A program made the translations under genes and the position numbers. From the NCBI RefSeq assembly GCF_004004565.1, contig NZ_SACM01000002.1, positions 62,001 to 126,000 on the forward strand: a stretch of DNA of 64,000 nucleotides, given 5' to 3'. The notes beneath the pieces were generated by a model. The model made no database searches. It was given only the letters and a program-made list of their open reading frames with translations, and was not told the DNA's origin. Positions 1 through 64,000 of the stretch are shown here, piece after piece. Source of the DNA: Inhella crocodyli. Its GTDB lineage: Bacteria; Pseudomonadota; Gammaproteobacteria; Burkholderiales; Burkholderiaceae_C. Numbering within the stretch: position 1 is the first letter of the stretch; every line of letters begins with the position of its first letter.

Positions 1-97
1 GTTCCAGTTGCTGGGCTTCTTGGGCTTGCACGTGCCCGGCGGCCAGGCCGCCAAAGGCGACGGCCAGGGCGGCACAAAGACGGGTGGGATGACGCAT
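1..97 (-). CDS. Exported protein, N-terminus only; possible TonB-dependent receptor
   Basis: The reverse strand opens with ATG at 97 and runs off the left edge after 32 codons. The visible part is a signal peptide: a basic start (MRHPTRL), a hydrophobic Ala/Leu/Val stretch, and a likely cleavage after VQA before QEAQQLE. This N-terminus resembles many proteobacterial TonB-dependent receptors, whose mature protein begins with a short acidic stretch before the TonB box, but the diagnostic plug domain lies outside the window. Export is well supported; the receptor identity is only a guess. An AGCGCGAGG purine tract precedes the start at a rather long spacing. Confidence 0.5.
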   Translation of the reverse strand, partial: MRHPTRLCAALAVAFGGLAAGHVQAQEAQQLE

Positions 98-131
98 GGA
101 GACAGTACCTCGCGCTGAATGGGTTGATCGA

Positions 132-168
132 GTGCGAATCCCCGCCCGTAACGGCGTGAAATTCGCAC
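132..168. promoter_or_regulatory. Inverted repeat GTGCGAAT-N21-ATTCGCAC
   Basis: Perfect 8-base arms (132-139 and 161-168) lie 35-70 bases upstream of the start of the exported protein at the left edge. The arms are far apart for a terminator, and no T-run follows on either strand. An operator or an mRNA leader structure is possible. I see nothing else interpretable between 98 and 300. Confidence 0.25.
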
Positions 169-300
169 GTGGCGCGCATTCTTGGCAGGTACCCCTGCGG
201 TATCGAAGGTCATCGATTTGGGTGTAGCGCAAATGCGTCGCGCGTATCCCCTGGTTGCAAAAACGCGAGGCGCGTTGCATTTCCTTCGTGCTAGCTCCCA

Positions 301-329
301 GAAACGACAACGCCGCCCGGAGGCGGCGT
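301..329 (-). terminator. Rho-independent terminator of the small periplasmic protein gene
   Basis: The 8-base stem ACGCCGCC/GGCGGCGT (310-317 and 322-329) with a CGGA loop is followed, in the reverse direction, by TTGTCGTTT. It sits about 25 bases past the stop of the reverse-strand gene at 353. The T-tract is interrupted, so strength is uncertain. Confidence 0.6.
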
Positions 330-352
330 GGTAGACGACCCAGGAAGGTGGC

Positions 353-652
353 TTACTTGGTCTTGGCGGGCGCCTTGCCAGCGGCCGTCGGGTTGGCGGC
401 CAGGGCGGCGGCCGGGTCGAGGCTGGCCACGTAGCTGGTGTACTGCTGCTCGGTGCAGGCCAACTGCTTGCCCGGCTTGGCTTCGCCGCGCAGCTTGCCC
501 TGGTGGTACTGGAACTGGAACTCGTTGGCGCCGCTGACCACCACCTTCGGGGCGTTCTGGGCGGCGCAGGCGCTGCGCAGTTGCTTGTCGGCCGGGGCGG
601 TGGCCAGGGCGAGTGCGGGGGTCAGGGCGAGGGCGAGCAGGGCGAATTTCAT
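353..652 (-). CDS. Small exported protein of unknown function
   Basis: A 99-residue protein. The first 20 residues form a signal peptide (MKFALLALALTPALALA, cleavage probably before TAPADK). The start at 652 was chosen over upstream in-frame codons because AAGGAAG precedes it at good spacing and the signal peptide begins there. The mature part holds two cysteines (SACAAQ and QLACTEQQY) that could form a disulfide, a Gly/Gln-rich middle, and a Lys/Ala-rich tail ending KAPAKTK. I do not recognise the family. It is a single-gene unit flanked by a terminator and transcribed away from the acyl-CoA dehydrogenase gene. Confidence 0.75.
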   Translation of the reverse strand: MKFALLALALTPALALATAPADKQLRSACAAQNAPKVVVSGANEFQFQYHQGKLRGEAKPGKQLACTEQQYTSYVASLDPAAALAANPTAAGKAPAKTK

Positions 653-906
653 GACGGACTTCCTTGAAACGGGGCGGTGCGCGGGGCCAGCCGGAACAGC
701 GTGAGAGGTACGGTCCGCGCGAATCTCCAGCTTAGCCAGGGCCATCGGGCTTGAACAGGCGGGAATCCCGGGTTTCCGGGGGGTGGGCGGTGTGCACAAG
801 TGCACGCAGCGGGCGCCCAGGACATTGCAACCGTTGCATCGCCAGGGCGCCGAGTGGCGGGCAAACCCCGGGAATTGGCGTGGGTGCCTCGGTGCAGGAT
901 GGGGGC

Positions 907-2088
907 ATGCTGCCCTTGTTCCCTTCGCCCTGGTTGCGCGACGACCACCAAGCCCTGGCCGACGCGGCCGCGCGCTTGTTTGCCGAACGCTGGGTGCCGC
1001 AAACCGCGGCCTGGCGGGCGGCCGGCCGCGTGCCGCGCGAGGTCTGGCGCGAAGCGGGGGCCCAGGGTCTGCTGTGCGCCGCCATGCCCGAGGCCTATGG
1101 CGGGGCCGGGGGCGACTTCGGGCACGAGGCCGTGATCGCGCTGGAGCAGGCCAAGGCCAACATCAGCGCTTTCGGCGGCGGCCTGCACTCGGCCATCGTG
1201 GCCCCGTACCTGTTGCACCACGGCACCGAGGCGCAAAGGCAGCGCTGGCTGCCTCGCATGGCCACGGGTGAATTGATCACCGCCATCGCCATGACCGAGC
1301 CGGGCGCCGGCTCCGACTTGCAGGGCGTGCGCACCGTGGCCCGCCGCGAGGCCGATGCGTACGTGCTGAGCGGCAGCAAGATCTTCATCACCAACGGCCA
1401 GAACGCCCAGGGCGTGATCGTGGTCTGCAAGACCGACCCGACCCAGGGGGCCAAAGGCACCTCGCTGCTGTTCGTCGAGGTGGAAGACGCCCAAGGGAAC
1501 CTGACGCCGGGCTTCTCGCGCGGTCGCAACCTCGACAAGATCGGCATGCACGGGCAAGACACCTCGGAGCTGTTCTTCGACGGCGTTCGCGTGCCGGTTG
1601 ACAACCTCATCGGTGGCGTGGAGGGCCAGGGCTTCTTCCAGCTGATGAACGAGCTGCCCCAGGAGCGCCTGCTCATCGCCGTGCAGGCCATGGGCGGCAT
1701 GGAGCGCGGCCTGGCCGAGGCCCTGAAGTACACGCAAGAGCGCCAGGCCTTCGGCAAGCGCATCTGGGACTTCCAGAACACCCGCTTTCAGCTGGCCGAG
1801 GTGCAGGCCCAGGTGCTGGCGGCGCGCAGCTTCGTGGACCAGGCCATCGCGGCGCACCTGGCGGGCCAGTTGGACGCCGCGCGCGCGGCGCTGCTCAAGA
1901 GCTGGATCACCGACCTGCAGTGCCAGGTGCTGGACGTGTGCCTGCAGCTGCACGGCGGCTACGGCTACATGATGGAGTACCCCATCGCCGAACTGTGGGC
2001 CGACGCGCGCGTGGCGCGCATCTACGGCGGCAGCAACGAAATCATGAAAGAGCTGGCCTCGCGCTCCATGGGAGGGCGTGCGCCATGA
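907..2088 (+). CDS. Acyl-CoA dehydrogenase, long-chain/isovaleryl-like catalytic layout
   Basis: A 393-residue flavoprotein that oxidises acyl-CoA to 2-enoyl-CoA, passing electrons to ETF. The usual N-terminal helical, middle beta ([11 protein letters not shown] at 130-140) and C-terminal helical domains are all present. The classical MCAD base in YEGT is absent here ([11 protein letters not shown]). A Glu at about residue 266 in [19 protein letters not shown] aligns with the helix-G base of LCAD and isovaleryl-CoA dehydrogenase, so the enzyme should be active with that geometry. ATG at 907 gives a family-typical length. The stop overlaps the thiolase start by four bases (ATGA), so the two are co-translated in fatty-acid or branched acyl degradation. 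The exact substrate is unknown. Confidence 0.9.
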
Positions 2089-3302
2089 GGACCGCCCCCG
2101 ACGCCTACATCGTCGACGCCGTGCGCACGCCGCGGGGACGCGGCAAGGCCGAGGTCGGCGCCTTGAGCGGGCTCACGCCGCTGTGGCTGCTGCGCGGCGT
2201 GCTGCAGGGCCTGCAGCGGCGCCTGGATTTGGACACCGCGCAGGTGGACGACGTGGTGATCGGCTGCGTCACGCCCGTGGGCGAGCAGGGCGGCTGCATC
2301 GCGCGCACCGCGGTGCTGGACGCCGGCTGGGCGCGCAGCGTGGCGGGGCTCACGCAGTCGCGCTTTTGCGCCTCGGGCCTGGAGAGCGTGAACCTGGCCG
2401 CCGCCAAGGTGGCCAGTGGATTCGAAAGCCTGGTGGTGGCGGGTGGCGTGGAGAGCATGAGCCGCGTGCCCATGGGCAGCGACGGCGGCGCCTGGCTGCA
2501 CGACGCCCGCGTCGTCGAGTCGCTGGGCCTGGTGCCCCAGGGCATCAGCGCCGACCTGATCGCCACGCGCGAGGGCTTCACGCGCGCGCAACTCGACGCC
2601 TACGCCGTGCAAAGCCAGCAACGCGCCGCGGCGGCGCAGGCCGCGGGTCGCTTCTCGCGCAGCCTGCTGCCGGTGCACGACGAGACCGGTGCACTGGTGC
2701 TGGACCGCGACGAAATCGTCCGGGGTGACGCCACCGTCGAAGGCTTGGCCTCGCTCAAGCCGTCGTTTGCCGCGCTGGGCGCGCAGGGCTTGGACGCCCG
2801 GGCCCTGGCACGGTTTCCCGACACCCCGACCATTCAGCACCTGCACCACGCGGGCAACAGCTCGGGCATCGTCGACGGCGCCGCCGCCGTGCTGGTGGCC
2901 AATGCCGCCGGTTTGGCCGCCTCGGGCCTGCGGGCCCGCGCCCGCATCCGGGCGCTGGCCGTGACCGGCAGCGACCCGACCTTGATGCTCACCGGTCCGA
3001 CACCGGCCGTGCAAAAGGCGCTGGCCCAGGCGGGCATGTCCGCCAGCGACATCGATTTGTGGGAAATCAACGAAGCCTTCGCCGTGGTGCCCCTGCAGAC
3101 GCAGCGCGCGCTTAACCTTGACCCGGCGAAGGTCAACGTCAACGGCGGGGCCATCGCGCTGGGGCACCCTTTGGGTGCAACCGGTTCCATGTTGTTGGCG
3201 ACGGTCTTGGACGAGTTGGAGCGGCGCGACGAAAGCTGCGCCTGCGTGACTTTGTGCGTCGGCGGTGGCATGGGCATCGCCACGGTGGTCGAACGTGTGT
3301 AA
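2085..3302 (+). CDS. Thiolase (acetyl-CoA C-acyltransferase)
   Basis: A 405-residue thiolase performing CoA-dependent cleavage (or condensation) of 3-ketoacyl-CoA. The nucleophilic Cys is at about 95 in [11 protein letters not shown]. The catalytic His is in [15 protein letters not shown] and the second catalytic Cys in [11 protein letters not shown] near the C-terminus; NEAFA is also present. All expected catalytic elements are intact. It starts inside the stop of the acyl-CoA dehydrogenase, so the pair probably provides the first and last steps of one beta-oxidation route. No hydratase or hydroxyacyl-CoA dehydrogenase is in the window, so those steps must come from elsewhere. FadA-, FadI- or PhaA-type specificity cannot be told by eye. 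Confidence 0.93.
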
Positions 3303-3371
3303 ACCTATTGGGTTTGCGAATTTGGGTGCCCCCTGGGGGCCGCCAGTGTTTGGGTTTTGGAGGACCTGTTC

Positions 3372-4925
3372 ATGAACAACTTCACCGTCGCCGCCCGCCT
3401 GTGGTTCATGGTGACCCTGTTTGCCGCCGTGATCCTGGTCGGCTCGCTGATCGGCATCGGGGGCACCCGCATGGGGGCCCAGGCGGCCGAGCAGATCTAC
3501 AAGGACCAGACGGTGCCGGCCGGCTTGATGAGCGAGGTCGAGTCCAAGTTGTTGAACAACCGCCTGCACATCGCCGCGGCCCTGCAGACGCCCAAGGACG
3601 AGGTGATCCAGGACTCGTTGAAGTCGATCGACGCCGGCCGCAAGGAAATCGACGTCCTGCTCAAGCAGTTCGACGCCATTCCCCGCTCGCCCGACATGGA
3701 GGGCTACTACGGCGAGTTCAAAAAAGCCTTGGGTGCCTACCGCAAGGACGCCCTGGAACCTTCGATCCAAATGCTGAAGGACTTCGACCTGGTCGAGCTG
3801 AAGTCGATCGTGGTGAAGGTCGCCCGTCCGAAATTCGCCGAGGTGAAGAAGCAATTGGATGCCATGCGCGTGCTCAACGAGACCGAAGCGCGCACCGCGT
3901 TTGAAGAGGCCGAGTCGCGCTACAAGAAGATGGTCACCGGCGTGGTCATCGCGGTGGGCATCGCCTTCGTGGGCGTGTTCTTGTACGGCCGGATGCTGGT
4001 GAGCAGCATCGTCAAGCCGCTGAACCAGGCCGTGGACCTGGCCGAGCGCGTGGCCGCTGGCGACCTGACCTCCGACGTGGAGACCCACGGCCGCGACGAA
4101 CTGGCCCGCCTGATGGGCGCGCTGCAGGGCATGAACCAGAGCCTGGCCGAGATGGTGCAGCGCGTGCGCAGCGCCGCCGACTCGATCGCTACCGGCTCGG
4201 CCGAGATCGCCACGGGCAACGCCGACTTGAGCCAGCGCACCGAAGAGCAAGCCAGCAACCTGCAGCAAACCGCCGCCTCGATGGAACAACTGGCCGCCAC
4301 GGTGCGCCAGAACGCCGACAGCGCGCGCCAAGCCGACCAGGTGGCCAACGGCGCCAGCGGCTCGGCCATGCAGGGCGGCGAGGTGGTGACCCGCGTGGTC
4401 GACACCATGCAGGCCATCAGCAGCAACTCCAAGCGCATTGCCGACATCATTGGCGTCATCGACGGCATCGCCTTCCAGACCAACATCCTGGCCTTGAACG
4501 CCGCCGTGGAAGCGGCGCGGGCGGGCGAGAGCGGCCGCGGCTTCGCCGTGGTGGCCGGCGAGGTGCGCAACCTGGCCGGTCGCTCGGCCGAAGCGGCGCG
4601 CGAGATCAAGACCCTGATCAGCCAAAGCGTGGAGACCGTCGAGTCCGGTGGCCGCCAGGCCAACGAGGCGGGCAACTCGATGGGCGACATCGTGCAGCGC
4701 GTGCAGCAGGTGACCACCCTGATCAGCGAGATCTCCACGGCCTCGAACGAGCAAACGCAGGGCATCGAGATGGTGCGCGAGTCGGTCAGCCAGCTCGACC
4801 AGGTCACGCAGGCCAACGCCGCCTTGGTCGAGGAATCGGCCGCCGCCGCGGAGAGCCTGCGCGTGCAGGCCGCCCAGCTGGTGGAGGTGGTGGCCACCTT
4901 CCGCCTGCCCCGCGGCATGGAGTGA
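3372..4925 (+). CDS. Methyl-accepting chemotaxis protein
   Basis: A 517-residue transmembrane chemoreceptor. TM1 is at about 11-30, followed by a periplasmic, mostly helical sensor of about 155 residues (four-helix-bundle type), TM2 at 188-207 and HAMP at about 208-262. The long cytoplasmic coiled coil has its hairpin tip near [20 protein letters not shown], the hallmark CheA/CheW contact region. Gln/Glu-rich stretches such as [16 protein letters not shown] look like methylation sites. There is no C-terminal NWETF-type pentapeptide (it ends RLPRGME). The start at 3372 follows GGAGGA at ideal spacing. The ligand is unknown. A strong terminator follows, so it is transcribed alone. Confidence 0.92.
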
Positions 4926-4970
4926 CCGCGCGGGGGGCGCCCACGGCGCCCCTGACCTTCGGGTGCAGCA

Positions 4971-5004
4971 ACGAAGCCGGCTACAACGCCGGCTTCGTCG
5001 CTTT
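4971..5004 (+). terminator. Rho-independent terminator of the chemoreceptor gene
   Basis: An 11-base stem (ACGAAGCCGGC at 4971-4981 with GCCGGCTTCGT at 4988-4998) and a six-base loop is followed by CGCTTT. It lies 45 bases past the chemoreceptor stop and ends just before the Shine-Dalgarno of the next gene. Confidence 0.75.
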
Positions 5005-5016
5005 CGGAGCCCTGCC

Positions 5017-5649
5017 TTGATCCGCCTTCACCACAGCAACAGCAGCGCCGCCATGGCGCCGCACATCGTCCTGGAGGAGCTGGGTCTGCCGTTCGAGTTG
5101 GTGCCGGTGGACACGGCGACCGGCGCGCACCGGCAGGCCCCCTACCTGCGCTTGAACCCGAACGGCGTGATCCCGACGCTGGAAGACGGCGAGCTCGTGC
5201 TGTACGAGACCGTGGCCATCTTGATGCACCTGGCCGACACGCACCCCGAGGGCGGATTGCTGCCGGCCATGGGCACACCCGAGCGGGCGCAGGCCATGAA
5301 GTGGCTGATTTGGAGCACCAACACCCTGCAGGCCACGCTGATCGCCTACTTCTACCCGGAGCGCTGGGCCCCGGACCATCCGGCCGAGGTGAAGGCCACG
5401 GTGCAGGCGCGCATCCGCCCCATGCTGCAGCAGCTGGACGAGGTGCTGGCCGACGGACGCCCCTGGTTCATGGGCGCGGCTTTTTCGCTGGTGGACGTGA
5501 TGGTCTTCATGCTCAGCCGCTGGACGCGGCACTTCGACGACCACCCGGCCCGCGGCTTCCCCCACCTGGGGCCCTACCTGCAGCGCGTGCTGGCCCGGCC
5601 GGCGGTGCAGCGGGTGTTCGCGCGCGAAGGGCTGCAGCCCTTCGTCTGA
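5017..5649 (+). CDS. Glutathione S-transferase family protein
   Basis: A 210-residue two-domain GST. The N-terminal thioredoxin-like half carries HHSNSSAAMAPHIVLEELG (Ser-type active site, as in beta and theta GSTs), the cis-Pro loop NGVIPTLEDG and the glutathione gamma-Glu contact YETVAI. The C-terminal half is all helical, with SLVDVMVFML as the conserved N-capping box. A TTG start at 5017 is preferred: GGAG lies eight bases upstream and the product begins (M)IRLHHSNSS like relatives. A longer reading from 4963 would pass through the chemoreceptor terminator and add an unrelated Arg-rich stretch. The substrate is unknown; glutathione supply is encoded by gshA and gshB in this window. Confidence 0.85.
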   Translation: MIRLHHSNSSAAMAPHIVLEELGLPFELVPVDTATGAHRQAPYLRLNPNGVIPTLEDGELVLYETVAILMHLADTHPEGGLLPAMGTPERAQAMKWLIWSTNTLQATLIAYFYPERWAPDHPAEVKATVQARIRPMLQQLDEVLADGRPWFMGAAFSLVDVMVFMLSRWTRHFDDHPARGFPHLGPYLQRVLARPAVQRVFAREGLQPFV

Positions 5650-5653
5650 AGCC

Positions 5654-6718
5654 TCAGGCGCGAGGCCGCAGCACGCTCAGCGCGGCCACGCGCTGCAGCA
5701 TCTCGCGGTCGTTCCAGGGCTTCTTGAAGATGCCGTAGAGGCCCTTGGCGTCGTGCACCTGGGCGTGCAGGGCCTCGTGGCCGGTGATGGCCACGATGGG
5801 CAAGTTCTCGGTGCGCAGGTCGCCGCTGACGTGGGCGATCAGCTCGAAGCCGTCCATCTCCGGCATCTCGAGGTCGGTGATCATCACGGCGAACCATTGC
5901 TGACCGATGGCCTCCAAGGCCTCTTGGCCGTGACGGGCCACGGTGACCGCGTAGCCGTTGCTGGTCAGCAGCTTGCCCAGCTTGGCGCGCACCACGGCGG
6001 AATCGTCCACGATGAGGATGGGCGTCGGGCCGGCGGCGGGCGCGGCGGGGCTGTCCACGCGGTCGCTGGCGCGGCGCCGCGGCAGCAGCAGCGCGCTGTC
6101 GGCGTCCGGGGTCGCCGGCCGGTCGTCCGCACGGCGGCGGGGCGGGGCGTCGGCGGCGGGGGTGACCTCGCGCAACAACGGCGATGCAGGTGCCACCGGG
6201 GCGCTGGGGCTCAAGTAGGGCGTGACGGCCGGGCCGAGGTCCATCGGCTCGGTGGGGCGGTCGTCCCACGCCCCGGGCACGGTCGGGCGGTCGTCCCAGG
6301 CGCCGGGCACCGTGGCCGGGTGATCGTCGTCGAACAGGGGCTTGGCCGGTGCCGTTTCCGCCGGCGCGGCCGGTGGTACGGGGGCGGGCGCAGCCACGGC
6401 CGCCGATGGCGCTGCGGGCGCCGGGGCGACCTCGGCCGCTGGCACCGGCACGGGGGCGGGCGCCGGCGCGAAGGGGCTGGGCATGGGCGTGCGCGGCAAA
6501 TCGGGGCGCACGGGCGGCAAGGCGGCGCGCTGGGTGCCGTCGGGCCGGTGCGTGCTTTCGGGCCGGCGGCCGGGGCCGAGCAGGTCGTTGCGGCTGTGCG
6601 ACCAGTGGTCGTCTTTGTTCGAGCGGGCGGCGATCAGCACCACCACGATGGCCAGGGGCACCAGCAGCAGCAAGGGCAGCATGTACTCGCTGAGCAGGGC
6701 GGGCAGGTCAAAGTGCAT
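5654..6718 (-). CDS. Membrane-anchored response regulator with Pro/Ala-rich linker
   Basis: A 354-residue protein of unusual build. It has a short N-terminus, one transmembrane segment (about 13-31), a juxtamembrane basic region, and roughly 190 residues of low-complexity Pro/Ala-rich linker. The linker holds two consecutive copies of a VPGAWDDRP unit (about 137-155) and two RRRA(D/S)DR basic patches. A C-terminal CheY-like receiver occupies 232-350. Receiver residues are intact: acidic pair in IVDDS, phospho-acceptor Asp near 282 in MITDLEMPEMDG, Thr in AITGH and Lys in FKKPW. There is no output domain, so signalling must be by protein contact at the membrane. The linker also resembles that of FimV- or ZipA-like proteins. 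The partner is unknown. Confidence 0.8.
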   Translation of the reverse strand: MHFDLPALLSEYMLPLLLLVPLAIVVVLIAARSNKDDHWSHSRNDLLGPGRRPESTHRPDGTQRAALPPVRPDLPRTPMPSPFAPAPAPVPVPAAEVAPAPAAPSAAVAAPAPVPPAAPAETAPAKPLFDDDHPATVPGAWDDRPTVPGAWDDRPTEPMDLGPAVTPYLSPSAPVAPASPLLREVTPAADAPPRRRADDRPATPDADSALLLPRRRASDRVDSPAAPAAGPTPILIVDDSAVVRAKLGKLLTSNGYAVTVARHGQEALEAIGQQWFAVMITDLEMPEMDGFELIAHVSGDLRTENLPIVAITGHEALHAQVHDAKGLYGIFKKPWNDREMLQRVAALSVLRPRA

Positions 6719-6786
6719 GTCGGGCTCCGGGGTGGCGCAGGGTCGGCGCTGGCGCTGGCAAGGGCGGTCGCAAGGGGCCGCTCACT

Positions 6787-8487
6787 CTATCGGGACTGGG
6801 ACGCGCTGGCCCCTTGGGACAAGCGCTGGGGCCGCCGGGGCCGCTCGGGCGTGGGCAGCACGCGGCCTTGCGCCTGGGCGGGCGGGCGCAGGCCCAGCAC
6901 GGCGGCCAGGGTCGGGGCGATGTCGACCACCTGCACCGGGGTGTCGATGCGGGCGCTGCCGCCCCACCAGCTGGGGCCCCACATCAAGATGGGCACGTGC
7001 TGGTCGTAGGCGTGGGGCGTGCCGTGCGAGGCACCGTTGGGCCGGCTCGACGCGATCCACCCAGGCGCCAGGGTCACGGCCACCGGGGCGCTGCGCGCCG
7101 GGTGCCAGCTCAAGCGGTGGGCGGCCAAGAAGGGCTGGTCGGCGCGCGGGGGCACGCTGCCGGCCAGTTCGGTCCGCGTGTTGGCGTCGGCGATGCCCTC
7201 GAGGCCGCGCAGGAAAGCCGCAGCGGCCTCGTACACCGTTTGCGGGTTCAGCCCGGCCTTGGCGATGGCGGCCTCGTCCAACAACACGCCACCGGCCGAA
7301 GAGTGCGTGGCCATCTTGGGCAGACCGAAGCGGTCCTGCAGGTCGGCGTTGAGCGCCGACAGCACCAGGCTGGTCGACAGGCGCCCTCCGGGCAGCCCTT
7401 GTTGGCGCCGCCATTCGGCGGTGTCGCCGAAGCCGTGGTCGGCGGTCAGCACCAGCACGTAGCGGTCGGGGCCCACTTTCGCGTCGAGGTCGCGGAAGAA
7501 GGCGCCGAGCAGGCGGTCCAGGTGCAGCAGGTGGTCGTGGGCCATCCGCGACTCGGGGCCGAAGGCGTGGCTGACGTAGTCGTGCGCCGACAGGCTGATG
7601 CTGAGCAGGTCGGGCACGGCGTCGGCCCCCAACTGCTCGTGGTCGATCGCGGCGCGGGCGAAGTCCAGGGTCAACTGGTCGCCAAACGGCGAGGTCAGCA
7701 GATCGGTGTAGTAGCGGGGGCCAGGCTCTGTTTGGTTGGCGCCCATGGTGGCCGGCAGCGCGCGACCGAAGCCGGCGATGCTCATCCAAGGCTGGTTGTC
7801 GGGCGCACTCTGGGCGTAGGCCGATTCGGGCAGCAGCGGCTTCCACACGGCGCCCCACAGGGCGTCCGCGGGGCGGCGGGCGTTGAAGGCGTTGACCCAG
7901 GCCGGGTGGGCGGCCATGTAATAGGTGCTCGAGGTGAAGCGACCGTTCTCGGTGCGGTACATGTAGGCCGTGCCGCGGTGGCCGGCCGGCAGGATGGCCC
8001 CGCGGTCTTTGCCCGAGATGCCGATGACCTTGGCGGCCGGTTGCCCTTGGCGGAGCACGTCGCCCACGGTCTCGGCCAGCAGGTTCTTGGGGCTGGTGCC
8101 GGCATCGGACGGCGTGCTGCCCCCGTCCAGGTACTGGTGGGCGCGGTCCTCGGTGCAGTACACGTTTTGGCGCGTGAGCGGGTCGATCCACTCGTTGCTG
8201 ATGATGCCGGTGCGCTGGGGGTAGGCGCCGGTGAGCATGGTGGCGTGACCGGCCCCGGTGACCGTGTGGCCGTGGCGGTAGTAAGCCTGGGTGTAGGTGC
8301 GCCCTTGGCGCAGGAAGCGGTTGAACCCGTCCGCCCCGAAGTGCGGGGCCCACTGCTCGATCTGTCGCATGGGCAGCCCGTCGATGGCCATGAACACCAC
8401 CAGGGGCGGGGCCTTGGCCGCAGGCGCAGCGAGGGCCGTGGTGGCGGCCAGTGCCAGGGTGGCGATCAGGGGCAGGCGGCGGGGCAT
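6787..8487 (-). CDS. Periplasmic alkaline phosphatase family protein (PafA-like)
   Basis: A 566-residue exported hydrolase of the alkaline phosphatase/phosphodiesterase superfamily. The signal peptide is MPRRLPLIATLALAATTALA. Metal and nucleophile elements are visible: AIDGLP (first Asp), HTVTGAGHATMLTG with probable Thr nucleophile near 77, SAHDYVSHAFGP, LTADHGF, and SHGTPHAYDQHVPILMWG near the end. Length and motif order match the phosphate-irrepressible PafA-type monoesterases better than PhoA. It probably releases phosphate from organic phosphoesters in the periplasm. The C-terminus is Pro/Arg/Gln-rich. The gene stands between glcF and the membrane response regulator on the same strand, with gaps of 71 and 68 bases. 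Confidence 0.85.
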   Translation of the reverse strand: MPRRLPLIATLALAATTALAAPAAKAPPLVVFMAIDGLPMRQIEQWAPHFGADGFNRFLRQGRTYTQAYYRHGHTVTGAGHATMLTGAYPQRTGIISNEWIDPLTRQNVYCTEDRAHQYLDGGSTPSDAGTSPKNLLAETVGDVLRQGQPAAKVIGISGKDRGAILPAGHRGTAYMYRTENGRFTSSTYYMAAHPAWVNAFNARRPADALWGAVWKPLLPESAYAQSAPDNQPWMSIAGFGRALPATMGANQTEPGPRYYTDLLTSPFGDQLTLDFARAAIDHEQLGADAVPDLLSISLSAHDYVSHAFGPESRMAHDHLLHLDRLLGAFFRDLDAKVGPDRYVLVLTADHGFGDTAEWRRQQGLPGGRLSTSLVLSALNADLQDRFGLPKMATHSSAGGVLLDEAAIAKAGLNPQTVYEAAAAFLRGLEGIADANTRTELAGSVPPRADQPFLAAHRLSWHPARSAPVAVTLAPGWIASSRPNGASHGTPHAYDQHVPILMWGPSWWGGSARIDTPVQVVDIAPTLAAVLGLRPPAQAQGRVLPTPERPRRPQRLSQGASASQSR

Positions 8488-8558
8488 GCGGGTCTCGAAC
8501 GGCAAAACCCTGGATTGTGGGCCGCTGCCGCGCCCTTGGGCGCGCGCCGAAGGCGCTT

Positions 8559-9776
8559 TCAGGCGAGCAAGGCCTCGTCCAGCAGTTCGATCCAGTGGCG
8601 CACCGGCACGTCGGTGCCGGCCTGCAGGTGCGTCAGGCAGCCGATGTTGGCACTGGCGATGGCCTCGGGGCGGCAGGCGTGCAGGTGCGCCAGCTTGCGG
8701 CTGCGCAGCGCCTGGGCCGTGCCCGCCTGCAGCACCGAGTAGGTGCCGGCAGAGCCGCAGCAGAGGTGGGCCTCGGCGGGCAGTTGCACGTCGAAGCCCA
8801 GCGCGCGCAGGCCGGCCTCGACGCCGCCCTTCAGGCGCTGCCCGTGCTGCAAGGTGCAGGGCGGGTGGTAGGCGATGCGGCGCCCCGCGATGCGCGCGCC
8901 GAGCAGCGCTTGCAGCCGCTCGACGAAGCCGTTCTCGGGGTCGAACAACCACTCGCCGAGGTCGCGCGTGGCAGCGGCGGTGCGCTTGGCGTCGGGATGG
9001 CCGGGCAGGGCCTGGGCGGCGTCCTTGACCGCCACACCGCAGCCGCTGGCGTTGGACAGCAGCACCTCGGCCTGCCCCAGGCGATCGGCCGCCCGGCGGG
9101 CCAGGCGGCGCAGGTCGCGCTCGCCGGCCTCGTGCTGGCCCAAGTGGCTGCGCAACGCGCCGCAGCAGCCCTCGATTTCTTCGACAGACACGCCCAAGCG
9201 GTCCAACACCCGGCGCGTGGCCGCGTTGATGCCCGGCGACATCGCCGGTTGGACGCAGCCTGCCAGCAACAGCACCTTGCGGGGCCGGGGCGTGCTCGGC
9301 ACCGGCCCGGGTGGGCGGTGCGCGGGCACCTTGTCCTTCAAGGCCTGGGGCAGCAGCGGGCGCAGCCATTGCCCCAGGCGCAGCGCGGGGCCGAAGGCGC
9401 GCGAGGTCAGGCCGGCGCCCAGGGCCGCGCGCACCCAGCGCTCGCCCAGCGGGCGCGTCACCGCGGCGTCGACCAGGGCGCGTCCGGTGTCGATCAGGGC
9501 ACCGTACTGCACCCCGCTGGGGCAGGTGGTTTCGCAGGCACGGCAGGTCAGGCAGCGGTCCAGGTGCTGCTGCGTCTCGCGGCTGGCGGGCACCCCTTCC
9601 AGCACTTCTTTGATCAGGTAAATCCGGCCCCGGGGGCTGTCCAGTTCGTTGCCGAGCACCTGGTAGCTGGGGCAGGTGGCGGTGCAGAAACCGCAGTGCA
9701 CGCACGCCTGGATGCGCCGCGCCGCGGCCTGGGCCGCGGGGTCGTCGCGCAGGGCGGGGCTGAGCTCGGTGTGCAT
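8559..9776 (-). CDS. glcF: Glycolate oxidase iron-sulfur subunit GlcF
   Basis: A 405-residue iron-sulfur protein. Two 4Fe-4S motifs lie in the first 110 residues (CVHCGFCTATCPSY and CLTCRACETTCPSG). Two CCG domains follow (CCGALRSHLGQHE and CCGSAGTYSVLQ). In glycolate oxidase it passes electrons from the GlcD/GlcE flavoproteins to the membrane quinone pool. The window contains neither glcD nor glcE next to it; its 5' side abuts a divergent esterase-like gene, so those subunits must be encoded elsewhere or it serves another D-2-hydroxyacid dehydrogenase. Family assignment is firm, partner identity is not. Confidence 0.88.
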   Translation of the reverse strand: MHTELSPALRDDPAAQAAARRIQACVHCGFCTATCPSYQVLGNELDSPRGRIYLIKEVLEGVPASRETQQHLDRCLTCRACETTCPSGVQYGALIDTGRALVDAAVTRPLGERWVRAALGAGLTSRAFGPALRLGQWLRPLLPQALKDKVPAHRPPGPVPSTPRPRKVLLLAGCVQPAMSPGINAATRRVLDRLGVSVEEIEGCCGALRSHLGQHEAGERDLRRLARRAADRLGQAEVLLSNASGCGVAVKDAAQALPGHPDAKRTAAATRDLGEWLFDPENGFVERLQALLGARIAGRRIAYHPPCTLQHGQRLKGGVEAGLRALGFDVQLPAEAHLCCGSAGTYSVLQAGTAQALRSRKLAHLHACRPEAIASANIGCLTHLQAGTDVPVRHWIELLDEALLA

Positions 9777-9916
9777 GGGGGGCGATGGTAGGGCGCTCGG
9801 TCAACGGTCCGGTGCGCTGTTCGTTCAGCGCGCCCTTTGTCCATCCGTCGCAAGGAGGAGTCGATCGACCGCAAAGCCTTTTTAGAGTGCGCGCCTTTCC
9901 TCAACCGGACCTCCCC

Positions 9917-11296
9917 ATGAACCCTGTTCATCGTTTGGCCTTGGCGATTGCCCTGCTGGGCATTGGCGCTTCGGCATCGGCCCAGCGCATCGCCATCGAC
10001 GTGCCCCAGCCCGTGCTGGCGGGCGATCCCATCGCACTGCAACTGGCCGACTTGAAGCCGGGCCAAAGCGTGCGCCTGCACGCCCAGCGTGCCGTGCAGA
10101 CCTTCACCGGCCAGGTGGCGCTGTTCGAGTCCCAGGCCGTGTTCCAGGCCGACGCGAAAGGCCGTGTGGACCTGAGCACCGCCGCCCCGTTGCCCGGCAG
10201 CAGCTACGAAGGGGCCGACGTGCGCGGCCTGCTGTGGTCCATGAAGCCCGGCGCAGGCGAGGTCAAAGGCAAGCCCTTCGGTCGCGTGGACTTCCGGCTG
10301 CACGCGGCCGAGGCCGCGGCCGATGCGCCGCCGCTGGCCGAGGCCAGCCTGAGCTTTCGCAACGCCCTGCCCGAGGTGGTGACGCGCAAGGTGGAGGCTT
10401 TCCCGGGCGCGGTCTTTGCCAGCCTGCCCGGCGCTGCCAAGCGCCCGACCCTGATTCTGTTGGGCGGCAGCGAGGGCGGTTCGATGATCGCCCGCGACGC
10501 CGCGCCCTGGGCCAGCCGGGGCTACGCCGTGCTGGCCTTGCCGTACTACTCGCCCCCTCAGTGGGGCCCCACGGGCCCGATGCCGCCCGAGCTGCCCAGC
10601 CTGCCGGCCGAGTTCGTCAACATCCCCGTCGACCGGCTGGAGCTGGCGCGTGACTGGTTGGCGCAGCAGCCCGAGGCTGACGCCAGCCGCATCGGCGTGA
10701 TGGGCACCAGCAAGGGCGCCGAGTTCGTGCTGCTGGCGGGCGTGAAGATGCCCTGGATCAAGGCCGTGGCCGCCATCGTGCCCACCGACGTGGTCTGGGA
10801 AGGCTGGGGGCCGGGCCCGGGCCCCGTGGGGGTGCGCGCCAGTTTTGCCTGGAAGGGCGAGCCCTACGCCTTCGTGCCCTACCAAGACTTCTCGCAAGAG
10901 TTCGCGGGCCTGAGCACGGGCCAGCCGGTGAAGATCCGCCGCCCCCACGACAAGGGTCGCGCTGCGGCCTCGCCCGAGGTGATCGCCAAGGCGCGCATCC
11001 CCGTGGAGCGCATTGCCGCGCCCGTGCTGGTGGCCGGCGGCGGGGACGATCAACTGTGGGACAGCGGCGGCATGGCCGCGAACATCGCCGCCACCCGCCA
11101 GAAGGCCGGTTTGCCAACGGTGGCCTTGGTCTTCCCCGAGGCCGGTCACTTCCTGGGCGGCACCGGCACCGGCCCGTCCACGCACTACAACGACGGCCCG
11201 ATGAAGAACGGCGGCACGCCCGCGGCCACGGCCCGCGCCCAAGCGGCGACGCACGCGGCGCTGCTGAAGTTCTTCGCCGACAGCCTGGGTCGTTAA
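9917..11296 (+). CDS. Exported acyl-CoA thioester hydrolase/BAAT-like alpha/beta hydrolase
   Basis: A 459-residue protein with signal peptide (about 1-22, ending SASAQ). An N-terminal beta-sandwich domain (about 25-150) of the acyl-CoA thioesterase/bile acid-CoA:amino acid N-acyltransferase type is followed by an alpha/beta hydrolase. The nucleophile elbow is MGTSKGAE with Ser near 265; the acid is probably in GGGDDQLWDS and the His in PEAGHFLGG. The bacterial position normally occupied by Cys in animal BAAT is Ser here. ATG at 9917 begins the signal sequence. The 3' end overlaps the pyroglutamyl peptidase gene by four bases tail to tail. A periplasmic acyl-CoA hydrolase is odd, so the real substrate is likely another ester or thioester. 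Confidence 0.8.
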   Translation: MNPVHRLALAIALLGIGASASAQRIAIDVPQPVLAGDPIALQLADLKPGQSVRLHAQRAVQTFTGQVALFESQAVFQADAKGRVDLSTAAPLPGSSYEGADVRGLLWSMKPGAGEVKGKPFGRVDFRLHAAEAAADAPPLAEASLSFRNALPEVVTRKVEAFPGAVFASLPGAAKRPTLILLGGSEGGSMIARDAAPWASRGYAVLALPYYSPPQWGPTGPMPPELPSLPAEFVNIPVDRLELARDWLAQQPEADASRIGVMGTSKGAEFVLLAGVKMPWIKAVAAIVPTDVVWEGWGPGPGPVGVRASFAWKGEPYAFVPYQDFSQEFAGLSTGQPVKIRRPHDKGRAAASPEVIAKARIPVERIAAPVLVAGGGDDQLWDSGGMAANIAATRQKAGLPTVALVFPEAGHFLGGTGTGPSTHYNDGPMKNGGTPAATARAQAATHAALLKFFADSLGR

Positions 11297-11910
11297 TCGG
11301 TGCGGCCGGCGGGCGCGTGCGCTTCGTCGGCGTCCCAGGCCGACAGCGCCGCGCGCAGCCCCGCCAGCCAAGGGCGCAGGTCGGCCCGTTCGCCCAGGGC
11401 CGGCACGTGGATGAAGCCGCTGCGCACGGCCGGCTGCCGCCGCAGGCGGTGCTGCAGGCCGAAGAAGACCTGGTTGCACACGAAGCTGCCCGCGCTCAGG
11501 CTCATCTCGACCGGCGCCCCCGCCGCTTTCGCGGCCGCCATTTGCGCCTTGATTGGCAGGGTGGTGAAGCGCGCGGGCGGGGCGCCGGCCAGCACCGGCA
11601 AATCCACCGGCTGCGCACCGTCGTTGTCGGGGATGCGGGCGTCGATCCAGTTGATGGCCACGCGCTCGAACGACAGCACGTGGCGCGAGGCGGCCTGGCC
11701 CAAGGCGACCACGCAGGCCGGCCGGTGCTGCTGGATCAAGGCGTCCAGCGCGTGCAGCGACGACGCAAAGCGGCAGGGCAAGATGGCCGCGGCCACCACC
11801 AAGCCGCCCAGGCGTTCGCCGTCCAGGGCCAGGGCCAGTTGCTGGCTGGTGTTGACGGCTTCGCCGCCAAAGGGCTCAAAGCCCGTGAGCAATAAGGAGC
11901 GCGTTGGCAT
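11293..11910 (-). CDS. pcp: Pyrrolidone-carboxylate peptidase (pyroglutamyl peptidase I)
   Basis: A 205-residue cytoplasmic cysteine peptidase of family C15 that removes N-terminal pyroglutamate from peptides. The catalytic triad is recognisable: Glu near 82 (SFERVAIN), Cys near 145 in LSAGSFVCNQVFFG and His near 168 in GFIHVP. The N-terminal LLTGFEPFGG signature is perfect. Size is normal for the family. Two unconserved details are Gln after the catalytic Cys-Asn and a short Asp/Glu-containing tail. It is convergent with the preceding hydrolase gene. Confidence 0.92.
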   Translation of the reverse strand: MPTRSLLLTGFEPFGGEAVNTSQQLALALDGERLGGLVVAAAILPCRFASSLHALDALIQQHRPACVVALGQAASRHVLSFERVAINWIDARIPDNDGAQPVDLPVLAGAPPARFTTLPIKAQMAAAKAAGAPVEMSLSAGSFVCNQVFFGLQHRLRRQPAVRSGFIHVPALGERADLRPWLAGLRAALSAWDADEAHAPAGRTD

Positions 11911-11961
11911 AGGCCGCCAGTATCACGACCACAATGCGTGGCCACTTCTCGACGACCCGCC

Positions 11962-13217
11962 ATGGCCACTGACGCCCCCTCGACCGGTCTCCTTAAGATT
12001 CAACGCGGTGCCGCCAGTGCCCCGCAGCGGCGGCGGCGCTGGCGCTGGGGCCTGCTCACCGCCGTGGCGGTGGCCATCGGCGGCGCCGTGCTCAAGCCCA
12101 AGGTGCCCGAGGTGCAGACCGTGTCGGTGGCGCAGACCACCCCTTCGGTGCAGTACCAGCAGCTCACGGCCAGTGGCTTTGTCGTCGCACAACGGCGCGC
12201 GGCGGTGGCCAGCAAGGCCACGGGCCGGCTGGTGGAGCTGAACGTGCGCGAGGGCTCCCGCGTCCAAGCCGGCCAACTCTTGGCCCGCCTGGATGCCAGC
12301 GACGTGCAGGCCACGCTGCAGGTGGCCCAAGCCGCCATCGGCCAGGCCCAGGCGCTGGCGGCGCAAGGCCAGGCCCTGGTGCGCCAAGCCCAGGTCGAGC
12401 TGAGCAATGCCGAGGCCGAGTTCGAGCGCACGCGCCAGCTGCGCGAGCAGGGTTTCGTCAGCCCCCAAGCCCTGGACGCGGCGCAGCGGCGCCTGGACGC
12501 CGCGCGCGCCAGCGTGGCCAGCGCGCAAGCCGGCGCCGCGCAGTCGCAGGCCAGCGTCACCCAGGCCCGCGCGCAGTTGGGCGTGCAGCAGGTGAACCAG
12601 GGCTACACCGAGATCCGCGCGCCCTTCGACGGCGTGGTGCTGGCCAAAAACGCCAACGTGGGCGACCTCATCACGCCGTTCTCCAACGCGGCCGGCAGCC
12701 AAGGTGCGGTGCTGACCCTGGCCGACCTCTCGACCCTGGAGGTGGAGGCCGACGTCAGCGAGGGCAGCCTGGCCAAGGTGACGCAGGGCATGCCGGTGGA
12801 GATCACGCTCGACGCCTTGCCGGGCCAGCGCTTCCGCGGCCAGGTGGCCAGCATCGTGCCCACCGTGGACCGGGCCAAGGCCACCGTGATGACCAAGGTG
12901 AAGTTCGAGACGCTCAGCGACCGCATCCTGCCCGAGATGAGCGCCAAGGTGCTGTTCCTCAGCCAGCGCCCCACCGACGCCGAGCAGCAACCCGTGCTGG
13001 CCGTGCCGGCCAAGGCGCTGGTGGACGGCACCGTGTGGAAGCTGGTGACCGAGGGCGACCGCACGCGGGTGCAGGCCGTGGCCGTGAAGGCCGGCCGCAA
13101 GCTGGCCGAGGCCGTGGAAGTGACCCCGGCCGCCGGTGCCCAACTGGCCAGCGGCGATCGCCTCGTGGCCGCGCCCCAGGGCCTGAAGGACGGCCAGGCG
13201 GTGAAGGTGAGCGCGAA

Positions 13218-13221
<4 letters not shown>
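11962..13221 (+). CDS. Efflux periplasmic adaptor (membrane fusion protein), MacA-like
   Basis: A 419-residue adaptor for a MacAB-like exporter. One N-terminal membrane anchor (about 22-42) follows a basic stretch. Next come a lipoyl half-motif (SKATGRLVELNVREGSRVQAGQ), a long alpha-hairpin coiled coil rich in Ala/Gln (about 110-200), the second lipoyl half (IRAPFDGVVLAKNANVGD), a beta-barrel and a membrane-proximal domain. ATG at 11962 is chosen; GTG at 11938 is in frame and possible, and neither has a good Shine-Dalgarno. Its TGA overlaps the ATPase GTG start (GTGA). With the following three genes it forms a four-component ABC export module; no outer-membrane TolC-type channel is encoded nearby. 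Confidence 0.88.
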
Positions 13222-13940
<719 letters not shown>

Positions 13941-13986
13941 ACCCCAGGGTGGGCAACGACCGCCAGCGCTCGCCGGGAGGGCGCCC

Positions 13987-15144
13987 GTGTTCCTGACCCA
14001 GCTGCTGCTGCGCAACGCCTTTCGCCACCCGCTGCGCAGCCTGCTCACGCTGCTCGGTCTGGTCGTGGCCATCGCCGCCTTCGGCCTGCTGCGCACCGTG
14101 AACGAAGCCTGGTACGCCGGCGTGCAGGCCAGCTCGGCCACGCGCCTCGTGGCGCGCAACGCCACCAGCCTGACCTTCGTGCTGCCCATCAGCTACGCCC
14201 AGCGCATCCGCGGGGTCGACGGCGTCAGCAGCGTCTCCTGGGCCAACTGGTTCGGCGGCATCTACCAAACCGAGCGCAACTTCTTCCCGCAGTTCGGCGT
14301 CGACCCGGCCAGCTACCTCAAGCTCTACCCCGAGTACGTGATGAGCGAGGACGAGAAGCTGGCCTTCATCAAGGACCGCCAGGGGGCCGTCGTCGGGCGC
14401 AAGCTGGCCAACCAGTACGGCTGGAAGTTGGGCGACACGGTGCCCATCCGCGGCACCATCTACCCAGGCACTTGGAACTTCACCATCCGGGGCATTTGGG
14501 AGGGCCGCGACGCCAAGACCGACGAGAACCAGATGCTGTTCCATTGGCAGCTGCTGAACGAGTCGGTCAAGAAGCGCTTCCCCAAGCGGGGCGATTCGGT
14601 CGGTGTGTTCATCGTGGGCATCGACGACCCCTCGCAGGCCGCCACGGTGGCTGGCCGGGTGGACGCCATGTTCAAGAACTCCCTGGCCGAGAGCCTGACC
14701 GAGACCGAGTCGGCCTTTCAGCTCAGCTTCGTGTCCATGAGCGAGGCCATCCTCGTGGCCATCGAGGCCGTGAGCTACATCGTCGTGCTCATCATCCTGG
14801 CCGTGATGGCCAACACCATGACCATGACGGCCCGCGAGCGCCTGGCCGAGTACGCCACGCTCAAGGCCCTGGGGTTCGGCCCCGGCTTCGTGGCGCGCCT
14901 GCTGCTCGGCGAAAGCCTGCTCATCGCGGCGCTGGGCGGGGCGATGGGCATCGCCGTCAGCTTCCCCATCGCCGCGGCCTTCGGTTCGGTGGTCGGCAGC
15001 GTGCTGCCGGTGTTCGAGATCTCGGCGACCACGATCGCGCTGCAGATCGGGGCCTCGATGGCCGTGGGTTTCATTGCCGCGGCCTGGCCGGCTTGGCAGA
15101 TGGGCCGCATCGACATCGTCAACGGCCTGCGCCATGTCGCCTGA
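13987..15144 (+). CDS. ABC transporter permease, FtsX/MacB-type (first of two)
   Basis: A 385-residue permease with the four-helix MacB-like plan. TM1 is near residues 15-35 ([21 protein letters not shown]). A periplasmic domain of about 220 residues follows, then three C-terminal helices around [25 protein letters not shown] and onward. The C-terminal cytoplasmic [16 protein letters not shown] motif couples to the ATPase. The start is GTG at 13987 with GGGAGGG upstream. It is followed after 12 bases by a second, distinct permease. Confidence 0.9.
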
Positions 15145-15156
15145 CCCGGCCGCCTC

Positions 15157-16326
15157 ATGAAGCAGTTGCCCTGGTCTTACATCGCCCGCAACCTCTGGGT
15201 GCGGCGCGTCACCACGGCGCTCACGGCCTTGGGCCTGGGCCTGGTGGTCTACGTTTTCGCCACCGTGCTGATGATGAGCGAGGGCATCAAGGCCACCCTG
15301 GTGGCCACGGGCAACCCGGACAACCTGCTGGCCTTGCGCAAGGGCGCGGGCGCCGAGATCAACTCGGGCGTCAGCCGCGAGCAGGCCGCCATCCTGGGCA
15401 GCCTGCCCGGCGTGGCCACCGCGGCCGATGGCCGCTTGCTGCTCAGCTACGAGCCGGTGGTGCTCAACAACCTGCCCAAGCGCGCCACCGGCAAGCCCAG
15501 CAACGTCAGCGTGCGCGGCACCTCCGACCTCGGTCTGGCGCTGCGCCCACAGGTCAAGCTGGTGGCCGGCCGCATGTTCCGACCCGGCAGCAGCGAACTC
15601 GTCGCCGGCCAGGCCACGGCGCGCGGCTTCACCGGCGCCGGGCTGGGCGAAACGCTGCGCTTCGCAGGCCGCGATTGGACCGTGGTGGGCGTCTTCGACG
15701 CCGGCAACAGCGGCTTCGACAGCGAGTTGTGGGGCGACAGCGAGCAGATGATGCAGGCCTTCCGGCGCCTGCAGGCCAGCAGCGTGGTGCTGCGCCTGAG
15801 CGACCCGACCCAGGCCGAGGCCTTCATCGCCCGCGCCGCCGCCGACCCCCGGCTGACGCTCGACCTCAAGCCCGAGCGCCAGTTCTACGAAGAGCAAAGC
15901 CAGGCCTTGGCCACCTTCATCCGCTACCTGGGTCTGGCGCTGTCCATCATCTTCAGCATCGGCGCCATCGTCGGCGCCATGATCACCATGTTCGCCGCCG
16001 TGGCCAGCCGCACGGGCGAGATCGCCACCCTGCGCGCGCTGGGCTTTCGCCGCCCGGCCGTGCTGTGGGCCTTCCTGGCCGAAAGCCTGCTGCTCAGCCT
16101 CGTGGGCGGCTTGCTCGGTCTGGGCGGCGCGGCCCTGATGCAGGGCGTGAACATCAGCACCACCAACTTCCAAACCTTCAGCGAGGTGGCGTTCCGCTTT
16201 GTGATGACCCCGCCAATCGTGACGCAAACCCTGCTGTTCGCGCTGCTCATGGGGCTGGTCGGCGGTTTCCTGCCCGCCTGGCGCGCCGCGCGCCTCAACA
16301 TCGTCGACGGCCTCAGGGCCCAGTAA
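15157..16326 (+). CDS. ABC transporter permease, FtsX/MacB-type (second of two)
   Basis: A 389-residue paralogue of the preceding permease with the same plan: a first helix in residues 20-40, a periplasmic domain, and three C-terminal helices ending LPAWRAARLNIVDGLRAQ. The periplasmic domains of the two permeases have clearly diverged, which suggests a heterodimer with asymmetric substrate contact, as in LolC/LolE, rather than the MacB homodimer. The operon order adaptor-ATPase-permease-permease is common in proteobacterial export systems of unknown substrate. The TraB/GumN gene follows 22 bases later and may be co-transcribed. Confidence 0.9.
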   Translation: MKQLPWSYIARNLWVRRVTTALTALGLGLVVYVFATVLMMSEGIKATLVATGNPDNLLALRKGAGAEINSGVSREQAAILGSLPGVATAADGRLLLSYEPVVLNNLPKRATGKPSNVSVRGTSDLGLALRPQVKLVAGRMFRPGSSELVAGQATARGFTGAGLGETLRFAGRDWTVVGVFDAGNSGFDSELWGDSEQMMQAFRRLQASSVVLRLSDPTQAEAFIARAAADPRLTLDLKPERQFYEEQSQALATFIRYLGLALSIIFSIGAIVGAMITMFAAVASRTGEIATLRALGFRRPAVLWAFLAESLLLSLVGGLLGLGGAALMQGVNISTTNFQTFSEVAFRFVMTPPIVTQTLLFALLMGLVGGFLPAWRAARLNIVDGLRAQ

Positions 16327-16348
16327 GCCCCTTCAACCGGAGATCCCC

Positions 16349-17287
16349 ATGAAACGCACCCTCACCGCCTTGGCCTTGAGTTTGGGCCTGTTCGCAGGCG
16401 TTCACGCCAAGACCGACTGCCCACCCGTCGCGCAAGCGCCGAGCCAGGAGCAAATCGCCGACAACCTCAAGAACGCCAAGGACCGCGGTGCGCTGTGGAC
16501 CCTCACCAAGGATGGCCGCACCAGCTACCTGTTTGGCACCCTGCACGTCGGCAAACTGCCCTGGGCCTTTCCCGGGCCCCGCCTGATGCAGGCCTTGCGC
16601 GAGACCCAAGTGCTGGCCGTGGAAGTGGACGTGACGGCGCCGAGCACGCAATCGGAGATGCAAGCCGCCATGGCGGAAGCGGCCCCCTTGGCCCTCGGCA
16701 ACAAGGACCAGGCCCGGCTGGACGCCCAGGCCGACGCGGCCTGCGTGCCGCGCACGGCGCTCGCTGCCATGCACCCCGTGATGCAAGCCATCACCTACGT
16801 GGTCCTGGCCGGTCGGCACGAGGGCCTGGACGCGGCCTTTGGCCAGGAACCCAATCTCTTGGCCCTGGCACGGGCCCAGCAGCGGCCGATCGTGTCGCTC
16901 GAATCGATCCGGTCTCAGTTGGGCGTGCTGCTGCCCAAAGACCCTGTCGCAGCCCGCCAGAGCTTCGAGCGCGTGATGGCCGATCTCGAAGCCGGCAAAG
17001 CCCGGAGCCAGATCGCCCGCATCGGCAAGGCCTGGGAGGAGGGCGACTTGGACACCGTGGACAGCCTCGAAAAGCTTTGCCAGTGCCAGCCCACGGCCGA
17101 AGAGCGGGCCTTCAGCAAAGTGTTGAACGACGACCGCAACCCGAACATCGCGCAGCGCATCGCCGAAGAGCACGCCAAGGGCAAGCCCGTGCTGGCCGCC
17201 GTGGGCCTGCTGCACATGACCGGCCCCAAGGCCCTCACGACCTTGTTGGCCGCCCAGGGCTTCGAGGTGCGCCGTGTCGCGTATTGA
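16349..17287 (+). CDS. TraB/GumN family exported protein
   Basis: A 312-residue protein with signal peptide (MKRTLTALALSLGLFAGVHA). The TraB/GumN (TIKI-like) fold is indicated by SYLFGTLHVGKLPW (GTxH motif) at about 60-70 and GLLHMTGPKALTTLLAAQGF (second GxxH motif) near the C-terminus. These two His-containing motifs form the putative metal site of TIKI-type proteases. The Shine-Dalgarno CGGAGA precedes ATG at 16349. It likely acts in the periplasm. The last 14 bases overlap the start of the following small gene. Activity of bacterial members is largely unproven. Confidence 0.85.
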   Translation: MKRTLTALALSLGLFAGVHAKTDCPPVAQAPSQEQIADNLKNAKDRGALWTLTKDGRTSYLFGTLHVGKLPWAFPGPRLMQALRETQVLAVEVDVTAPSTQSEMQAAMAEAAPLALGNKDQARLDAQADAACVPRTALAAMHPVMQAITYVVLAGRHEGLDAAFGQEPNLLALARAQQRPIVSLESIRSQLGVLLPKDPVAARQSFERVMADLEAGKARSQIARIGKAWEEGDLDTVDSLEKLCQCQPTAEERAFSKVLNDDRNPNIAQRIAEEHAKGKPVLAAVGLLHMTGPKALTTLLAAQGFEVRRVAY

Positions 17288-17699
17288 GCTTGGCGGCTGG
17301 GGCGCATGGTTGGTTGGTGCCGCGCTGCTCGTTCCAGGCTGGGTGGCGGCGGCGTCGCCCAGTCCAAGGGGGGCTGCCGACCCTGATGCTGCGGGCTTGG
17401 AGGCCTTGAAGGCTGCGATTGGCGAGCCTCGCTGCCTCACCGATGCGTCCTGCTGGGCGGTGCCCATCGGCTCGCGTCCTTGTGGCGGGCCGGAAACGTA
17501 CTGGCCTGCCTCCCACGACACCAGCGACTCGAAGCAAGTTGCCCGGCTGGCGGAGGCTTGGGCCGCGACTCAGCGGAATCGCGCCCAGGTCAGCGGACGC
17601 CTGGGTGTGTGCACGGTGACCCCCATGCCGGTCATGCGGTGCAATCCGAAGGCACGGCTTTGCGAGGCCATGTCCGAAGGAAACGTCACGGCCCGCTGA
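17274..17699 (+). CDS. Small cysteine-containing exported protein of unknown function
   Basis: A 141-residue product starting at GTG 17274, overlapping the TraB/GumN gene by 14 bases, so probably coupled to it. It has a signal peptide or anchor (GAWLVGAALLVPGWVAAAS). The mature region has Cys residues in RCLTDASCWAVPIGSRPCGGPETYW, a pattern of conserved but unnamed proteobacterial proteins, and two more in GVCTVTP and RCNPKARLCEAM. Several disulfides are likely. There is no catalytic motif. The alternative is a frame extension artefact, but the signal peptide and the conserved CGGPE pattern argue for a real gene. Confidence 0.65.
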   Translation: MSRIELGGWGAWLVGAALLVPGWVAAASPSPRGAADPDAAGLEALKAAIGEPRCLTDASCWAVPIGSRPCGGPETYWPASHDTSDSKQVARLAEAWAATQRNRAQVSGRLGVCTVTPMPVMRCNPKARLCEAMSEGNVTAR

Positions 17700-17743
17700 C
17701 CCGATACGGTGTTGGTGGCGATCGACGCGCTTGGCGGAAGCAC

Positions 17744-19612
17744 CTAGCCTGGCAAATGCAGGGGCACGATCTCGGCGATGCGCTCTGCCACGGTGCCGTG
17801 GCAGGCGCGCAGAGCGTCCAGGGCCGAGTTGGGCAATGGTGCAGTGACATAGTCGGCGCGAATCGGACCGGCCTCCGGCTTGACACCGATGCGCACACGC
17901 CGCACCCGATCGGATTGCGCATGCACCAAAACGCTGGCAACGCCACGATGTCCGCTCGCGTGCCCGTGCATCTTGACCTGCACCTTGCCCAGGCTGAGGG
18001 CCAAGTCGTCGTGCACCAGCAGCACACGCTCGGGCGGGAGCCCGAGGTGCGCCATCAAGCGCACCACGATTTCCCCGGTCCAGTTGACCGGTGCATTGGG
18101 TTGCAAACACAGCAAACTGCAGCCGGCCATGGTCACTGCGGCCCAAGCGCCTGCGGGCGACTCCGTCCATTCGCCGCCCCCACTTCGCACGATGGCTGAC
18201 AAGGCTTCAGCGCCTGCGTTGTGGGGCGTCCCGAGATAAGCGTCACCGGGGTTGCCCAAGCCAATCACAAGCCAATCCCTGGGCCCCAATTGCGGCCACG
18301 GCACACTGGGCACGTCGCGGTCCCATCGGGCTTGTTGCTCGACCCCTGGAACTTGGCCGCGCCGGTCTTGCATGCGGTCGGGACAGTCGCTGCAAAACTG
18401 TTCGCGGCGACAGTCGTCTTGCCAACAGCGCACCTCGTTGCTGCGTGCCAGCACCAAGCGTTGTAGGTGGTCGATCTTCCCCGTGCCCTTCAGCAGCACC
18501 AGGTCGCCAGCCTTCGCATGCTGCGCCAGATGCGCCTGGGCCCCCCACACCGTGTCGAAGGCCCACACGCGCCCGCTTGCCCGACCTTGCACTTCCAATG
18601 CAACGGTGGCCCAAGGGCCGACCACCAGCACTTCGTCGGACACGTCGGCCAGGCGCTGGACGAGCTTGGCGATGTGCTTCTCTTTGCTGGCTCCCTTGGG
18701 TTTGTCCGAAACCTCGCCCAAAACGACCCACTTTCGTGGTGCTTGAGCCTGGGCGAGGAAATTCACGCAAGCGTCCAAGGTCCACATGGGCGCTTTGAAA
18801 TCGTCCCGAATGAAATGAAGGCCATCGGCGGTGGTCACGGGCTGCATGCGCCCGTCGAAGGCGGGAACGCGCGACAGCGCGTCGGCGCACTGTTGGAGGC
18901 TCAGGCCGCAGACCAAGGCCACGCCCACTGCACCGAGTACTGCCGTCACCCAATGATTGCCGCACAGTTGCGTGGTTGCGCGCACCCGTTGGTTGCCGTG
19001 GACGAGCGTGAGGGTCAACCGGTCGGGCCAGTTTGAGCGAACTTCCTCGGCTCGCAAGTCAGCTTGGGCCGCCAGGCCGTAGGTCAGAACGCTCCCGCGA
19101 CATTCAGCCGCCAAGGCCAGGGTGGGCGCGTCGTCGGCGTTCAACACCGCTGTGCCGTGGGCGGGCAAGCCGCGAACCAATGCGGCCAGCTCCTCGGCAA
19201 TGCCCTGCGGGTGGGTGAACGCGGCGGCATGGTCATCGCGGAGCAGGGTGATCAAGGCGACCGAGGGCTGCAACAGTGCGAGGTTCTGTTCCATCACGCC
19301 TGGACGGTCTTCGCTGATTTCGACCAAGCCGTAGTCGTGCCAGGGGCGCAGGCGAACGACCATCTTGGCCACTTCTGGGACAGCGTTCAGCGAGGCTCGC
19401 GTGGCTTCTCCACGCAGGTGCTGCGACAGGATCCCCTGCAGCAATTCCTTCGCGGTGGTTTTGCCTGCGCTTCCGGCCACGCCGATGCAACGGGGGCGCT
19501 TGAGCCACGGGCGGTAGGCCAAGCCGCAGCGCACCCAGACCCGGTCCACGGCGGCGTCGCCCACCTTGGCGCGAAGTCGCCAGCCCAGTGCAGCCCACAA
19601 GTTAAGTGTCAT
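17744..19612 (-). CDS. MurF-like ligase / Cys4 / peptidyl-tRNA hydrolase-like fusion (copy A)
   Basis: A 622-residue, two-enzyme fusion. Residues about 40-390 are a MurF-type Mur ligase: P-loop GVAGSAGKTT (44-53), Glu near 98, RDDHAAAF (His 128), NAD in the central domain, GRM followed by RDDFKAP (about 254-275), and a MurF-like C-terminal LLKGTGKIDHLQ. The UDP-binding N-terminal domain of about 80 residues is missing. A CX4CX5CX2C cluster (396-410) follows. Residues 446-622 resemble Pth: GLGNPG (N454), TPHNAG (H464), VN510 and HDD (D535), but R556 stands at the E. coli Asn114 position. The start overlaps the stop of copy B (ATGA). The neighbours give no function. I infer ATP-dependent amide ligation combined with an esterase-like or RNA-binding domain. 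Confidence 0.85.
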   Translation of the reverse strand: MTLNLWAALGWRLRAKVGDAAVDRVWVRCGLAYRPWLKRPRCIGVAGSAGKTTAKELLQGILSQHLRGEATRASLNAVPEVAKMVVRLRPWHDYGLVEISEDRPGVMEQNLALLQPSVALITLLRDDHAAAFTHPQGIAEELAALVRGLPAHGTAVLNADDAPTLALAAECRGSVLTYGLAAQADLRAEEVRSNWPDRLTLTLVHGNQRVRATTQLCGNHWVTAVLGAVGVALVCGLSLQQCADALSRVPAFDGRMQPVTTADGLHFIRDDFKAPMWTLDACVNFLAQAQAPRKWVVLGEVSDKPKGASKEKHIAKLVQRLADVSDEVLVVGPWATVALEVQGRASGRVWAFDTVWGAQAHLAQHAKAGDLVLLKGTGKIDHLQRLVLARSNEVRCWQDDCRREQFCSDCPDRMQDRRGQVPGVEQQARWDRDVPSVPWPQLGPRDWLVIGLGNPGDAYLGTPHNAGAEALSAIVRSGGGEWTESPAGAWAAVTMAGCSLLCLQPNAPVNWTGEIVVRLMAHLGLPPERVLLVHDDLALSLGKVQVKMHGHASGHRGVASVLVHAQSDRVRRVRIGVKPEAGPIRADYVTAPLPNSALDALRACHGTVAERIAEIVPLHLPG

Positions 19613-21501
19613 GTCTCGGCCTTTCGTGGCGCCTGGCGCAACAAGGTCCGCAGGCGTGCCACCGCCTGCTCAACCCCCGCATTCGCGAGCGCGTGGGATG
19701 ACGGGTCGAAGGGCTTGGTCACGTGGTCGATCCACGATTCGGGGGGCTCGCTGGGGCGCGCCCCGACCTTGATGCGGCAAAAGCCGTCGGACTGGAAGGC
19801 GACCAAGACGGAGTCGATGCCTCGGTGTCCGCCGGCGCTGCCTGCCTGCCGCTGCTTCACCGTGCCCAGGGGCAGCGACAGGTCGTCGTGGACCAACACC
19901 ATTCGCGCGGGCGCCAAGCCCCAGCGCTCGGCGATGCGCCGCAGCGCCGGGCCGGTCAGGTTGATGGCCACTTGGGGCAGCAGCAGGGACACCGAGCGGC
20001 CGTTCAACGAGCCCCGGGCGACATGCATGTTTGTGTCGCGGTGCCAAGTCCATCCTTCCGCCGCGGCCAGGGCCTGCAGCGTGGCGGCACCCAGGTTGTG
20101 CGGGGTGTTGTCGTATTGCGCGCCAGCGTTGCCCAATCCGACCGCGACCCACTCGTCCGCGGCGGGTGGCGCAGCTTGCCATGGGTGTTCCGGGGCGGGT
20201 GCCTCGTCATTGCGGACCGCCGTCGCCCCGTGGTTGGGAGGACGGCTGCGGCGGCCCAATTCCGGGCAGCTGGTGCAGCTGCGCGTCAGGCGACAGTCGT
20301 CACGCCAGCAGTCGACTTGCCTGTCCCGGGTCAGCAGGAGTCGCTCCAAATGGTCTTGCTTGTTGGTGCCCTTGAGCCACACGAGATCCCCAGACCTCAG
20401 CTCGGCGTTGAGAAAGGTCGACAGGTCCAGCACGCTGGAAAACGCCATGCGTCGGGTCGATGGGTGGCACCGAGCGCCCAAGGCCGCCGTCGCCCAGGGG
20501 CCGACGAACAGCGCCAGGTCGACCAGCCCGTTGAGTTGCTCCGCCAGTTGGGCGTAGCGCTTTGCCGCGCCGACGCCAGGCCCAAAGTCGGACAAGCTGC
20601 CGATCACGGCAACCTTGCGCGGGGCCTTCGCTCGCTGCAAGAAATCCAGGCCCGCCGCGACCGTCCAATACGGCGCTTTGTAGTCGTCCCGCACGACGTG
20701 CACCCCGTCGGCGGTGGTAAGCCCTTGCATCCGTCCGCTCAAGGCCGGCAAGCTGCCCAGCACTTGTGCGCACTGCCGCAGTGACAGGCCGCAGGCCAGC
20801 GCGGTGGCCACGGCCCCCAGCACCACCGGCACCCAGTGGCGGCCGTGGAGTTGTGTCGTGGCGCGTGCCCGCTCGTCGCCGTGTACGAGGGTCATCGACA
20901 GCGTGCTTGGCCAGTCGCCGTCAACGTCTTCGGCCCGGACGTGCGCATGGTCGGCGACCCCATACGTGATCACTCGGGCGCTGGTGTGCTCCTGCAGGGC
21001 CGCGATCTCGGGCTCGTCGGCGTTCAGCACCGCGGTGCCAGAGGCCGGCAGTGACGCCAGCAGGCAGGCAAACTCCGCCAAGACCTGCGCCGCGCCCTCG
21101 AATGCGGCCGCGTGGTCGTCGCGACGCAGCGTGACCAGGGCCACGGACGGGCGAAACAAGGCAACGTTGGCGGCCATGGCCCCGGGCTCGTGCTCGGTGA
21201 GTTCTGCCACCGCATAGCGGTGCCAAGGTCGCATCGCCAGCACCACCTTGGCGATCTGGTGCAGCATGTTCAGCGAGCCGGGGTTGGCCACGCCCGGTCC
21301 CGTGGACGCCAGCAGCCCGTGGATCAACTCTTTGGCGGTCGACTTGCCGCCGCTGCCGGTGACCCCAATCGCGATGGGGCCACGCACCCACGGGCGGTAA
21401 ACCCGCGCGAGCCGAACCCAGGCAGCATCGACCCGGTCACTGCCCACCCAAGCGCGAATGCGCCAAGCGAACGAATGGAGGATGGAGCGCAAGCGACGCA
21501 T
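19609..21501 (-). CDS. MurF-like ligase / Cys4 / peptidyl-tRNA hydrolase-like fusion (copy B)
   Basis: A 630-residue paralogue, promoter-proximal to copy A. The ligase part has P-loop GVTGSGGKST (46-55), Glu 100, RRDDHAAAF (His 130), GRM then RDDYKAPYW (about 256-279), GPWATAAL and LKGTNKQDHLERL. The Cys cluster CX4CX5CX2C is at 398-412. The Pth-like part (about 450-630) keeps N458, H468, N514 and D539, again with Arg (560) in place of the E. coli Asn114 and Ile in place of Met67. ATG at 21501 gives an N-terminus collinear with copy A; a longer reading to 21804 would overlap the upstream PEP-CTERM gene antiparallel in frame usage and adds no recognisable sequence. Base composition is like the neighbours, with no sign of recent transfer. 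Confidence 0.85.
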   Translation of the reverse strand: MRRLRSILHSFAWRIRAWVGSDRVDAAWVRLARVYRPWVRGPIAIGVTGSGGKSTAKELIHGLLASTGPGVANPGSLNMLHQIAKVVLAMRPWHRYAVAELTEHEPGAMAANVALFRPSVALVTLRRDDHAAAFEGAAQVLAEFACLLASLPASGTAVLNADEPEIAALQEHTSARVITYGVADHAHVRAEDVDGDWPSTLSMTLVHGDERARATTQLHGRHWVPVVLGAVATALACGLSLRQCAQVLGSLPALSGRMQGLTTADGVHVVRDDYKAPYWTVAAGLDFLQRAKAPRKVAVIGSLSDFGPGVGAAKRYAQLAEQLNGLVDLALFVGPWATAALGARCHPSTRRMAFSSVLDLSTFLNAELRSGDLVWLKGTNKQDHLERLLLTRDRQVDCWRDDCRLTRSCTSCPELGRRSRPPNHGATAVRNDEAPAPEHPWQAAPPAADEWVAVGLGNAGAQYDNTPHNLGAATLQALAAAEGWTWHRDTNMHVARGSLNGRSVSLLLPQVAINLTGPALRRIAERWGLAPARMVLVHDDLSLPLGTVKQRQAGSAGGHRGIDSVLVAFQSDGFCRIKVGARPSEPPESWIDHVTKPFDPSSHALANAGVEQAVARLRTLLRQAPRKAET

Positions 21502-21592
21502 CGATGGACGAAAGCACGTCAGGCTGAGGGGTCCGAGTTTCGTCGTGCAGTCCCGCGCAGGGCGATGGCTGTGAACTCGTACCGCGGGGATC

Positions 21593-21628
21593 CCAGAAAA
21601 CACAACAGGGTGCCGAAGCACCCTGTTG
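21593..21628 (-). terminator. Rho-independent terminator of the PEP-CTERM gene
   Basis: A perfect 11-base stem CAACAGGGTGC/GCACCCTGTTG (21603-21613 and 21618-21628), with a four-base loop, is followed in the reverse direction by TGTGTTTTCTG. It separates the PEP-CTERM gene from the Mur/Pth-like pair, which therefore needs read-through or its own promoter. Confidence 0.85.
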
Positions 21629-21653
21629 GTAGGAGAGAAGGCGACGCCTTCGC

Positions 21654-22424
21654 TTAGGCGGCCTTGCGACGGCGGGCGGCAAAGCCCAAACCGGCCAGAC
21701 CGAAGCCCACCAGGGCCAGCACGCCAGGTTCCGACACCGTGGAGATGCGGAAGCCGAACGGCACGACCGTGGCCTGGTTTTCTTCGGTCGTGAAACCGAC
21801 GCAACCGGCAGCTTTGCCCGCGGCGGCGCAGGCGGCCGGCGGCAGGGTTTGGAACGAACCCAGGCTCAGCGGGAACACCGTGATGGCGTACGTGATGCCG
21901 TCGTAGGTGAACTGCTGGGCGCCAGACGCTTGCGACGGGTTGTCCAGCACGAAGATGTCACGGCACGGGGTGCTGCTGGCAACCGCGCAGGTTTCCACGT
22001 TCGGCGTTTCGACAAACTTGATGTCGATGTTCTGCAGGCTGGGCGGGAAGGTCGGGCCCGGCACCGGCAGGGTGGGCGTCAGCACCAACTGGGCTTGCAG
22101 CGTGGCGGATGCCAACGTCGCACCGAAGATCGGGAAGTTGTTGTGCGTGACAGTCACGCCATTACCGATGCCAGTGTTCGTGGCCACCGTGCCAGCCGCG
22201 GGGTCGGTCAGACTCAGCGAGGAAATGCCGGCGGTCGTGGCGGGCGTGCCCCAGCTCAGCAGTTGCGTACCGACTCCGCTCGTGTTGGCGTTGTCAGTGT
22301 TCTTGGCCGCAGACCACTTCGAGGTCAAGGTGTAGGACCACTGCGTGACCATGGCCGCCGAGGCCGAGGTGCTCAGCGCGAGGGCCACGCCAGCGGCAGC
22401 CGTCAGCTTCAGAAGTTTGTTCAT
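21654..22424 (-). CDS. THxN-type PEP-CTERM surface protein
   Basis: A 256-residue exported protein. The signal peptide is MNKLLKLTAAAGVALALSTSASA. The mature region is Thr/Ser/Asn-rich and predicted beta, with a VTHNNFPI segment matching the THxN motif seen in one PEP-CTERM family, and a Cys pair in ETCAVASSTPC. The C-terminus is a sorting signal: VSEPGVLALVG, a hydrophobic helix and ARRRKAA. The core is SEP rather than PEP, a tolerated variant. Exosortase and archaeosortase-like processing (EpsH type) would cleave here; no exosortase gene is in the window. The start at 22424 follows CGGAGGA at good spacing. A sigma-54 promoter precedes it and a strong terminator follows. Confidence 0.88.
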   Translation of the reverse strand: MNKLLKLTAAAGVALALSTSASAAMVTQWSYTLTSKWSAAKNTDNANTSGVGTQLLSWGTPATTAGISSLSLTDPAAGTVATNTGIGNGVTVTHNNFPIFGATLASATLQAQLVLTPTLPVPGPTFPPSLQNIDIKFVETPNVETCAVASSTPCRDIFVLDNPSQASGAQQFTYDGITYAITVFPLSLGSFQTLPPAACAAAGKAAGCVGFTTEENQATVVPFGFRISTVSEPGVLALVGFGLAGLGFAARRRKAA

Positions 22425-22463
22425 CGTCGTCCTCCGACAAATTGGGTTAGGTGACCAGTGGTT

Positions 22464-22479
22464 AGCAATGCCTGTGCCA
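22464..22479 (-). promoter_or_regulatory. Sigma-54 promoter of the PEP-CTERM gene
   Basis: Reverse strand reads TGGCAC-AGGCA-TTGCT, an exact match to the -24/-12 consensus TGGCAC-N5-TTGCW. It lies 40 bases upstream of the PEP-CTERM start, predicting a leader of roughly 30 bases that contains the Shine-Dalgarno. RpoN together with the PrsK/PrsR two-component system is known to drive PEP-CTERM genes in floc-forming betaproteobacteria, which fits. Confidence 0.8.
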
Positions 22480-22608
22480 GGATCCAATTCGCGCCGAAAA
22501 ACGAAATGCAATCAATGAGTTACAGATCGTTTGCTGGCGACGATCGCCAGGCGGGCTGAGGGGCTGTAAAGCCTTCCGACAAGGTCGACGGGGCGAAGGA
22601 GCGCCGTT

Positions 22609-22641
22609 TGCACCAAGAAAAAGGGGCCCCTGGGGGGCCCC
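22609..22641 (-). terminator. Rho-independent terminator of ssb
   Basis: Palindromic 8-base arms GGGGCCCC (22623-22630 and 22634-22641) are separated by three bases and followed, in the reverse direction, by TTTTTCTTGG. It lies 26 bases past the ssb stop. Confidence 0.85.
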
Positions 22642-22667
22642 GGCGGGGTGCGGTCAAGCGACGCCGT

Positions 22668-23165
22668 TCAGAACGGGATGTCGTCGTCCATGTCGTCGAA
22701 GCTGCTGGCCGGCTTGGGGGCCGGGGCCTGACGCGGGGCTGCCTGGGGCCGCTGCGGGCGCGGGGCGGGGGCGCCGCCGTGGTCGTCGTCGTGGCCTCGG
22801 TTGTAACCGCCACCGCCCGAGCCGCCCTCGTCACGGCCGCCCAGCAGTTGCATCTGCTCGGCGATGATTTCGGTGGTGTAGTTGTCCTTGCCGTCCTTGT
22901 CCTGCCACTTGCGGGTCTTCAAGCGACCTTCGACGTAGACCGGGCGCCCCTTTTTGAGGTACTCGCCAGCGATTTCGGCCAGACGGTCGTAGAACACCAC
23001 GCGGTGCCATTCGGTTTCTTCTTGGCGTTCGCCGCTGTCTTTCGACTTCCAGTTGCGGGTGGTGGCGATGCTGACGTTGCAAACCGCCGCGCCGCTGGGC
23101 GTGTAGCGCAGTTCGGGGTCGCGCCCCAGGTTTCCAAGAACGATGACTTTGTTGACCGATGCCAT
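22668..23165 (-). CDS. ssb: Single-stranded DNA-binding protein
   Basis: A 165-residue SSB that coats single-stranded DNA in replication, recombination and repair. The OB fold is in residues 1-110 ([23 protein letters not shown] at the start, [21 protein letters not shown] in the middle). A Gly-, Arg- and Pro-rich flexible linker follows, and the acidic tip MDDDIPF binds partner proteins. All hallmarks are intact. It is divergent from the M14 carboxypeptidase gene and closed by a strong terminator, so it is monocistronic. Confidence 0.97.
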
Positions 23166-23248
23166 GGCGAGCTCCGCTGTTCAGCGTAAATAGTGGGGCC
23201 GGGATGATACGGGGCAGCGCTGCCGCTGGGGGCTCGAACAATGGGGGC

Positions 23249-24958
23249 ATGCCCTCACTGCCCATCCCCGACTTTGCCCGCTTCTACAAGCACGACGAAC
23301 TCTTGAGCCTGCTGGCCGCTTACGCGGACGCCCGGCCCGACCTGGTGGAGCGCCAGGTCATCGGCCAAAGCTTTGAAGGCCGGGACATCGTGCTGCTGGT
23401 GCTCACCAACCGAGCCACCGGGAACCACGAAGACAAGCCTGCCCTCTGGGTGGACGGCAACATCCACGCCGCCGAACTGCTGGCGTCCACAGCGGTGCTG
23501 TACTACCTGCACCGATTGCTGTCGACCTACGGACAAGACGAGGCCGTCACGCACTTGTTGGACACCCGCACGGTCTACCTCGTGCCGCGCCTGAACCCCG
23601 ACGGGGCTGAACTGGCCTTGTCAGACCGGCCGCGGCACATCCGCAGCAGCACGCGCCGCTATCCCTACGACGAGGCGCCGGTGTCCGGCCTCACGCCGGA
23701 GGACATCGACGGCGATGGACGCATTTTGAGCATGCGGGTGGTCGACCCGCACGGCGGCTGGAAGGCCGACGCCCAGGACCCTCGTTTGATGGTGGCGCGC
23801 GAGCCGGGTGAGTTTGGCGGCACCTACTACCGGGTGATGCCCGAAGGCTTGATTGCCGGCTTCGATGGCGTGCAGATCGCCGTGAACCCGGACCCCGAAG
23901 GCCTGGACCTGAACCGCAATTTCCCGTCCGAATGGCGGCAGGAGTTCGAACAGGTGGGCGCGGGGCCCTACCCGACGAGCGAGCCCGAGGTGCGGGCGAT
24001 GGTCGACTTCATCGTGAAGCACCCCAACATCGGCGCGGCGCTCAGCTATCACACGCACAGCGGCGTCATCTTGCGGCCCAGCACCGCGCGCAGCGACGAC
24101 GACCTCTTCCCCGAAGACCTGTGGCAAATCAAGCGCTTGAGCGCGCTGGGCACGAAGCACACGGGATTCCCCGCCGTCAGCAGTTGGCACGACTTCCGCT
24201 ACCACCCGAAGGAAACGATTTCGGGAACCCAAAGTTGGGTGTACGAACACCTGGGCGCCTTGTTCTGGGTGGTGGAACTGTGGAGCCCCAATCGCGAGGC
24301 CGGGATCAGTGGCTACCACTGGACCGACTGGTACCGCGAGCACCCGGCTGACGACGACCGCAAGCTGCTGGCCTGGGCCGACAGCCTGGGCCCGGATTCG
24401 GCCTTTGTGCAGTGGCGTCCCTTCCAACACCCCCAGTTGGGCGCGGTGGAGATTGGAGGCTGGGACCTGATGAACTTTTGGCGCAATCCGCCACCGGCCT
24501 ACCGCGAGAAGGAAGTCGAACGCTTCCCGGGGTGGATGAACCAGATCGCCTTGAGCCTGCCCAAGCTGGTGCTCTTGCAGACCGAGGTCGAGCGTCTGGG
24601 GCCCGAGAGTTGGCGGGTGCGCATGGCCGTGGCCAACAGCGGCTACCTGCCCAGCACCGTCACGCTGCAGGCCGAGAAGCGGCAGGTGGTGCGGGGCCTG
24701 GTGTTCGAAATTGCCGATGCCGACGATCCGAACGCGCCCCTGCAACTCGCGCCGGGACAGCACCGCCGCGTGCAGGGGGGGCAATTGGCCGGGCATGCGG
24801 CCAAGACGAGCCCCCAAGCCTTTTTGCCGACCAAGGCCATCACGGGCGATCGCGCCCAGGTCCAGTGGTTGATCCAAGCGCCAGTCGGTCAGCGCTTGCG
24901 ATTGCAGGCCAGGCACCCGCGCGCTGGGCTGGTGGACGTGGTCCTGAGCTTGGCCTGA
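23249..24958 (+). CDS. M14 family zinc carboxypeptidase
   Basis: A 569-residue peptidase. The zinc ligands of family M14 are visible: His and Glu in [10 protein letters not shown] (about 74-80), and His in ALSYHTHSG near 270. Arg/Asn substrate residues lie in [11 protein letters not shown], and the general-base Glu is in [10 protein letters not shown]. The N-terminal part is the catalytic domain; the last 150 residues look like a separate beta-rich domain. There is no signal peptide, so the protein is probably cytoplasmic, unlike many family members. ATG at 23249 gives MPSLPIPDF; longer in-frame starts overlap the ssb promoter region. It is followed 13 bases later by ubiA. The biological substrate is unknown. 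Confidence 0.88.
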
Positions 24959-24971
24959 GCACAATGCGCTC

Positions 24972-25880
24972 ATGTCCGCCACGCCCCGATTGACCGAGCG
25001 CCTGCCGCTGTACCTCGACCTGATCCGGTGGGACCGCCCAGCGGGGTGGCTGTTGCTGCTGTGGCCCACGCTCAGTGCCCTGTGGTTGGCGGCTGACGGA
25101 TTTCCGGGGTGGCACCTGCTCGGGGTTTTCGTGGCGGGCACCGTCCTGATGCGCTCGGCGGGCTGTTGCGTCAACGACGTGGCCGACCGCGACTTCGACC
25201 GCCACGTCAAACGCACGGCCCAACGCCCCGTGACCAGCGGCCGCGTGGGCGTGCGGGAGGCCTTGCTGGTCGGGTCGGCCTTGGCCTTTCTGGCTTTTTT
25301 ATTGGTGCTGACGACCAACCCACCGACCCTCTGGATGAGCGTTGCCGCCCTGGCGGTGGCCGTGGCCTACCCCTTTGCCAAGCGGTGGGTGTCGATGCCC
25401 CAAGCGGTGTTGGGCGTGGCCTTTAGCTTTGGCATCCCCATGGCGTTTACTGCCGTGCAGGGCAGTGCGGAATGGCGATGGGGGGCCGTTCCCGACGCGG
25501 TGCCTTGGCAAGCGTGGCTCATGGTGCTGGCCAACCTGAGTTGGGTGCTGGCCTACGACACCGAGTACGCGATGGTGGACCGCGACGACGACTTGAAGAT
25601 CGGCATCCGAACCAGTGCCATCACCTTGGGGCGCTTCGACGTGGCGGCCGTGGCCTTGTTCTACGGGCTCTTCTTGGTCGGCTGGACCTGGGCCGGCCTT
25701 CAGTTGGGGCTCGGTCGGGGCTTCTTGCTCGGCATGGCCGTGGCCGCGGGCCAAGCGGTGTGGCATGTGAAGCTGATCGCCGACCGCTCGCGAGAAGGCT
25801 GTTTCCGGGCTTTTCGCCTGAACCACTGGATCGGCGCCGCGGCTTTTGCTGGCGTCGTCCTGGATTTGGGCCTGCGCTAA
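24972..25880 (+). CDS. ubiA: 4-hydroxybenzoate octaprenyltransferase
   Basis: A 302-residue integral membrane prenyltransferase of ubiquinone biosynthesis, joining polyprenyl diphosphate to 4-hydroxybenzoate. The two Asp-rich Mg-diphosphate motifs are present: [19 protein letters not shown] (about 68-86) and [16 protein letters not shown] (about 197-212). About eight transmembrane helices surround them. Length and the N-terminal [18 protein letters not shown] are typical of proteobacterial UbiA. Its 3' end faces pssA with seven bases between stops. Confidence 0.95.
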
Positions 25881-25887
25881 CGCCCGC

Positions 25888-26514
25888 TCAAAGTTTGGGG
25901 ATGCGAATGCGGCTGACCATCAGCGAGCCGCTGAGGAAGAACAGCAGCGACAGCGGGTGCAGGGTCCAGCCCAGCCATTCCATCGCGCCACCCCACAAGT
26001 GTTCCCCAATGGCGCCGCTGTGGGCTGCTGCGGCGAGCAGGCCCACCAACAGCGTGGAGGTGGGGATGGGCGTGCCTTCGAAGTAGGCCACCTTGTCCGA
26101 GCCCTCGCTGAGCTTTTCGGCCGTGATGTTGTAGCGGGCCAAGCGCGACACGCCACAGGCGACGAAGAAGACCAACACCGCGCGATCCCAGCCGCCCTGC
26201 ATCCCCGCGGCATAGGCAATGGCCGCGGGCAGCACGCCGAAGCTGATCACGTCGGCCAAGGAATCCAACTCGCGGCCCATGGCGCTGCTCGCTTGGCGCC
26301 AGCGGGCGATGCGTCCGTCCAGCACATCGAACACGAGGGCGGCGGGCACCAGCGCGCAGGCGCTGAGCAGGTGGCGAACCTCCTGCGTTTGGAGGTAGGA
26401 CATGGCCGCGAACAGGCCGGCCACTCCGCAGAACGCATTGCCCAGGGTGAACCAGTCGGCGAGGTGGAACTCGCGGATCATCGAGAAGGGCTTGGGGCGA
26501 GGGGCTTGCGACAT
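25888..26514 (-). CDS. pssA: CDP-diacylglycerol--serine O-phosphatidyltransferase
   Basis: A 208-residue membrane enzyme that makes phosphatidylserine, the precursor of phosphatidylethanolamine. The CDP-alcohol phosphatidyltransferase signature D-G-x2-A-R-x8-G-x3-D-x3-D is exact in LDGRIARWRQASSAMGRELD continuing to SLAD (about 65-91). The rest forms six or so helices. It is the short type II Gram-positive-like PssA found in many betaproteobacteria. Its start lies nine bases after the stop of the nucleotidyltransferase gene, so it may be the last gene of the HPr-rel-A transcript. Confidence 0.92.
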   Translation of the reverse strand: MSQAPRPKPFSMIREFHLADWFTLGNAFCGVAGLFAAMSYLQTQEVRHLLSACALVPAALVFDVLDGRIARWRQASSAMGRELDSLADVISFGVLPAAIAYAAGMQGGWDRAVLVFFVACGVSRLARYNITAEKLSEGSDKVAYFEGTPIPTSTLLVGLLAAAAHSGAIGEHLWGGAMEWLGWTLHPLSLLFFLSGSLMVSRIRIPKL

Positions 26515-26523
26515 GGCCCGAGC

Positions 26524-27606
26524 TTAGCCCTCGAGTCGGGCCGTGGTGGGGGCGTGGTGGTCGCGCCAGCGCCGACGCAGTTTGTTCAGCAGGTGCGGCA
26601 CCAGCAGGCGAAGGGGCAGCCGCAAGGTGTGCGCGCGCAAGTACAGCAGGGTCTGGGCCCCGCGCCGGGGCCCACTGTCGCGTCGAGGGTGCCAACTGCC
26701 TCCCGCCGCGCGGAACAAGGGCCGCAGCAGGCGGGCCGACACCATGCGCCAGGTGGTCAGGCGCGGCCACGCCGTGGGTGCGGCCCCGAGGCGCGATTGG
26801 CGCTCCCATTGGACCTGCAGCAGCACATCGTCCACGCCGAGTTCGCGGGCACGCTCGGTCAGTCGGGTCTCGAAGGTCGGGTCCTGGCGCAGGCCTTGTT
26901 GGATCAGGGCGTCGATGTCGAGCAGGTCCCGCAGGGCGCGGTCGAACTCGCCACTGAGCACGCTGTGCAGCGCGCTGTGCAGCACCATGTCCTCCGACTG
27001 CAGCGTGCGCAGCTGGCGGTAGCCCGGCACCACCGGGGCGGCAGCGAGCAGGACCTCGGTGTCCACCGGGTAGCGCCCGAGGGGTGGGGAGATTGCGTGG
27101 TGCAGGTCCACGGTGCTGCCGCGGCGCACGTGGGTCACGGGGGGGACTTCGTGGGACCACTCGCGGTAGAAGCGCTCGTCGTGCGCATCGCCGCGGAGGT
27201 CGCCGATCCAGCCCGCGGCCATCAGCGCGCCTTCGACCCAGGCCAGGTCCGAGCGACGGACCAGCAAGTCCAAGTCGCCGAACTGCCGATGGGCGGCGAA
27301 GGGCAGGTTCAAGGCCACGTAGGCCGCGCCCTTGAGCAGCACCCAGGGCACGTCCAGCGGCTCGATCGCGGCCGCCAAATGGCCAATCTCGCGCTGCATG
27401 TGCTGCAGGCGCAGCGTTTGCAAGTGCAGTTGGGCTTGCAAGTGGGCCTGGGCCTGCGGCGGCGCTGGCAATGCCCCGGATACCGCGGCCAAAGCGGGCA
27501 ACAGGCCCGAGCTTCGCGCCTCCGCGATGCGGTCCGACCAGGCACGGGGCGTGGTCGGCGCAGTGGTTTGGGGACGCCGCAGCACATCGAGCAGGGGATC
27601 ACGCAA
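26524..27606 (-). CDS. Nucleotidyltransferase family protein of an HPr-rel-A cluster
   Basis: A 360-residue protein of the NTP_transf_5-like kind. The nucleotidyltransferase core is VLLKGAAYVALNLPF followed by the paired acids in RQFGDLDLLV (Asp near 111 and 113), with a third candidate acid in STVDLHHAI. The C-terminal 150 residues are helical and basic, ending in an Arg-rich tail. A TTG start at 27606 is preferred because AGAGGAG precedes it by seven bases and it overlaps the kinase stop by eight; an ATG at 27636 is also in frame. The NMP acceptor is unknown. The gene is a regular companion of HprK-related kinase A and the PqqD-like protein. Confidence 0.78.
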   Translation of the reverse strand: MRDPLLDVLRRPQTTAPTTPRAWSDRIAEARSSGLLPALAAVSGALPAPPQAQAHLQAQLHLQTLRLQHMQREIGHLAAAIEPLDVPWVLLKGAAYVALNLPFAAHRQFGDLDLLVRRSDLAWVEGALMAAGWIGDLRGDAHDERFYREWSHEVPPVTHVRRGSTVDLHHAISPPLGRYPVDTEVLLAAAPVVPGYRQLRTLQSEDMVLHSALHSVLSGEFDRALRDLLDIDALIQQGLRQDPTFETRLTERARELGVDDVLLQVQWERQSRLGAAPTAWPRLTTWRMVSARLLRPLFRAAGGSWHPRRDSGPRRGAQTLLYLRAHTLRLPLRLLVPHLLNKLRRRWRDHHAPTTARLEG

Positions 27607-28522
27607 GGCCGAACTCCTCTTGGGTGATCGAGGCAATGGCTTGCAGCGCGGCCGCCAGCGACCCGTAGCGGGCGTGGTGGCAGGTGCTGCGCGCGAGCAT
27701 GGCGGTCAAGGCCTGGAACGCGGGCAAGCCCAGTTGCTCGGCGTTGAAGCTCTGGCCCATCAGGTCCAGCAAGGTGGCGGGGCGGGGCAGGGGGGTGATC
27801 ACGGTGCTGGCCTCGGCCGCGAACTGCGGAAACACCACCCATGCTGGCGTGGCCGGCTCGTCCAGCCGGGCCACGTGCTCGGGCAGGGGCTGCAGGTGGG
27901 CGATGCTGCCTTTGACCGTGTCGTGCGTGACTTGGGTGAACACAGCACGAGGGCTGAAGCCTCGGATGAGGTCGATCGACCTGTTTTTCAGGCTCACGCC
28001 CCGGCCCAAGGGCAGCAGGCGGGGCTCGGGCTCCATCGTCAGCAGGGCCAACTCGTCGGTGAGCAGGCGCCAGCCGCTGAGCATCAGGGCGGCGCACAGG
28101 GTGCTCTTGCCCGAGCCCGGCGGCGCAGGCATGACCAGGGCGCGCCCTCCGCGCTCCAGCACGGCGGCGTGGATGAGCACGTGGTGCTTGACCTGGCTGG
28201 CCACGCACCAGTTCATCGCCCACTCCAGCAGGGGATTGGCGTGGGCCACGGGCATCAAAGCGAAGGGCCGCTCGCCGTTGGAACTGAAGGCCAACTGCCA
28301 GCCGCCCTTCGGTCGCCACACGCGCTCGACGGCCACGTCGAAATCGACGAAATCCTCAGGGCCGGCCACAGGGTGGCGGCCGTAAAGCACACCCAAGTGG
28401 TCGTCGATGGCGGGCTGGTCGGTGCGCAGACGGTAGACAAAGGGGCCGGTGCGCAGCAGCAGGCCGTCGCCGCGCAGGCGCCGGCGGCGTTCAGCGGCCC
28501 CCAGTTCGTCCAGGCAGGTCAT
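27599..28522 (-). CDS. HprK-related kinase A
   Basis: A 307-residue relative of HPr serine kinase. A P-loop PAPPGSGKST lies at about 132-141, preceded by HVLIHAAVLERGGRALVMP, as in the HprK core. The N-terminal 110 residues are a separate domain rich in aromatic residues. Unlike true HprK it is not next to PTS genes. It overlaps the PqqD-like gene by four bases (ATGA) and the nucleotidyltransferase by eight, so the three are one translational unit. In database naming this is the HPr-rel-A system. The phosphorylation target is unknown; the nearby exported protein is one candidate. Confidence 0.85.
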   Translation of the reverse strand: MTCLDELGAAERRRRLRGDGLLLRTGPFVYRLRTDQPAIDDHLGVLYGRHPVAGPEDFVDFDVAVERVWRPKGGWQLAFSSNGERPFALMPVAHANPLLEWAMNWCVASQVKHHVLIHAAVLERGGRALVMPAPPGSGKSTLCAALMLSGWRLLTDELALLTMEPEPRLLPLGRGVSLKNRSIDLIRGFSPRAVFTQVTHDTVKGSIAHLQPLPEHVARLDEPATPAWVVFPQFAAEASTVITPLPRPATLLDLMGQSFNAEQLGLPAFQALTAMLARSTCHHARYGSLAAALQAIASITQEEFGLA

Positions 28523-28803
28523 GGGGTCCACTCCCGGACCAGGCCCAAGGTCACCAACTCGTTCAGGGCGCGGTCCACGGCCGCCGCCTGCTCGGCGGGA
28601 TCGTCGTCGGGGTACTCGGCGCGCAAGGCGGCTTTGACCGCCTCGGTGTCCATCGCCTGGGTGCAGATTCGCTCCATGACGGCCCACGGCAATTCGGTCA
28701 GCAGGTGCAAGCCCCCATCCCGGGCGTCAAAGAGCACCGCCTGGCCGTCGGCCGCAAACACCGTCAGGCCTTCGAGGTGGGCAAGGTAGCGCGTCGGGTT
28801 CAT
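28519..28803 (-). CDS. PqqD-like peptide-binding protein of HPr-rel-A system
   Basis: A 94-residue protein with the PqqD fold, a small winged-helix domain that in other systems (PqqD, RiPP recognition elements) binds a precursor peptide. Typical elements are AVLFDARDGGLHLLTELPWAVMERI, where the ligand-binding beta hairpin and helix lie, and ELVTLGLVREW at the end. The start at 28803 is 10 bases beyond a terminator-like hairpin. It is coupled by ATGA to the kinase. It implies that a peptide or protein is recognised by this cluster, but no short precursor peptide was found nearby. Confidence 0.82.
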   Translation of the reverse strand: MNPTRYLAHLEGLTVFAADGQAVLFDARDGGLHLLTELPWAVMERICTQAMDTEAVKAALRAEYPDDDPAEQAAAVDRALNELVTLGLVREWTP

Positions 28804-28812
28804 GGGGCAATG

Positions 28813-28843
28813 AAAAGGCCGGCCGCCTTTCGGCGCCGGCCTT
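28813..28843 (-). terminator. Terminator or attenuator between exported protein and PqqD-like gene
   Basis: Arms AAGGCCGGC (28815-28823) and GCCGGCCTT (28835-28843) pair perfectly, with an inner extension of three pairs and one bulged base, and are followed in the reverse direction by TTTTCA. It stands between two genes that appear to belong together, so it may reduce rather than stop transcription into the kinase genes. Confidence 0.7.
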
Positions 28844-28867
28844 GACCGACACAAAGGTCTAGGAGCT

Positions 28868-29500
28868 TCAAGCGGGCTGGTGCGTTTCCAGATACGCCTT
28901 GATGAAGGCCAACGCGTCGGCGTTGCCCTCCATGTACAGGCTGGTGATCTGTTGCGACGTGAACGGGAAGTTGTCGTTGGCGTTGTACTCGTACTGCACC
29001 TCGTTGGAGCGCGCATTGAGCCAGGCGCCCAGCCAGTGGCGGTCGTTGGCGCTGGAGAAGCCGCTGATGCTCATCACTTCCCACATCGTGGCGGTGCGAC
29101 CACTGACCTGAAGCGCGCCGCCCGGCAGGGCCGTGGTGTAGGGCAGGTCCGGCAGCGTGGCCATGCCGCCTGTCCAGCGTTTGGCCTTGACTTGGTTGTT
29201 CTGGCCCCACCATCCCGGGCTGTACCCGCCGCAGGTCTTGGTGCCTGGCGTACCGCTCAAGAACGCGCCACCCTTGTACTGGCCGGTGCGCTGGGCGTTC
29301 TGGAACGACTGCCAACCCGACAAGGAGCACACGATGACCGGGTAGGCGCCGCCGGCTCCGGTGCTGGTCACCAGGCGTTCGCCGGTGGTGGCCATGGCCA
29401 CGAGCGGCGCGCCGCCGCTAGCGGCGGCCACGCTGGCGCCCTTGAGCAGCGCACGGCGCTTGGCGCCGGCCGTGGGGGCGGAGGTGGGGGTGTCAGACAT
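28868..29500 (-). CDS. Exported protein with Tat-like signal, next to the HPr-rel-A genes
   Basis: A 210-residue protein. Its N-terminus has AKRRALLKGASVAAA (about 13-27), resembling a twin-arginine leader, though the usual Phe-Leu after RR is Ala-Leu. Cleavage is likely near AMA (about 37). The mature part has two cysteines (C58 in VIVCSLSGW and C90 in TKTCGGYSPGWW). The CGGYSPGWW segment recalls the Cys...PGYW motif of some bacterial surface proteins. The C-terminal half is aromatic-rich (DRHWLGAWLNA, EYNANDNFPFTSQQ). I do not recognise a family. It is first in the reverse-strand cluster and could be the substrate of the kinase or nucleotidyltransferase. Confidence 0.78.
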   Translation of the reverse strand: MSDTPTSAPTAGAKRRALLKGASVAAASGGAPLVAMATTGERLVTSTGAGGAYPVIVCSLSGWQSFQNAQRTGQYKGGAFLSGTPGTKTCGGYSPGWWGQNNQVKAKRWTGGMATLPDLPYTTALPGGALQVSGRTATMWEVMSISGFSSANDRHWLGAWLNARSNEVQYEYNANDNFPFTSQQITSLYMEGNADALAFIKAYLETHQPA

Positions 29501-29766
29501 GTGGGACTCCAAGCGATTCGTGGGGCGCGCACGCCTTGGCGGGCGCCCGCGCAGTCGGGTCTCCCGACAGTTGTTGGCGAGTGTTTCATAACTGGCCGGG
29601 CGGGCAAGGCCTGCGGCCCCCCTGATTCGGGTGGCATGGCGGCAGGTCCCGCGCACCCGGTCGGGCTTCTTTGCGGACCATCCCACGGAAGCGTCGTTCG
29701 GTCGCATGCGAAGCGCCAGATTCGCCGCGATTCGCGAGCATGGAGATCACTTTCAGGAGAACTCCC

Positions 29767-30573
29767 ATGCCCATGCGCCGTTCCGCCGTTGTCGTGCTGT
29801 CGAGCCTGGCCTTGCTGGCTTCGGCCGTCCGCGCCGAAGAGCAAGAGTGGGTCTTGCGCATCAAAAATGAAGCCAAGCAGTGGTCGTTGAGCGTGGGGCA
29901 CACCTCGGTTTACGGCTCTGGGGGGCCTCGCATCAAGGGGTCCGGCCAGTGGGTCGAACGCACCCGTGCGGTGGCCCCATTCAGCCGGGTGCGCGTGGAC
30001 GGTCCGGTGGATGTTCGACTCGCCCAAGCCGGGGCCGACGGCGTCAAAGTGGGGGCCGACGACAACGTGGAGGCGCTGGTGACCACGGCCGTCGAAGGCG
30101 ACACCCTGGTGGTGGGCTTGAAGCCGGGCAGCAGCTTTTCCACCCGGCAGCCTGTGCGGGTCACCGTCGAGTTCAAGGACCTGCAGTCGCTGGAGCTCAA
30201 AGGCTCGGGCGACGCGCGCCTGGACCGGCTCCAAGGGGAGCGTTTGCGCGTCCAACTCTCGGGCTCGGGCGACTTGGACATCGGCTTGCTCGAGGTGCGA
30301 GAGTTCACGGCAGCCCTGAGCGGCAGCGGCGACTTGGCAGTGGCGGGCCGCGTCGAACAGTTGGACCTGCAATTGAGTGGCAGTGGTGATGTGAGCGCAA
30401 GCTCACTCAGCAGTCGGCAGCTGCGGGCCACGCTGTCGGGCAGTGGCGACGTGCAGGTTGGCGTGAGCCAGGAGTTGGAAGCCGTGCTCAGTGGCAGTGG
30501 TGACTTGCGCTATGCCGGGCGCCCCAAGGTGAAAAGCCAGGTGTCGGGTTCGGGCGAATTGATGGCCCGTTGA
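29767..30573 (+). CDS. DUF2807-type exported beta-helix protein
   Basis: A 268-residue exported protein with signal peptide (MPMRRSAVVVLSSLALLASAVRA). The mature part is the head-GIN/DUF2807 type: a first strand set (FSRVRVDGPVDVRLAQ), then SGSGD-like units recurring every 18-24 residues (about seven: LKGSGD, LSGSGDLD, LSGSGDLA, LSGSGDVS, LSGSGDVQ, LSGSGDLR, VSGSGEL). Each unit is probably one turn of a right-handed beta-helix. AGGAG precedes ATG at 29767. It is a single gene divergent from the HPr-rel-A cluster and convergent with comM. A role in adhesion or envelope sensing is suggested for the family but not shown. Confidence 0.88.
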   Translation: MPMRRSAVVVLSSLALLASAVRAEEQEWVLRIKNEAKQWSLSVGHTSVYGSGGPRIKGSGQWVERTRAVAPFSRVRVDGPVDVRLAQAGADGVKVGADDNVEALVTTAVEGDTLVVGLKPGSSFSTRQPVRVTVEFKDLQSLELKGSGDARLDRLQGERLRVQLSGSGDLDIGLLEVREFTAALSGSGDLAVAGRVEQLDLQLSGSGDVSASSLSSRQLRATLSGSGDVQVGVSQELEAVLSGSGDLRYAGRPKVKSQVSGSGELMAR

Positions 30574-30610
30574 CGGGGCCTTGAGCCCCGATTGAGGGCC
30601 GGTCTAGCGC

Positions 30611-32119
30611 TCAGCCGGGGTTGTCGAGCGGGCGGCGAAGTTGGATCGCCTCGGCCACCGAGGCCGCGTCGAGCTCGTCGCGGGCGGCCAAGTCCGCCAC
30701 CGTCCGGGCCACGCGCAACACGCGGTGGTAGGCCCGGCCCGACCACGCCAGCTTGGTCGCAGCCTGCTGCAACAAGGCCCGTGCCGCTGGCGCCAAAGGG
30801 GCGTGGCGCGTCAGGTCTTGGGCTTCCAATTGGGCGTTTGGCACGCCCTGCCGATGAAGGGCCCGGTCGCGCGCTTGGGCCACGCGCCGGGCCACGTCGG
30901 CGCTGCGCTCGCCCCCGCTCGCGGCTTCCAATTCGGTCGGTGCCAGCACGGGCACGACCACGGCCAGGTCGATGCGGTCCAGCAAGGGGCCGGACAAGCG
31001 CGCCCGGTAGCGCGCCACAGCCTCCGGGCTGCAGCGGCAGGCGCGAAGGGGGTTGCCCAGGTGGCCGCAGGGGCAGGGGTTCATCGCGGCGATCAGTTGG
31101 AAGCGCGCCGGGAACTCGCTGCTGCGCGCGGCCCGCGCGATTTGCACCCGGCCGGTTTCCAGCGGCTCGCGCAGCGCTTCCAGGGCCGGCCGCGGGAATT
31201 CGGGCAGTTCGTCCAGAAACAACACCCCTTGGTGGGCCATGGAGATCTCGCCCGGACGCGGGGGTGAGCCGCCGCCCACCAGCGCGACGCTGCTGGCACT
31301 GTGGTGCGGGGCACGGTACGGCCTTTGCGCCCAGGCCCGGGGGTCAAACCCGGCTTGCAGCGACCGAACCGCGGCCGCTTCGAGGGCGTCCTCGGGGCTC
31401 AAGGGGGGAAGCAGGCCAGCCAGGCGCGCCGCCAACATGGACTTCCCAGTCCCCGGTGGCCCCTCGAGCAGCAGGTTGTGCTGGCCGGCGGCGGCGATCT
31501 CGAGGGCGCGCTTGGCCGCGGCCTGACCGCGAACGTCGGCGAGGTCGGGTGACACCGGGGGCGCGCGCAAGGCCTCTTGCACGGGCATCAGCAGGGGCAC
31601 CGCCCCCTCGGGTTGGAGGGCGGCGACCACGTCCAGCAGGTGGGGTGCTTCGCGCACTGCCAGGTCGGGCACCAAGGCCGCCTCGGCGGCGCTGCCCGTG
31701 GGCAGCACCAGGCCGCGCTCGCCCGCGCGCGCGGCCAAGGCATGGGCCAGGGCCCCGCGCACCGGCCGCAGGGCACCGCTGAGCGAGAGCTCGCCCGCCC
31801 ACTCCCAAGCCGCCAAGGGGGCAGGGTCGATTTGGCCGCTGGCGGCCAACAGGCCCAACGCGATGGGCAGGTCGAAGCGCGCGCCTTCCTTGGGCAGGTC
31901 GGCCGGCGCCAGGTTCACCGTGATGCGCCGGTCGTGGGGGAAACGCAGGCCCGCGCTGGTCAGCGCGGCGCGAACGCGCTCTCGCGCTTCCTTCACCTCG
32001 GTGTCGGCCAGGCCCACCAAGGTGAAGCTGGGCAGCCCGGGGGCCAGGTGCACCTCGACGCTCACCGGCAAGGCTTGCAGGCCCACCAGGGCGCGGCTGT
32101 GCAAGGTCGCCAGGCTCAT
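30611..32119 (-). CDS. comM: ComM/YifB family Mg-chelatase-like AAA+ ATPase
   Basis: A 502-residue hexameric AAA+ protein that helps branch migration during natural transformation. The N-terminal Lon-protease-like domain is in residues 1-190 (LPSFTLVGLADTEVKEARERVRAAL). The AAA+ core has Walker A EGPPGTGKSM and Walker B VLFLDELPEF. Cysteine-rich NPCPCGHLGNPLRACRCSP is the expected zinc-like insert. The C-terminal Mg_chelatase domain contains SGRAYHRVLRVARTVADL. It starts at 32119, divergent from torF, and its length is standard. Confidence 0.93.
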   Translation of the reverse strand: MSLATLHSRALVGLQALPVSVEVHLAPGLPSFTLVGLADTEVKEARERVRAALTSAGLRFPHDRRITVNLAPADLPKEGARFDLPIALGLLAASGQIDPAPLAAWEWAGELSLSGALRPVRGALAHALAARAGERGLVLPTGSAAEAALVPDLAVREAPHLLDVVAALQPEGAVPLLMPVQEALRAPPVSPDLADVRGQAAAKRALEIAAAGQHNLLLEGPPGTGKSMLAARLAGLLPPLSPEDALEAAAVRSLQAGFDPRAWAQRPYRAPHHSASSVALVGGGSPPRPGEISMAHQGVLFLDELPEFPRPALEALREPLETGRVQIARAARSSEFPARFQLIAAMNPCPCGHLGNPLRACRCSPEAVARYRARLSGPLLDRIDLAVVVPVLAPTELEAASGGERSADVARRVAQARDRALHRQGVPNAQLEAQDLTRHAPLAPAARALLQQAATKLAWSGRAYHRVLRVARTVADLAARDELDAASVAEAIQLRRPLDNPG

Positions 32120-32207
32120 GTCGACTCCCCCTTCGCATGGATGCGTCGTTCGTGGCCGGCGATTCTGACGGCGCCGGAGCCGGGGGCCATCCCCGCACTT
32201 GGGTCCC

Positions 32208-32224
32208 TGCACGCTTCTGGTGCG
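32208..32224 (+). promoter_or_regulatory. NtrC-type binding site upstream of torF-glnK-amtB
   Basis: TGCAC-GCTTC-TGGTGCG contains GCAC-N7-GTGC, the symmetric core of the NtrC consensus. Its centre lies about 115 bases upstream of the predicted sigma-54 start site, a normal enhancer distance. A strong half-site TTGGTGCAA follows at 32268-32276, roughly 63 bases upstream of the same start; its left half is poor. Confidence 0.7.
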
Positions 32225-32303
32225 CGCCCCCGCCGCAGGCGGCGAGCGGTGCGCCGTCGTCCCTGTTTTGGTGCAAATGGCGTTGGATGCCCGCGTTTGG
32301 GGC

Positions 32304-32319
32304 TGGCACAGAAGCTGCA
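32304..32319 (+). promoter_or_regulatory. Sigma-54 promoter of torF-glnK-amtB
   Basis: TGGCAC-AGAAG-CTGCA matches TGGCAC-N5-TTGCA with one mismatch and the obligatory 10 bases between GG and GC. It lies 55 bases upstream of the torF start. Together with the upstream NtrC-type site it predicts induction under nitrogen limitation. Confidence 0.75.
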
Positions 32320-32373
32320 ACTTGGGGGTGAGCCTGCTTCCCTCATTCACACGACCCCCCGATTGGAGAACCC

Positions 32374-33454
<1,081 letters not shown>

Positions 33455-33481
33455 GCCGCCACCCCCGAACGGAGAATCTTC

Positions 33482-35005
33482 ATGAAAAAACTACTCGCCG
33501 CCTTGGCGCTGGGGGTCAGCTTGCTGGCACCGGCCTGGGCCCAGGATGCCGCGGCCAGTGCCGCGGACGCCGCCTCTGCCGTGGCCGCCGTGGCCGCGCC
33601 TGCGGCCGACGCCGCTTCGGCGGCGGCCGCCGCACCGGCTGAAGCCGCTTCGGCCGCCGCCCCGGCCCCCAAGATCGACAAGGGCGATACCGCCTGGATG
33701 ATGGTGGCCACCCTCCTGGTCATCTTGATGACGGTGCCCGGCCTGGCCCTGTTCTACGGTGGCTTGGTGCGCGCCAAGAACATGCTCAGCGTGCTGATGC
33801 AAGTCATGGTCACCTTCTCGCTGATCGTCGTGCTGTGGACCTTGTACGGCTACAGCCTGGCGTTCACCGAGGGCAATGCCTTCATCGGCGGCTTTGACCG
33901 GGTGATGCTCAAGGGCGTTTGGGACAACGTCGCCGGCACCTTCGCGCCGGCCGCGACCTTCAGCAAGGGCGTCTACATCCCCGAGATCGTGTTCGCCGCC
34001 TTCCAGGCCACGTTCGCCGGCATCACCTGCTGCCTGATCGTGGGCGCGTTTGCCGAGCGCATCAAGTTCAGCGCGGTGCTGGCCTTCTGCGCGATCTGGT
34101 TCACCTTCAGCTACCTGCCCATCGCCCACATGGTCTGGTTCTGGATGGGCCCGGACGCCTACAGCAGCGCTGCTGTGGCCGACGCCATGAACGCCAAGGC
34201 CGGCTACATCTGGCAGCACGGCGCCCTGGACTTCGCCGGCGGCACCGTGGTGCACATCAACGCCGCCGTGGCGGGCTTGGTGGGTGCCTACATGGTGGGC
34301 AAGCGCGTGGGCTATGGCAAGGAAGCCTTCACCCCGCACAGCCTGCCGTTGACCATGACCGGCGCGGCCCTGCTGTGGGTGGGCTGGTTCGGCTTCAACG
34401 CGGGTTCGGCCCTGGAAGCCAACGGCTTCGCCGCCCTGGCCTTCATCAACACCTTCGTGGCGACCGCCGCCGCCGTGTTGGCCTGGTGCCTGGGTGAAGC
34501 CCTGCACCGTGGCAAGGCCTCGATGCTGGGTGCCGCCTCTGGTGCCGTGGCAGGCTTGGTGGCCATCACCCCGGCCGCTGGCAACGTGGGCGTGGGCGGA
34601 GCTTTGGCCATCGGCCTGATCGCCGGCTTCGCCTGCCTGTGGGGCGTGACCGGCCTGAAGAAGCTGCTGAAAGCCGACGACTCGCTGGACGTGTTCGGTG
34701 TCCACGGCGTGGGCGGCATCTTGGGCGCCCTGCTGACCGGCGTGTTCGCCAGCCCCAGCCTGGGTGGTCCCAGCGCCATGGGCGACTGGGTGACGGCCAC
34801 GATGATCGCCCCCGATGCCTTCTCGATCGCCACGCAAGTCTGGGCGCAAGCCAAGGGCGTGCTCATCACGATCGTGTGGAGTGCGGTGGTGTCGGTGGTG
34901 GCTTTCAAGCTGGTCGACTGGACCATCGGCCTGCGCGTCACCGAGGAAGAAGAGCGCGAGGGCCTGGACATCGCCAGCCACGGCGAGACCGCTTATTCGA
35001 AGTAA
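33482..35005 (+). CDS. amtB: Ammonium transporter AmtB
   Basis: A 507-residue ammonium channel. A signal peptide (MKKLLAALALGVSLLAPAWA) is followed by an unusually long Ala-rich periplasmic extension (about 21-60) and then the 11-helix Amt core starting at KGDTAWMMVATLLVILMTVPGLALFYGG. The pore elements are present: Phe gate region, the twin His motif (DFAGGTVVHINAAVAG and FGVHGVGGILG), and the cytoplasmic C-terminal tail, which contacts GlnK. It is the last gene of the operon and is followed by a strong terminator. Confidence 0.96.
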   Translation: MKKLLAALALGVSLLAPAWAQDAAASAADAASAVAAVAAPAADAASAAAAAPAEAASAAAPAPKIDKGDTAWMMVATLLVILMTVPGLALFYGGLVRAKNMLSVLMQVMVTFSLIVVLWTLYGYSLAFTEGNAFIGGFDRVMLKGVWDNVAGTFAPAATFSKGVYIPEIVFAAFQATFAGITCCLIVGAFAERIKFSAVLAFCAIWFTFSYLPIAHMVWFWMGPDAYSSAAVADAMNAKAGYIWQHGALDFAGGTVVHINAAVAGLVGAYMVGKRVGYGKEAFTPHSLPLTMTGAALLWVGWFGFNAGSALEANGFAALAFINTFVATAAAVLAWCLGEALHRGKASMLGAASGAVAGLVAITPAAGNVGVGGALAIGLIAGFACLWGVTGLKKLLKADDSLDVFGVHGVGGILGALLTGVFASPSLGGPSAMGDWVTATMIAPDAFSIATQVWAQAKGVLITIVWSAVVSVVAFKLVDWTIGLRVTEEEEREGLDIASHGETAYSK

Positions 35006-35022
35006 GTCGCGCCATTCGGCAC

Positions 35023-35049
35023 AAGGCCGCCCCTCGGGGCGGCCTTTTT
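35023..35049 (+). terminator. Rho-independent terminator of amtB operon
   Basis: Stem AAGGCCGCCCC / GGGGCGGCCTT with a TC-containing loop, followed by TTTCTT. It lies 18 bases past the amtB stop, just before the convergent receiver gene. Confidence 0.9.
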
Positions 35050-35063
35050 CTTGGGCGCTGCGC

Positions 35064-35453
35064 TCAGTGCGGCGCCGTGTCGCGGGACTTGAGCATCACC
35101 ATCACCACTTCCAGCAGCCGGGCCGGCGAGAACGGCTTGGTCAAGAAGTAGTTGGCACCGGCGGCCAGCGCAGTCTGCTTGTCGCGCGGCTCCTGGCGGC
35201 TGGTCAACATCAGCGTCAAGGTGCCGCTCAGGCCGGACTCGGCCTGCAGGGCCTGGAGCACGTCCAAGCCGTCCACGTCCCCCGGCATCACCTGGTCCAG
35301 CACGATGAGGTCGGGCCGCAGCGCCCGCGCCAGCTGCAAGGCCAACTGGCCGTTGGGGGCCTCGAACAAGGCGAACCCTGCGTCTTCCAGGGCAAAGCGC
35401 ACTAGGCGCCGGATGTCGGCCTGGTCGTCCACGATGAGGATCTTGGGTTTCAC
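35064..35453 (-). CDS. Single-domain response regulator (CheY-like receiver)
   Basis: A 129-residue stand-alone receiver. Key residues are acidic pair D9/D10 (ILIVDD), phospho-acceptor Asp near 53 (LIVLDQVMPGDVDG), Thr84 and Lys106 (FLTKPF). No output domain follows. It is convergent with amtB and separated by its terminator, and divergent from gshA. No histidine kinase is adjacent, so the pathway cannot be assigned. Confidence 0.88.
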   Translation of the reverse strand: MKPKILIVDDQADIRRLVRFALEDAGFALFEAPNGQLALQLARALRPDLIVLDQVMPGDVDGLDVLQALQAESGLSGTLTLMLTSRQEPRDKQTALAAGANYFLTKPFSPARLLEVVMVMLKSRDTAPH

Positions 35454-35544
35454 GGGCGAAGCATAGTCAGCTTGCAGTTCGTGGCATCGACCCCACTTGC
35501 CCCGTTCCTAGAATGGCCCTAAGCCCCCGAGAAAGCGCCGCCCC

Positions 35545-36852
35545 ATGGTCCCCCACCTGATCACCGCCCTGACGGGCCCCATCAACGAGCTGGAGCAGCG
35601 CATCCTGGAGTCCATGCCGGCCATCGAGCGCTGGTTCCGGCTCGAGTGGATGGAGCACACGCCGCCCTTCTACACCTCGGTGGACGTGCGCAACGCCGGT
35701 TTCAAGTTGGCTCCGGTGGACACCAACCTCTACCCAGGCGGCTTCAACAACCTCACCGACGCCATGCTGCCCTTGGCAGTGCAGGCGGCCATGGCGGCGA
35801 TCGAAAAGATCTGCCCCGAGGCCAAGAACCTGCTCCTGATCCCGGAAAAGCACACCCGCAACACCTTCTACCTGGCCAACGTGGCCACCCTGGTGCGGAT
35901 CTTTCACCAGGCCGGCTTGAACGTGCGCCTGGGCACGCTGGACGAGACCATCACCGCGCCCACGCCCCTCACCCTGGCCGACGGCAGCACCCTGGTGGTG
36001 GAGCCGCTGATTCGCAAGTCCGGCCGGCTGATGCTCAAGGACTTCGACCCCTGCACCATCCTGCTGAACAACGACCTGTCGGGCGGCATTCCCAACATCC
36101 TGAAAAACCTGGAGCAGCAGTACCTGCTGCCGCCGCTGCACGCCGGCTGGGCGGTGCGCCGCAAGAGCCAGCACTTCGCGGCCTACGAAGAAGTGGCCAA
36201 GAAGTTCGCCAAGCTGCTGGGCATGGACCCCTGGCTGCTGAACCCGATGTACGAGCAGTGCGGCAGCGTCGACTTCGCCGAGGGCACGGGCATCGAATGC
36301 GTGCAGAGCCATGCCGATGCCTTGCTGACCAAGATCCGCCGCAAGTACAAGGACTACGGCATCAACGAGAAGCCCTTCGTCATTGTCAAGGCCGACAACG
36401 GCACTTACGGCATGGGCATCATGACCGTGCGCGACGCCAAGGAACTGGACGCGCTGAACCGCCGCACGAAGAACAAGATGTCGGTGGTCAAGGACGGTCA
36501 GCAGGTCAACGAGGTCATCATCCAAGAGGGTGTGCCGACCTACGAGCGCGTCAACGGCGGAGTGGCCGAGCCGGTGGTCTACATGGTCGACCGCTACGTG
36601 GTGGGCGGCTTCTACCGCGTTCACGCCGACCGCGGCATCGACGAGAACCTCAACGCCCCCGGTGCCAGCTTCGTGCCCCTGGCCTTCGCCGAACCGGCCA
36701 GCTTGGCCCGCCCGGGCCAGAAACCGGGGGCCAGCGCGCCCAACCGCTTCTACATGTACGGGGTGGTGGCCCGCCTCGCGATGCTGGCCGCCAGCTACGA
36801 ACTGGAGCGCACCGACCCCAACGCCGAAGAGCGCGAAGGCGTGCCGGCCTGA
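35545..36852 (+). CDS. gshA: Glutamate--cysteine ligase, proteobacterial PF08886 type
   Basis: A 435-residue enzyme that forms gamma-glutamylcysteine, the first step of glutathione synthesis. It belongs to the GshA family first defined in Acidithiobacillus and common in betaproteobacteria, unrelated in sequence to E. coli GshA. Recognisable stretches are FYTSVDVRNAGFKLAPVDTN, LYPGGFNNLTDAM, IPEKHTRNTFYL and IVKADNGTYGMGIM, the last an ATP-grasp-like loop. The stop overlaps the next start by one base (TGATG). Its partner gshB lies 4.7 kb downstream on the same strand. Confidence 0.93.
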   Translation: MVPHLITALTGPINELEQRILESMPAIERWFRLEWMEHTPPFYTSVDVRNAGFKLAPVDTNLYPGGFNNLTDAMLPLAVQAAMAAIEKICPEAKNLLLIPEKHTRNTFYLANVATLVRIFHQAGLNVRLGTLDETITAPTPLTLADGSTLVVEPLIRKSGRLMLKDFDPCTILLNNDLSGGIPNILKNLEQQYLLPPLHAGWAVRRKSQHFAAYEEVAKKFAKLLGMDPWLLNPMYEQCGSVDFAEGTGIECVQSHADALLTKIRRKYKDYGINEKPFVIVKADNGTYGMGIMTVRDAKELDALNRRTKNKMSVVKDGQQVNEVIIQEGVPTYERVNGGVAEPVVYMVDRYVVGGFYRVHADRGIDENLNAPGASFVPLAFAEPASLARPGQKPGASAPNRFYMYGVVARLAMLAASYELERTDPNAEEREGVPA

Positions 36853-37601
36853 TGGGCGCCTGGGCCCGCAGGATCCTGGTGCTGGGTGCCCTGGTGGCGG
36901 GCGCGGGCCTTCGGGCGGCGCCGACCGCGCCCGACCTGGGGGCCCTGCGGGTCTGCGTGGCCGACATGGCCTACCCGCCGTACATCACCTTGGACCTGGC
37001 CCACCCCGGTTTGGCCGAGCGGCGCTTGGTCGAGGCCGGGGCCGCGGTGGGCGTGCGGGTCGAGATCGCCTACCTGCCTATCCGCCGCTGCCACCGCATG
37101 GTGCGCGACGGTGACATGGACCTGGTCTACCTGGCGGCCACCCCGCAAAGCCTGGCCGAGTACCGCTTCCCGCGCACGGCGCAGGGCCAACCCGACCGGG
37201 CGCTGCGCATCGCGCAGGAACTCGTGGTTGTCGTGGTGCGGCGCGCCGATCCGGTCGTTTGGGACGGCAAGCGCTTCGGCCAGCCCCCCGCGCTGGGCAC
37301 GCGGGCCGGGCTGCGCATGGCCCGCGAAGCGGCCGAGCGCCTGGGCCTGGCCGTGGACGACAGTGCCTTCGACGCGGCCCAAGCGCTCCGGAAGCTCCAG
37401 GCCAAGCGGCACGACGCGGTGCTGCTCTTGCAGGCCGACGTCGAGCAACAGGGCACCCTGATGAAAGAACTGGACTTGCTGGCCCTGCCCAAGCCGGCCG
37501 CCACCTTCGACGGCTACATGGCCGCCAGCCCCAAGTTGCACCCGGGTCGCGAGGCCGCCCTGCGGGCTTATTGGAAGGCCCTGCCCCGCTGGAAACCTTG
37601 A
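36852..37601 (+). CDS. Periplasmic solute-binding-like protein
   Basis: A 249-residue protein with signal peptide ([19 protein letters not shown]) and the SBP_bac_3-like fold: [16 protein letters not shown] at the start, a hinge region with [25 protein letters not shown], and a closing [21 protein letters not shown]. No ABC permease or ATPase adjoins, so it may be an orphan binding protein or a sensor-like accessory. It is coupled to gshA by overlap of one base, an unexpected pairing. Ligand unknown. Confidence 0.8.
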
Positions 37602-37618
37602 GCGGGTGTCCCGCGATG

Positions 37619-37641
37619 CCAATGCTGCATTGCAGCATTGG
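37619..37641. repeat. 23-base perfect palindrome upstream of kup
   Basis: Arms of 11 bases, CCAATGCTGCA and TGCAGCATTGG, pair perfectly around one central base. It starts 18 bases after the stop of the solute-binding gene and lies about 70 bases before the preferred kup start. No T-run follows on either strand, so an operator for a dimeric regulator is more likely than a terminator. Confidence 0.6.
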
Positions 37642-37680
37642 GGCCAAACCGGCGCACAATCTCGGCAACTGAACTCCGGC

Positions 37681-37699
37681 GGCACCTCTCCCAGGTGCC
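37681..37699 (+). other. Short hairpin in the kup leader
   Basis: Stem GGCACCT/AGGTGCC with a five-base loop lies 12 bases before the preferred GTG start of kup and overlaps the place where a Shine-Dalgarno would be. It could modulate translation. Confidence 0.35.
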
Positions 37700-37710
37700 G
37701 CTCCTCTTTC

Positions 37711-39603
37711 GTGGGCACTCCCAACTCGGCGGCCAACAGCCGCTCGCCCGCCGCCCTGGCGGCATTGAGCCTGGTCGCACTGGGCGTCGTGTTCGGCGAC
37801 ATCGGCACCAGCCCGCTGTACGCCCTGCGCGAGACCTTTCACGGGGCCCACTTGGCCGTGACGCGGGACAACGTGCTGGGCGTGCTGTCCCTGTTGTTCT
37901 GGACGATGACGGTCGTCGTGTCGTTCAAGTACGTGCTGCTGATCCTGCGCGCCGACAACAACGGCGAAGGCGGCCTGATCGCCATGATGGCCCTGGCCAC
38001 CAACGCCGTGCGGGACAAGCCCGTGCTGCGCCGCCGCTTGATGTTGCTCGGTCTGTTCGGCACGGCCATCTTCTTCGGCGACGCCGTGATCACGCCCGCG
38101 ATGACCGTTTTGGGCGCGGTCGAAGGCATCGACGTGTACGCGCCGGAGTACCACGGGCTCATCTTGCCCGTCACGCTGCTGATCCTCACGGCGCTGTTCG
38201 CCTTCCAGCGCCTGGGCACGGCGGTGGTGGGCAAGGCCTTCGGGCCGATCATGTTGGTGTGGTTCGTGTGCCTGGCCTTGCTGGGCGTGCCGCACATCGC
38301 CGCCAACCCCGATGTGCTGAGCGCGCTGAACCCCGCCTACGCGCTGGACTTCGGCTTGCAGCACCGCTGGATGGCCTTCGTGGCCCTGGGGGCCGCCGTC
38401 CTGGTGGTCACCGGCGGCGAGGCGCTGTACGCCGACCTCGGCCACTTCGGCAAGCGGCCGATTCGTTGGTCTTGGTACGCGTTGGTGATGCCCGCCCTGA
38501 CGCTGAACTACTTCGGGCAGGGCGCCTTGCTGCTGCGCGAGCCCGAGGCCATCAAGAACCCCTTCTACTTGCTGGCGCCGAATTGGGCCGAATTGCCCCT
38601 GTTCGCCCTGGCCACCCTGGCCGCCACGGTGGCCTCGCAGGCGCTCATCACCGCGAGCTTCTCGGTGGCCAAGCAGGCCATGCAGTTGGGCATCCTGCCG
38701 CGCATGCGCATCTGGCACACCTCGGTGAAGGAAACCGGCCAGATCTACGTGCCGGCCATCAACTGGGCCCTGTACGCCTTCGTGGTGGTGGCCGTGGTGT
38801 TTTTCGGCTCCAGCAGCAAGATGGCCGGTGCCTACGGCGTGGCGGTGACGATGGACATGACCATCACCACCGTGCTGACCTTCTTCGTCATCCGCCACGG
38901 TTGGAAGTACCCCTTGGCGCTGTGCATCGCGGCCACGGGCGCCTTCTTTGCCATCGACGTCCTGTTCCTGGCCTCGAACCTGCTGAAGGTGCCCTCGGGC
39001 GGTTGGTTCCCGCTCGCGATTGGCATCTGGTGCTTCACCTTGATGCTCACCTGGAAGCAGGGCCGGCGCTTGATGGCCGACAAGCTGCGCGAGGATGCCA
39101 TCGACTTGAAGAGCTTCCTGCAAGCGGTGTTCGTGAGCCCGCCCACGCGGGTGGAAGGCACGGCGGTGTTCATGTCCAGCGAGGCGGGTGTGACGCCCAA
39201 CGCCCTGCTGCACAACCTGAAGCACAACAAGGTGCTGCACGCGCAGAACCTGTTCGTCACCGTGAAGCACCACGAAGTCCCCTGGATCGGCTTCGACCGC
39301 CGCGTGCAGGTCGAGGCCTTGGGCAACAACTGCTGGCAGGTGAGCCTGCATTTCGGCTTCAAGAACGAGCCCGACGTGCCCGAGGCCCTGCAGCTCTTGA
39401 AGCAGCAAGGCATCGTGCTGGACGACATGGACACGAGCTACTTCCTGAGCCGCGACATCGTCATGCCCACCATCGGCGGTGGCATGGCGCTGTGGCGCGA
39501 AAAGCTGTTCGCCAGCATGCACCGCAACGCCGCGGGCGCGGCCGACTTCCTGCACCTGCCCACCAACCGCGTGGTGGAGTTGGGCTCGAAGGTCGAAATC
39601 TGA
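37711..39603 (+). CDS. kup: Low-affinity potassium transporter Kup
   Basis: A 630-residue K+/H+ symporter. The hallmark first helix is [21 protein letters not shown]. Twelve or so transmembrane helices follow up to about residue 460, with [18 protein letters not shown] and [14 protein letters not shown] as conserved family stretches, then a C-terminal cytoplasmic domain of about 170 residues. GTG at 37711 gives a length close to E. coli Kup; GTG at 37606 is in frame but would place a palindrome and a hairpin inside the coding region. Neither has a good Shine-Dalgarno. Confidence 0.92.
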
Positions 39604-39616
39604 CCGGGCGCCGCTG

Positions 39617-40771
39617 GTGGGCCTGACGCGACGCGACCTGCCGGCCCTCGTGGCGGGGGCCGTGGTCGTGCTGGTGGGATTCACGAGCTCGGTCGCCTTG
39701 GTGTTCCAGGCGGCCCAGGCCGTGGGGGCGAACGCCGCGCAAACCGCCTCCTGGCTGTGGGCCTTGGGCCTGGGCATGGCGTTCACCTCGATCGGCTTCA
39801 GCTGGCGTTACCGGCAGCCCGTGCTCATCGCCTGGAGCACGCCGGGGGCGGCCTTGATCGCGGCCAGCCAGGGGGTGAGCTTGCCGGCCGCCACAGGCGC
39901 CTTTTTGCTGTGCGGCCTGCTGATCGCCGTGGCCGGTTACAGCGGCGCCTTCGCCCGGCTCATGGACCGCATCCCGGTCGGCATCGCCAGCGCCTTGCTC
40001 GCCGGCGTGCTCGCCCGCTTCGGCCTGGACGCCGTGCGCGCCACCCCCGATGCGTCGCTGCTGGTTGGCGCCATGCTGTTGACCTACTTGTGGGGGCGCC
40101 GCGCGCTGCCGCGCTGGACGGTGCCCGCCGTGCTGGCGGTGGGCCTGGTCGGCGCGGTGGCCTTGGGCCTGGTTCGCCCGCTCGCGTTCGAGGGCGGTTG
40201 GGGCGCCGCCCCGGTACTGGTGCGGCCGACCTGGGACCCGGCCGTGCTCATTGGGCTGGGCTTGCCCTTGTTCGTCGTGACCATGGCCTCGCAGAACCTG
40301 CCGGGTGTCGCCGCCATGCGCGCGGGCGGCGTCAACGTGCCGCTGTCGCCCGTGATCGGTGGCACGGGCTTGGCCACCCTGCTCTTGGCGCCCTTCGGGG
40401 GCTACGCGCTGAACCTGTCGGCCATCACCGCCGCCATCGTGATGAGCCCGGAAGCCCATGAGGACCCCCAGCGGCGTTGGCTCGCTGCCGTCGCGGCCGG
40501 CGTGCTGTACGGCGGGGTGGGCCTGCTGGGCGCGGCCGTGGTGGGCGTGTTCGCCGCGCTGCCCAAGGCCTTGGTGCTGGCCGTGGCGGCGCTGGCTTTG
40601 CTGGGCAGCATCGGCAACGGATTGGCAGCGGCGCTGGCCGACGCACGAGAACGCGACGCAGCCGCCTTGACCTTTTTGGTCACTTTGTCGGGGGTGACCG
40701 TGGCCGGCATCGGGGCTCCCTTTTGGGCCGTGCTGGCGGGCGGGCTCGCGTTCGTGCTCAGGCCACGTTGA
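39617..40771 (+). CDS. BenE family transporter (benzoate/H+ symporter-like)
   Basis: A 384-residue membrane protein of about twelve helices. The family is recognised from LVGFTSSVALVFQAAQAVGAN at the start, TPGAALIAASQGVSLP and the paired half-helix regions, and the long LPLFVVTMASQNLPGVAAMRA segment. BenE-type proteins take up aromatic acids in some bacteria, but no benzoate-degradation gene is in the window. The start is probably GTG at 39617, 13 bases after kup; the ribosome site is weak. The 3' end overlaps the convergent amidotransferase gene by 14 bases. Confidence 0.85.
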   Translation: MGLTRRDLPALVAGAVVVLVGFTSSVALVFQAAQAVGANAAQTASWLWALGLGMAFTSIGFSWRYRQPVLIAWSTPGAALIAASQGVSLPAATGAFLLCGLLIAVAGYSGAFARLMDRIPVGIASALLAGVLARFGLDAVRATPDASLLVGAMLLTYLWGRRALPRWTVPAVLAVGLVGAVALGLVRPLAFEGGWGAAPVLVRPTWDPAVLIGLGLPLFVVTMASQNLPGVAAMRAGGVNVPLSPVIGGTGLATLLLAPFGGYALNLSAITAAIVMSPEAHEDPQRRWLAAVAAGVLYGGVGLLGAAVVGVFAALPKALVLAVAALALLGSIGNGLAAALADARERDAAALTFLVTLSGVTVAGIGAPFWAVLAGGLAFVLRPR

Positions 40772-41534
40772 TCGGGTGCTCGGTGGTGCGACCGTCGGCG
40801 TGCAGGCACAGCGCGGCACCGGGGTTCAGCGCGGTCCAGCCCTCGGGGTCGCCCTCCAGGGGCTCGCTGGCCACCATCTGACCGTAGTCGGCGCGGTGGT
40901 GGTAGAGCGTCGGCGGGCGGTCGTCGCTGGCCCAGCGGAAGGCGAACACGTCGTCGCCATCGGCCAGGGCGGCCGAGAAGCGCAGGGGGTCGGGGATCTG
41001 CGCCTCGCGCATCAGGGTTCGGACCTCGCCGAGCACCTGGCTGACCGCCTCGACCGGGCCGAAGCCGTTGACGATGCGCTCGACGATCAGCAGGAACAGC
41101 AGTTCCGAGTCGGTCGCCCCGCGGCGCTGGTGCCACAGGGTGTCGGGCAGTTGCGCTTCCAACTGCCGCCGCACCAAGCCAAAGCCGCCCACTTGCCCGT
41201 TGTGCATGAACAAGAAGGTGCTGGTGGCGAAGGGGTGGCAGTTGCTCAACGCGATGCCGCCGCCCGTGGCCGCGCGGACGTGGGCAAAGAACAGGTGCGA
41301 TCGCACGTGGGCCGCCAAGGCGCGCAGGTTCTCGTCGCTCCAGGCCGGCGTGACCTGGCGGTACACGCCCGGGGTATCGCGGTCGCCGTACCAGCCCACG
41401 CCAAAGCCATCGCCGTTGGTGACCATCTTGGCCTCCTCGGCGCGCAGGCTCTGGCGCACCAGGGAGTGCTTGGGGCGGCAGACCAAGTCTTCCAAGTAAA
41501 TGGGGTCGCCGCGGTAGGCCAGGAATCGACACAT
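40758..41534 (-). CDS. Class II glutamine amidotransferase (YafJ/EgtC-like)
   Basis: A 258-residue Ntn-hydrolase. The catalytic Cys is residue 2 after Met removal (MCRFLAYRGDPIYLEDLV), with NGDGFGVGWYG and the oxyanion-loop region SNCHPFATSTFLFMHNGQVGG conserved. No synthase domain is attached, so it acts alone on a gamma-glutamyl or glutamine-like amide. It is divergent from gshB by 55 bases; EgtC relatives cleave gamma-glutamyl amides, so a link to gamma-glutamyl chemistry is attractive but unproven. Confidence 0.87.
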   Translation of the reverse strand: MCRFLAYRGDPIYLEDLVCRPKHSLVRQSLRAEEAKMVTNGDGFGVGWYGDRDTPGVYRQVTPAWSDENLRALAAHVRSHLFFAHVRAATGGGIALSNCHPFATSTFLFMHNGQVGGFGLVRRQLEAQLPDTLWHQRRGATDSELLFLLIVERIVNGFGPVEAVSQVLGEVRTLMREAQIPDPLRFSAALADGDDVFAFRWASDDRPPTLYHHRADYGQMVASEPLEGDPEGWTALNPGAALCLHADGRTTEHPINVA

Positions 41535-41589
41535 GGCCCCGAGTGTGCGGCGTGCCAAACTGGTCGGCCACCGCAAACACCCTGACGCC

Positions 41590-42561
41590 ATGGACTTTCT
41601 CGTCGTTGCCGACCCGTTCAGCACGTTCAAGACCCACAAGGACAGCACCTTCGCCATGCTGCGCGAGGCCGCCCGCCGCGGCCACCACCTGTGGGTGTGC
41701 GAGCCCTGGCAGCTGCGCAGCGAACCGGGGCATGGCGTTCGCGTCACGCCCACCCGCCTGCACCTGAGCCTGGACGCCCTCAACAGCCACGCCGGCCAGC
41801 ACGTGCCCGACTGGGTGCAGGCCGCCGAAGACGCCACGCGCCGCCTGGCCGACTTCGACGCCGTGCTGATGCGCAAGGACCCCCCCTTTGACGCCGAGTA
41901 CGTCTACGCCACGCACCTGCTGAGCCAGGCCGAGCGCGAGGGTGCGAAGGTCTTCAACCGCCCGGCGGCCTTGCGCGAGCACCCCGAAAAACTCGCCATC
42001 CTCGAGTTCCCGCAGTTCACGGCGCCCACCCTGGTCAGCCGCGACATGGCGGCGCTGCGCGCCTTCCATGCCGAGCAGCAGGACTTGATCTTCAAGCCCT
42101 TGGACGGCATGGGCGGCATGGGCATCTTCCGCGTCAAGGCCGACGCGCTGAACCTCGGCGCCATCCTGGAGCAGCTGACCCGCGATGGCACGCAAACCAT
42201 CATGGCGCAGCGCTACTTGCCGCAGATCAGCGAGGGCGACAAGCGCGTGCTCTTGATCGATGGTGTGCCCGTCTCGCACGCGCTGGCGCGCATCCCGCAA
42301 GGCGGCGAGGTGCGGGGCAACCTGGCCGCCGGCGGCAAGGGCGTGGCCTTGCCGCTGACGCCGCGCGAGCGCGAGATCGCCGAATTCCTCGGCCCCATCC
42401 TGGCGGCACGGGGCCTGCTGCTGGTGGGCCTGGACGTGATCGGCGGGCACCTGACCGAGATCAACGTCACCAGCCCGACCTGCTTCCAAGAGATCAGCGC
42501 CCAGGCGGGCGTGGATGTGGCGGCCTTGTTCGTCGACGCGCTGGAGCGCCACCTGGGCTGA
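41590..42561 (+). CDS. gshB: Glutathione synthetase
   Basis: A 323-residue ATP-grasp enzyme that adds Gly to gamma-glutamylcysteine. Family stretches are FLVVADPFSTFKTHKDSTFAML at the start, VLMRKDPPFDAEYVYATHLL, FKPLDGMGGMGIFRV (ATP-binding loop) and VGLDVIGGHLTEINVTSPTC near the end. ATG at 41590 gives the standard N-terminus. Together with gshA it completes glutathione synthesis in this window. The ABC-F gene follows after 24 bases. Confidence 0.95.
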   Translation: MDFLVVADPFSTFKTHKDSTFAMLREAARRGHHLWVCEPWQLRSEPGHGVRVTPTRLHLSLDALNSHAGQHVPDWVQAAEDATRRLADFDAVLMRKDPPFDAEYVYATHLLSQAEREGAKVFNRPAALREHPEKLAILEFPQFTAPTLVSRDMAALRAFHAEQQDLIFKPLDGMGGMGIFRVKADALNLGAILEQLTRDGTQTIMAQRYLPQISEGDKRVLLIDGVPVSHALARIPQGGEVRGNLAAGGKGVALPLTPREREIAEFLGPILAARGLLLVGLDVIGGHLTEINVTSPTCFQEISAQAGVDVAALFVDALERHLG

Positions 42562-42585
42562 AGCGCCCAGGGACAATGGGTGTCT

Positions 42586-44451
42586 ATGGCCCTGTTGTCC
42601 CTCTCCCAAGCCCACCTGGCCTACGGCCACTGGCCGCTGCTCGACGCGGCAGATTTGTCCCTGGAGGCTGGCGAGCGCGTCGGCCTGATCGGCCGCAACG
42701 GCAGCGGCAAGAGCAGCCTGCTCAAAGTGCTCGCCGGGTTGGAGAAGCTCGACGACGGTCTGCTGCAACGCGAAAAGGGCGTGCGCATCGTCTACGTGCC
42801 GCAAGAGCCCGTCTTCGAGCGCAACGCCACGGTGTTCGAGGCCGTGTCCGAGGGCGTGGCCGAGGCCCGCGACCTGCGGGCCCGCTTCGAGGCGCACGCC
42901 GAGGGCGACGACCTCGACGCCCTCCAAACCCGCATCGAGCAGCTCGGCGGCTGGACCTGGGAGCAGCGCGTGGACGAGGCCTTGCACCGCCTGGCCCTGG
43001 ACGGCGACCGGCCGGTGGCCGAGCTCAGCGGCGGCTACAAGAAGCGCGTGGCCTTGGCCCAGGCCTTGGTGGCCCAGCCCGAGGTGCTGCTGCTGGACGA
43101 GCCGACCAACCACCTGGACCTGGACGCCATCCTCTGGCTGGAAGAGCTGCTGAAGAACTTCGAAGGCAGCCTGCTGGTCATCACCCACGACCGCGCCTTC
43201 TTGGACGCGGTGTGCACCCGCATCGTCGAGCTGGACCGCGGCCAGCTGCGCGGCTACCCCGGCAACTTCGCCGCCTTCGAGGCCGCCAAGCAGCGCGAGC
43301 TGGAGAACGAGGCCCTGGCCAACGCCCGCGCCGACAAGCTGCTGGCGCAAGAAGAGGTGTGGATCCGCAAGGGCGTGGAAGCGCGCCGCACGCGCTCGGT
43401 GGCGCGCATCGCCCGGCTGGTGAAGCTGCGCGAGGAGCACGCCCAGCGCCGCAACCTGCAGGGCAAGGCACAGCTGCAGGTGGAGGTGGGCGAGCGCAGC
43501 GGCAAGCTGGTGGCCGAGCTGGACAACGTGCGCAAGGCCTTTGGCGAGCGCGTGATCGTCGACGGCCTGACCGCCACCTTCCTGCGCGGCGACAAGGTCG
43601 GCCTGATCGGCCCCAACGGCGCGGGCAAGACCACGCTGCTCAAACTCATCCTGGGCGAGCTGACGCCCGACAGCGGCCGCCTGCAAACCGGGACGCGCCT
43701 GACCGTGGCGCATTTCGACCAGATGCGCGCCGGCCTCGACTTGGACGCCACCCTGGCCGACACCATCAGCCCGGGCTCCGAGTTCGTGGAGGTCGGCGGC
43801 CAGCGCCAGCACGTCAACAGCTACATGGTGAACTTCCTGTTCAGCCCGGCGCGCGCCAACAGCCCCGTGCGCACGCTCAGCGGTGGCGAGCGCAACCGCC
43901 TGCTGCTGGCCCGCTTGTTCGCCCGCCCAGCCAACGTGCTGGTGCTGGACGAGCCGACCAACGACCTGGACATCGAAACGCTCGACCTGCTGGAGGAGAT
44001 GCTGATCGACTACCCCGGCACGGTGTTCTTGGTCAGCCACGACCGCCGCTTCCTGGACCGCGTGGTGACCAGCACCCTGGTGCACGAGGGACCGGGGCGC
44101 TGGCGCGAGTTCGAGGGCAGCGTGCAAGACTGGTTGACCCAGTCGGCCCGCGCCGCCGCGGCCGACAAGGCCGCGAAGAAGGCCGAACCGCCGCCGGCGC
44201 CCGCTGCGGCACCCGTCGCGCCGGCGGCGCCCAAGCGCAAGCTCAGCTACAAGGAGCAGCGCGAGTTGGAGGCCTTGCCTAGCCAGATCGCTGCGCTGGA
44301 GGCCGAACAGGCCCAGCTGCAAGCCCTGCTCAACGGCAGCGAGCTGTACACGCAAGGCGCGGCCCGCATCGCCGAGGTCACCGCGCGGGCGGGGGCCATC
44401 GACGACGAACTGCTCGCCTTGCTCGAGCGCTGGGAAGCGCTCGGCGGCTGA
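42586..44451 (+). CDS. uup: ABC-F family ATPase, Uup-type
   Basis: A 621-residue cytoplasmic protein with two ABC domains and no membrane part. Domain 1 has GRNGSGKSS, LSGGYKKRVALAQAL and LLLDEPTNHLD; domain 2 has GPNGAGKTT, LSGGERNRLLLARLF and VLDEPTNDLD. The inter-domain linker has a basic helix (RKGVEARRTRSVARIARL). A C-terminal extension starts with an Ala/Pro/Lys-rich stretch and ends in a coiled coil (YKEQRELEALPSQIAALEAEQ), the Uup hallmark used for DNA or ribosome binding. ATG 42586 is preferred over GTG 42580. The stop abuts the convergent receiver gene. Confidence 0.92.
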   Translation: MALLSLSQAHLAYGHWPLLDAADLSLEAGERVGLIGRNGSGKSSLLKVLAGLEKLDDGLLQREKGVRIVYVPQEPVFERNATVFEAVSEGVAEARDLRARFEAHAEGDDLDALQTRIEQLGGWTWEQRVDEALHRLALDGDRPVAELSGGYKKRVALAQALVAQPEVLLLDEPTNHLDLDAILWLEELLKNFEGSLLVITHDRAFLDAVCTRIVELDRGQLRGYPGNFAAFEAAKQRELENEALANARADKLLAQEEVWIRKGVEARRTRSVARIARLVKLREEHAQRRNLQGKAQLQVEVGERSGKLVAELDNVRKAFGERVIVDGLTATFLRGDKVGLIGPNGAGKTTLLKLILGELTPDSGRLQTGTRLTVAHFDQMRAGLDLDATLADTISPGSEFVEVGGQRQHVNSYMVNFLFSPARANSPVRTLSGGERNRLLLARLFARPANVLVLDEPTNDLDIETLDLLEEMLIDYPGTVFLVSHDRRFLDRVVTSTLVHEGPGRWREFEGSVQDWLTQSARAAAADKAAKKAEPPPAPAAAPVAPAAPKRKLSYKEQRELEALPSQIAALEAEQAQLQALLNGSELYTQGAARIAEVTARAGAIDDELLALLERWEALGG

Positions 44452-45072
44452 TCAGCGCTGCAGCTTGTGCGCCGGCACGAGGTCCTTGACCCCGTGCAAC
44501 TGGGCCATTTGTTCGCCACGGCTGATGACCACGGTCACCACCTTGTGCGGCTTGCCGTCGAAGCGCACCGAGTCGCCCACGCGGATGGGCGGCGGCACCG
44601 GGGGTAGTTCGATGCGACGCTGCTGGCGGACGTCCAACTTGCCCTTGGACTCGGCGTTCAAGCGGGCGGCCAGCTCGGGTCGCTCGCGAGACAGCCACTC
44701 CAGGTTGGCCTGCGTGGTGCGCTTGAGCTCCTCGGCCGTGAACGGTTTTTTCAGCAAGAAGCGGGAGCCGGCCGCGCGGGCCGCTGCCTCCACCTCGGGG
44801 CCGACGTCGAAGCTCATGAAGCCGACGTGGCAGGTGGGGTGTTGGGCTTTGATGTGCTGGTACAGCTGCACGCCCGTCATGTCGGCCTTGCCGAACCAGT
44901 CGGTGATCAGGAAGTCGGGCGGCGTGTCCATGGCCTGGATGAGCGCGCTGCCGGTGTCGCTGAAGCAGTGGATCGAGTCGGGCGCGAAGCCATAGCCTTC
45001 AAACAGCCGGCGGGCGAACACCTGCACGCCCTCCAAGGGGTCGACGACGAAGAACTGAAGCGCGGCGGGCAT
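44452..45072 (-). CDS. Response regulator with C-terminal SH3/KOW-like tail
   Basis: A 206-residue protein. The receiver (about 5-125) has phospho-acceptor Asp58 in FLITDWFGKADMTG and Lys in FLLKKPF; at the first acidic site there is a single Asp (VVDPLEG), not the usual pair. A helical segment (LEWLSRERPELAARLNAE) follows. The C-terminal 45 residues (IRVGDSVRFDGKPHKVVTVV ... LVPAHKLQR) look like a small beta-barrel of SH3/KOW character. The role of that domain is unknown. Its end is immediately at the uup stop (convergent). Confidence 0.78.
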   Translation of the reverse strand: MPAALQFFVVDPLEGVQVFARRLFEGYGFAPDSIHCFSDTGSALIQAMDTPPDFLITDWFGKADMTGVQLYQHIKAQHPTCHVGFMSFDVGPEVEAAARAAGSRFLLKKPFTAEELKRTTQANLEWLSRERPELAARLNAESKGKLDVRQQRRIELPPVPPPIRVGDSVRFDGKPHKVVTVVISRGEQMAQLHGVKDLVPAHKLQR

Positions 45073-45164
45073 GGGCAAGAACCTGGGAATCTGCGGCGAA
45101 TTATTCGGGGCTCTGGCCAGGTGGAGGCGCGGCGACTTGGAAGAAATGCCGCCTATTCGGCATT

Positions 45165-46571
45165 TCAGGCCAATTCCTGCCGGCGGGCGCTCAGGGCGCG
45201 CCAGAACGCAGGGGCTTGGGCGCCCACGAAGTTCACGCGCATGTGCGTCCCGCCGCGGCGGTCGGGGTGGAACAGGCACTCGGGGGCCGTGCGAAAGCCG
45301 TCCAGTGCCAGCGCCTGCGCCAGGCGCTCGCTGTCCACGCCCGTGTCCAGCCAACCGAACAGGCCTGCCGGCGGGCCGCTGAAGGCGCAGCCGGCTTGCT
45401 CGGCCAGGCGGCGGCAGCGCGTGCGCGCGCCCTCCAGGCGCTCGTTCAAACGCTCGGTGTGGCGGCGCAGGCCGCCGCGCTGCAGCAGCAGGGCCAGCGC
45501 GCGTTCGGTGATGGGCGAACTGGCCAGTTGCTGGACCATCTTGCGCGCGCACAGGCGCTCGATGGCCTCGCTCGGCCCGGCCACGCAGCCCACGCGCAGG
45601 CCGGCGCCCAGCACCTTGGCGTAGCCCGTCACGTACAGGGTGCGCCGCAGCCCGTCCAAGGCCGACAGGCGCGGCAGGTGGGGCGGTGCGAAGCCGGCGT
45701 AGGTGTCGTCCTCCACGACCCAGCAGCGGCCGGGGCCGGCGGCTTCGGTGGCGCGCAGCACCTCGTGGGCCTGCGCCAGGCTCAGCGACTGACCCGTGGG
45801 GTTGTGCAGCACCGACACCGTCACGTACAGGCGCGGGCGGTGCTGCTGCGCCAGGCGCGCCAGCACGGCCAAGTCCGGCCCCTGCGCCGTGCGCGGCACG
45901 GGCAGCAGGCGCAGGCCGGCCTGGGCCAGGCGGGCGTACTCGATGGGCCAGCCCGGGTCGTCCACCAGCACGGCGTCGCCCGGCTCGGCCAGGGTGTGGG
46001 CGATGAGGTCCAGCGCGTGGGTGGCGCCCACGGTGGTCAGCACCTGCGCCGGGCTGGCGTGCACGCCCACGTCGGCCAAGCGGTGGGCCAGGGCCTCGCG
46101 CAGTTCGACGTCGCCCTGCGGGTCGCCGTAGCGCAGCAGCAGGGCGTCGTGCCCGGGGCCGGTGGCCTCGCGCAGGGCGCGGCGGATCAGCGCGGCGTCC
46201 AGCCACTCCATGGGCAGGGTGCCGTGCGCCGGGCTGGGGGTGGCCTCGCTGTTCATCAGGCTGCGCATCAGCGTCAGCGAGTCGTAGGGCGCCGTGACCG
46301 TCGCCGCTGGCGCGGTCGCTGGACGCGCGACGGGGCCGCGCTGCTCGCGCACGAAGAAGCCGCGCTTGTGCCTTGCCTCCACCAATCCCTGGGCCTGCAG
46401 GCGGTCGTAGGCCGCCACCAGGGTGGAGGGGCTCACGCCTTGCAGCTTGGCGCCTTCCCGCACCGAGGGCAGGCGGGCGCCGGGCAGCAGCAGCCCGTGT
46501 TCGATGCGCCGAGCCCAGTCCTGCGCCAAGCGTTGGGCCAAGCCGCCGTCTGTGTGGGTCACCGAGACCAT
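45165..46571 (-). CDS. MocR-type PLP-dependent transcriptional regulator
   Basis: A 468-residue fusion of a GntR winged helix (about 8-75: RIEHGLLLPGARLPSVREGAKLQGVSPSTLVAAYDRLQAQG) with an aminotransferase-class-I domain that binds PLP (Lys in VTGYAKVLGAGLRVG, plus DDPGWP and VVEDDTYAGF). MocR proteins sense PLP-bound amino acids or related amines. It is divergent from a LysE-type exporter, and the shared region has an inverted repeat overlapping its own start codon, implying autorepression and control of the exporter. Confidence 0.9.
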   Translation of the reverse strand: MVSVTHTDGGLAQRLAQDWARRIEHGLLLPGARLPSVREGAKLQGVSPSTLVAAYDRLQAQGLVEARHKRGFFVREQRGPVARPATAPAATVTAPYDSLTLMRSLMNSEATPSPAHGTLPMEWLDAALIRRALREATGPGHDALLLRYGDPQGDVELREALAHRLADVGVHASPAQVLTTVGATHALDLIAHTLAEPGDAVLVDDPGWPIEYARLAQAGLRLLPVPRTAQGPDLAVLARLAQQHRPRLYVTVSVLHNPTGQSLSLAQAHEVLRATEAAGPGRCWVVEDDTYAGFAPPHLPRLSALDGLRRTLYVTGYAKVLGAGLRVGCVAGPSEAIERLCARKMVQQLASSPITERALALLLQRGGLRRHTERLNERLEGARTRCRRLAEQAGCAFSGPPAGLFGWLDTGVDSERLAQALALDGFRTAPECLFHPDRRGGTHMRVNFVGAQAPAFWRALSARRQELA

Positions 46572-46604
46572 ACAGATTGTCTTTCTGTGAATGAATCTGT
46601 ATGG
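46568..46604. promoter_or_regulatory. Inverted-repeat operator between mocR and lysE-type genes
   Basis: Perfect 11-base arms CCATACAGATT (46568-46578) and AATCTGTATGG (46594-46604) separated by 15 bases. It overlaps the MocR start codon at 46569-46571 and lies 35 bases before the exporter start, exactly where a MocR dimer should bind. It also shows that an ATG at 46591 is regulatory DNA rather than the exporter start. Confidence 0.8.
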
Positions 46605-46638
46605 CCACTGTACTGCTTGGCAGGTCTATGCTGGCGCC

Positions 46639-47238
46639 ATGACCCCCGAGTTGCTCCTCGCTTTCGCCCTGTTTGCGGTGGTGTCCTCGATCACGCCGGG
46701 GCCCAACAACCTGATGCTGCTGGCCTCGGGGGTGAACTTCGGTTTTCGCGCCACGGTGCCGCACATCCTGGGCATCGGCACCGGCTTCGCGGCCTTGCTG
46801 CTGGCCGTGGGTTGGGGCTTGGCGGCCCTGTTCGTGCGCTGGCCTGTGGCCCACGCGGTGCTGCAGTGGGTGGGCGCGGCCTACCTGCTGTGGCTGGCCT
46901 GGCGATTGGCGCGGGCCGGTGCGCCGGCAGAAGGCCCTGCGCGGGCCGGCGGCCCCTTGGGTTTTTGGGGGGCGGCGGCTTTCCAGTGGGTCAACCCCAA
47001 GGCCTGGATCATGGGCGTCACCGCCTTCACCACCTACGTGCAAACGCCCAGCACCGGCACCGTGGTGGCCATGGCCGCGCTCTTCGCGCTGCTCAACCTG
47101 CCGTGCCTGTCCGTTTGGGCGCTGCTGGGCAGCCGGCTGCGTGGCTGGATGGCCGTGGGTCGGCGCCAGCGCGCCTTCAATGCGCTGATGGGCGCCCTCT
47201 TGGTGCTCAGCCTTTGGCCCATGCTGCGCCAGACCTGA
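46639..47238 (+). CDS. LysE family amino-acid exporter
   Basis: A 199-residue membrane protein with six helices. The family motif SSITPGPNNLMLLASGVNFG lies in residues 12-32. Middle helices follow, and FQWVNPKAWIMGVTAF is the second conserved element. The start at ATG 46639 is chosen because the upstream ATG at 46591 lies inside the operator. Divergent to MocR; the exported compound is probably an amino acid or small amine sensed by that regulator. Confidence 0.88.
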   Translation: MTPELLLAFALFAVVSSITPGPNNLMLLASGVNFGFRATVPHILGIGTGFAALLLAVGWGLAALFVRWPVAHAVLQWVGAAYLLWLAWRLARAGAPAEGPARAGGPLGFWGAAAFQWVNPKAWIMGVTAFTTYVQTPSTGTVVAMAALFALLNLPCLSVWALLGSRLRGWMAVGRRQRAFNALMGALLVLSLWPMLRQT

Positions 47239-47287
47239 AGCGCGGCACCGCACAATCTCCCCCATCCATTTCAACGAGTTACCGACC

Positions 47288-48499
47288 ATGAACACCCCCT
47301 GGACCCTGGCGAACCGTGCCGCGCGGATGAACCCGTCGATCATTCGCGAGATCCTCAAGGTCACCGAGAAGCCCGGCATCCTGTCCATGGCAGGTGGCCT
47401 GCCCAGCGCTGACACCTTCCCGGTCGAAGAGATCAAGGCCGCCTGCGAGCGCGTGCTGACCGACAGCCCCCGCGAGGCCTTGCAGTACGCCGCCAGCGAG
47501 GGCTTTGCCCCGTTGCGCGAGTGGGCCGCCGCCCGCGTCAAGCGCGAGATCGGCATCGACGCCACGCCCGACCAAGTGCTCGTCACCAGCGGCTCCCAGC
47601 AGGGCCTGGACCTGGTCGGCAAGATCCTGTGCGATGCCGGCGCCCCCGTGGCCGTGGAAACGCCCACCTACCTCGGCGCCTTGCAGGCCTTCACGCCCTA
47701 CGAGCCCCTGTTCCACAGCCTGGACAGCGACCTCGAAGGCCCCACGCCCGAGGCCATCCGTGCGCTGCCCACGCAAGCGGCTGGCACGCGCTTCATGTAC
47801 CTGCTGCCCAACTACCAAAACCCCACCGGCCGCGTGATGAGCAACGCCCGCCGCGACGCGGTGATGGAAGCCGCCCGCGCCGTGAACGTGCCCGTGGTGG
47901 AAGACAACCCCTACGGCGACCTGTGGTTCGACGAGCCGCCGCTGCCCGCGCTGGGCAGCCGCTGGGCCGAAGGCAGCATCTACCTGGGCAGCTTCAGCAA
48001 GATCCTCACGCCCGGCTTCCGCCTGGGCTATGTCATCGCCCCCAAGGCCCTGTACCCCAAACTGCTGCAGGCCAAGCAAGCGGCCGACCTGCACACCCCC
48101 GGCTTCAACCAGCGCGTGGTGTACGAGGTGATCAAGGACGGCTTCCTGGACCGCCACATCCCCACCATCCGCGCTCGCTACAAGGCCAACCGCGACGCCA
48201 TGGCCGAGGCCCTGACGCAGCACCTGCCCGAGGGCTGCGACTGGCAAATGCCCAAGGGCGGCATGTTCTTCTGGATCCGCCTGCCCGAAGGCCTGAACGC
48301 CATGGCCCTGCTGCCCACCGCGGTGGAGGCCAACATCGCCTACGTGCCGGGTGCGGCCTTCTACGCCGCCAACCCCGACCCGCGTGCGCTGCGCTTGAGC
48401 TTCGTGACGCTCACGCCCGAAAAGATCCGCGAAGGCGTGGCCATCTTGGGCCGCGTGCTGAACGATGCGCTGAACGGCAGCCACGCACCGACGCCGTGA
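47288..48499 (+). CDS. PLP-dependent aminotransferase, class I (2-aminoadipate/LysN-like)
   Basis: A 403-residue fold-type I enzyme. It has the AGGLPSADTFPVEEIK start typical of the 2-aminoadipate/multiple-substrate aminotransferase group, SGSQQGLDLVGKIL for phosphate binding, PNYQNPTGRVMS and VVEDNPYGDLWF, and PLP-lysine in GSFSKILTPGFRLGYVI (about 235-240). It follows the LysE-type exporter by 49 bases and is probably co-transcribed, which supports a shared amino-acid substrate. Confidence 0.88.
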   Translation: MNTPWTLANRAARMNPSIIREILKVTEKPGILSMAGGLPSADTFPVEEIKAACERVLTDSPREALQYAASEGFAPLREWAAARVKREIGIDATPDQVLVTSGSQQGLDLVGKILCDAGAPVAVETPTYLGALQAFTPYEPLFHSLDSDLEGPTPEAIRALPTQAAGTRFMYLLPNYQNPTGRVMSNARRDAVMEAARAVNVPVVEDNPYGDLWFDEPPLPALGSRWAEGSIYLGSFSKILTPGFRLGYVIAPKALYPKLLQAKQAADLHTPGFNQRVVYEVIKDGFLDRHIPTIRARYKANRDAMAEALTQHLPEGCDWQMPKGGMFFWIRLPEGLNAMALLPTAVEANIAYVPGAAFYAANPDPRALRLSFVTLTPEKIREGVAILGRVLNDALNGSHAPTP

Positions 48500-48963
48500 A
48501 GCTCTGGCAGGTCGCACTCTTCGTGGCGCTGACCTGTGCCCTGGGCCTCGCGCAGGCGGGATCCGCCACGCCGAGGCAGGCGATGCAGGCTTACCTGGCC
48601 GATGAACTCAGTGGCGCCCGGTTGGATAGCGAACGCTGGCGCCGCTTTCTGGCTGATCGCGTGATGGCCGGCGAGGGGTACGACGAGTCTGGGTGGGACG
48701 CAGTGGATCTGGTGACTGCCGCGCATGTAGGTCCCATGACTTGCCGCGACGCACGCCACTGCACGGCTGAGGTGCGTTTTGTCTTGGCACCCGTGCAGGT
48801 CGCGGCCGCCGCACCTGAAGGCGGCGCACCAAACGCTCGAGTTGGTGAGATACGGGAAGGCTACGTCTTGATGCGCGCTGCCGACGGTTGGCGGGTGGCG
48901 GCCTGGCCGCATGCCGACCCATTGCCGCGTCCAAGGGTCACACCCAAGGCCTGGCAGCGATGA
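48496..48963 (+). CDS. Exported protein of unknown function
   Basis: A 155-residue product beginning at GTG 48496, which overlaps the aminotransferase stop (GTGA). Signal peptide: KLWQVALFVALTCALGLAQA. The mature part contains a Cys pair (MTCRDARHCTAEVRF) and a predicted beta sheet with VLMRAADGWRVAAWPHADPLP near the end, reminiscent of NTF2-like or DUF3828-type folds, but not securely identified. Its last bases overlap the next GNAT gene (ATGA), so it sits within a coupled chain. Confidence 0.65.
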   Translation: MKLWQVALFVALTCALGLAQAGSATPRQAMQAYLADELSGARLDSERWRRFLADRVMAGEGYDESGWDAVDLVTAAHVGPMTCRDARHCTAEVRFVLAPVQVAAAAPEGGAPNARVGEIREGYVLMRAADGWRVAAWPHADPLPRPRVTPKAWQR

Positions 48964-49409
48964 GCCAGTCGCTCATGCGCGACGTCGATGGCCGCCGCTA
49001 CGCCATCCGCTTTGACGCGCTCGACGTCGACGCCGTCCACGCCATGCTCAGCCGCGCCTACTGGTGCCGCGGCATCCCGCGCGAGACGGTGGCCAAGGCC
49101 ATGGCGAATTCGCTGTGCGCCAGCTTGTTCTGTGGCGACGTGCAGGTCGGCATCGCCCGCTGGGTGACCGACCGCGCCACCTTCGCCTACCTGTGCGACG
49201 TGTTCGTGCACGAAGACCACCGCGGCCTGGGCCTGGGCGATTGGCTGGTGGGCGAAGGCCTCAAGCACCCCGACCTGCAAGGCCTGCGCCGGCAGCTGCT
49301 GTTCACCGCCGACATGCACCGCCTGTACGCCCGCCACGGCTTTGAACCCTTGGCCACGCCCGAGCGCGGCATGGAAATCGTTCGCCCCAACCTGTACCAG
49401 ACCCCATGA
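48960..49409 (+). CDS. GNAT family N-acetyltransferase
   Basis: A 149-residue acetyltransferase. The acetyl-CoA loop is EDHRGLGLGDWLV (R/Q-x-x-G-x-G/A type), preceded by AYLCDVFVHED. The C-terminal YARHGFEPLATPERGMEI is typical of the family end. Start ATG 48960 overlaps the previous stop. The acceptor is unknown. Confidence 0.87.
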   Translation: MSQSLMRDVDGRRYAIRFDALDVDAVHAMLSRAYWCRGIPRETVAKAMANSLCASLFCGDVQVGIARWVTDRATFAYLCDVFVHEDHRGLGLGDWLVGEGLKHPDLQGLRRQLLFTADMHRLYARHGFEPLATPERGMEIVRPNLYQTP

Positions 49410-50236
49410 GCCGCCGCTACGCCGTCGTCGACGTCTTCACCGCCACGCCCCTGATGGGCAACCCGCTGGCCGTGGTGGTCGACGGTGAGGGCCTGGACGA
49501 GGCCGGCATGCAGCGCTTGGCGCGTTGGACCAACCTGAGCGAAACCAGCTTCTTGCTGCCGCCGAGCGACCCGGCGGCCGACTACCGCGTGCGCATCTTC
49601 ACCCCCGGGGGCGAGCTGCCCTTCGCTGGGCACCCGACCTTGGGCAGTTGTTTTGCTTGGCTGCAGCACGGCGGCCAACCCAAGACGCCCGGCACCGTGG
49701 TGCAGGAGTGCGGCATCGGGCTCGTCACCGTGCGCCAAGGCGAGCGATTGGCCTTCAACGCGCCGCCCTTGCGCCGCACTGGCCCCGTGGAGGGCGACCA
49801 GCGTCAGCAGGCCATCGACAGCCTGGGCCTGCGCGCCGACGAGCTGCTGGACCTGCAGTGGATCGACAACGGTCCCGGCTGGATGGGCGCGCGATTGGCC
49901 AGCGCCGAGCGCGTGCTGTCGCTGCGCCCGGACTTCGCCCGCATGCGCGGCCTGAAGCTCGGGGTCGTCGGCCCGCAGCCGGCGGGCAGCGAGACCGCCT
50001 TCGAAGTGCGGGCCTTCGTGCCCACCCTGGGCGTGCCCGAAGACCCGGTCACGGGCAGCCTGCAGGCCGGGATGGCCCGCTGGCTCATCGGGGCCGGCCT
50101 CGCGCCTGAGCGCTACGTGGCGGCGCAAGGCCAAGCACTTGGCCGCGCCGGCCGCGTGCACGTCGAGCGCGAAGGCGAAGCCGTGTGGATCGGCGGCGAC
50201 GTGCTGGCCCTGGTGCGCGGCGAGCTCGCGCTGTGA
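49406..50236 (+). CDS. PhzF family epimerase/isomerase
   Basis: A 276-residue protein of the PhzF/diaminopimelate epimerase fold. The catalytic Glu lies in WTNLSETSFL (about 46); FTPGGELPFAGHPTLGS and EDPVTGSLQAGMARWL are conserved. Not necessarily involved in phenazine production, since no other phz genes are present. Overlaps both neighbours by four bases. Confidence 0.9.
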   Translation: MSRRYAVVDVFTATPLMGNPLAVVVDGEGLDEAGMQRLARWTNLSETSFLLPPSDPAADYRVRIFTPGGELPFAGHPTLGSCFAWLQHGGQPKTPGTVVQECGIGLVTVRQGERLAFNAPPLRRTGPVEGDQRQQAIDSLGLRADELLDLQWIDNGPGWMGARLASAERVLSLRPDFARMRGLKLGVVGPQPAGSETAFEVRAFVPTLGVPEDPVTGSLQAGMARWLIGAGLAPERYVAAQGQALGRAGRVHVEREGEAVWIGGDVLALVRGELAL

Positions 50237-50592
50237 CCCGCCCCGTGCAGCGCACCACCGGCGCCTGCCACTGCGGCGGCGTGCGCTTCGCCATCACCAC
50301 CGACTTCCCCGAGCTGACGCAGTGCGATTGCTCGATGTGCAAGCGGCGCAGCGCCACCATGGTCAAGGTGCACGAATCGGCCTTCGAGCTGTTGGCGGGC
50401 GCCGAACTGCTGACCGAGTACCAGTTCCACACTCGCACCGCGCGGCACTTCTTCTGCAAGGTGTGCGGCATCTACCCCTTCCACCGCAAGCGCGTGACGC
50501 CCGATCACTTCGGCGTCAACGTGGCCTGCCTCGACGACTTCGACCCCACGGGCATTCCCCTGCGCCAAGCGGTGGGCGCGGCGATGCCCTGA
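50233..50592 (+). CDS. GFA family zinc protein (CENP-V/Gfa-like)
   Basis: A 119-residue protein. Zinc-binding Cys clusters are ACHCGGVRF, CDCSMCKRR and FFCKVCGIYPF, as in Gfa, the glutathione-dependent formaldehyde-activating family. The start is GTG at 50233, overlapping the PhzF stop. Whether it handles formaldehyde is unknown. Confidence 0.9.
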   Translation: MTRPVQRTTGACHCGGVRFAITTDFPELTQCDCSMCKRRSATMVKVHESAFELLAGAELLTEYQFHTRTARHFFCKVCGIYPFHRKRVTPDHFGVNVACLDDFDPTGIPLRQAVGAAMP

Positions 50593-50597
50593 CCGCC

Positions 50598-51308
50598 ATG
50601 ACAGCGCCCATGACCGACGAACTCTTCCGCGACGACGCCAACCTGCTGCACTGCGAAGCCACCGTGGTGGCGTTGGAGGAGGGCGGCGTGGTGCTGGACC
50701 GCACCGTGGCCTACCCCTTGGGCGGCGGTCAGGCCGGCGACACCGGCTGGCTGCGGCAGGGCGAACGCCGCTGGCGCTTGACCGACACCCGCAAGAGCAA
50801 GGTTCATCCCGGTGGCGTGCTGCACCTGCTCGAAGGCGAACTGCCCGCGCTGGGTGCGGCCGTGTCCGTCGAGGTCGACGCCGCGCGCCGCCAGGCGCAC
50901 CGTCGCTTCCACACCGCCACGCACTTGCTGTGCGCGCTGCTGCCCTACCCGGTGGACGGCTGCTCGATCACCGACACCTACGCCCGACTCGATTTCCACA
51001 CCGACGAGCCCTTCGACAAGGCCGCCATCGAAGCCGGCCTGGCCCGCCTCGTGGCCGAAGCCCACCCCGTGCGCCACCGCTGGATCGACGAGGCCGAGTT
51101 GGACGCGAACCCGGGCCTGGTGCGCAGCATGAGCGTGCAGCCCCCCAGGGGCCTGGGCCGGGTGCGCGTGCTGGAGGTGGAGGGCGTCGACCTGCAACCC
51201 TGCGGCGGCACGCACGTTGACAACACGGCCGACATCGGCGGCCTGGTGGTGGCCAAGATCGAGAAGAAGAGCGCCAAGACGCGCCGCGTGGTGCTGCAGT
51301 TCGCCTGA
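50598..51308 (+). CDS. Alanyl-tRNA editing protein, AlaX-like
   Basis: A 236-residue stand-alone editing domain that deacylates mischarged Ser- or Gly-tRNA(Ala). The zinc ligands are in RRFHTATHLLCALL (HxxxH) and LQPCGGTHV (CxxxH). The N-terminal domain resembles the beta-barrel of AlaX-M. A start at ATG 50598 is used; ATG 50610 is also possible. It lies six bases after the GFA stop. Confidence 0.9.
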   Translation: MTAPMTDELFRDDANLLHCEATVVALEEGGVVLDRTVAYPLGGGQAGDTGWLRQGERRWRLTDTRKSKVHPGGVLHLLEGELPALGAAVSVEVDAARRQAHRRFHTATHLLCALLPYPVDGCSITDTYARLDFHTDEPFDKAAIEAGLARLVAEAHPVRHRWIDEAELDANPGLVRSMSVQPPRGLGRVRVLEVEGVDLQPCGGTHVDNTADIGGLVVAKIEKKSAKTRRVVLQFA

Positions 51309-51324
51309 CTACACTCGCTGCGCG

Positions 51325-51843
51325 ATGCCCGACGCGCCTTCTTTTCAGCTGCTCACCCCCAGCACCGACGCCGAATGGGCGGAGGCGCGCAGCATCCTGC
51401 GCGAGTACGCCGCCCAACTGGGGGTGGACCTGTGCTTCCAAGGCTTCGAAGAGGAGCTTCAACAGCTGGGCGTGCACTACGCCGAGCCCCACGGCGTCTT
51501 CTTCCTGGCCATGCTGGATGGCGCGGTGGCCGGCTGCGGCGGTTTCCGTCCCCTGCCCGACGTGGACTACCCCAACGCCTGCGAGATGAAGCGCCTCTTC
51601 GTCCGCCCCGCGTTCCGCCGCTTCGGGCTGGGACGCTTGGTGGCCCAGGCCTTGATGGACCGCGCCCTGGAATCGGGCTACTCCACGATGCTGCTCGACA
51701 CGCTCGACGACATGGAGGCGGCGCGGGGGCTGTACGAAAGCCTGGGCTTTGAAGACATCCCGCCGTACTACTTCAACCCCATCCCCGGCGCGCACTACCT
51801 GAAGGCCGAGTTGGGCGCGCCGCGTCCGAGTTACTTCGGGTAA
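51325..51843 (+). CDS. GNAT family N-acetyltransferase (second)
   Basis: A 172-residue acetyltransferase. The conserved CoA loop is VRPAFRRFGLGRLVAQALMD (about 95-115), followed by GYSTMLLDTLDDMEAARGLYESLGF. Many close relatives have EFAALLGVDLCFQGFEEEL-like N-termini, as here. Fifteen bases separate it from AlaX, so it is probably in the same transcript. The acceptor is unknown. Confidence 0.87.
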   Translation: MPDAPSFQLLTPSTDAEWAEARSILREYAAQLGVDLCFQGFEEELQQLGVHYAEPHGVFFLAMLDGAVAGCGGFRPLPDVDYPNACEMKRLFVRPAFRRFGLGRLVAQALMDRALESGYSTMLLDTLDDMEAARGLYESLGFEDIPPYYFNPIPGAHYLKAELGAPRPSYFG

Positions 51844-51861
51844 CCCACCCACAATCGTCGG

Positions 51862-52761
51862 ATGCACACCGACGACCTTCGCCCCCTCAACGACCACCGC
51901 TGCCTGCTGGGCGAATCGCCCCTGTGGCACCCCGACGAGCAGGTGCTCTACAGCGTCGACATCCCCGGCCGCCAGGTGCTGCGCTGGCGCGAGGGGACGG
52001 ACGCCCCCGATGTGTGGCCGATGGAAGCCGAGCCCGGCTGCATCGCGGCCCGGCAGGGCGGGGGCTTGGTGGTGGCCCGACGCGACGGCTTGTTTGCCTT
52101 GGACACGCAAACCGGGCGCTTGAGCGCGCTGGCGCCGCCGCCCTACGACCCTGCCGCCCAGCGCTACAACGACGGCAAGCCCGACGCCGCCGGGCGCCTT
52201 TGGGTTGGCACCTTGAGCGACGCCCGTCGCCCGGAGGCGGCCCTCTACCGCATCGACGCGGGCGGAGCGACGCCCATGGTTCAGGGCATCACCGTGGGCA
52301 ACGGCTTGGCCTGGAGCCCGGACGGCCGCACGTTGTACGCCAGCGACACCAAGGCCCACACGGTGTACCGCCAGCCTTTTGATGGTGCGACGGGGGCCTT
52401 GGGCCCGCGCGAAGCCTGGGTGCAGTTCCCCGAGCGGGACCCCGCCCAGCCGCTCGCGGCCTACGGCGGTCGCCCCGACGGCGCGGCCGTCGACGCCGAA
52501 GGCTGCTACTGGGTGGCGATGTTCGAAGGGCAGCGACTGCTTCGCCTGTCCCCAAAAGGCGAGGTTCTGCAAGTGCTGCCCCTGCCCGTGCGCTGCCCCA
52601 CCATGCCTTGCCTGGGCGGCGCCGACGGTCGAACCCTGTTCATCACCACGGCCCGCGACAAGCGGCCGGCCGACGAGTTGGCCGCGCAACCCTGGGCGGG
52701 TGCGGTATTGAGCGTGCGCGTTGACGTGCCGGGCTTGCCCGCGCATCGGTGTCGGCTCTAA
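51862..52761 (+). CDS. SMP-30/gluconolactonase family protein
   Basis: A 299-residue six-bladed beta-propeller. Divalent metal ligands are recognisable: Glu in LLGESPLWH (about 18), Asn in RYNDGKPD, Asn in VGNGLAWSPDG and Asp in GRPDGAAVD. It hydrolyses sugar lactones such as gluconolactone or L-arabinonolactone in related proteins. No sugar operon adjoins it here. It is the last gene before the ATP synthase operon. Confidence 0.9.
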   Translation: MHTDDLRPLNDHRCLLGESPLWHPDEQVLYSVDIPGRQVLRWREGTDAPDVWPMEAEPGCIAARQGGGLVVARRDGLFALDTQTGRLSALAPPPYDPAAQRYNDGKPDAAGRLWVGTLSDARRPEAALYRIDAGGATPMVQGITVGNGLAWSPDGRTLYASDTKAHTVYRQPFDGATGALGPREAWVQFPERDPAQPLAAYGGRPDGAAVDAEGCYWVAMFEGQRLLRLSPKGEVLQVLPLPVRCPTMPCLGGADGRTLFITTARDKRPADELAAQPWAGAVLSVRVDVPGLPAHRCRL

Positions 52762-52815
52762 GCCCCAGTAGGGAGCCGGGTCAAAGGTCACGGTCGGTAA
52801 CTACGGGTTTCCACA

Positions 52816-52821
52816 TATACT
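52816..52821 (+). promoter_or_regulatory. Candidate -10 element of the atp operon
   Basis: TATACT lies 59 bases upstream of the atpI start, between the SMP-30 gene and atpI. The expected -35 region shows no good match, so the call rests on the -10 and position only. Confidence 0.35.
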
Positions 52822-52879
52822 CCTTGGGTTTTGCTGACCGGCCCTGCCGAGCCAGCCACCGCCTGACCCTGGAGACGCT

Positions 52880-53380
52880 GTGAGCAACCGACCGCAACAC
52901 TCGGTGCGTCCTGACGATCCATGGGCCCAGTCGGGGTTGGAGTCGGAGCCCGTCGCCCCATGGACTGCGCAGCAGGTCCAGGCCCTGGAGGCGCGAGACC
53001 CCTCGCGCTCACCGTGGTGGGTGGTGCGGGTGCAGGCGCTGGTTGGAGGATTGTTGGCGCTGGGGTGGTGGCTTTTGGGCACCGAGCCGGCGTCGCAGGT
53101 GCGCTCCGCGCTGTGGGGCGCGGCTGCGGTGGTGTTGCCCCATGCCGTCATGGCTTGGGGCCTGCGTCGCCGGGCTGCCGTCGCAGCGCAGGCACTCCTG
53201 CAGTTCCTCGTGTGGGAACTGGTGAAAGTGGGCCTGGCCCTCGCCATCTTGGTGGCGGCGGTCTGGCTGGTGCGCGATTTGAGTTGGCCGGCCCTGCTGG
53301 TGGCGCTGATCGCGTGCTTGAAGGTACATGTGTGGGCCTTGTGGATGTTTGCAAGGCCAGGCCAACGAACAAACCCGTGA
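52880..53380 (+). CDS. atpI: ATP synthase accessory protein AtpI
   Basis: A 166-residue membrane protein with about four helices (about 50-155). The N-terminal 45 residues are polar and hydrophilic. AtpI assists assembly of the c-ring. The start is GTG at 52880 with GGAG upstream. The seven-base gap to atpB and its position confirm identity better than sequence alone. Confidence 0.85.
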   Translation: MSNRPQHSVRPDDPWAQSGLESEPVAPWTAQQVQALEARDPSRSPWWVVRVQALVGGLLALGWWLLGTEPASQVRSALWGAAAVVLPHAVMAWGLRRRAAVAAQALLQFLVWELVKVGLALAILVAAVWLVRDLSWPALLVALIACLKVHVWALWMFARPGQRTNP

Positions 53381-53387
53381 AGCGACG

Positions 53388-54266
53388 ATGAGCAGCGAAC
53401 AGCACGCGCCCAGCGCCGGTGAGTACATCACCCACCACTTGCAGCATCTGCAGAAGAACTTCTCGTTCGAGAGCGTCAAGCAGACCAGCATCGTTGACTT
53501 CAGCCTGTTCAACCTGGACTCCCTGGTGTTCGGCAGCCTGTTGGGCCTGATCGCCGTGTGGTTCCTGTGGGTGGGTGCGCGTCGCGCCACCTCGGGCGTG
53601 CCCGGTCGCTGGCAAGCCGCCGTCGAGATCCTGTTCGAGTTGGTGGACAACCAGGCCAAGAGCGTGATTCACAACGCCAACAGCCGCCGCGTGGTCGGTC
53701 CTCTGGCGCTGGTCGTGTTCGTCTGGATCTTCGCCATGAACTTCATGGACATGCTCCCGGTGGACTGGCTGCCCAAGCTGTGGGCCAACGCTTACGCCGC
53801 CGCGGGGCACGACCCGCACCACGCCTACCTGCGCGTCGTGCCGACCGCCGACCTGTCCACCACGCTGGGCATGTCCACCTTCGTGCTGCTGGCCTGCCTG
53901 TACTACAACATCAAGATCAAGGGTGCTGGCGGCTGGGGCCACGAGTTGATCGCGGCGCCGTTTGGCGACCACTGGGCGCTGTGGCCCTTCAACTTCCTGA
54001 TGCAAATGATCGAGTTCTTGGCCAAAACCGTGTCCCACGGCATGCGGCTGTTCGGCAACATGTTTGCCGGTGAACTCGTCTTCATGCTGATCGCCCTGAT
54101 GGGCGGCGCCTGGGCGCTGAATGCCACCGGCATCAGCCTGGCCATCGGTCACGTGTTCGCGGGGACGATCTGGACGTTGTTCCACATCCTCGTGATCGTG
54201 CTGCAAGCGTTCATCTTCATGATGCTCACGCTGATCTACATCGGTCAGGCGCACGACGCCCACTGA
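53388..54266 (+). CDS. atpB: ATP synthase F0 subunit a
   Basis: A 292-residue proton-channel subunit with five to six helices. The essential Arg of the stator is in LAKTVSHGMRLFGNMFAGEL, and the C-terminal helix has HILVIVLQAFIFMMLTLIYIG. The N-terminus (EQHAPSAGEYITHHLQHL) matches other betaproteobacterial AtpB proteins. Start ATG at 53388. Confidence 0.97.
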   Translation: MSSEQHAPSAGEYITHHLQHLQKNFSFESVKQTSIVDFSLFNLDSLVFGSLLGLIAVWFLWVGARRATSGVPGRWQAAVEILFELVDNQAKSVIHNANSRRVVGPLALVVFVWIFAMNFMDMLPVDWLPKLWANAYAAAGHDPHHAYLRVVPTADLSTTLGMSTFVLLACLYYNIKIKGAGGWGHELIAAPFGDHWALWPFNFLMQMIEFLAKTVSHGMRLFGNMFAGELVFMLIALMGGAWALNATGISLAIGHVFAGTIWTLFHILVIVLQAFIFMMLTLIYIGQAHDAH

Positions 54267-54593
<327 letters not shown>

Positions 54594-54629
54594 TCACCGC
54601 TCCCTTTCACGCTTGAAAGGAACGAAGCC

Positions 54630-55100
54630 GTGAATATCAACGCAACGCTGTGGATCCAGTGGATCCCGTTCGCGATCTTGGTGTTGGTGACCGCCAAATT
54701 CATTTGGCCGCCCATCGCCAAGGCGCTGGACGAGCGCGCCGCCAAGATCGCCGACGGTCTGGCGGCCGCTGACAAGGCCAAGAGCGAACTGGCCACCGCC
54801 AACAAGCGCGTGGACGAGCAGTTGGCCCAAACGCGCACCGAAACGACCAAGCTGCTGGGCGACGCTGAGAAGCGCGCCGCCGCGCTGATCGAAGAGGCCA
54901 AGCGCAAGGCCGAAGAAGAGGGCGCCAAGATCATCGCCGCTGCCAAGGCCGAGGCCGAGCAGCAGGTGGTCCGGGCCCGCGAGGCCCTGCGCGAGCAGGT
55001 GGCCGTGCTGGCCGTCAAAGGTGCCGAGCAGATCCTGCAGAAGGAAGTCAACGCCGGCGTTCACGCCGACCTCTTGGCCCGCCTGAAGACGGAGCTGTAA
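54630..55100 (+). CDS. atpF: ATP synthase F0 subunit b
   Basis: A 156-residue stator subunit: one N-terminal helix ([25 protein letters not shown]), then a long amphipathic Ala/Glu/Lys-rich coiled coil. Start GTG at 54630, preceded by GAAAGGAA. Length and layout are as in E. coli b. Confidence 0.96.
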
Positions 55101-55102
55101 GC

Positions 55103-55636
55103 ATGGCCGAACTCGCCACCATCGCCCGTCCGTACGCCGAGGCCTTGTTCCAAGTCGCGCAGCGGCACGACCTGAACGCCTGGCGTCAGCAGATCGACGC
55201 GCTGGCCCTGGTGGCTGGTGACGCCGGCCTGCGCCAGTTCGCCGATCACCCGAAGACCGCGCCCGCGCAGGTGTTCGACGTGATGGTCGAAGCGGCCAAG
55301 CTGCCCCTGGCCGACGGCATGCGCAACTTCCTGCGCGCTGTGATCGACAACGGGCGCTTGGATGCGCTGCCGGCCGTGGCCGAGCAGTTCCATCGCCTGG
55401 TCAGCCAAGCGCAAGGCGTGGCCGAAGCGCAGGTGGAAAGCGCCTTCCCGCTCGACGCCGCGCAATTGGCTGAACTGGTCGCTGTGCTGGAAAAGCGTTT
55501 CGATCGCAAGCTGACGGCCGCCGTTTCGGTGCAGCCCTCGCTCATCGGCGGCGTTCGCGTCACCGTGGGCGACGAAGTGCTGGACACCTCGGTGCGCGCG
55601 CGCCTCGAGCGCATGAAGACCACGCTGACCGCCTGA
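55103..55636 (+). CDS. atpH: ATP synthase F1 subunit delta
   Basis: A 177-residue peripheral-stalk subunit linking b to alpha. Family features are [15 protein letters not shown] at the start and [19 protein letters not shown] near the end. Two bases separate it from atpF. Confidence 0.96.
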
Positions 55637-55646
55637 ACCTCAACCA

Positions 55647-55661
55647 CCCGGTCCGACCGGG
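55647..55661 (+). other. Hairpin between atpH and atpA
   Basis: Stem CCCGGT/ACCGGG with a three-base loop, in the 37-base gap before the atpA Shine-Dalgarno. No T-run, so not a terminator. Confidence 0.45.
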
Positions 55662-55673
55662 CGGAGACACGAC

Positions 55674-57227
<1,554 letters not shown>

Positions 57228-57242
57228 TCTGACGACCTAGAA

Positions 57243-57262
57243 CGCGGGGCGAAAGCCCCGCG
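57243..57262 (+). other. Hairpin with GAAA loop between atpA and atpG
   Basis: Eight-pair stem CGCGGGGC/GCCCCGCG capped by a GAAA tetraloop, in the gap between atpA and atpG. A very stable RNA structure without a T-run; it may protect the upstream message from exonucleases. Confidence 0.7.
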
Positions 57263-57280
57263 CTCCAACCAGGAGACGCT

Positions 57281-59594
<2,314 letters not shown>

Positions 59595-59601
59595 TGGGCC
59601 A

Positions 59602-59623
59602 GGGACCGCAACCCCGCGGTCCC
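59602..59623 (+). other. Hairpin between atpD and atpC
   Basis: Eight-pair stem GGGACCGC/GCGGTCCC with a six-base loop in the 60-base gap between atpD and atpC. No T-run; a possible partial attenuator or mRNA-stability element. Confidence 0.65.
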
Positions 59624-59654
59624 GACTTCGACTTCAAACGCTAAGGAACAGTAA

Positions 59655-60077
59655 ATGGCAACGATTCACGTCGATGTGGTGTCCGCCGAGGAGAGCATCT
59701 TCTCGGGCGAGGCCAAGTTCGTCGCGCTGCCGGGTGAAAACGGCGAGCTCGGCATCCTGCCGCAGCACACCCCGCTGATCACCCGCATCAAGCCCGGTGC
59801 GGTGCGCATTCAGCGCGCCGACGACGGCCAAGAAGAGTTCATCTTCGTGGCCGGCGGCATCCTGGAGGTTCAGCCGCACAGCGTGACCGTGCTGGCCGAC
59901 ACCGCCGTGCGCGGCAAGGACCTGGACGAAGCCAAGGCCGCCGAAGCCAAGGCCGCCGCCGAAGAGGCGCTGAAGAACGCCAAGAGCGACATCGACTTGG
60001 CGTCGGCCCAGGCCGAGCTCGCGTCCTTGGCCGCCCAGATTGCCGCCGCCCGCAAGCTGCGTGGCATGAAGCACTGA
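59655..60077 (+). CDS. atpC: ATP synthase F1 subunit epsilon
   Basis: A 140-residue inhibitory subunit. The N-terminal beta-sandwich begins [40 protein letters not shown]. The C-terminal Ala-rich helical hairpin (about 90-138) is complete. Preceded by AAGGAA. Confidence 0.97.
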
Positions 60078-60095
60078 GTGCATCGCATCCCCTGA

Positions 60096-60130
60096 CAAAG
60101 CCCGCCTTTGGCGGGCTTTGTTGTTTGTTC
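60096..60130 (+). terminator. Rho-independent terminator of the atp operon
   Basis: Stem CAAAGCCCGCC/GGCGGGCTTTG with a three-base loop, followed by TTGTTTGTTC. It lies 18 bases past the atpC stop. Confidence 0.9.
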
Positions 60131-60156
60131 AGTCCGCCCCGAGTCGAGCCCAGACC

Positions 60157-61002
60157 ATGAATGCCTTGCCCCCCAACGAAGCGCTCGTCCACCTTCAGTC
60201 GCCCGATGGTTCGCGGGCCACGGTGCTCCTCCATGGGGGCCACCTTGTCAGCTGGATCCCGGCCGGTGGTCAGGAGCAGCTCTACCTGTCGCCCCAGAGC
60301 CGATTCGGCGCGGGCGCTTCGGTGCGCGGTGGCGTGCCCGTGATCTTTCCGCAGTTCGCCGAGCAGGGGCCAGGCCCTCGCCATGGTCTCGCGCGCAACC
60401 GCCCCTGGCAGGTGGTGCAGCAAGACCGCGGGCGCGACGACGCCCTGCTGGTGCTTCGCCTGCAAGACGACGAAGCCACCCGCGCGGCGTGGCCGCACGC
60501 CTTCGCCTTGGAGCTGACCGTGCGGCTGACCGCGCAGCAACTCGACCTGGAGTTGGCGGTCGACAACCTGGGCGACCAGCCGTTCGACTTCCAGGCGGCC
60601 TTGCACAGCTACTGGCGTGTTGATGCCCTGACGCACACCGTGGTGCAGGGCCTGCAAGGCTGTCGCTACCAGGACCAAGTCGCGGGCGGCGCTGAGGGCG
60701 TGCAGCACAGCAGCCGGTTGGAGCTGCTGGGACAGGGGCCGATCGATCGCATCGTCCACGAGGTCCCCGGGGGGCTGGGCCTGACGGAGATGGGACCGCC
60801 GCCGGCGCGCCGTCTCGCCCTGGCCTTCGAGGGCTTCGAGGACGCCGTGGTGTGGAACCCGGGCCCGCAGCACGGGCTGTCCGACCTGCCGGCTGACGGG
60901 TGGCAGCACTTCGTCTGCTTGGAAGCCGCGCAGATCCAGCGGCGGATTCACTTGCCGGCTGGCGAGAGCTGGGTCGCCCGCCAAAGCGCCCGTTGCGTGT
61001 AG
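60157..61002 (+). CDS. D-hexose-6-phosphate mutarotase-like protein
   Basis: A 281-residue aldose-1-epimerase fold protein of the YeaD type. Characteristic stretches are GGHLVSWIPAGGQEQLYLS at the start, RGGVPVIFPQFAEQGPGPRHGLARNRPW with the catalytic His, LHSYWRV, and the likely catalytic Glu in HFVCLEAAQI near the end. It interconverts alpha and beta hexose-6-phosphates. ATG 60157 fits relatives better than ATG 60118, which lies in the atp terminator. It precedes the pullulanase gene, which makes a maltodextrin/glucose link plausible. Confidence 0.88.
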   Translation: MNALPPNEALVHLQSPDGSRATVLLHGGHLVSWIPAGGQEQLYLSPQSRFGAGASVRGGVPVIFPQFAEQGPGPRHGLARNRPWQVVQQDRGRDDALLVLRLQDDEATRAAWPHAFALELTVRLTAQQLDLELAVDNLGDQPFDFQAALHSYWRVDALTHTVVQGLQGCRYQDQVAGGAEGVQHSSRLELLGQGPIDRIVHEVPGGLGLTEMGPPPARRLALAFEGFEDAVVWNPGPQHGLSDLPADGWQHFVCLEAAQIQRRIHLPAGESWVARQSARCV

Positions 61003-61049
61003 TTTCAATACGGTTTTATCTCTTTTTCGCAGTAAAGCCGACACGGATT

Positions 61050-61065
61050 GGCGGGAAATCCCGCC
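61050..61065 (+). other. Hairpin between the mutarotase and pullulanase genes
   Basis: GGCGGG-AAAT-CCCGCC forms a tight stem in the 118-base gap. Two T-rich patches flank it but no run follows directly, so its role as a terminator or operator for the pullulanase gene is open. Confidence 0.35.
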
Positions 61066-61120
61066 TATCGCGATGTAGTTTTGTTTCATTAGCATCCACC
61101 CTCCGAACAATGGGGGCGGT

Positions 61121-64000
61121 ATGGCGAAGCTGGGTTGGCGACAGTGGATGGCGGTCTTGGGCCTGGGCATGGTCCTGGCAGGCTGCGGCGGTGGGGGTGG
61201 CGGCGGCGCTGAAGTGCCGCCCCCGGCGCCCACCCCGCCGGCGCCCGACGCCCGCTTGGTTCAAGGCAACGCTGCTTTCCAAACCGTGTTGGCCGCCGAA
61301 CAGCCGGCGCCCCCTGCGCCGCCGGCCGGCACAGACGCCACCTCGTTGACGATCCACTACCAGCGCACCGACGGCAACTACACCGGCTGGCAGGTGCACA
61401 CCTGGGGTGCTGCCGAGCCCTCCGTCTGGAACGAGGGTCGCAACCCCACCGGGCAGGACAGTTTCGGCGCCGTGTACGAGGTGCCGCTGAAGGACAAGAC
61501 CGGCAATGTGGGCTACCTGTTCCACAAGCTGGACGACAAGGACCACGGCGGGGCCGACCAGAGTTGGACGCTGAAGCCGGGCAAAAACGAGATTTGGCGC
61601 AAGCAGGGCGACGCCACGACCTACACGAGCCCGCCCAGTGGACCGGCCGCCGCGCCCGACATCACGACGGTGCGGGTGCACTACAAGCGCTTCGCGGGCG
61701 ACTACAGCGCCTGGGGCCTTCACCTGTGGCCCAGCAGCGGCATCGACGTGGCCCGATTGCCAGGGCTGACGCTGGACCAATGGAGCAACGCGGTGTCGTT
61801 CAGCGCCATGCCGGCCTACAGCGCCGGCAGCGGCGAGGTGGTGTTCGACCTGCCGGTGCTCAACCCCAAGCTGGACAGCAGCCGCACGGCTGTCGAGTTC
61901 ATCATCCACGGCAAGTCGCCCAACGAGAACGACAAGGACGGCCGCAACGACAACATCCGGGTCACCTTCGCCAACCTGTCGATCAGTGGCCAAGTGGGCC
62001 AAGTCTGGTTGGTGCAGGGCGATGCCACGGTCTACACCGCGCCGCCCGACTTGCGCCGCGTCAGCATCGCCGACGCCCGCGCTTTCTGGCTGAACAAGCA
62101 ACTCATCCAGTGGCCGACCAACGACGGCACGGGCAGCGTCAAGCTCTACCACTCGGCCCAGGCCAAGCTGGTCGTTGGCAAGGGCGTGGCCGTGAGCGGT
62201 CACGACGGCGCCGTGACGCTCGAGCCCTTCACCGGCACCGTGCCGGCCGCCGTGGCCGAGCGCTTCAAGTGGATCGGCGCGGGCGCGCGTTTCAAGCTGC
62301 CCGACGCCCAGGCGGTCAACCTCGGCACCCTGCTCAAGAGCCAGGTGGTCATCGTGCAAGAGGACGCCGACGGCAAGGTGCAAAACGCCACCACCCTGCA
62401 GACCCCGGGGGCCTTGGACGACCTGTACGCGGCCGCGGCCAACGTCAACGACCTCGGCGTGACCGTCGCCGGCGGCAGCACCCGCTGGAAGCTGTGGGCG
62501 CCCACGGCGCAGAAGGTCTTGGTCTTTACCTACCCCAACGCCACCGGCGACGCCGAAGCCGTGCACGAAGCGAGCTTTGACGCCGCCACCGGCGTGTGGA
62601 CGGCCAACGCCGCCAGCGACTTGACCGGCAAGACCTACAAGTTCGCCGTCGAGGTGGTGGTGCGCGGCGTGGGCCTGGTGCGCAACCTCGTCACCGACCC
62701 CTACGCCGTGGCGCTGACCGCCGACGGCAAGCGCGCCGGGGTAATCAGCCTGTCCGCCGCGAACACCAAGCCCGCCGGCTGGGACGCGAGCTCGCCGCCG
62801 GCCAAGGTGGCGGCCACGCCCGACATGAGCATCTACGAGCTGCACGTGCGTGACTTCTCGGCCAACGACGCCAGCGTCAGTGCCGCCAACCGCGGCAAGT
62901 ACGGTGCGTTCACCGAACCGGCCGCCAACGGCATGAAGCACCTCAAGGCCCTGGCCGATGCTGGCCTGACCGACGTGCACCTGTTGCCCGCCTTCGACTT
63001 TGCCTCCGTGCCCGAGGTGGGCTGCACCTCGCCCAGCCCCACGGGCGGCCCAGCCGACGAAACGCAGCAAGCGGCGGTGGGCGCCACGGCCAGCGGCGAC
63101 TGCTTCAACTGGGGCTACGACCCGCAACACTTCAACGCGCCCGAGGGCTCGTACAGCAGCGACGCCAACGACCTCGTCAAGCGGGTGGTCGAGTTCCGCG
63201 CCATGGTTAAGGGCCTGCACGACGCCGGCCTGCGCGTGGGCATGGACAAGGTCTACAACCACACCAGCACCAGCGGACAACGCGAACGCTCGGTGCTGGA
63301 CCGCGTGGTGCCGGGCTACTACCAGCGCCTGAACGCCGACGGCAAAGTGGAGACCAGCACCTGCTGCGAAAACACCGCCACCGAGCACCTGATGATGGGC
63401 AAGCTGATGAGCGACTCGGTGCTGCTGTGGGCGCGCGAGTACAAGATCAGCTCCTTCCGCTTCGACCTGATGGGCCACCAGCCCCGGGCCGCGATGGAAG
63501 CGATCAAGGCGCGCTTGAAGGCCGAGCTGGGACGCGATGTGCAACTGCTGGGCGAAGGCTGGAACTTCGGCGAGGTGGCCGACGGCCGCCGCTTCGTGCA
63601 GGCCAGCCAGCTCAGCCTGAACGGCAGCGGCATCGGCACCTTCAACGACCGCCTGCGCGACCAGGTCCGCGGGTCCAGCTTTGGCGAGGGAACGGGCTTC
63701 GTGGGCAACCAGGGCTTCGTCAATGGCGCCTTCTACGACCCCAATGCCCACGGCGGCGGCAAGAGCCGCGGCGACCTGATGTGGGCCAGCGACGTGATCA
63801 AGGCCGGCCTGGCTGGCTCCATCCGCAGCTACGTGTTGACCACGCACTGGGATGCCACGCAGCGACTGGACGCCCTGGGCGGCCAGACGATCGGCTACGT
63901 GACCGATCCGGGCGAGGTGGTGAACTACGTCGAAAACCACGACAACCACACCCTGTTCGACCTGAACGCCTACCGCCTGCCGGTCACGACGAGTCGCGAG
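61121..64000 (+). CDS. Pullulanase-type lipoprotein, C-terminus outside window
   Basis: At least 960 residues, open at the right edge. A lipobox (GMVLAGCGGG, Cys about 22) makes it a surface or periplasmic lipoprotein. A Pro/Ala/Gly-rich tether follows, then two PUD-like starch-binding domains (VHTWGAAEPSVWNEG and HLWPSSGIDVARL), a further beta domain, CBM48 near RWKLWAPTAQKVLVF and a GH13 alpha-amylase domain from about residue 570. Catalytic residues are Asp nucleophile 782 (FRFDLMGH), Glu 812 (LLGEGW) and Asp 941 (VENHDNH). It should cleave alpha-1,6 branches of pullulan or glycogen, releasing malto-oligosaccharides for uptake. ATG 61121 begins the lipoprotein signal. Confidence 0.92.
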   Translation, partial: MAKLGWRQWMAVLGLGMVLAGCGGGGGGGAEVPPPAPTPPAPDARLVQGNAAFQTVLAAEQPAPPAPPAGTDATSLTIHYQRTDGNYTGWQVHTWGAAEPSVWNEGRNPTGQDSFGAVYEVPLKDKTGNVGYLFHKLDDKDHGGADQSWTLKPGKNEIWRKQGDATTYTSPPSGPAAAPDITTVRVHYKRFAGDYSAWGLHLWPSSGIDVARLPGLTLDQWSNAVSFSAMPAYSAGSGEVVFDLPVLNPKLDSSRTAVEFIIHGKSPNENDKDGRNDNIRVTFANLSISGQVGQVWLVQGDATVYTAPPDLRRVSIADARAFWLNKQLIQWPTNDGTGSVKLYHSAQAKLVVGKGVAVSGHDGAVTLEPFTGTVPAAVAERFKWIGAGARFKLPDAQAVNLGTLLKSQVVIVQEDADGKVQNATTLQTPGALDDLYAAAANVNDLGVTVAGGSTRWKLWAPTAQKVLVFTYPNATGDAEAVHEASFDAATGVWTANAASDLTGKTYKFAVEVVVRGVGLVRNLVTDPYAVALTADGKRAGVISLSAANTKPAGWDASSPPAKVAATPDMSIYELHVRDFSANDASVSAANRGKYGAFTEPAANGMKHLKALADAGLTDVHLLPAFDFASVPEVGCTSPSPTGGPADETQQAAVGATASGDCFNWGYDPQHFNAPEGSYSSDANDLVKRVVEFRAMVKGLHDAGLRVGMDKVYNHTSTSGQRERSVLDRVVPGYYQRLNADGKVETSTCCENTATEHLMMGKLMSDSVLLWAREYKISSFRFDLMGHQPRAAMEAIKARLKAELGRDVQLLGEGWNFGEVADGRRFVQASQLSLNGSGIGTFNDRLRDQVRGSSFGEGTGFVGNQGFVNGAFYDPNAHGGGKSRGDLMWASDVIKAGLAGSIRSYVLTTHWDATQRLDALGGQTIGYVTDPGEVVNYVENHDNHTLFDLNAYRLPVTTSRE

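What the first reader, a model, noticed from the sequence alone, without database searches (positions are those of the whole stretch)
17744..21501. Tandem MurF-like / Cys4 / peptidyl-tRNA-hydrolase-like fusion proteins: possible undescribed ligase-hydrolase system
Two adjacent, translationally coupled genes encode the same three-part order: a MurF-type amide ligase, a Cys4 linker and a Pth-like domain. Seen directly: Mur P-loops (GSAGKTT, GSGGKST), DD(F/Y)KAP motifs, MurF-like C-terminal LKGT motif, and Pth motifs GLGN(P/A)G, TPHN(A/L)G, VHDD. Known: MurF adds a dipeptide to UDP-MurNAc-tripeptide; Pth releases peptides from tRNA. A fusion of the two is not a family I recognise. It could build an amide bond on a peptidyl- or aminoacyl-carrying RNA or small ester, or make a peptide product. 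That function is inference.
Basis: partly seen in the sequence, partly recalled or inferred. Interest (0 to 1): 0.92.

Follow-up and report, generated by a model that had tools for sequence, protein, structure and literature searches.

The report
Ligase-hydrolase fusion enzymes of exopolysaccharide loci
Two neighbouring bacterial genes each join an amide-bond-making enzyme to an enzyme that normally frees peptides from transfer RNA; the same fusion recurs in a few other bacteria, in some of them inside gene clusters for secreted slime sugars, which suggests an unstudied way of attaching amino acids to such polymers.

Summary
Window 21501-19609(-) and 19612-17744(-) encode 630- and 622-aa proteins, each Mur_ligase_M + Mur_ligase_C + Cys4 + peptidyl-tRNA hydrolase (Pth), overlapping by ATGA. 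The genome has separate canonical murF and pth. The fusion is rare but real: 14 proteins in 7 genomes, as 1, 2 or 4 tandem copies, with no full-length match among the phages, plasmids and viral contigs searched. All 7 genomes carry the exosortase-A (XrtA) exopolysaccharide marker TIGR03098 (33 of 200 in the order); in 3 the fusion lies inside that locus, and in 3 it adjoins two ATP-grasp genes. The Pth core (N10, H20, N68, D93) is kept in 14/14; N114 is Arg/Lys in 14/14; Arg there is functional in Thermus Pth. The Mur half keeps its P-loop, lacks MurF's UDP-binding domain and has a changed RDDxKAP motif. In two four-copy arrays only the stretch after the P-loop clearly pairs copies one-to-one, so copies probably differ in Mur substrate and share the Pth step. 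Best reading: amide ligases that put amino acids on XrtA-type exopolysaccharide precursors, with the Pth half releasing N-acylated amino acid from tRNA. The pathway link has fair support; the tRNA step is inference.

The parts
19609..21501 (-). Gene A, 630-aa Mur-Cys4-Pth fusion (P0002): two N-terminal helices 2-38, Mur ligase about 43-381, Cys4 398-412, low-confidence linker, Pth about 450-624
17744..19612 (-). Gene B, 622-aa Mur-Cys4-Pth fusion (P0001), start overlaps the stop of A (ATGA)
20266..20310 (-). Cys4 motif CWRDDC...CTSC of gene A (residues 398-412; coordinates computed from the residue numbers)
18383..18427 (-). Cys4 motif CWQDDC...CSDC of gene B (residues 396-410; coordinates computed from the residue numbers)
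21654..22424 (-). THxN family PEP-CTERM protein, directly upstream on the same strand; linked by position only
   Evidence: NF038125, 229 bits against a cut-off of 85
22464..22479 (-). Exact sigma-54-type site TGGCAC-N5-TTGCT upstream of the PEP-CTERM gene
   Evidence: the only 0-mismatch match among 36 matches with up to 2 mismatches in the window; the total of 36 is not above chance (44 expected)
21603..21628 (-). Terminator-like hairpin between the PEP-CTERM gene and gene A, which suggests that A-B is transcribed separately or by read-through
   Evidence: 2 such sites found in 17200-23300, 5.0 expected in shuffles, so weak

Best explanation
The two proteins are accessory amide ligases of an exosortase-A (XrtA/PEP-CTERM) type exopolysaccharide pathway. 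The Mur half, which lacks MurF's UDP-MurNAc-binding domain, activates a carboxylate as acyl phosphate with ATP and joins it to an amine. A uronic-acid or acyl group of a glycan or carrier-linked precursor is the likeliest carboxylate; an amino acid is the likeliest amine. The Pth half is an active esterase whose natural substrate is an N-acylated aminoacyl ester. The simplest combined scheme: the Mur half acylates the amino group of an aminoacyl-tRNA, which makes exactly the kind of N-blocked aminoacyl-tRNA that Pth accepts, and the Pth half then cuts the ester, releasing the acyl-amino acid and free tRNA. Tandem copies differ in the Mur substrate pocket and share a common release step. Shown: domain content, residue conservation, co-occurrence and in part co-location with XrtA genes, one-to-one pairing of copies in one Mur stretch. 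Inferred: amide chemistry, glycan substrate, tRNA, release.
For: Domains. TIGR03098 over cut-off in 7 of 7 fusion genomes against 33 of 200 genomes of the order and 1 of the 5 Mur-Cys4-only genomes tested. Fusion inside the XrtA locus in G280, G502/L016 and G1006, where a UDP-glucose/GDP-mannose dehydrogenase gene lies directly upstream. Two ATPgrasp_ST genes adjoin the fusions in G280, G502 and G027. GNAT Acetyltransf_6 genes lie in the same gene run in G280 and G027 and, by BLAST, about 2.5 kb beyond the acyl-CoA ligase in G502. Pth residues N10/H20/N21/N68/D93 kept 14/14, positions 105 and 133 basic 14/14, position 114 Arg/Lys 14/14; Arg there matters for activity in T. thermophilus Pth, and N-acetyl-aminoacyl-tRNA is named as the shortest Pth substrate (PMC11994314, passages). 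P-loop GxxGK and RDDxKAPxW[TS] 14/14. Residues 66-115 pair the four G027 and four Propionivibrio copies one-to-one (bootstrap 1.00), the Pth half does not (0.00). Precedents: Mur ligase genes beside genes of tRNA-using cyclodipeptide synthases (PMC2922099, passages); an exopolysaccharide with Ala and Ser amide-linked to GalA (PMC4663550, abstract).
Against: No enzyme activity was or could be tested. In G000 itself the pair is not in the XrtA locus, which is on another contig; only a PEP-CTERM gene is adjacent, with a terminator-like hairpin between. In G822 and G1065 no XrtA-locus gene was seen in the 20 kb examined. Mur-Cys4 proteins without Pth exist, so Pth is not needed for the basic reaction. 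No tRNA gene was found in 14 of 16 stretches scanned (not all of these hold a fusion). In the model the loop just before residue 560 (553-559) has pLDDT under 50, so the geometry at the changed residue is unknown. The XrtA statistics are small (p = 0.027 and 0.010), the genomes are related, G000 is the index case, overlap of the genome sets was assumed, and the XrtA background in the family of G502 was not measured. The 66-115 window was chosen after looking at the alignment.
Confidence: 0.45

Rival explanations
1. Same pathway, but the Pth half is an esterase for a non-tRNA ester, such as an O-aminoacyl or O-acyl sugar or a carrier-linked ester made by the locus's acyltransferases; it edits or releases products of the Mur half.
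For: XrtA loci hold acyltransferases, an ACP, an AMP-ligase and two hydrolases, and an MBOAT in G1006. Two Mur-Cys4 genes in a Terriglobia MAG follow NRPS genes, so a carrier-bound amino acid is plausible.
Against: Positions that bind tRNA in E. coli Pth (K105, R133; roles recalled) stay basic in 14 of 14, which a small-molecule esterase would not obviously need.
Confidence: 0.25
2. The Pth half is a non-catalytic tRNA- or RNA-binding module, like plant CRS2, that only brings an aminoacyl-tRNA to the Mur half.
For: Protein and profile also match the solved structures of CRS2; that CRS2 is a Pth relative without hydrolase activity is recalled.
Against: The catalytic residues checked are kept in 14 of 14 copies although the G000 copies are only about 29-45% identical to the others in this half.
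Confidence: 0.12
3. Housekeeping spares: a second MurF/Pth set for peptidoglycan or for peptidyl-tRNA recycling under stress.
For: TIGR00447 is matched above its cut-off and TIGR01143 is the best Mur model.
Against: Canonical murF and pth are present; the UDP-MurNAc-binding N-terminal domain is missing and the MurF cut-off is not reached (175.7 and 170.8 against 288.6 bits); arrays of four diverged copies and the XrtA link fit a spare poorly.
Confidence: 0.05
4. Defence, toxin-antitoxin or mobile-element function.
For: Patchy distribution; Pth could counter a tRNA-acting toxin (inference).
Against: No PADLOC match for the three proteins scanned; PHROGs matches only the Pth half to an unnamed family; no full-length hit in phages, plasmids or viral contigs; residence of several copies in exopolysaccharide loci.
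Confidence: 0.03

Closest known systems
MurF (TIGR01143) and other Mur ligases
   Same: Central ATPase and C-terminal domains, P-loop, the invariant Glu100 aligned with a MurF Glu (Mg role recalled), best Foldseek matches are MurF structures
   Different: No UDP-binding N-terminal domain, DSYNANP motif replaced by RDDxKAPxW, Cys4 tail, score below the MurF cut-off
Peptidyl-tRNA hydrolase Pth (TIGR00447)
   Same: Catalytic N10, H20, N68, D93 kept; above the family cut-off; Arg at N114 as in T. thermophilus Pth
   Different: Fused to a ligase, Arg or Lys at N114 in every copy, PHN where the own canonical Pth has RHN, genome has its own canonical pth
Exosortase-A (XrtA/PEP-CTERM) exopolysaccharide loci, Haft et al. 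2006 (PMC1569441)
   Same: Fusion co-occurs with TIGR03098 in 7 of 7 genomes and in 3 of 7 lies among TIGR03098/03099/03100/03101-type genes
   Different: No Mur ligase or Pth in that paper (term search of the main text: 'ligase' 0, 'tRNA' 0, 'Mur' once, in a reference title on MurNAc)
Sugar-transfer associated ATP-grasp (PF14397) and GNAT amidoligases (Iyer et al. 2009, recalled; paper not held)
   Same: Amide-ligase type genes in glycan loci, here physically next to the fusions in 3 genomes
   Different: Different fold; the Mur-Pth fusion is an additional ligase type
Cyclodipeptide synthase operons with a Mur ligase gene (PMC2922099, passages)
   Same: A tRNA-using enzyme and a Mur-type ligase working side by side is already proposed there
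   Different: Separate genes, a different tRNA-using fold, no Pth, no exopolysaccharide context
Cyanophycin synthetase
   Same: Combines ATP-grasp and Mur chemistry in peptide-polymer synthesis (recalled); matched weakly by the Mur half
   Different: There both sit in one protein without Pth; here ATP-grasp proteins are separate genes, and the only one found in G000 is about 165 kb away

Membership tests
MurF (TIGR01143) | Score over the curated cut-off 288.6 bits | tested here: not met
   175.7 and 170.8 bits
MurF (TIGR01143) | N-terminal UDP-MurNAc-binding domain | tested here: not met
   no N-terminal Mur domain found by Pfam at E <= 1; matches begin at model positions 75 and 59 of 418; two helices instead
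MurF (TIGR01143) | ATP-binding P-loop GxxGK[TS] | tested here: met
   14 of 14 fusion proteins
MurF (TIGR01143) | D-S-Y-N-A-N-P motif (as in the own canonical MurF) | tested here: not met
   RDDxKAPxW[TS] in 14 of 14
Peptidyl-tRNA hydrolase (TIGR00447) | Score over cut-off 100 bits | tested here: met
   110.4 and 118.3 bits
Peptidyl-tRNA hydrolase (TIGR00447) | Catalytic N10, H20, N68, D93 (E. coli numbering) | tested here: met
   14 of 14
Peptidyl-tRNA hydrolase (TIGR00447) | N114 | tested here: not met
   Arg in 11, Lys in 3 of 14; Arg is functional in T. thermophilus Pth, so this does not argue against activity
Peptidyl-tRNA hydrolase (TIGR00447) | Hydrolysis of peptidyl-tRNA | not testable with these tools
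   needs a biochemical assay
XrtA exopolysaccharide accessory gene | Occurs only with XrtA markers | tested here: met
   7 of 7 fusion genomes have TIGR03098 over cut-off; small sample
XrtA exopolysaccharide accessory gene | Located in the XrtA locus | tested here: inconclusive
   3 of 7 inside (G280, G502, G1006); G027 in a glycan cluster with shared genes, G000 beside a PEP-CTERM gene only, G822 and G1065 not near
Cyanophycin synthetase | ATP-grasp and Mur ligase in one chain | tested here: not met
   no ATP-grasp domain in the proteins

The most novel reading that the evidence does not exclude
A ligate-and-release enzyme working on tRNA: the Mur half acylates the amino group of an aminoacyl-tRNA with a sugar- or carrier-borne carboxylate, and the Pth half of the same chain then frees the acyl-amino acid. 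Pth acts on N-blocked aminoacyl-tRNA, so release would wait for ligation. Arrays of four copies would form an assembly set, each copy with its own Mur substrate, for an amino-acid-bearing exopolysaccharide. This would be an ATP-plus-tRNA amide-bond route distinct from ribosome, NRPS, FemXAB and stand-alone ATP-grasp chemistry.
Probability: 0.2. Interest if true: 0.9.

Novelty: new variant of a known kind. Interest (0 to 1): 0.7.

Why it matters
How amino acids get amide-linked to bacterial exopolysaccharides is, to my knowledge, poorly understood, and XrtA loci, which matter for flocs and biofilms, contain many genes without assigned chemistry. A protein that carries both an amide-ligase domain and an intact Pth active site offers a direct handle: purified protein, N-acyl-aminoacyl-tRNA and glycan acceptors can be tested at once. 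If the tRNA step is right, it links translation machinery to surface-polymer decoration by a route I found no description of. The paralogue arrays give a natural specificity series.

Tried and rejected
Spare copies of murF/pth: rejected because canonical genes exist. Phage, plasmid or defence origin: no support. Assembly artefact: rejected by recurrence. marks one TGA inside the first G027 match; the ORF is open for 629 aa and the TGA is its own stop, which the match overruns. Dedicated tRNA gene next to the fusions: 16 stretches scanned, 14 without any tRNA; one tRNA-Leu overlaps the 3' end of the called fusion ORF in L154 and one tRNA-Lys lies in L017, so no pattern. The tree of the Pth half was too poorly supported to use (no starred branch). 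My gene caller first went wrong on the window and was retrained. The motif spacing in my notebook (C-x5-C-x5-C-x2-C) is wrong; it is C-x4-C-x5-C-x2-C. The viral structure library gave nothing meaningful. G411 was left out of the all-Mur tree; its cysteine spacing is one residue longer. The G280 row starts at a chosen place in its open frame, not at a proven start codon. The second structure job, the third fold search and the pdb_via library were not used.
Full report
Observation. Gene A (21501-19609, minus strand, 630 aa) and gene B (19612-17744, 622 aa) overlap by the four bases ATGA. Both contain Mur_ligase_M, Mur_ligase_C and Pept_tRNA_hydro in this order, all above Pfam's cut-offs. The own genome (G000, 3.76 Mb, 17 contigs) has a separate canonical pth and a separate canonical murF, so the fusions are extra genes. 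A model of gene A built from 11 sequences has mean pLDDT 81.8 and pTM 0.63, with residues 404-440 (end of the Cys4 motif and linker) and 553-559 below 50; the ten best structural matches are MurF structures. The relative placement of the halves is therefore not known.

Distribution. In the first search 2 of 100 genomes of the family had the protein: G000 with two copies and G027 with four in a row. In 399 genomes of the order 4 matched at 1e-60, two of them full fusions (G000, G280) and two only Mur-Cys4 (G206, G411). In 22 genomes of G280's family only G280 matched. In 369 genomes of the class 5 matched, two full (G000, G822) and three only Mur-Cys4 (G582, G786, G809). In 249 genomes of the family of G502, the genome behind Propionivibrio locus L016, 3 matched, all full (G502 with four copies, G1006, G1065). 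Genome sets overlap in part, so these counts are not to be added. In all I hold 14 fusion proteins from 7 genomes. No match covering 80% of the protein was found in 72,556 plasmids or 50,697 phages, and none in the viral contigs (one scan with six peptide patterns).

A Mur-Cys4 family without Pth. Twelve further proteins (G206, G411, G582, two in G809, G786, a Gemmobacter plasmid, a Thermoleophilia MAG, two in an Acidobacteria MAG, two in a Terriglobia MAG) have the Mur part and four cysteines but end without a Pth half. The spacing C-x4-C-x5-C-x2-C holds in 14 of 14 fusions and in 11 of these 12; G411 has one residue more. Hence the Cys4 belongs to the Mur subfamily, and Pth was added to one branch or lost from some: G206, without Pth, groups with fusion protein G822 (support 100/98). 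The motif RDDxKAPxW[TS] is found in 14 of 14 fusions and in 2 of the 12 others (G206, L017). In the own canonical MurF the place reads DSYNANP.

Active sites. P-loop GxxGK is kept in 14 of 14; one Propionivibrio copy has GKTM for GKTT. In the Pth half, read against the own canonical Pth, N10, H20, N21, N68 and D93 are kept in 14 of 14, positions 105 and 133 are Lys or Arg in 14 of 14, and position 114 is Arg in 11 and Lys in 3. I first took the change at 114 as a sign of altered function. A 2025 paper on Thermus thermophilus Pth (PMC11994314, passages read) reports that this enzyme has Arg at that place, that replacing it by Ala markedly lowers kcat/Km, that the Arg is inferred to stabilise the oxyanion like Asn114, and names N-acetyl-aminoacyl-tRNA as the shortest Pth substrate; it adds that positively charged residues occur there in some Pths of other thermophiles. 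So the fusions look catalytically competent. That residues 105 and 133 hold the 5'-phosphate of tRNA in E. coli Pth is recalled, not read here.

Neighbourhood. In G280 the fusion sits between a pair of ATPgrasp_ST genes and a run of XrtA genes: decarboxylase TIGR03099 (606 bits), acyl-CoA ligase TIGR03098 (799), then a GNAT Acetyltransf_6 protein, a DegT-like protein, an acyl carrier protein, and hydrolases TIGR03101 and TIGR03100; acyltransferase TIGR03694 lies on the other side. In L016 (Propionivibrio) four fusions stand between a pair of ATPgrasp_ST genes and hydrolase 1, hydrolase 2, ACP, ligase and decarboxylase, with DegT-like and GNAT-like genes further on. In G1006 the fusion stands between a UDP-glucose/GDP-mannose dehydrogenase gene and hydrolase 1, hydrolase 2 and ACP, with decarboxylase and ligase about 9 and 13 kb away. 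In G027 the four copies follow GNAT and DegT-like genes, precede a pair of ATPgrasp_ST genes and lie near a polysaccharide flippase; the XrtA ligase is on another contig. In G000 the XrtA locus is on contig C9, and the pair is beside a THxN PEP-CTERM gene that has an exact sigma-54-type site upstream, the arrangement described by Haft et al. 2006 for PEP-CTERM genes (PMC1569441, abstract and a term search); a terminator-like hairpin separates it from gene A. G822 and G1065 show no XrtA-locus gene in the 20 kb examined. Most neighbour names rest on BLAST against 16 reference proteins from G280 and G206; the output was cut in the middle.

Co-occurrence. TIGR03098 is over its cut-off in 7 of 7 fusion genomes (G000, G027, G280, G502; G822; G1065, G1006), in 33 of 200 genomes of the order, and in 1 of 5 Mur-Cys4-only genomes (G206 yes; G411, G582, G786, G809 no; the genomes of L014, L017, L018 and L019 were not tested). 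Fisher tests give 0.027 within the 200 genomes and 0.010 for fusion against Mur-Cys4-only genomes. The first test assumes that the 200 genomes are among those and hold no fusion but those of G000 and G280; one search lists only part of its genomes, so this is not verified. Samples are small, genomes are related, G000 is the index case, and the XrtA background in the family of G502 was not measured.

Paralogue specialisation. Comparing the four copies of G027 with the four of Propionivibrio, residues 66-115 of the Mur half (just after the P-loop) pair copies 1, 2, 3, 4 with 1, 3, 4, 2: mean identity 71% for pairs, 45% for non-pairs, all four reciprocal best, bootstrap 1.00. Random 4x4 tables give all four reciprocal best in 2.9%. 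The N-terminal helices lean the same way (0.77). The rest of the Mur half (0.01 and 0.14) and the Pth half (0.00) do not pair so (regions chosen after looking at the alignment). Copies 2 and 3 of Propionivibrio share about 400-500 nearly identical bases, so conversion between copies, or an assembly collapse in this MAG, has mixed part of the rest. That the stretch after the P-loop lines the acceptor pocket in Mur ligases is recalled. I read this as copies with different Mur substrates and one common Pth task.

Mechanism. Shown: fused, intact-looking ligase and hydrolase; association with XrtA-type exopolysaccharide genes and, in part, with other amide-ligase families; diverged arrays. Inferred: that the product is an amide on a glycan precursor, with support from the neighbouring nucleotide-sugar dehydrogenases in G1006 and L017 and from a known exopolysaccharide with Ala and Ser amide-linked to galacturonic acid (PMC4663550, abstract; a different organism, no gene link). 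Inferred further: that the Pth half frees an N-acyl-amino acid from tRNA. The attraction of this last step is that a Mur reaction on the amino group of an aminoacyl-tRNA would make precisely a Pth substrate; Mur ligase genes beside tRNA-using cyclodipeptide synthase genes have been noted before (PMC2922099, passages). A non-tRNA ester is the main rival; in a Terriglobia MAG two Mur-Cys4 genes without Pth follow two large NRPS-like genes, the second of which has a thioesterase domain, and precede two GNAT-like genes, which shows that related ligases sit with carrier-bound amino acids too.

What is known. No NCBIfam model covers the fusion. Searches of the held library found no paper with both 'Mur ligase' and 'peptidyl-tRNA hydrolase', none with these plus 'exosortase', and none with 'exosortase', 'exopolysaccharide' and 'ATP-grasp'. 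Looser searches (20 of 105, 8 of 658 and 8 of 39 papers listed) showed no title on this architecture. Passages of PMC2922099 and PMC12419801 mention Mur or ATP-grasp ligases but no Pth fusion. Subscription papers are mostly not held, and no domain-architecture database was available, so earlier mention cannot be excluded. An Aquincola floc paper (PMC9850573, passages) has no hit for Mur ligase, ATP-grasp or tRNA hydrolase.

Verdict. A real, rare and, as far as searched, undescribed fusion family, best filed as a new variant of exopolysaccharide-associated amide ligases. It is not MurF, and its Pth half is by sequence a Pth with unknown substrate.

Noticed in passing
window 26524-29500 (-): A HPr-rel-A cassette: HprK-related kinase A (TIGR04352, 27599-28531) and its PqqD-family chaperone (TIGR04353, 28519-28803) with two genes without an NCBIfam match, 5 kb from the fusions; similar-looking genes (by eye) lie near the XrtA locus of G027 (L147).
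   Followed up: partly
L016 8316-12141: Copies 2 and 3 of the Propionivibrio array share about 400-500 bp at 99-100% identity while the rest is mostly 60-76%: recent gene conversion or a MAG assembly collapse.
   Followed up: partly
L019 2127-15401: Terriglobia MAG: two NRPS-sized genes (the second has condensation, adenylation, carrier and thioesterase domains), two tandem Mur-Cys4 genes and two genes that match the GNAT protein of G280, a possible biosynthetic cluster.
   Followed up: partly
L015 10036-13101: Sulfitobacter plasmid protein of 1021 aa with a Mur ligase match at its C-terminus, next to condensation-domain genes and near a type I polyketide synthase.
   Followed up: no
L136 8304-9410 (G000 C10): The only ATPgrasp_ST gene found in G000 lies among genes that look by eye like the histidine operon (hisA and hisF nearby; names recalled).
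   Followed up: no
L134 14717-15403, L010 11671-12417, L155 14200-14856, L147 11060-11866: Small secreted-looking proteins with a shared G-P-[YF] stretch near the start (TPR matches in the two that were scanned, from L010 and L155) recur in or near XrtA loci, in two cases beside the GNAT gene.
   Followed up: partly
L010 13663-14815 (G027): The GNAT-like gene just before the fusion array is split over two overlapping frames (13663-14418 and 14267-14815): a frameshift in the draft or a decayed gene.
   Followed up: no
L146 12152-13948 (G786): A Mur-Cys4 protein called with about 180 extra N-terminal residues (598 aa); start not checked.
   Followed up: no
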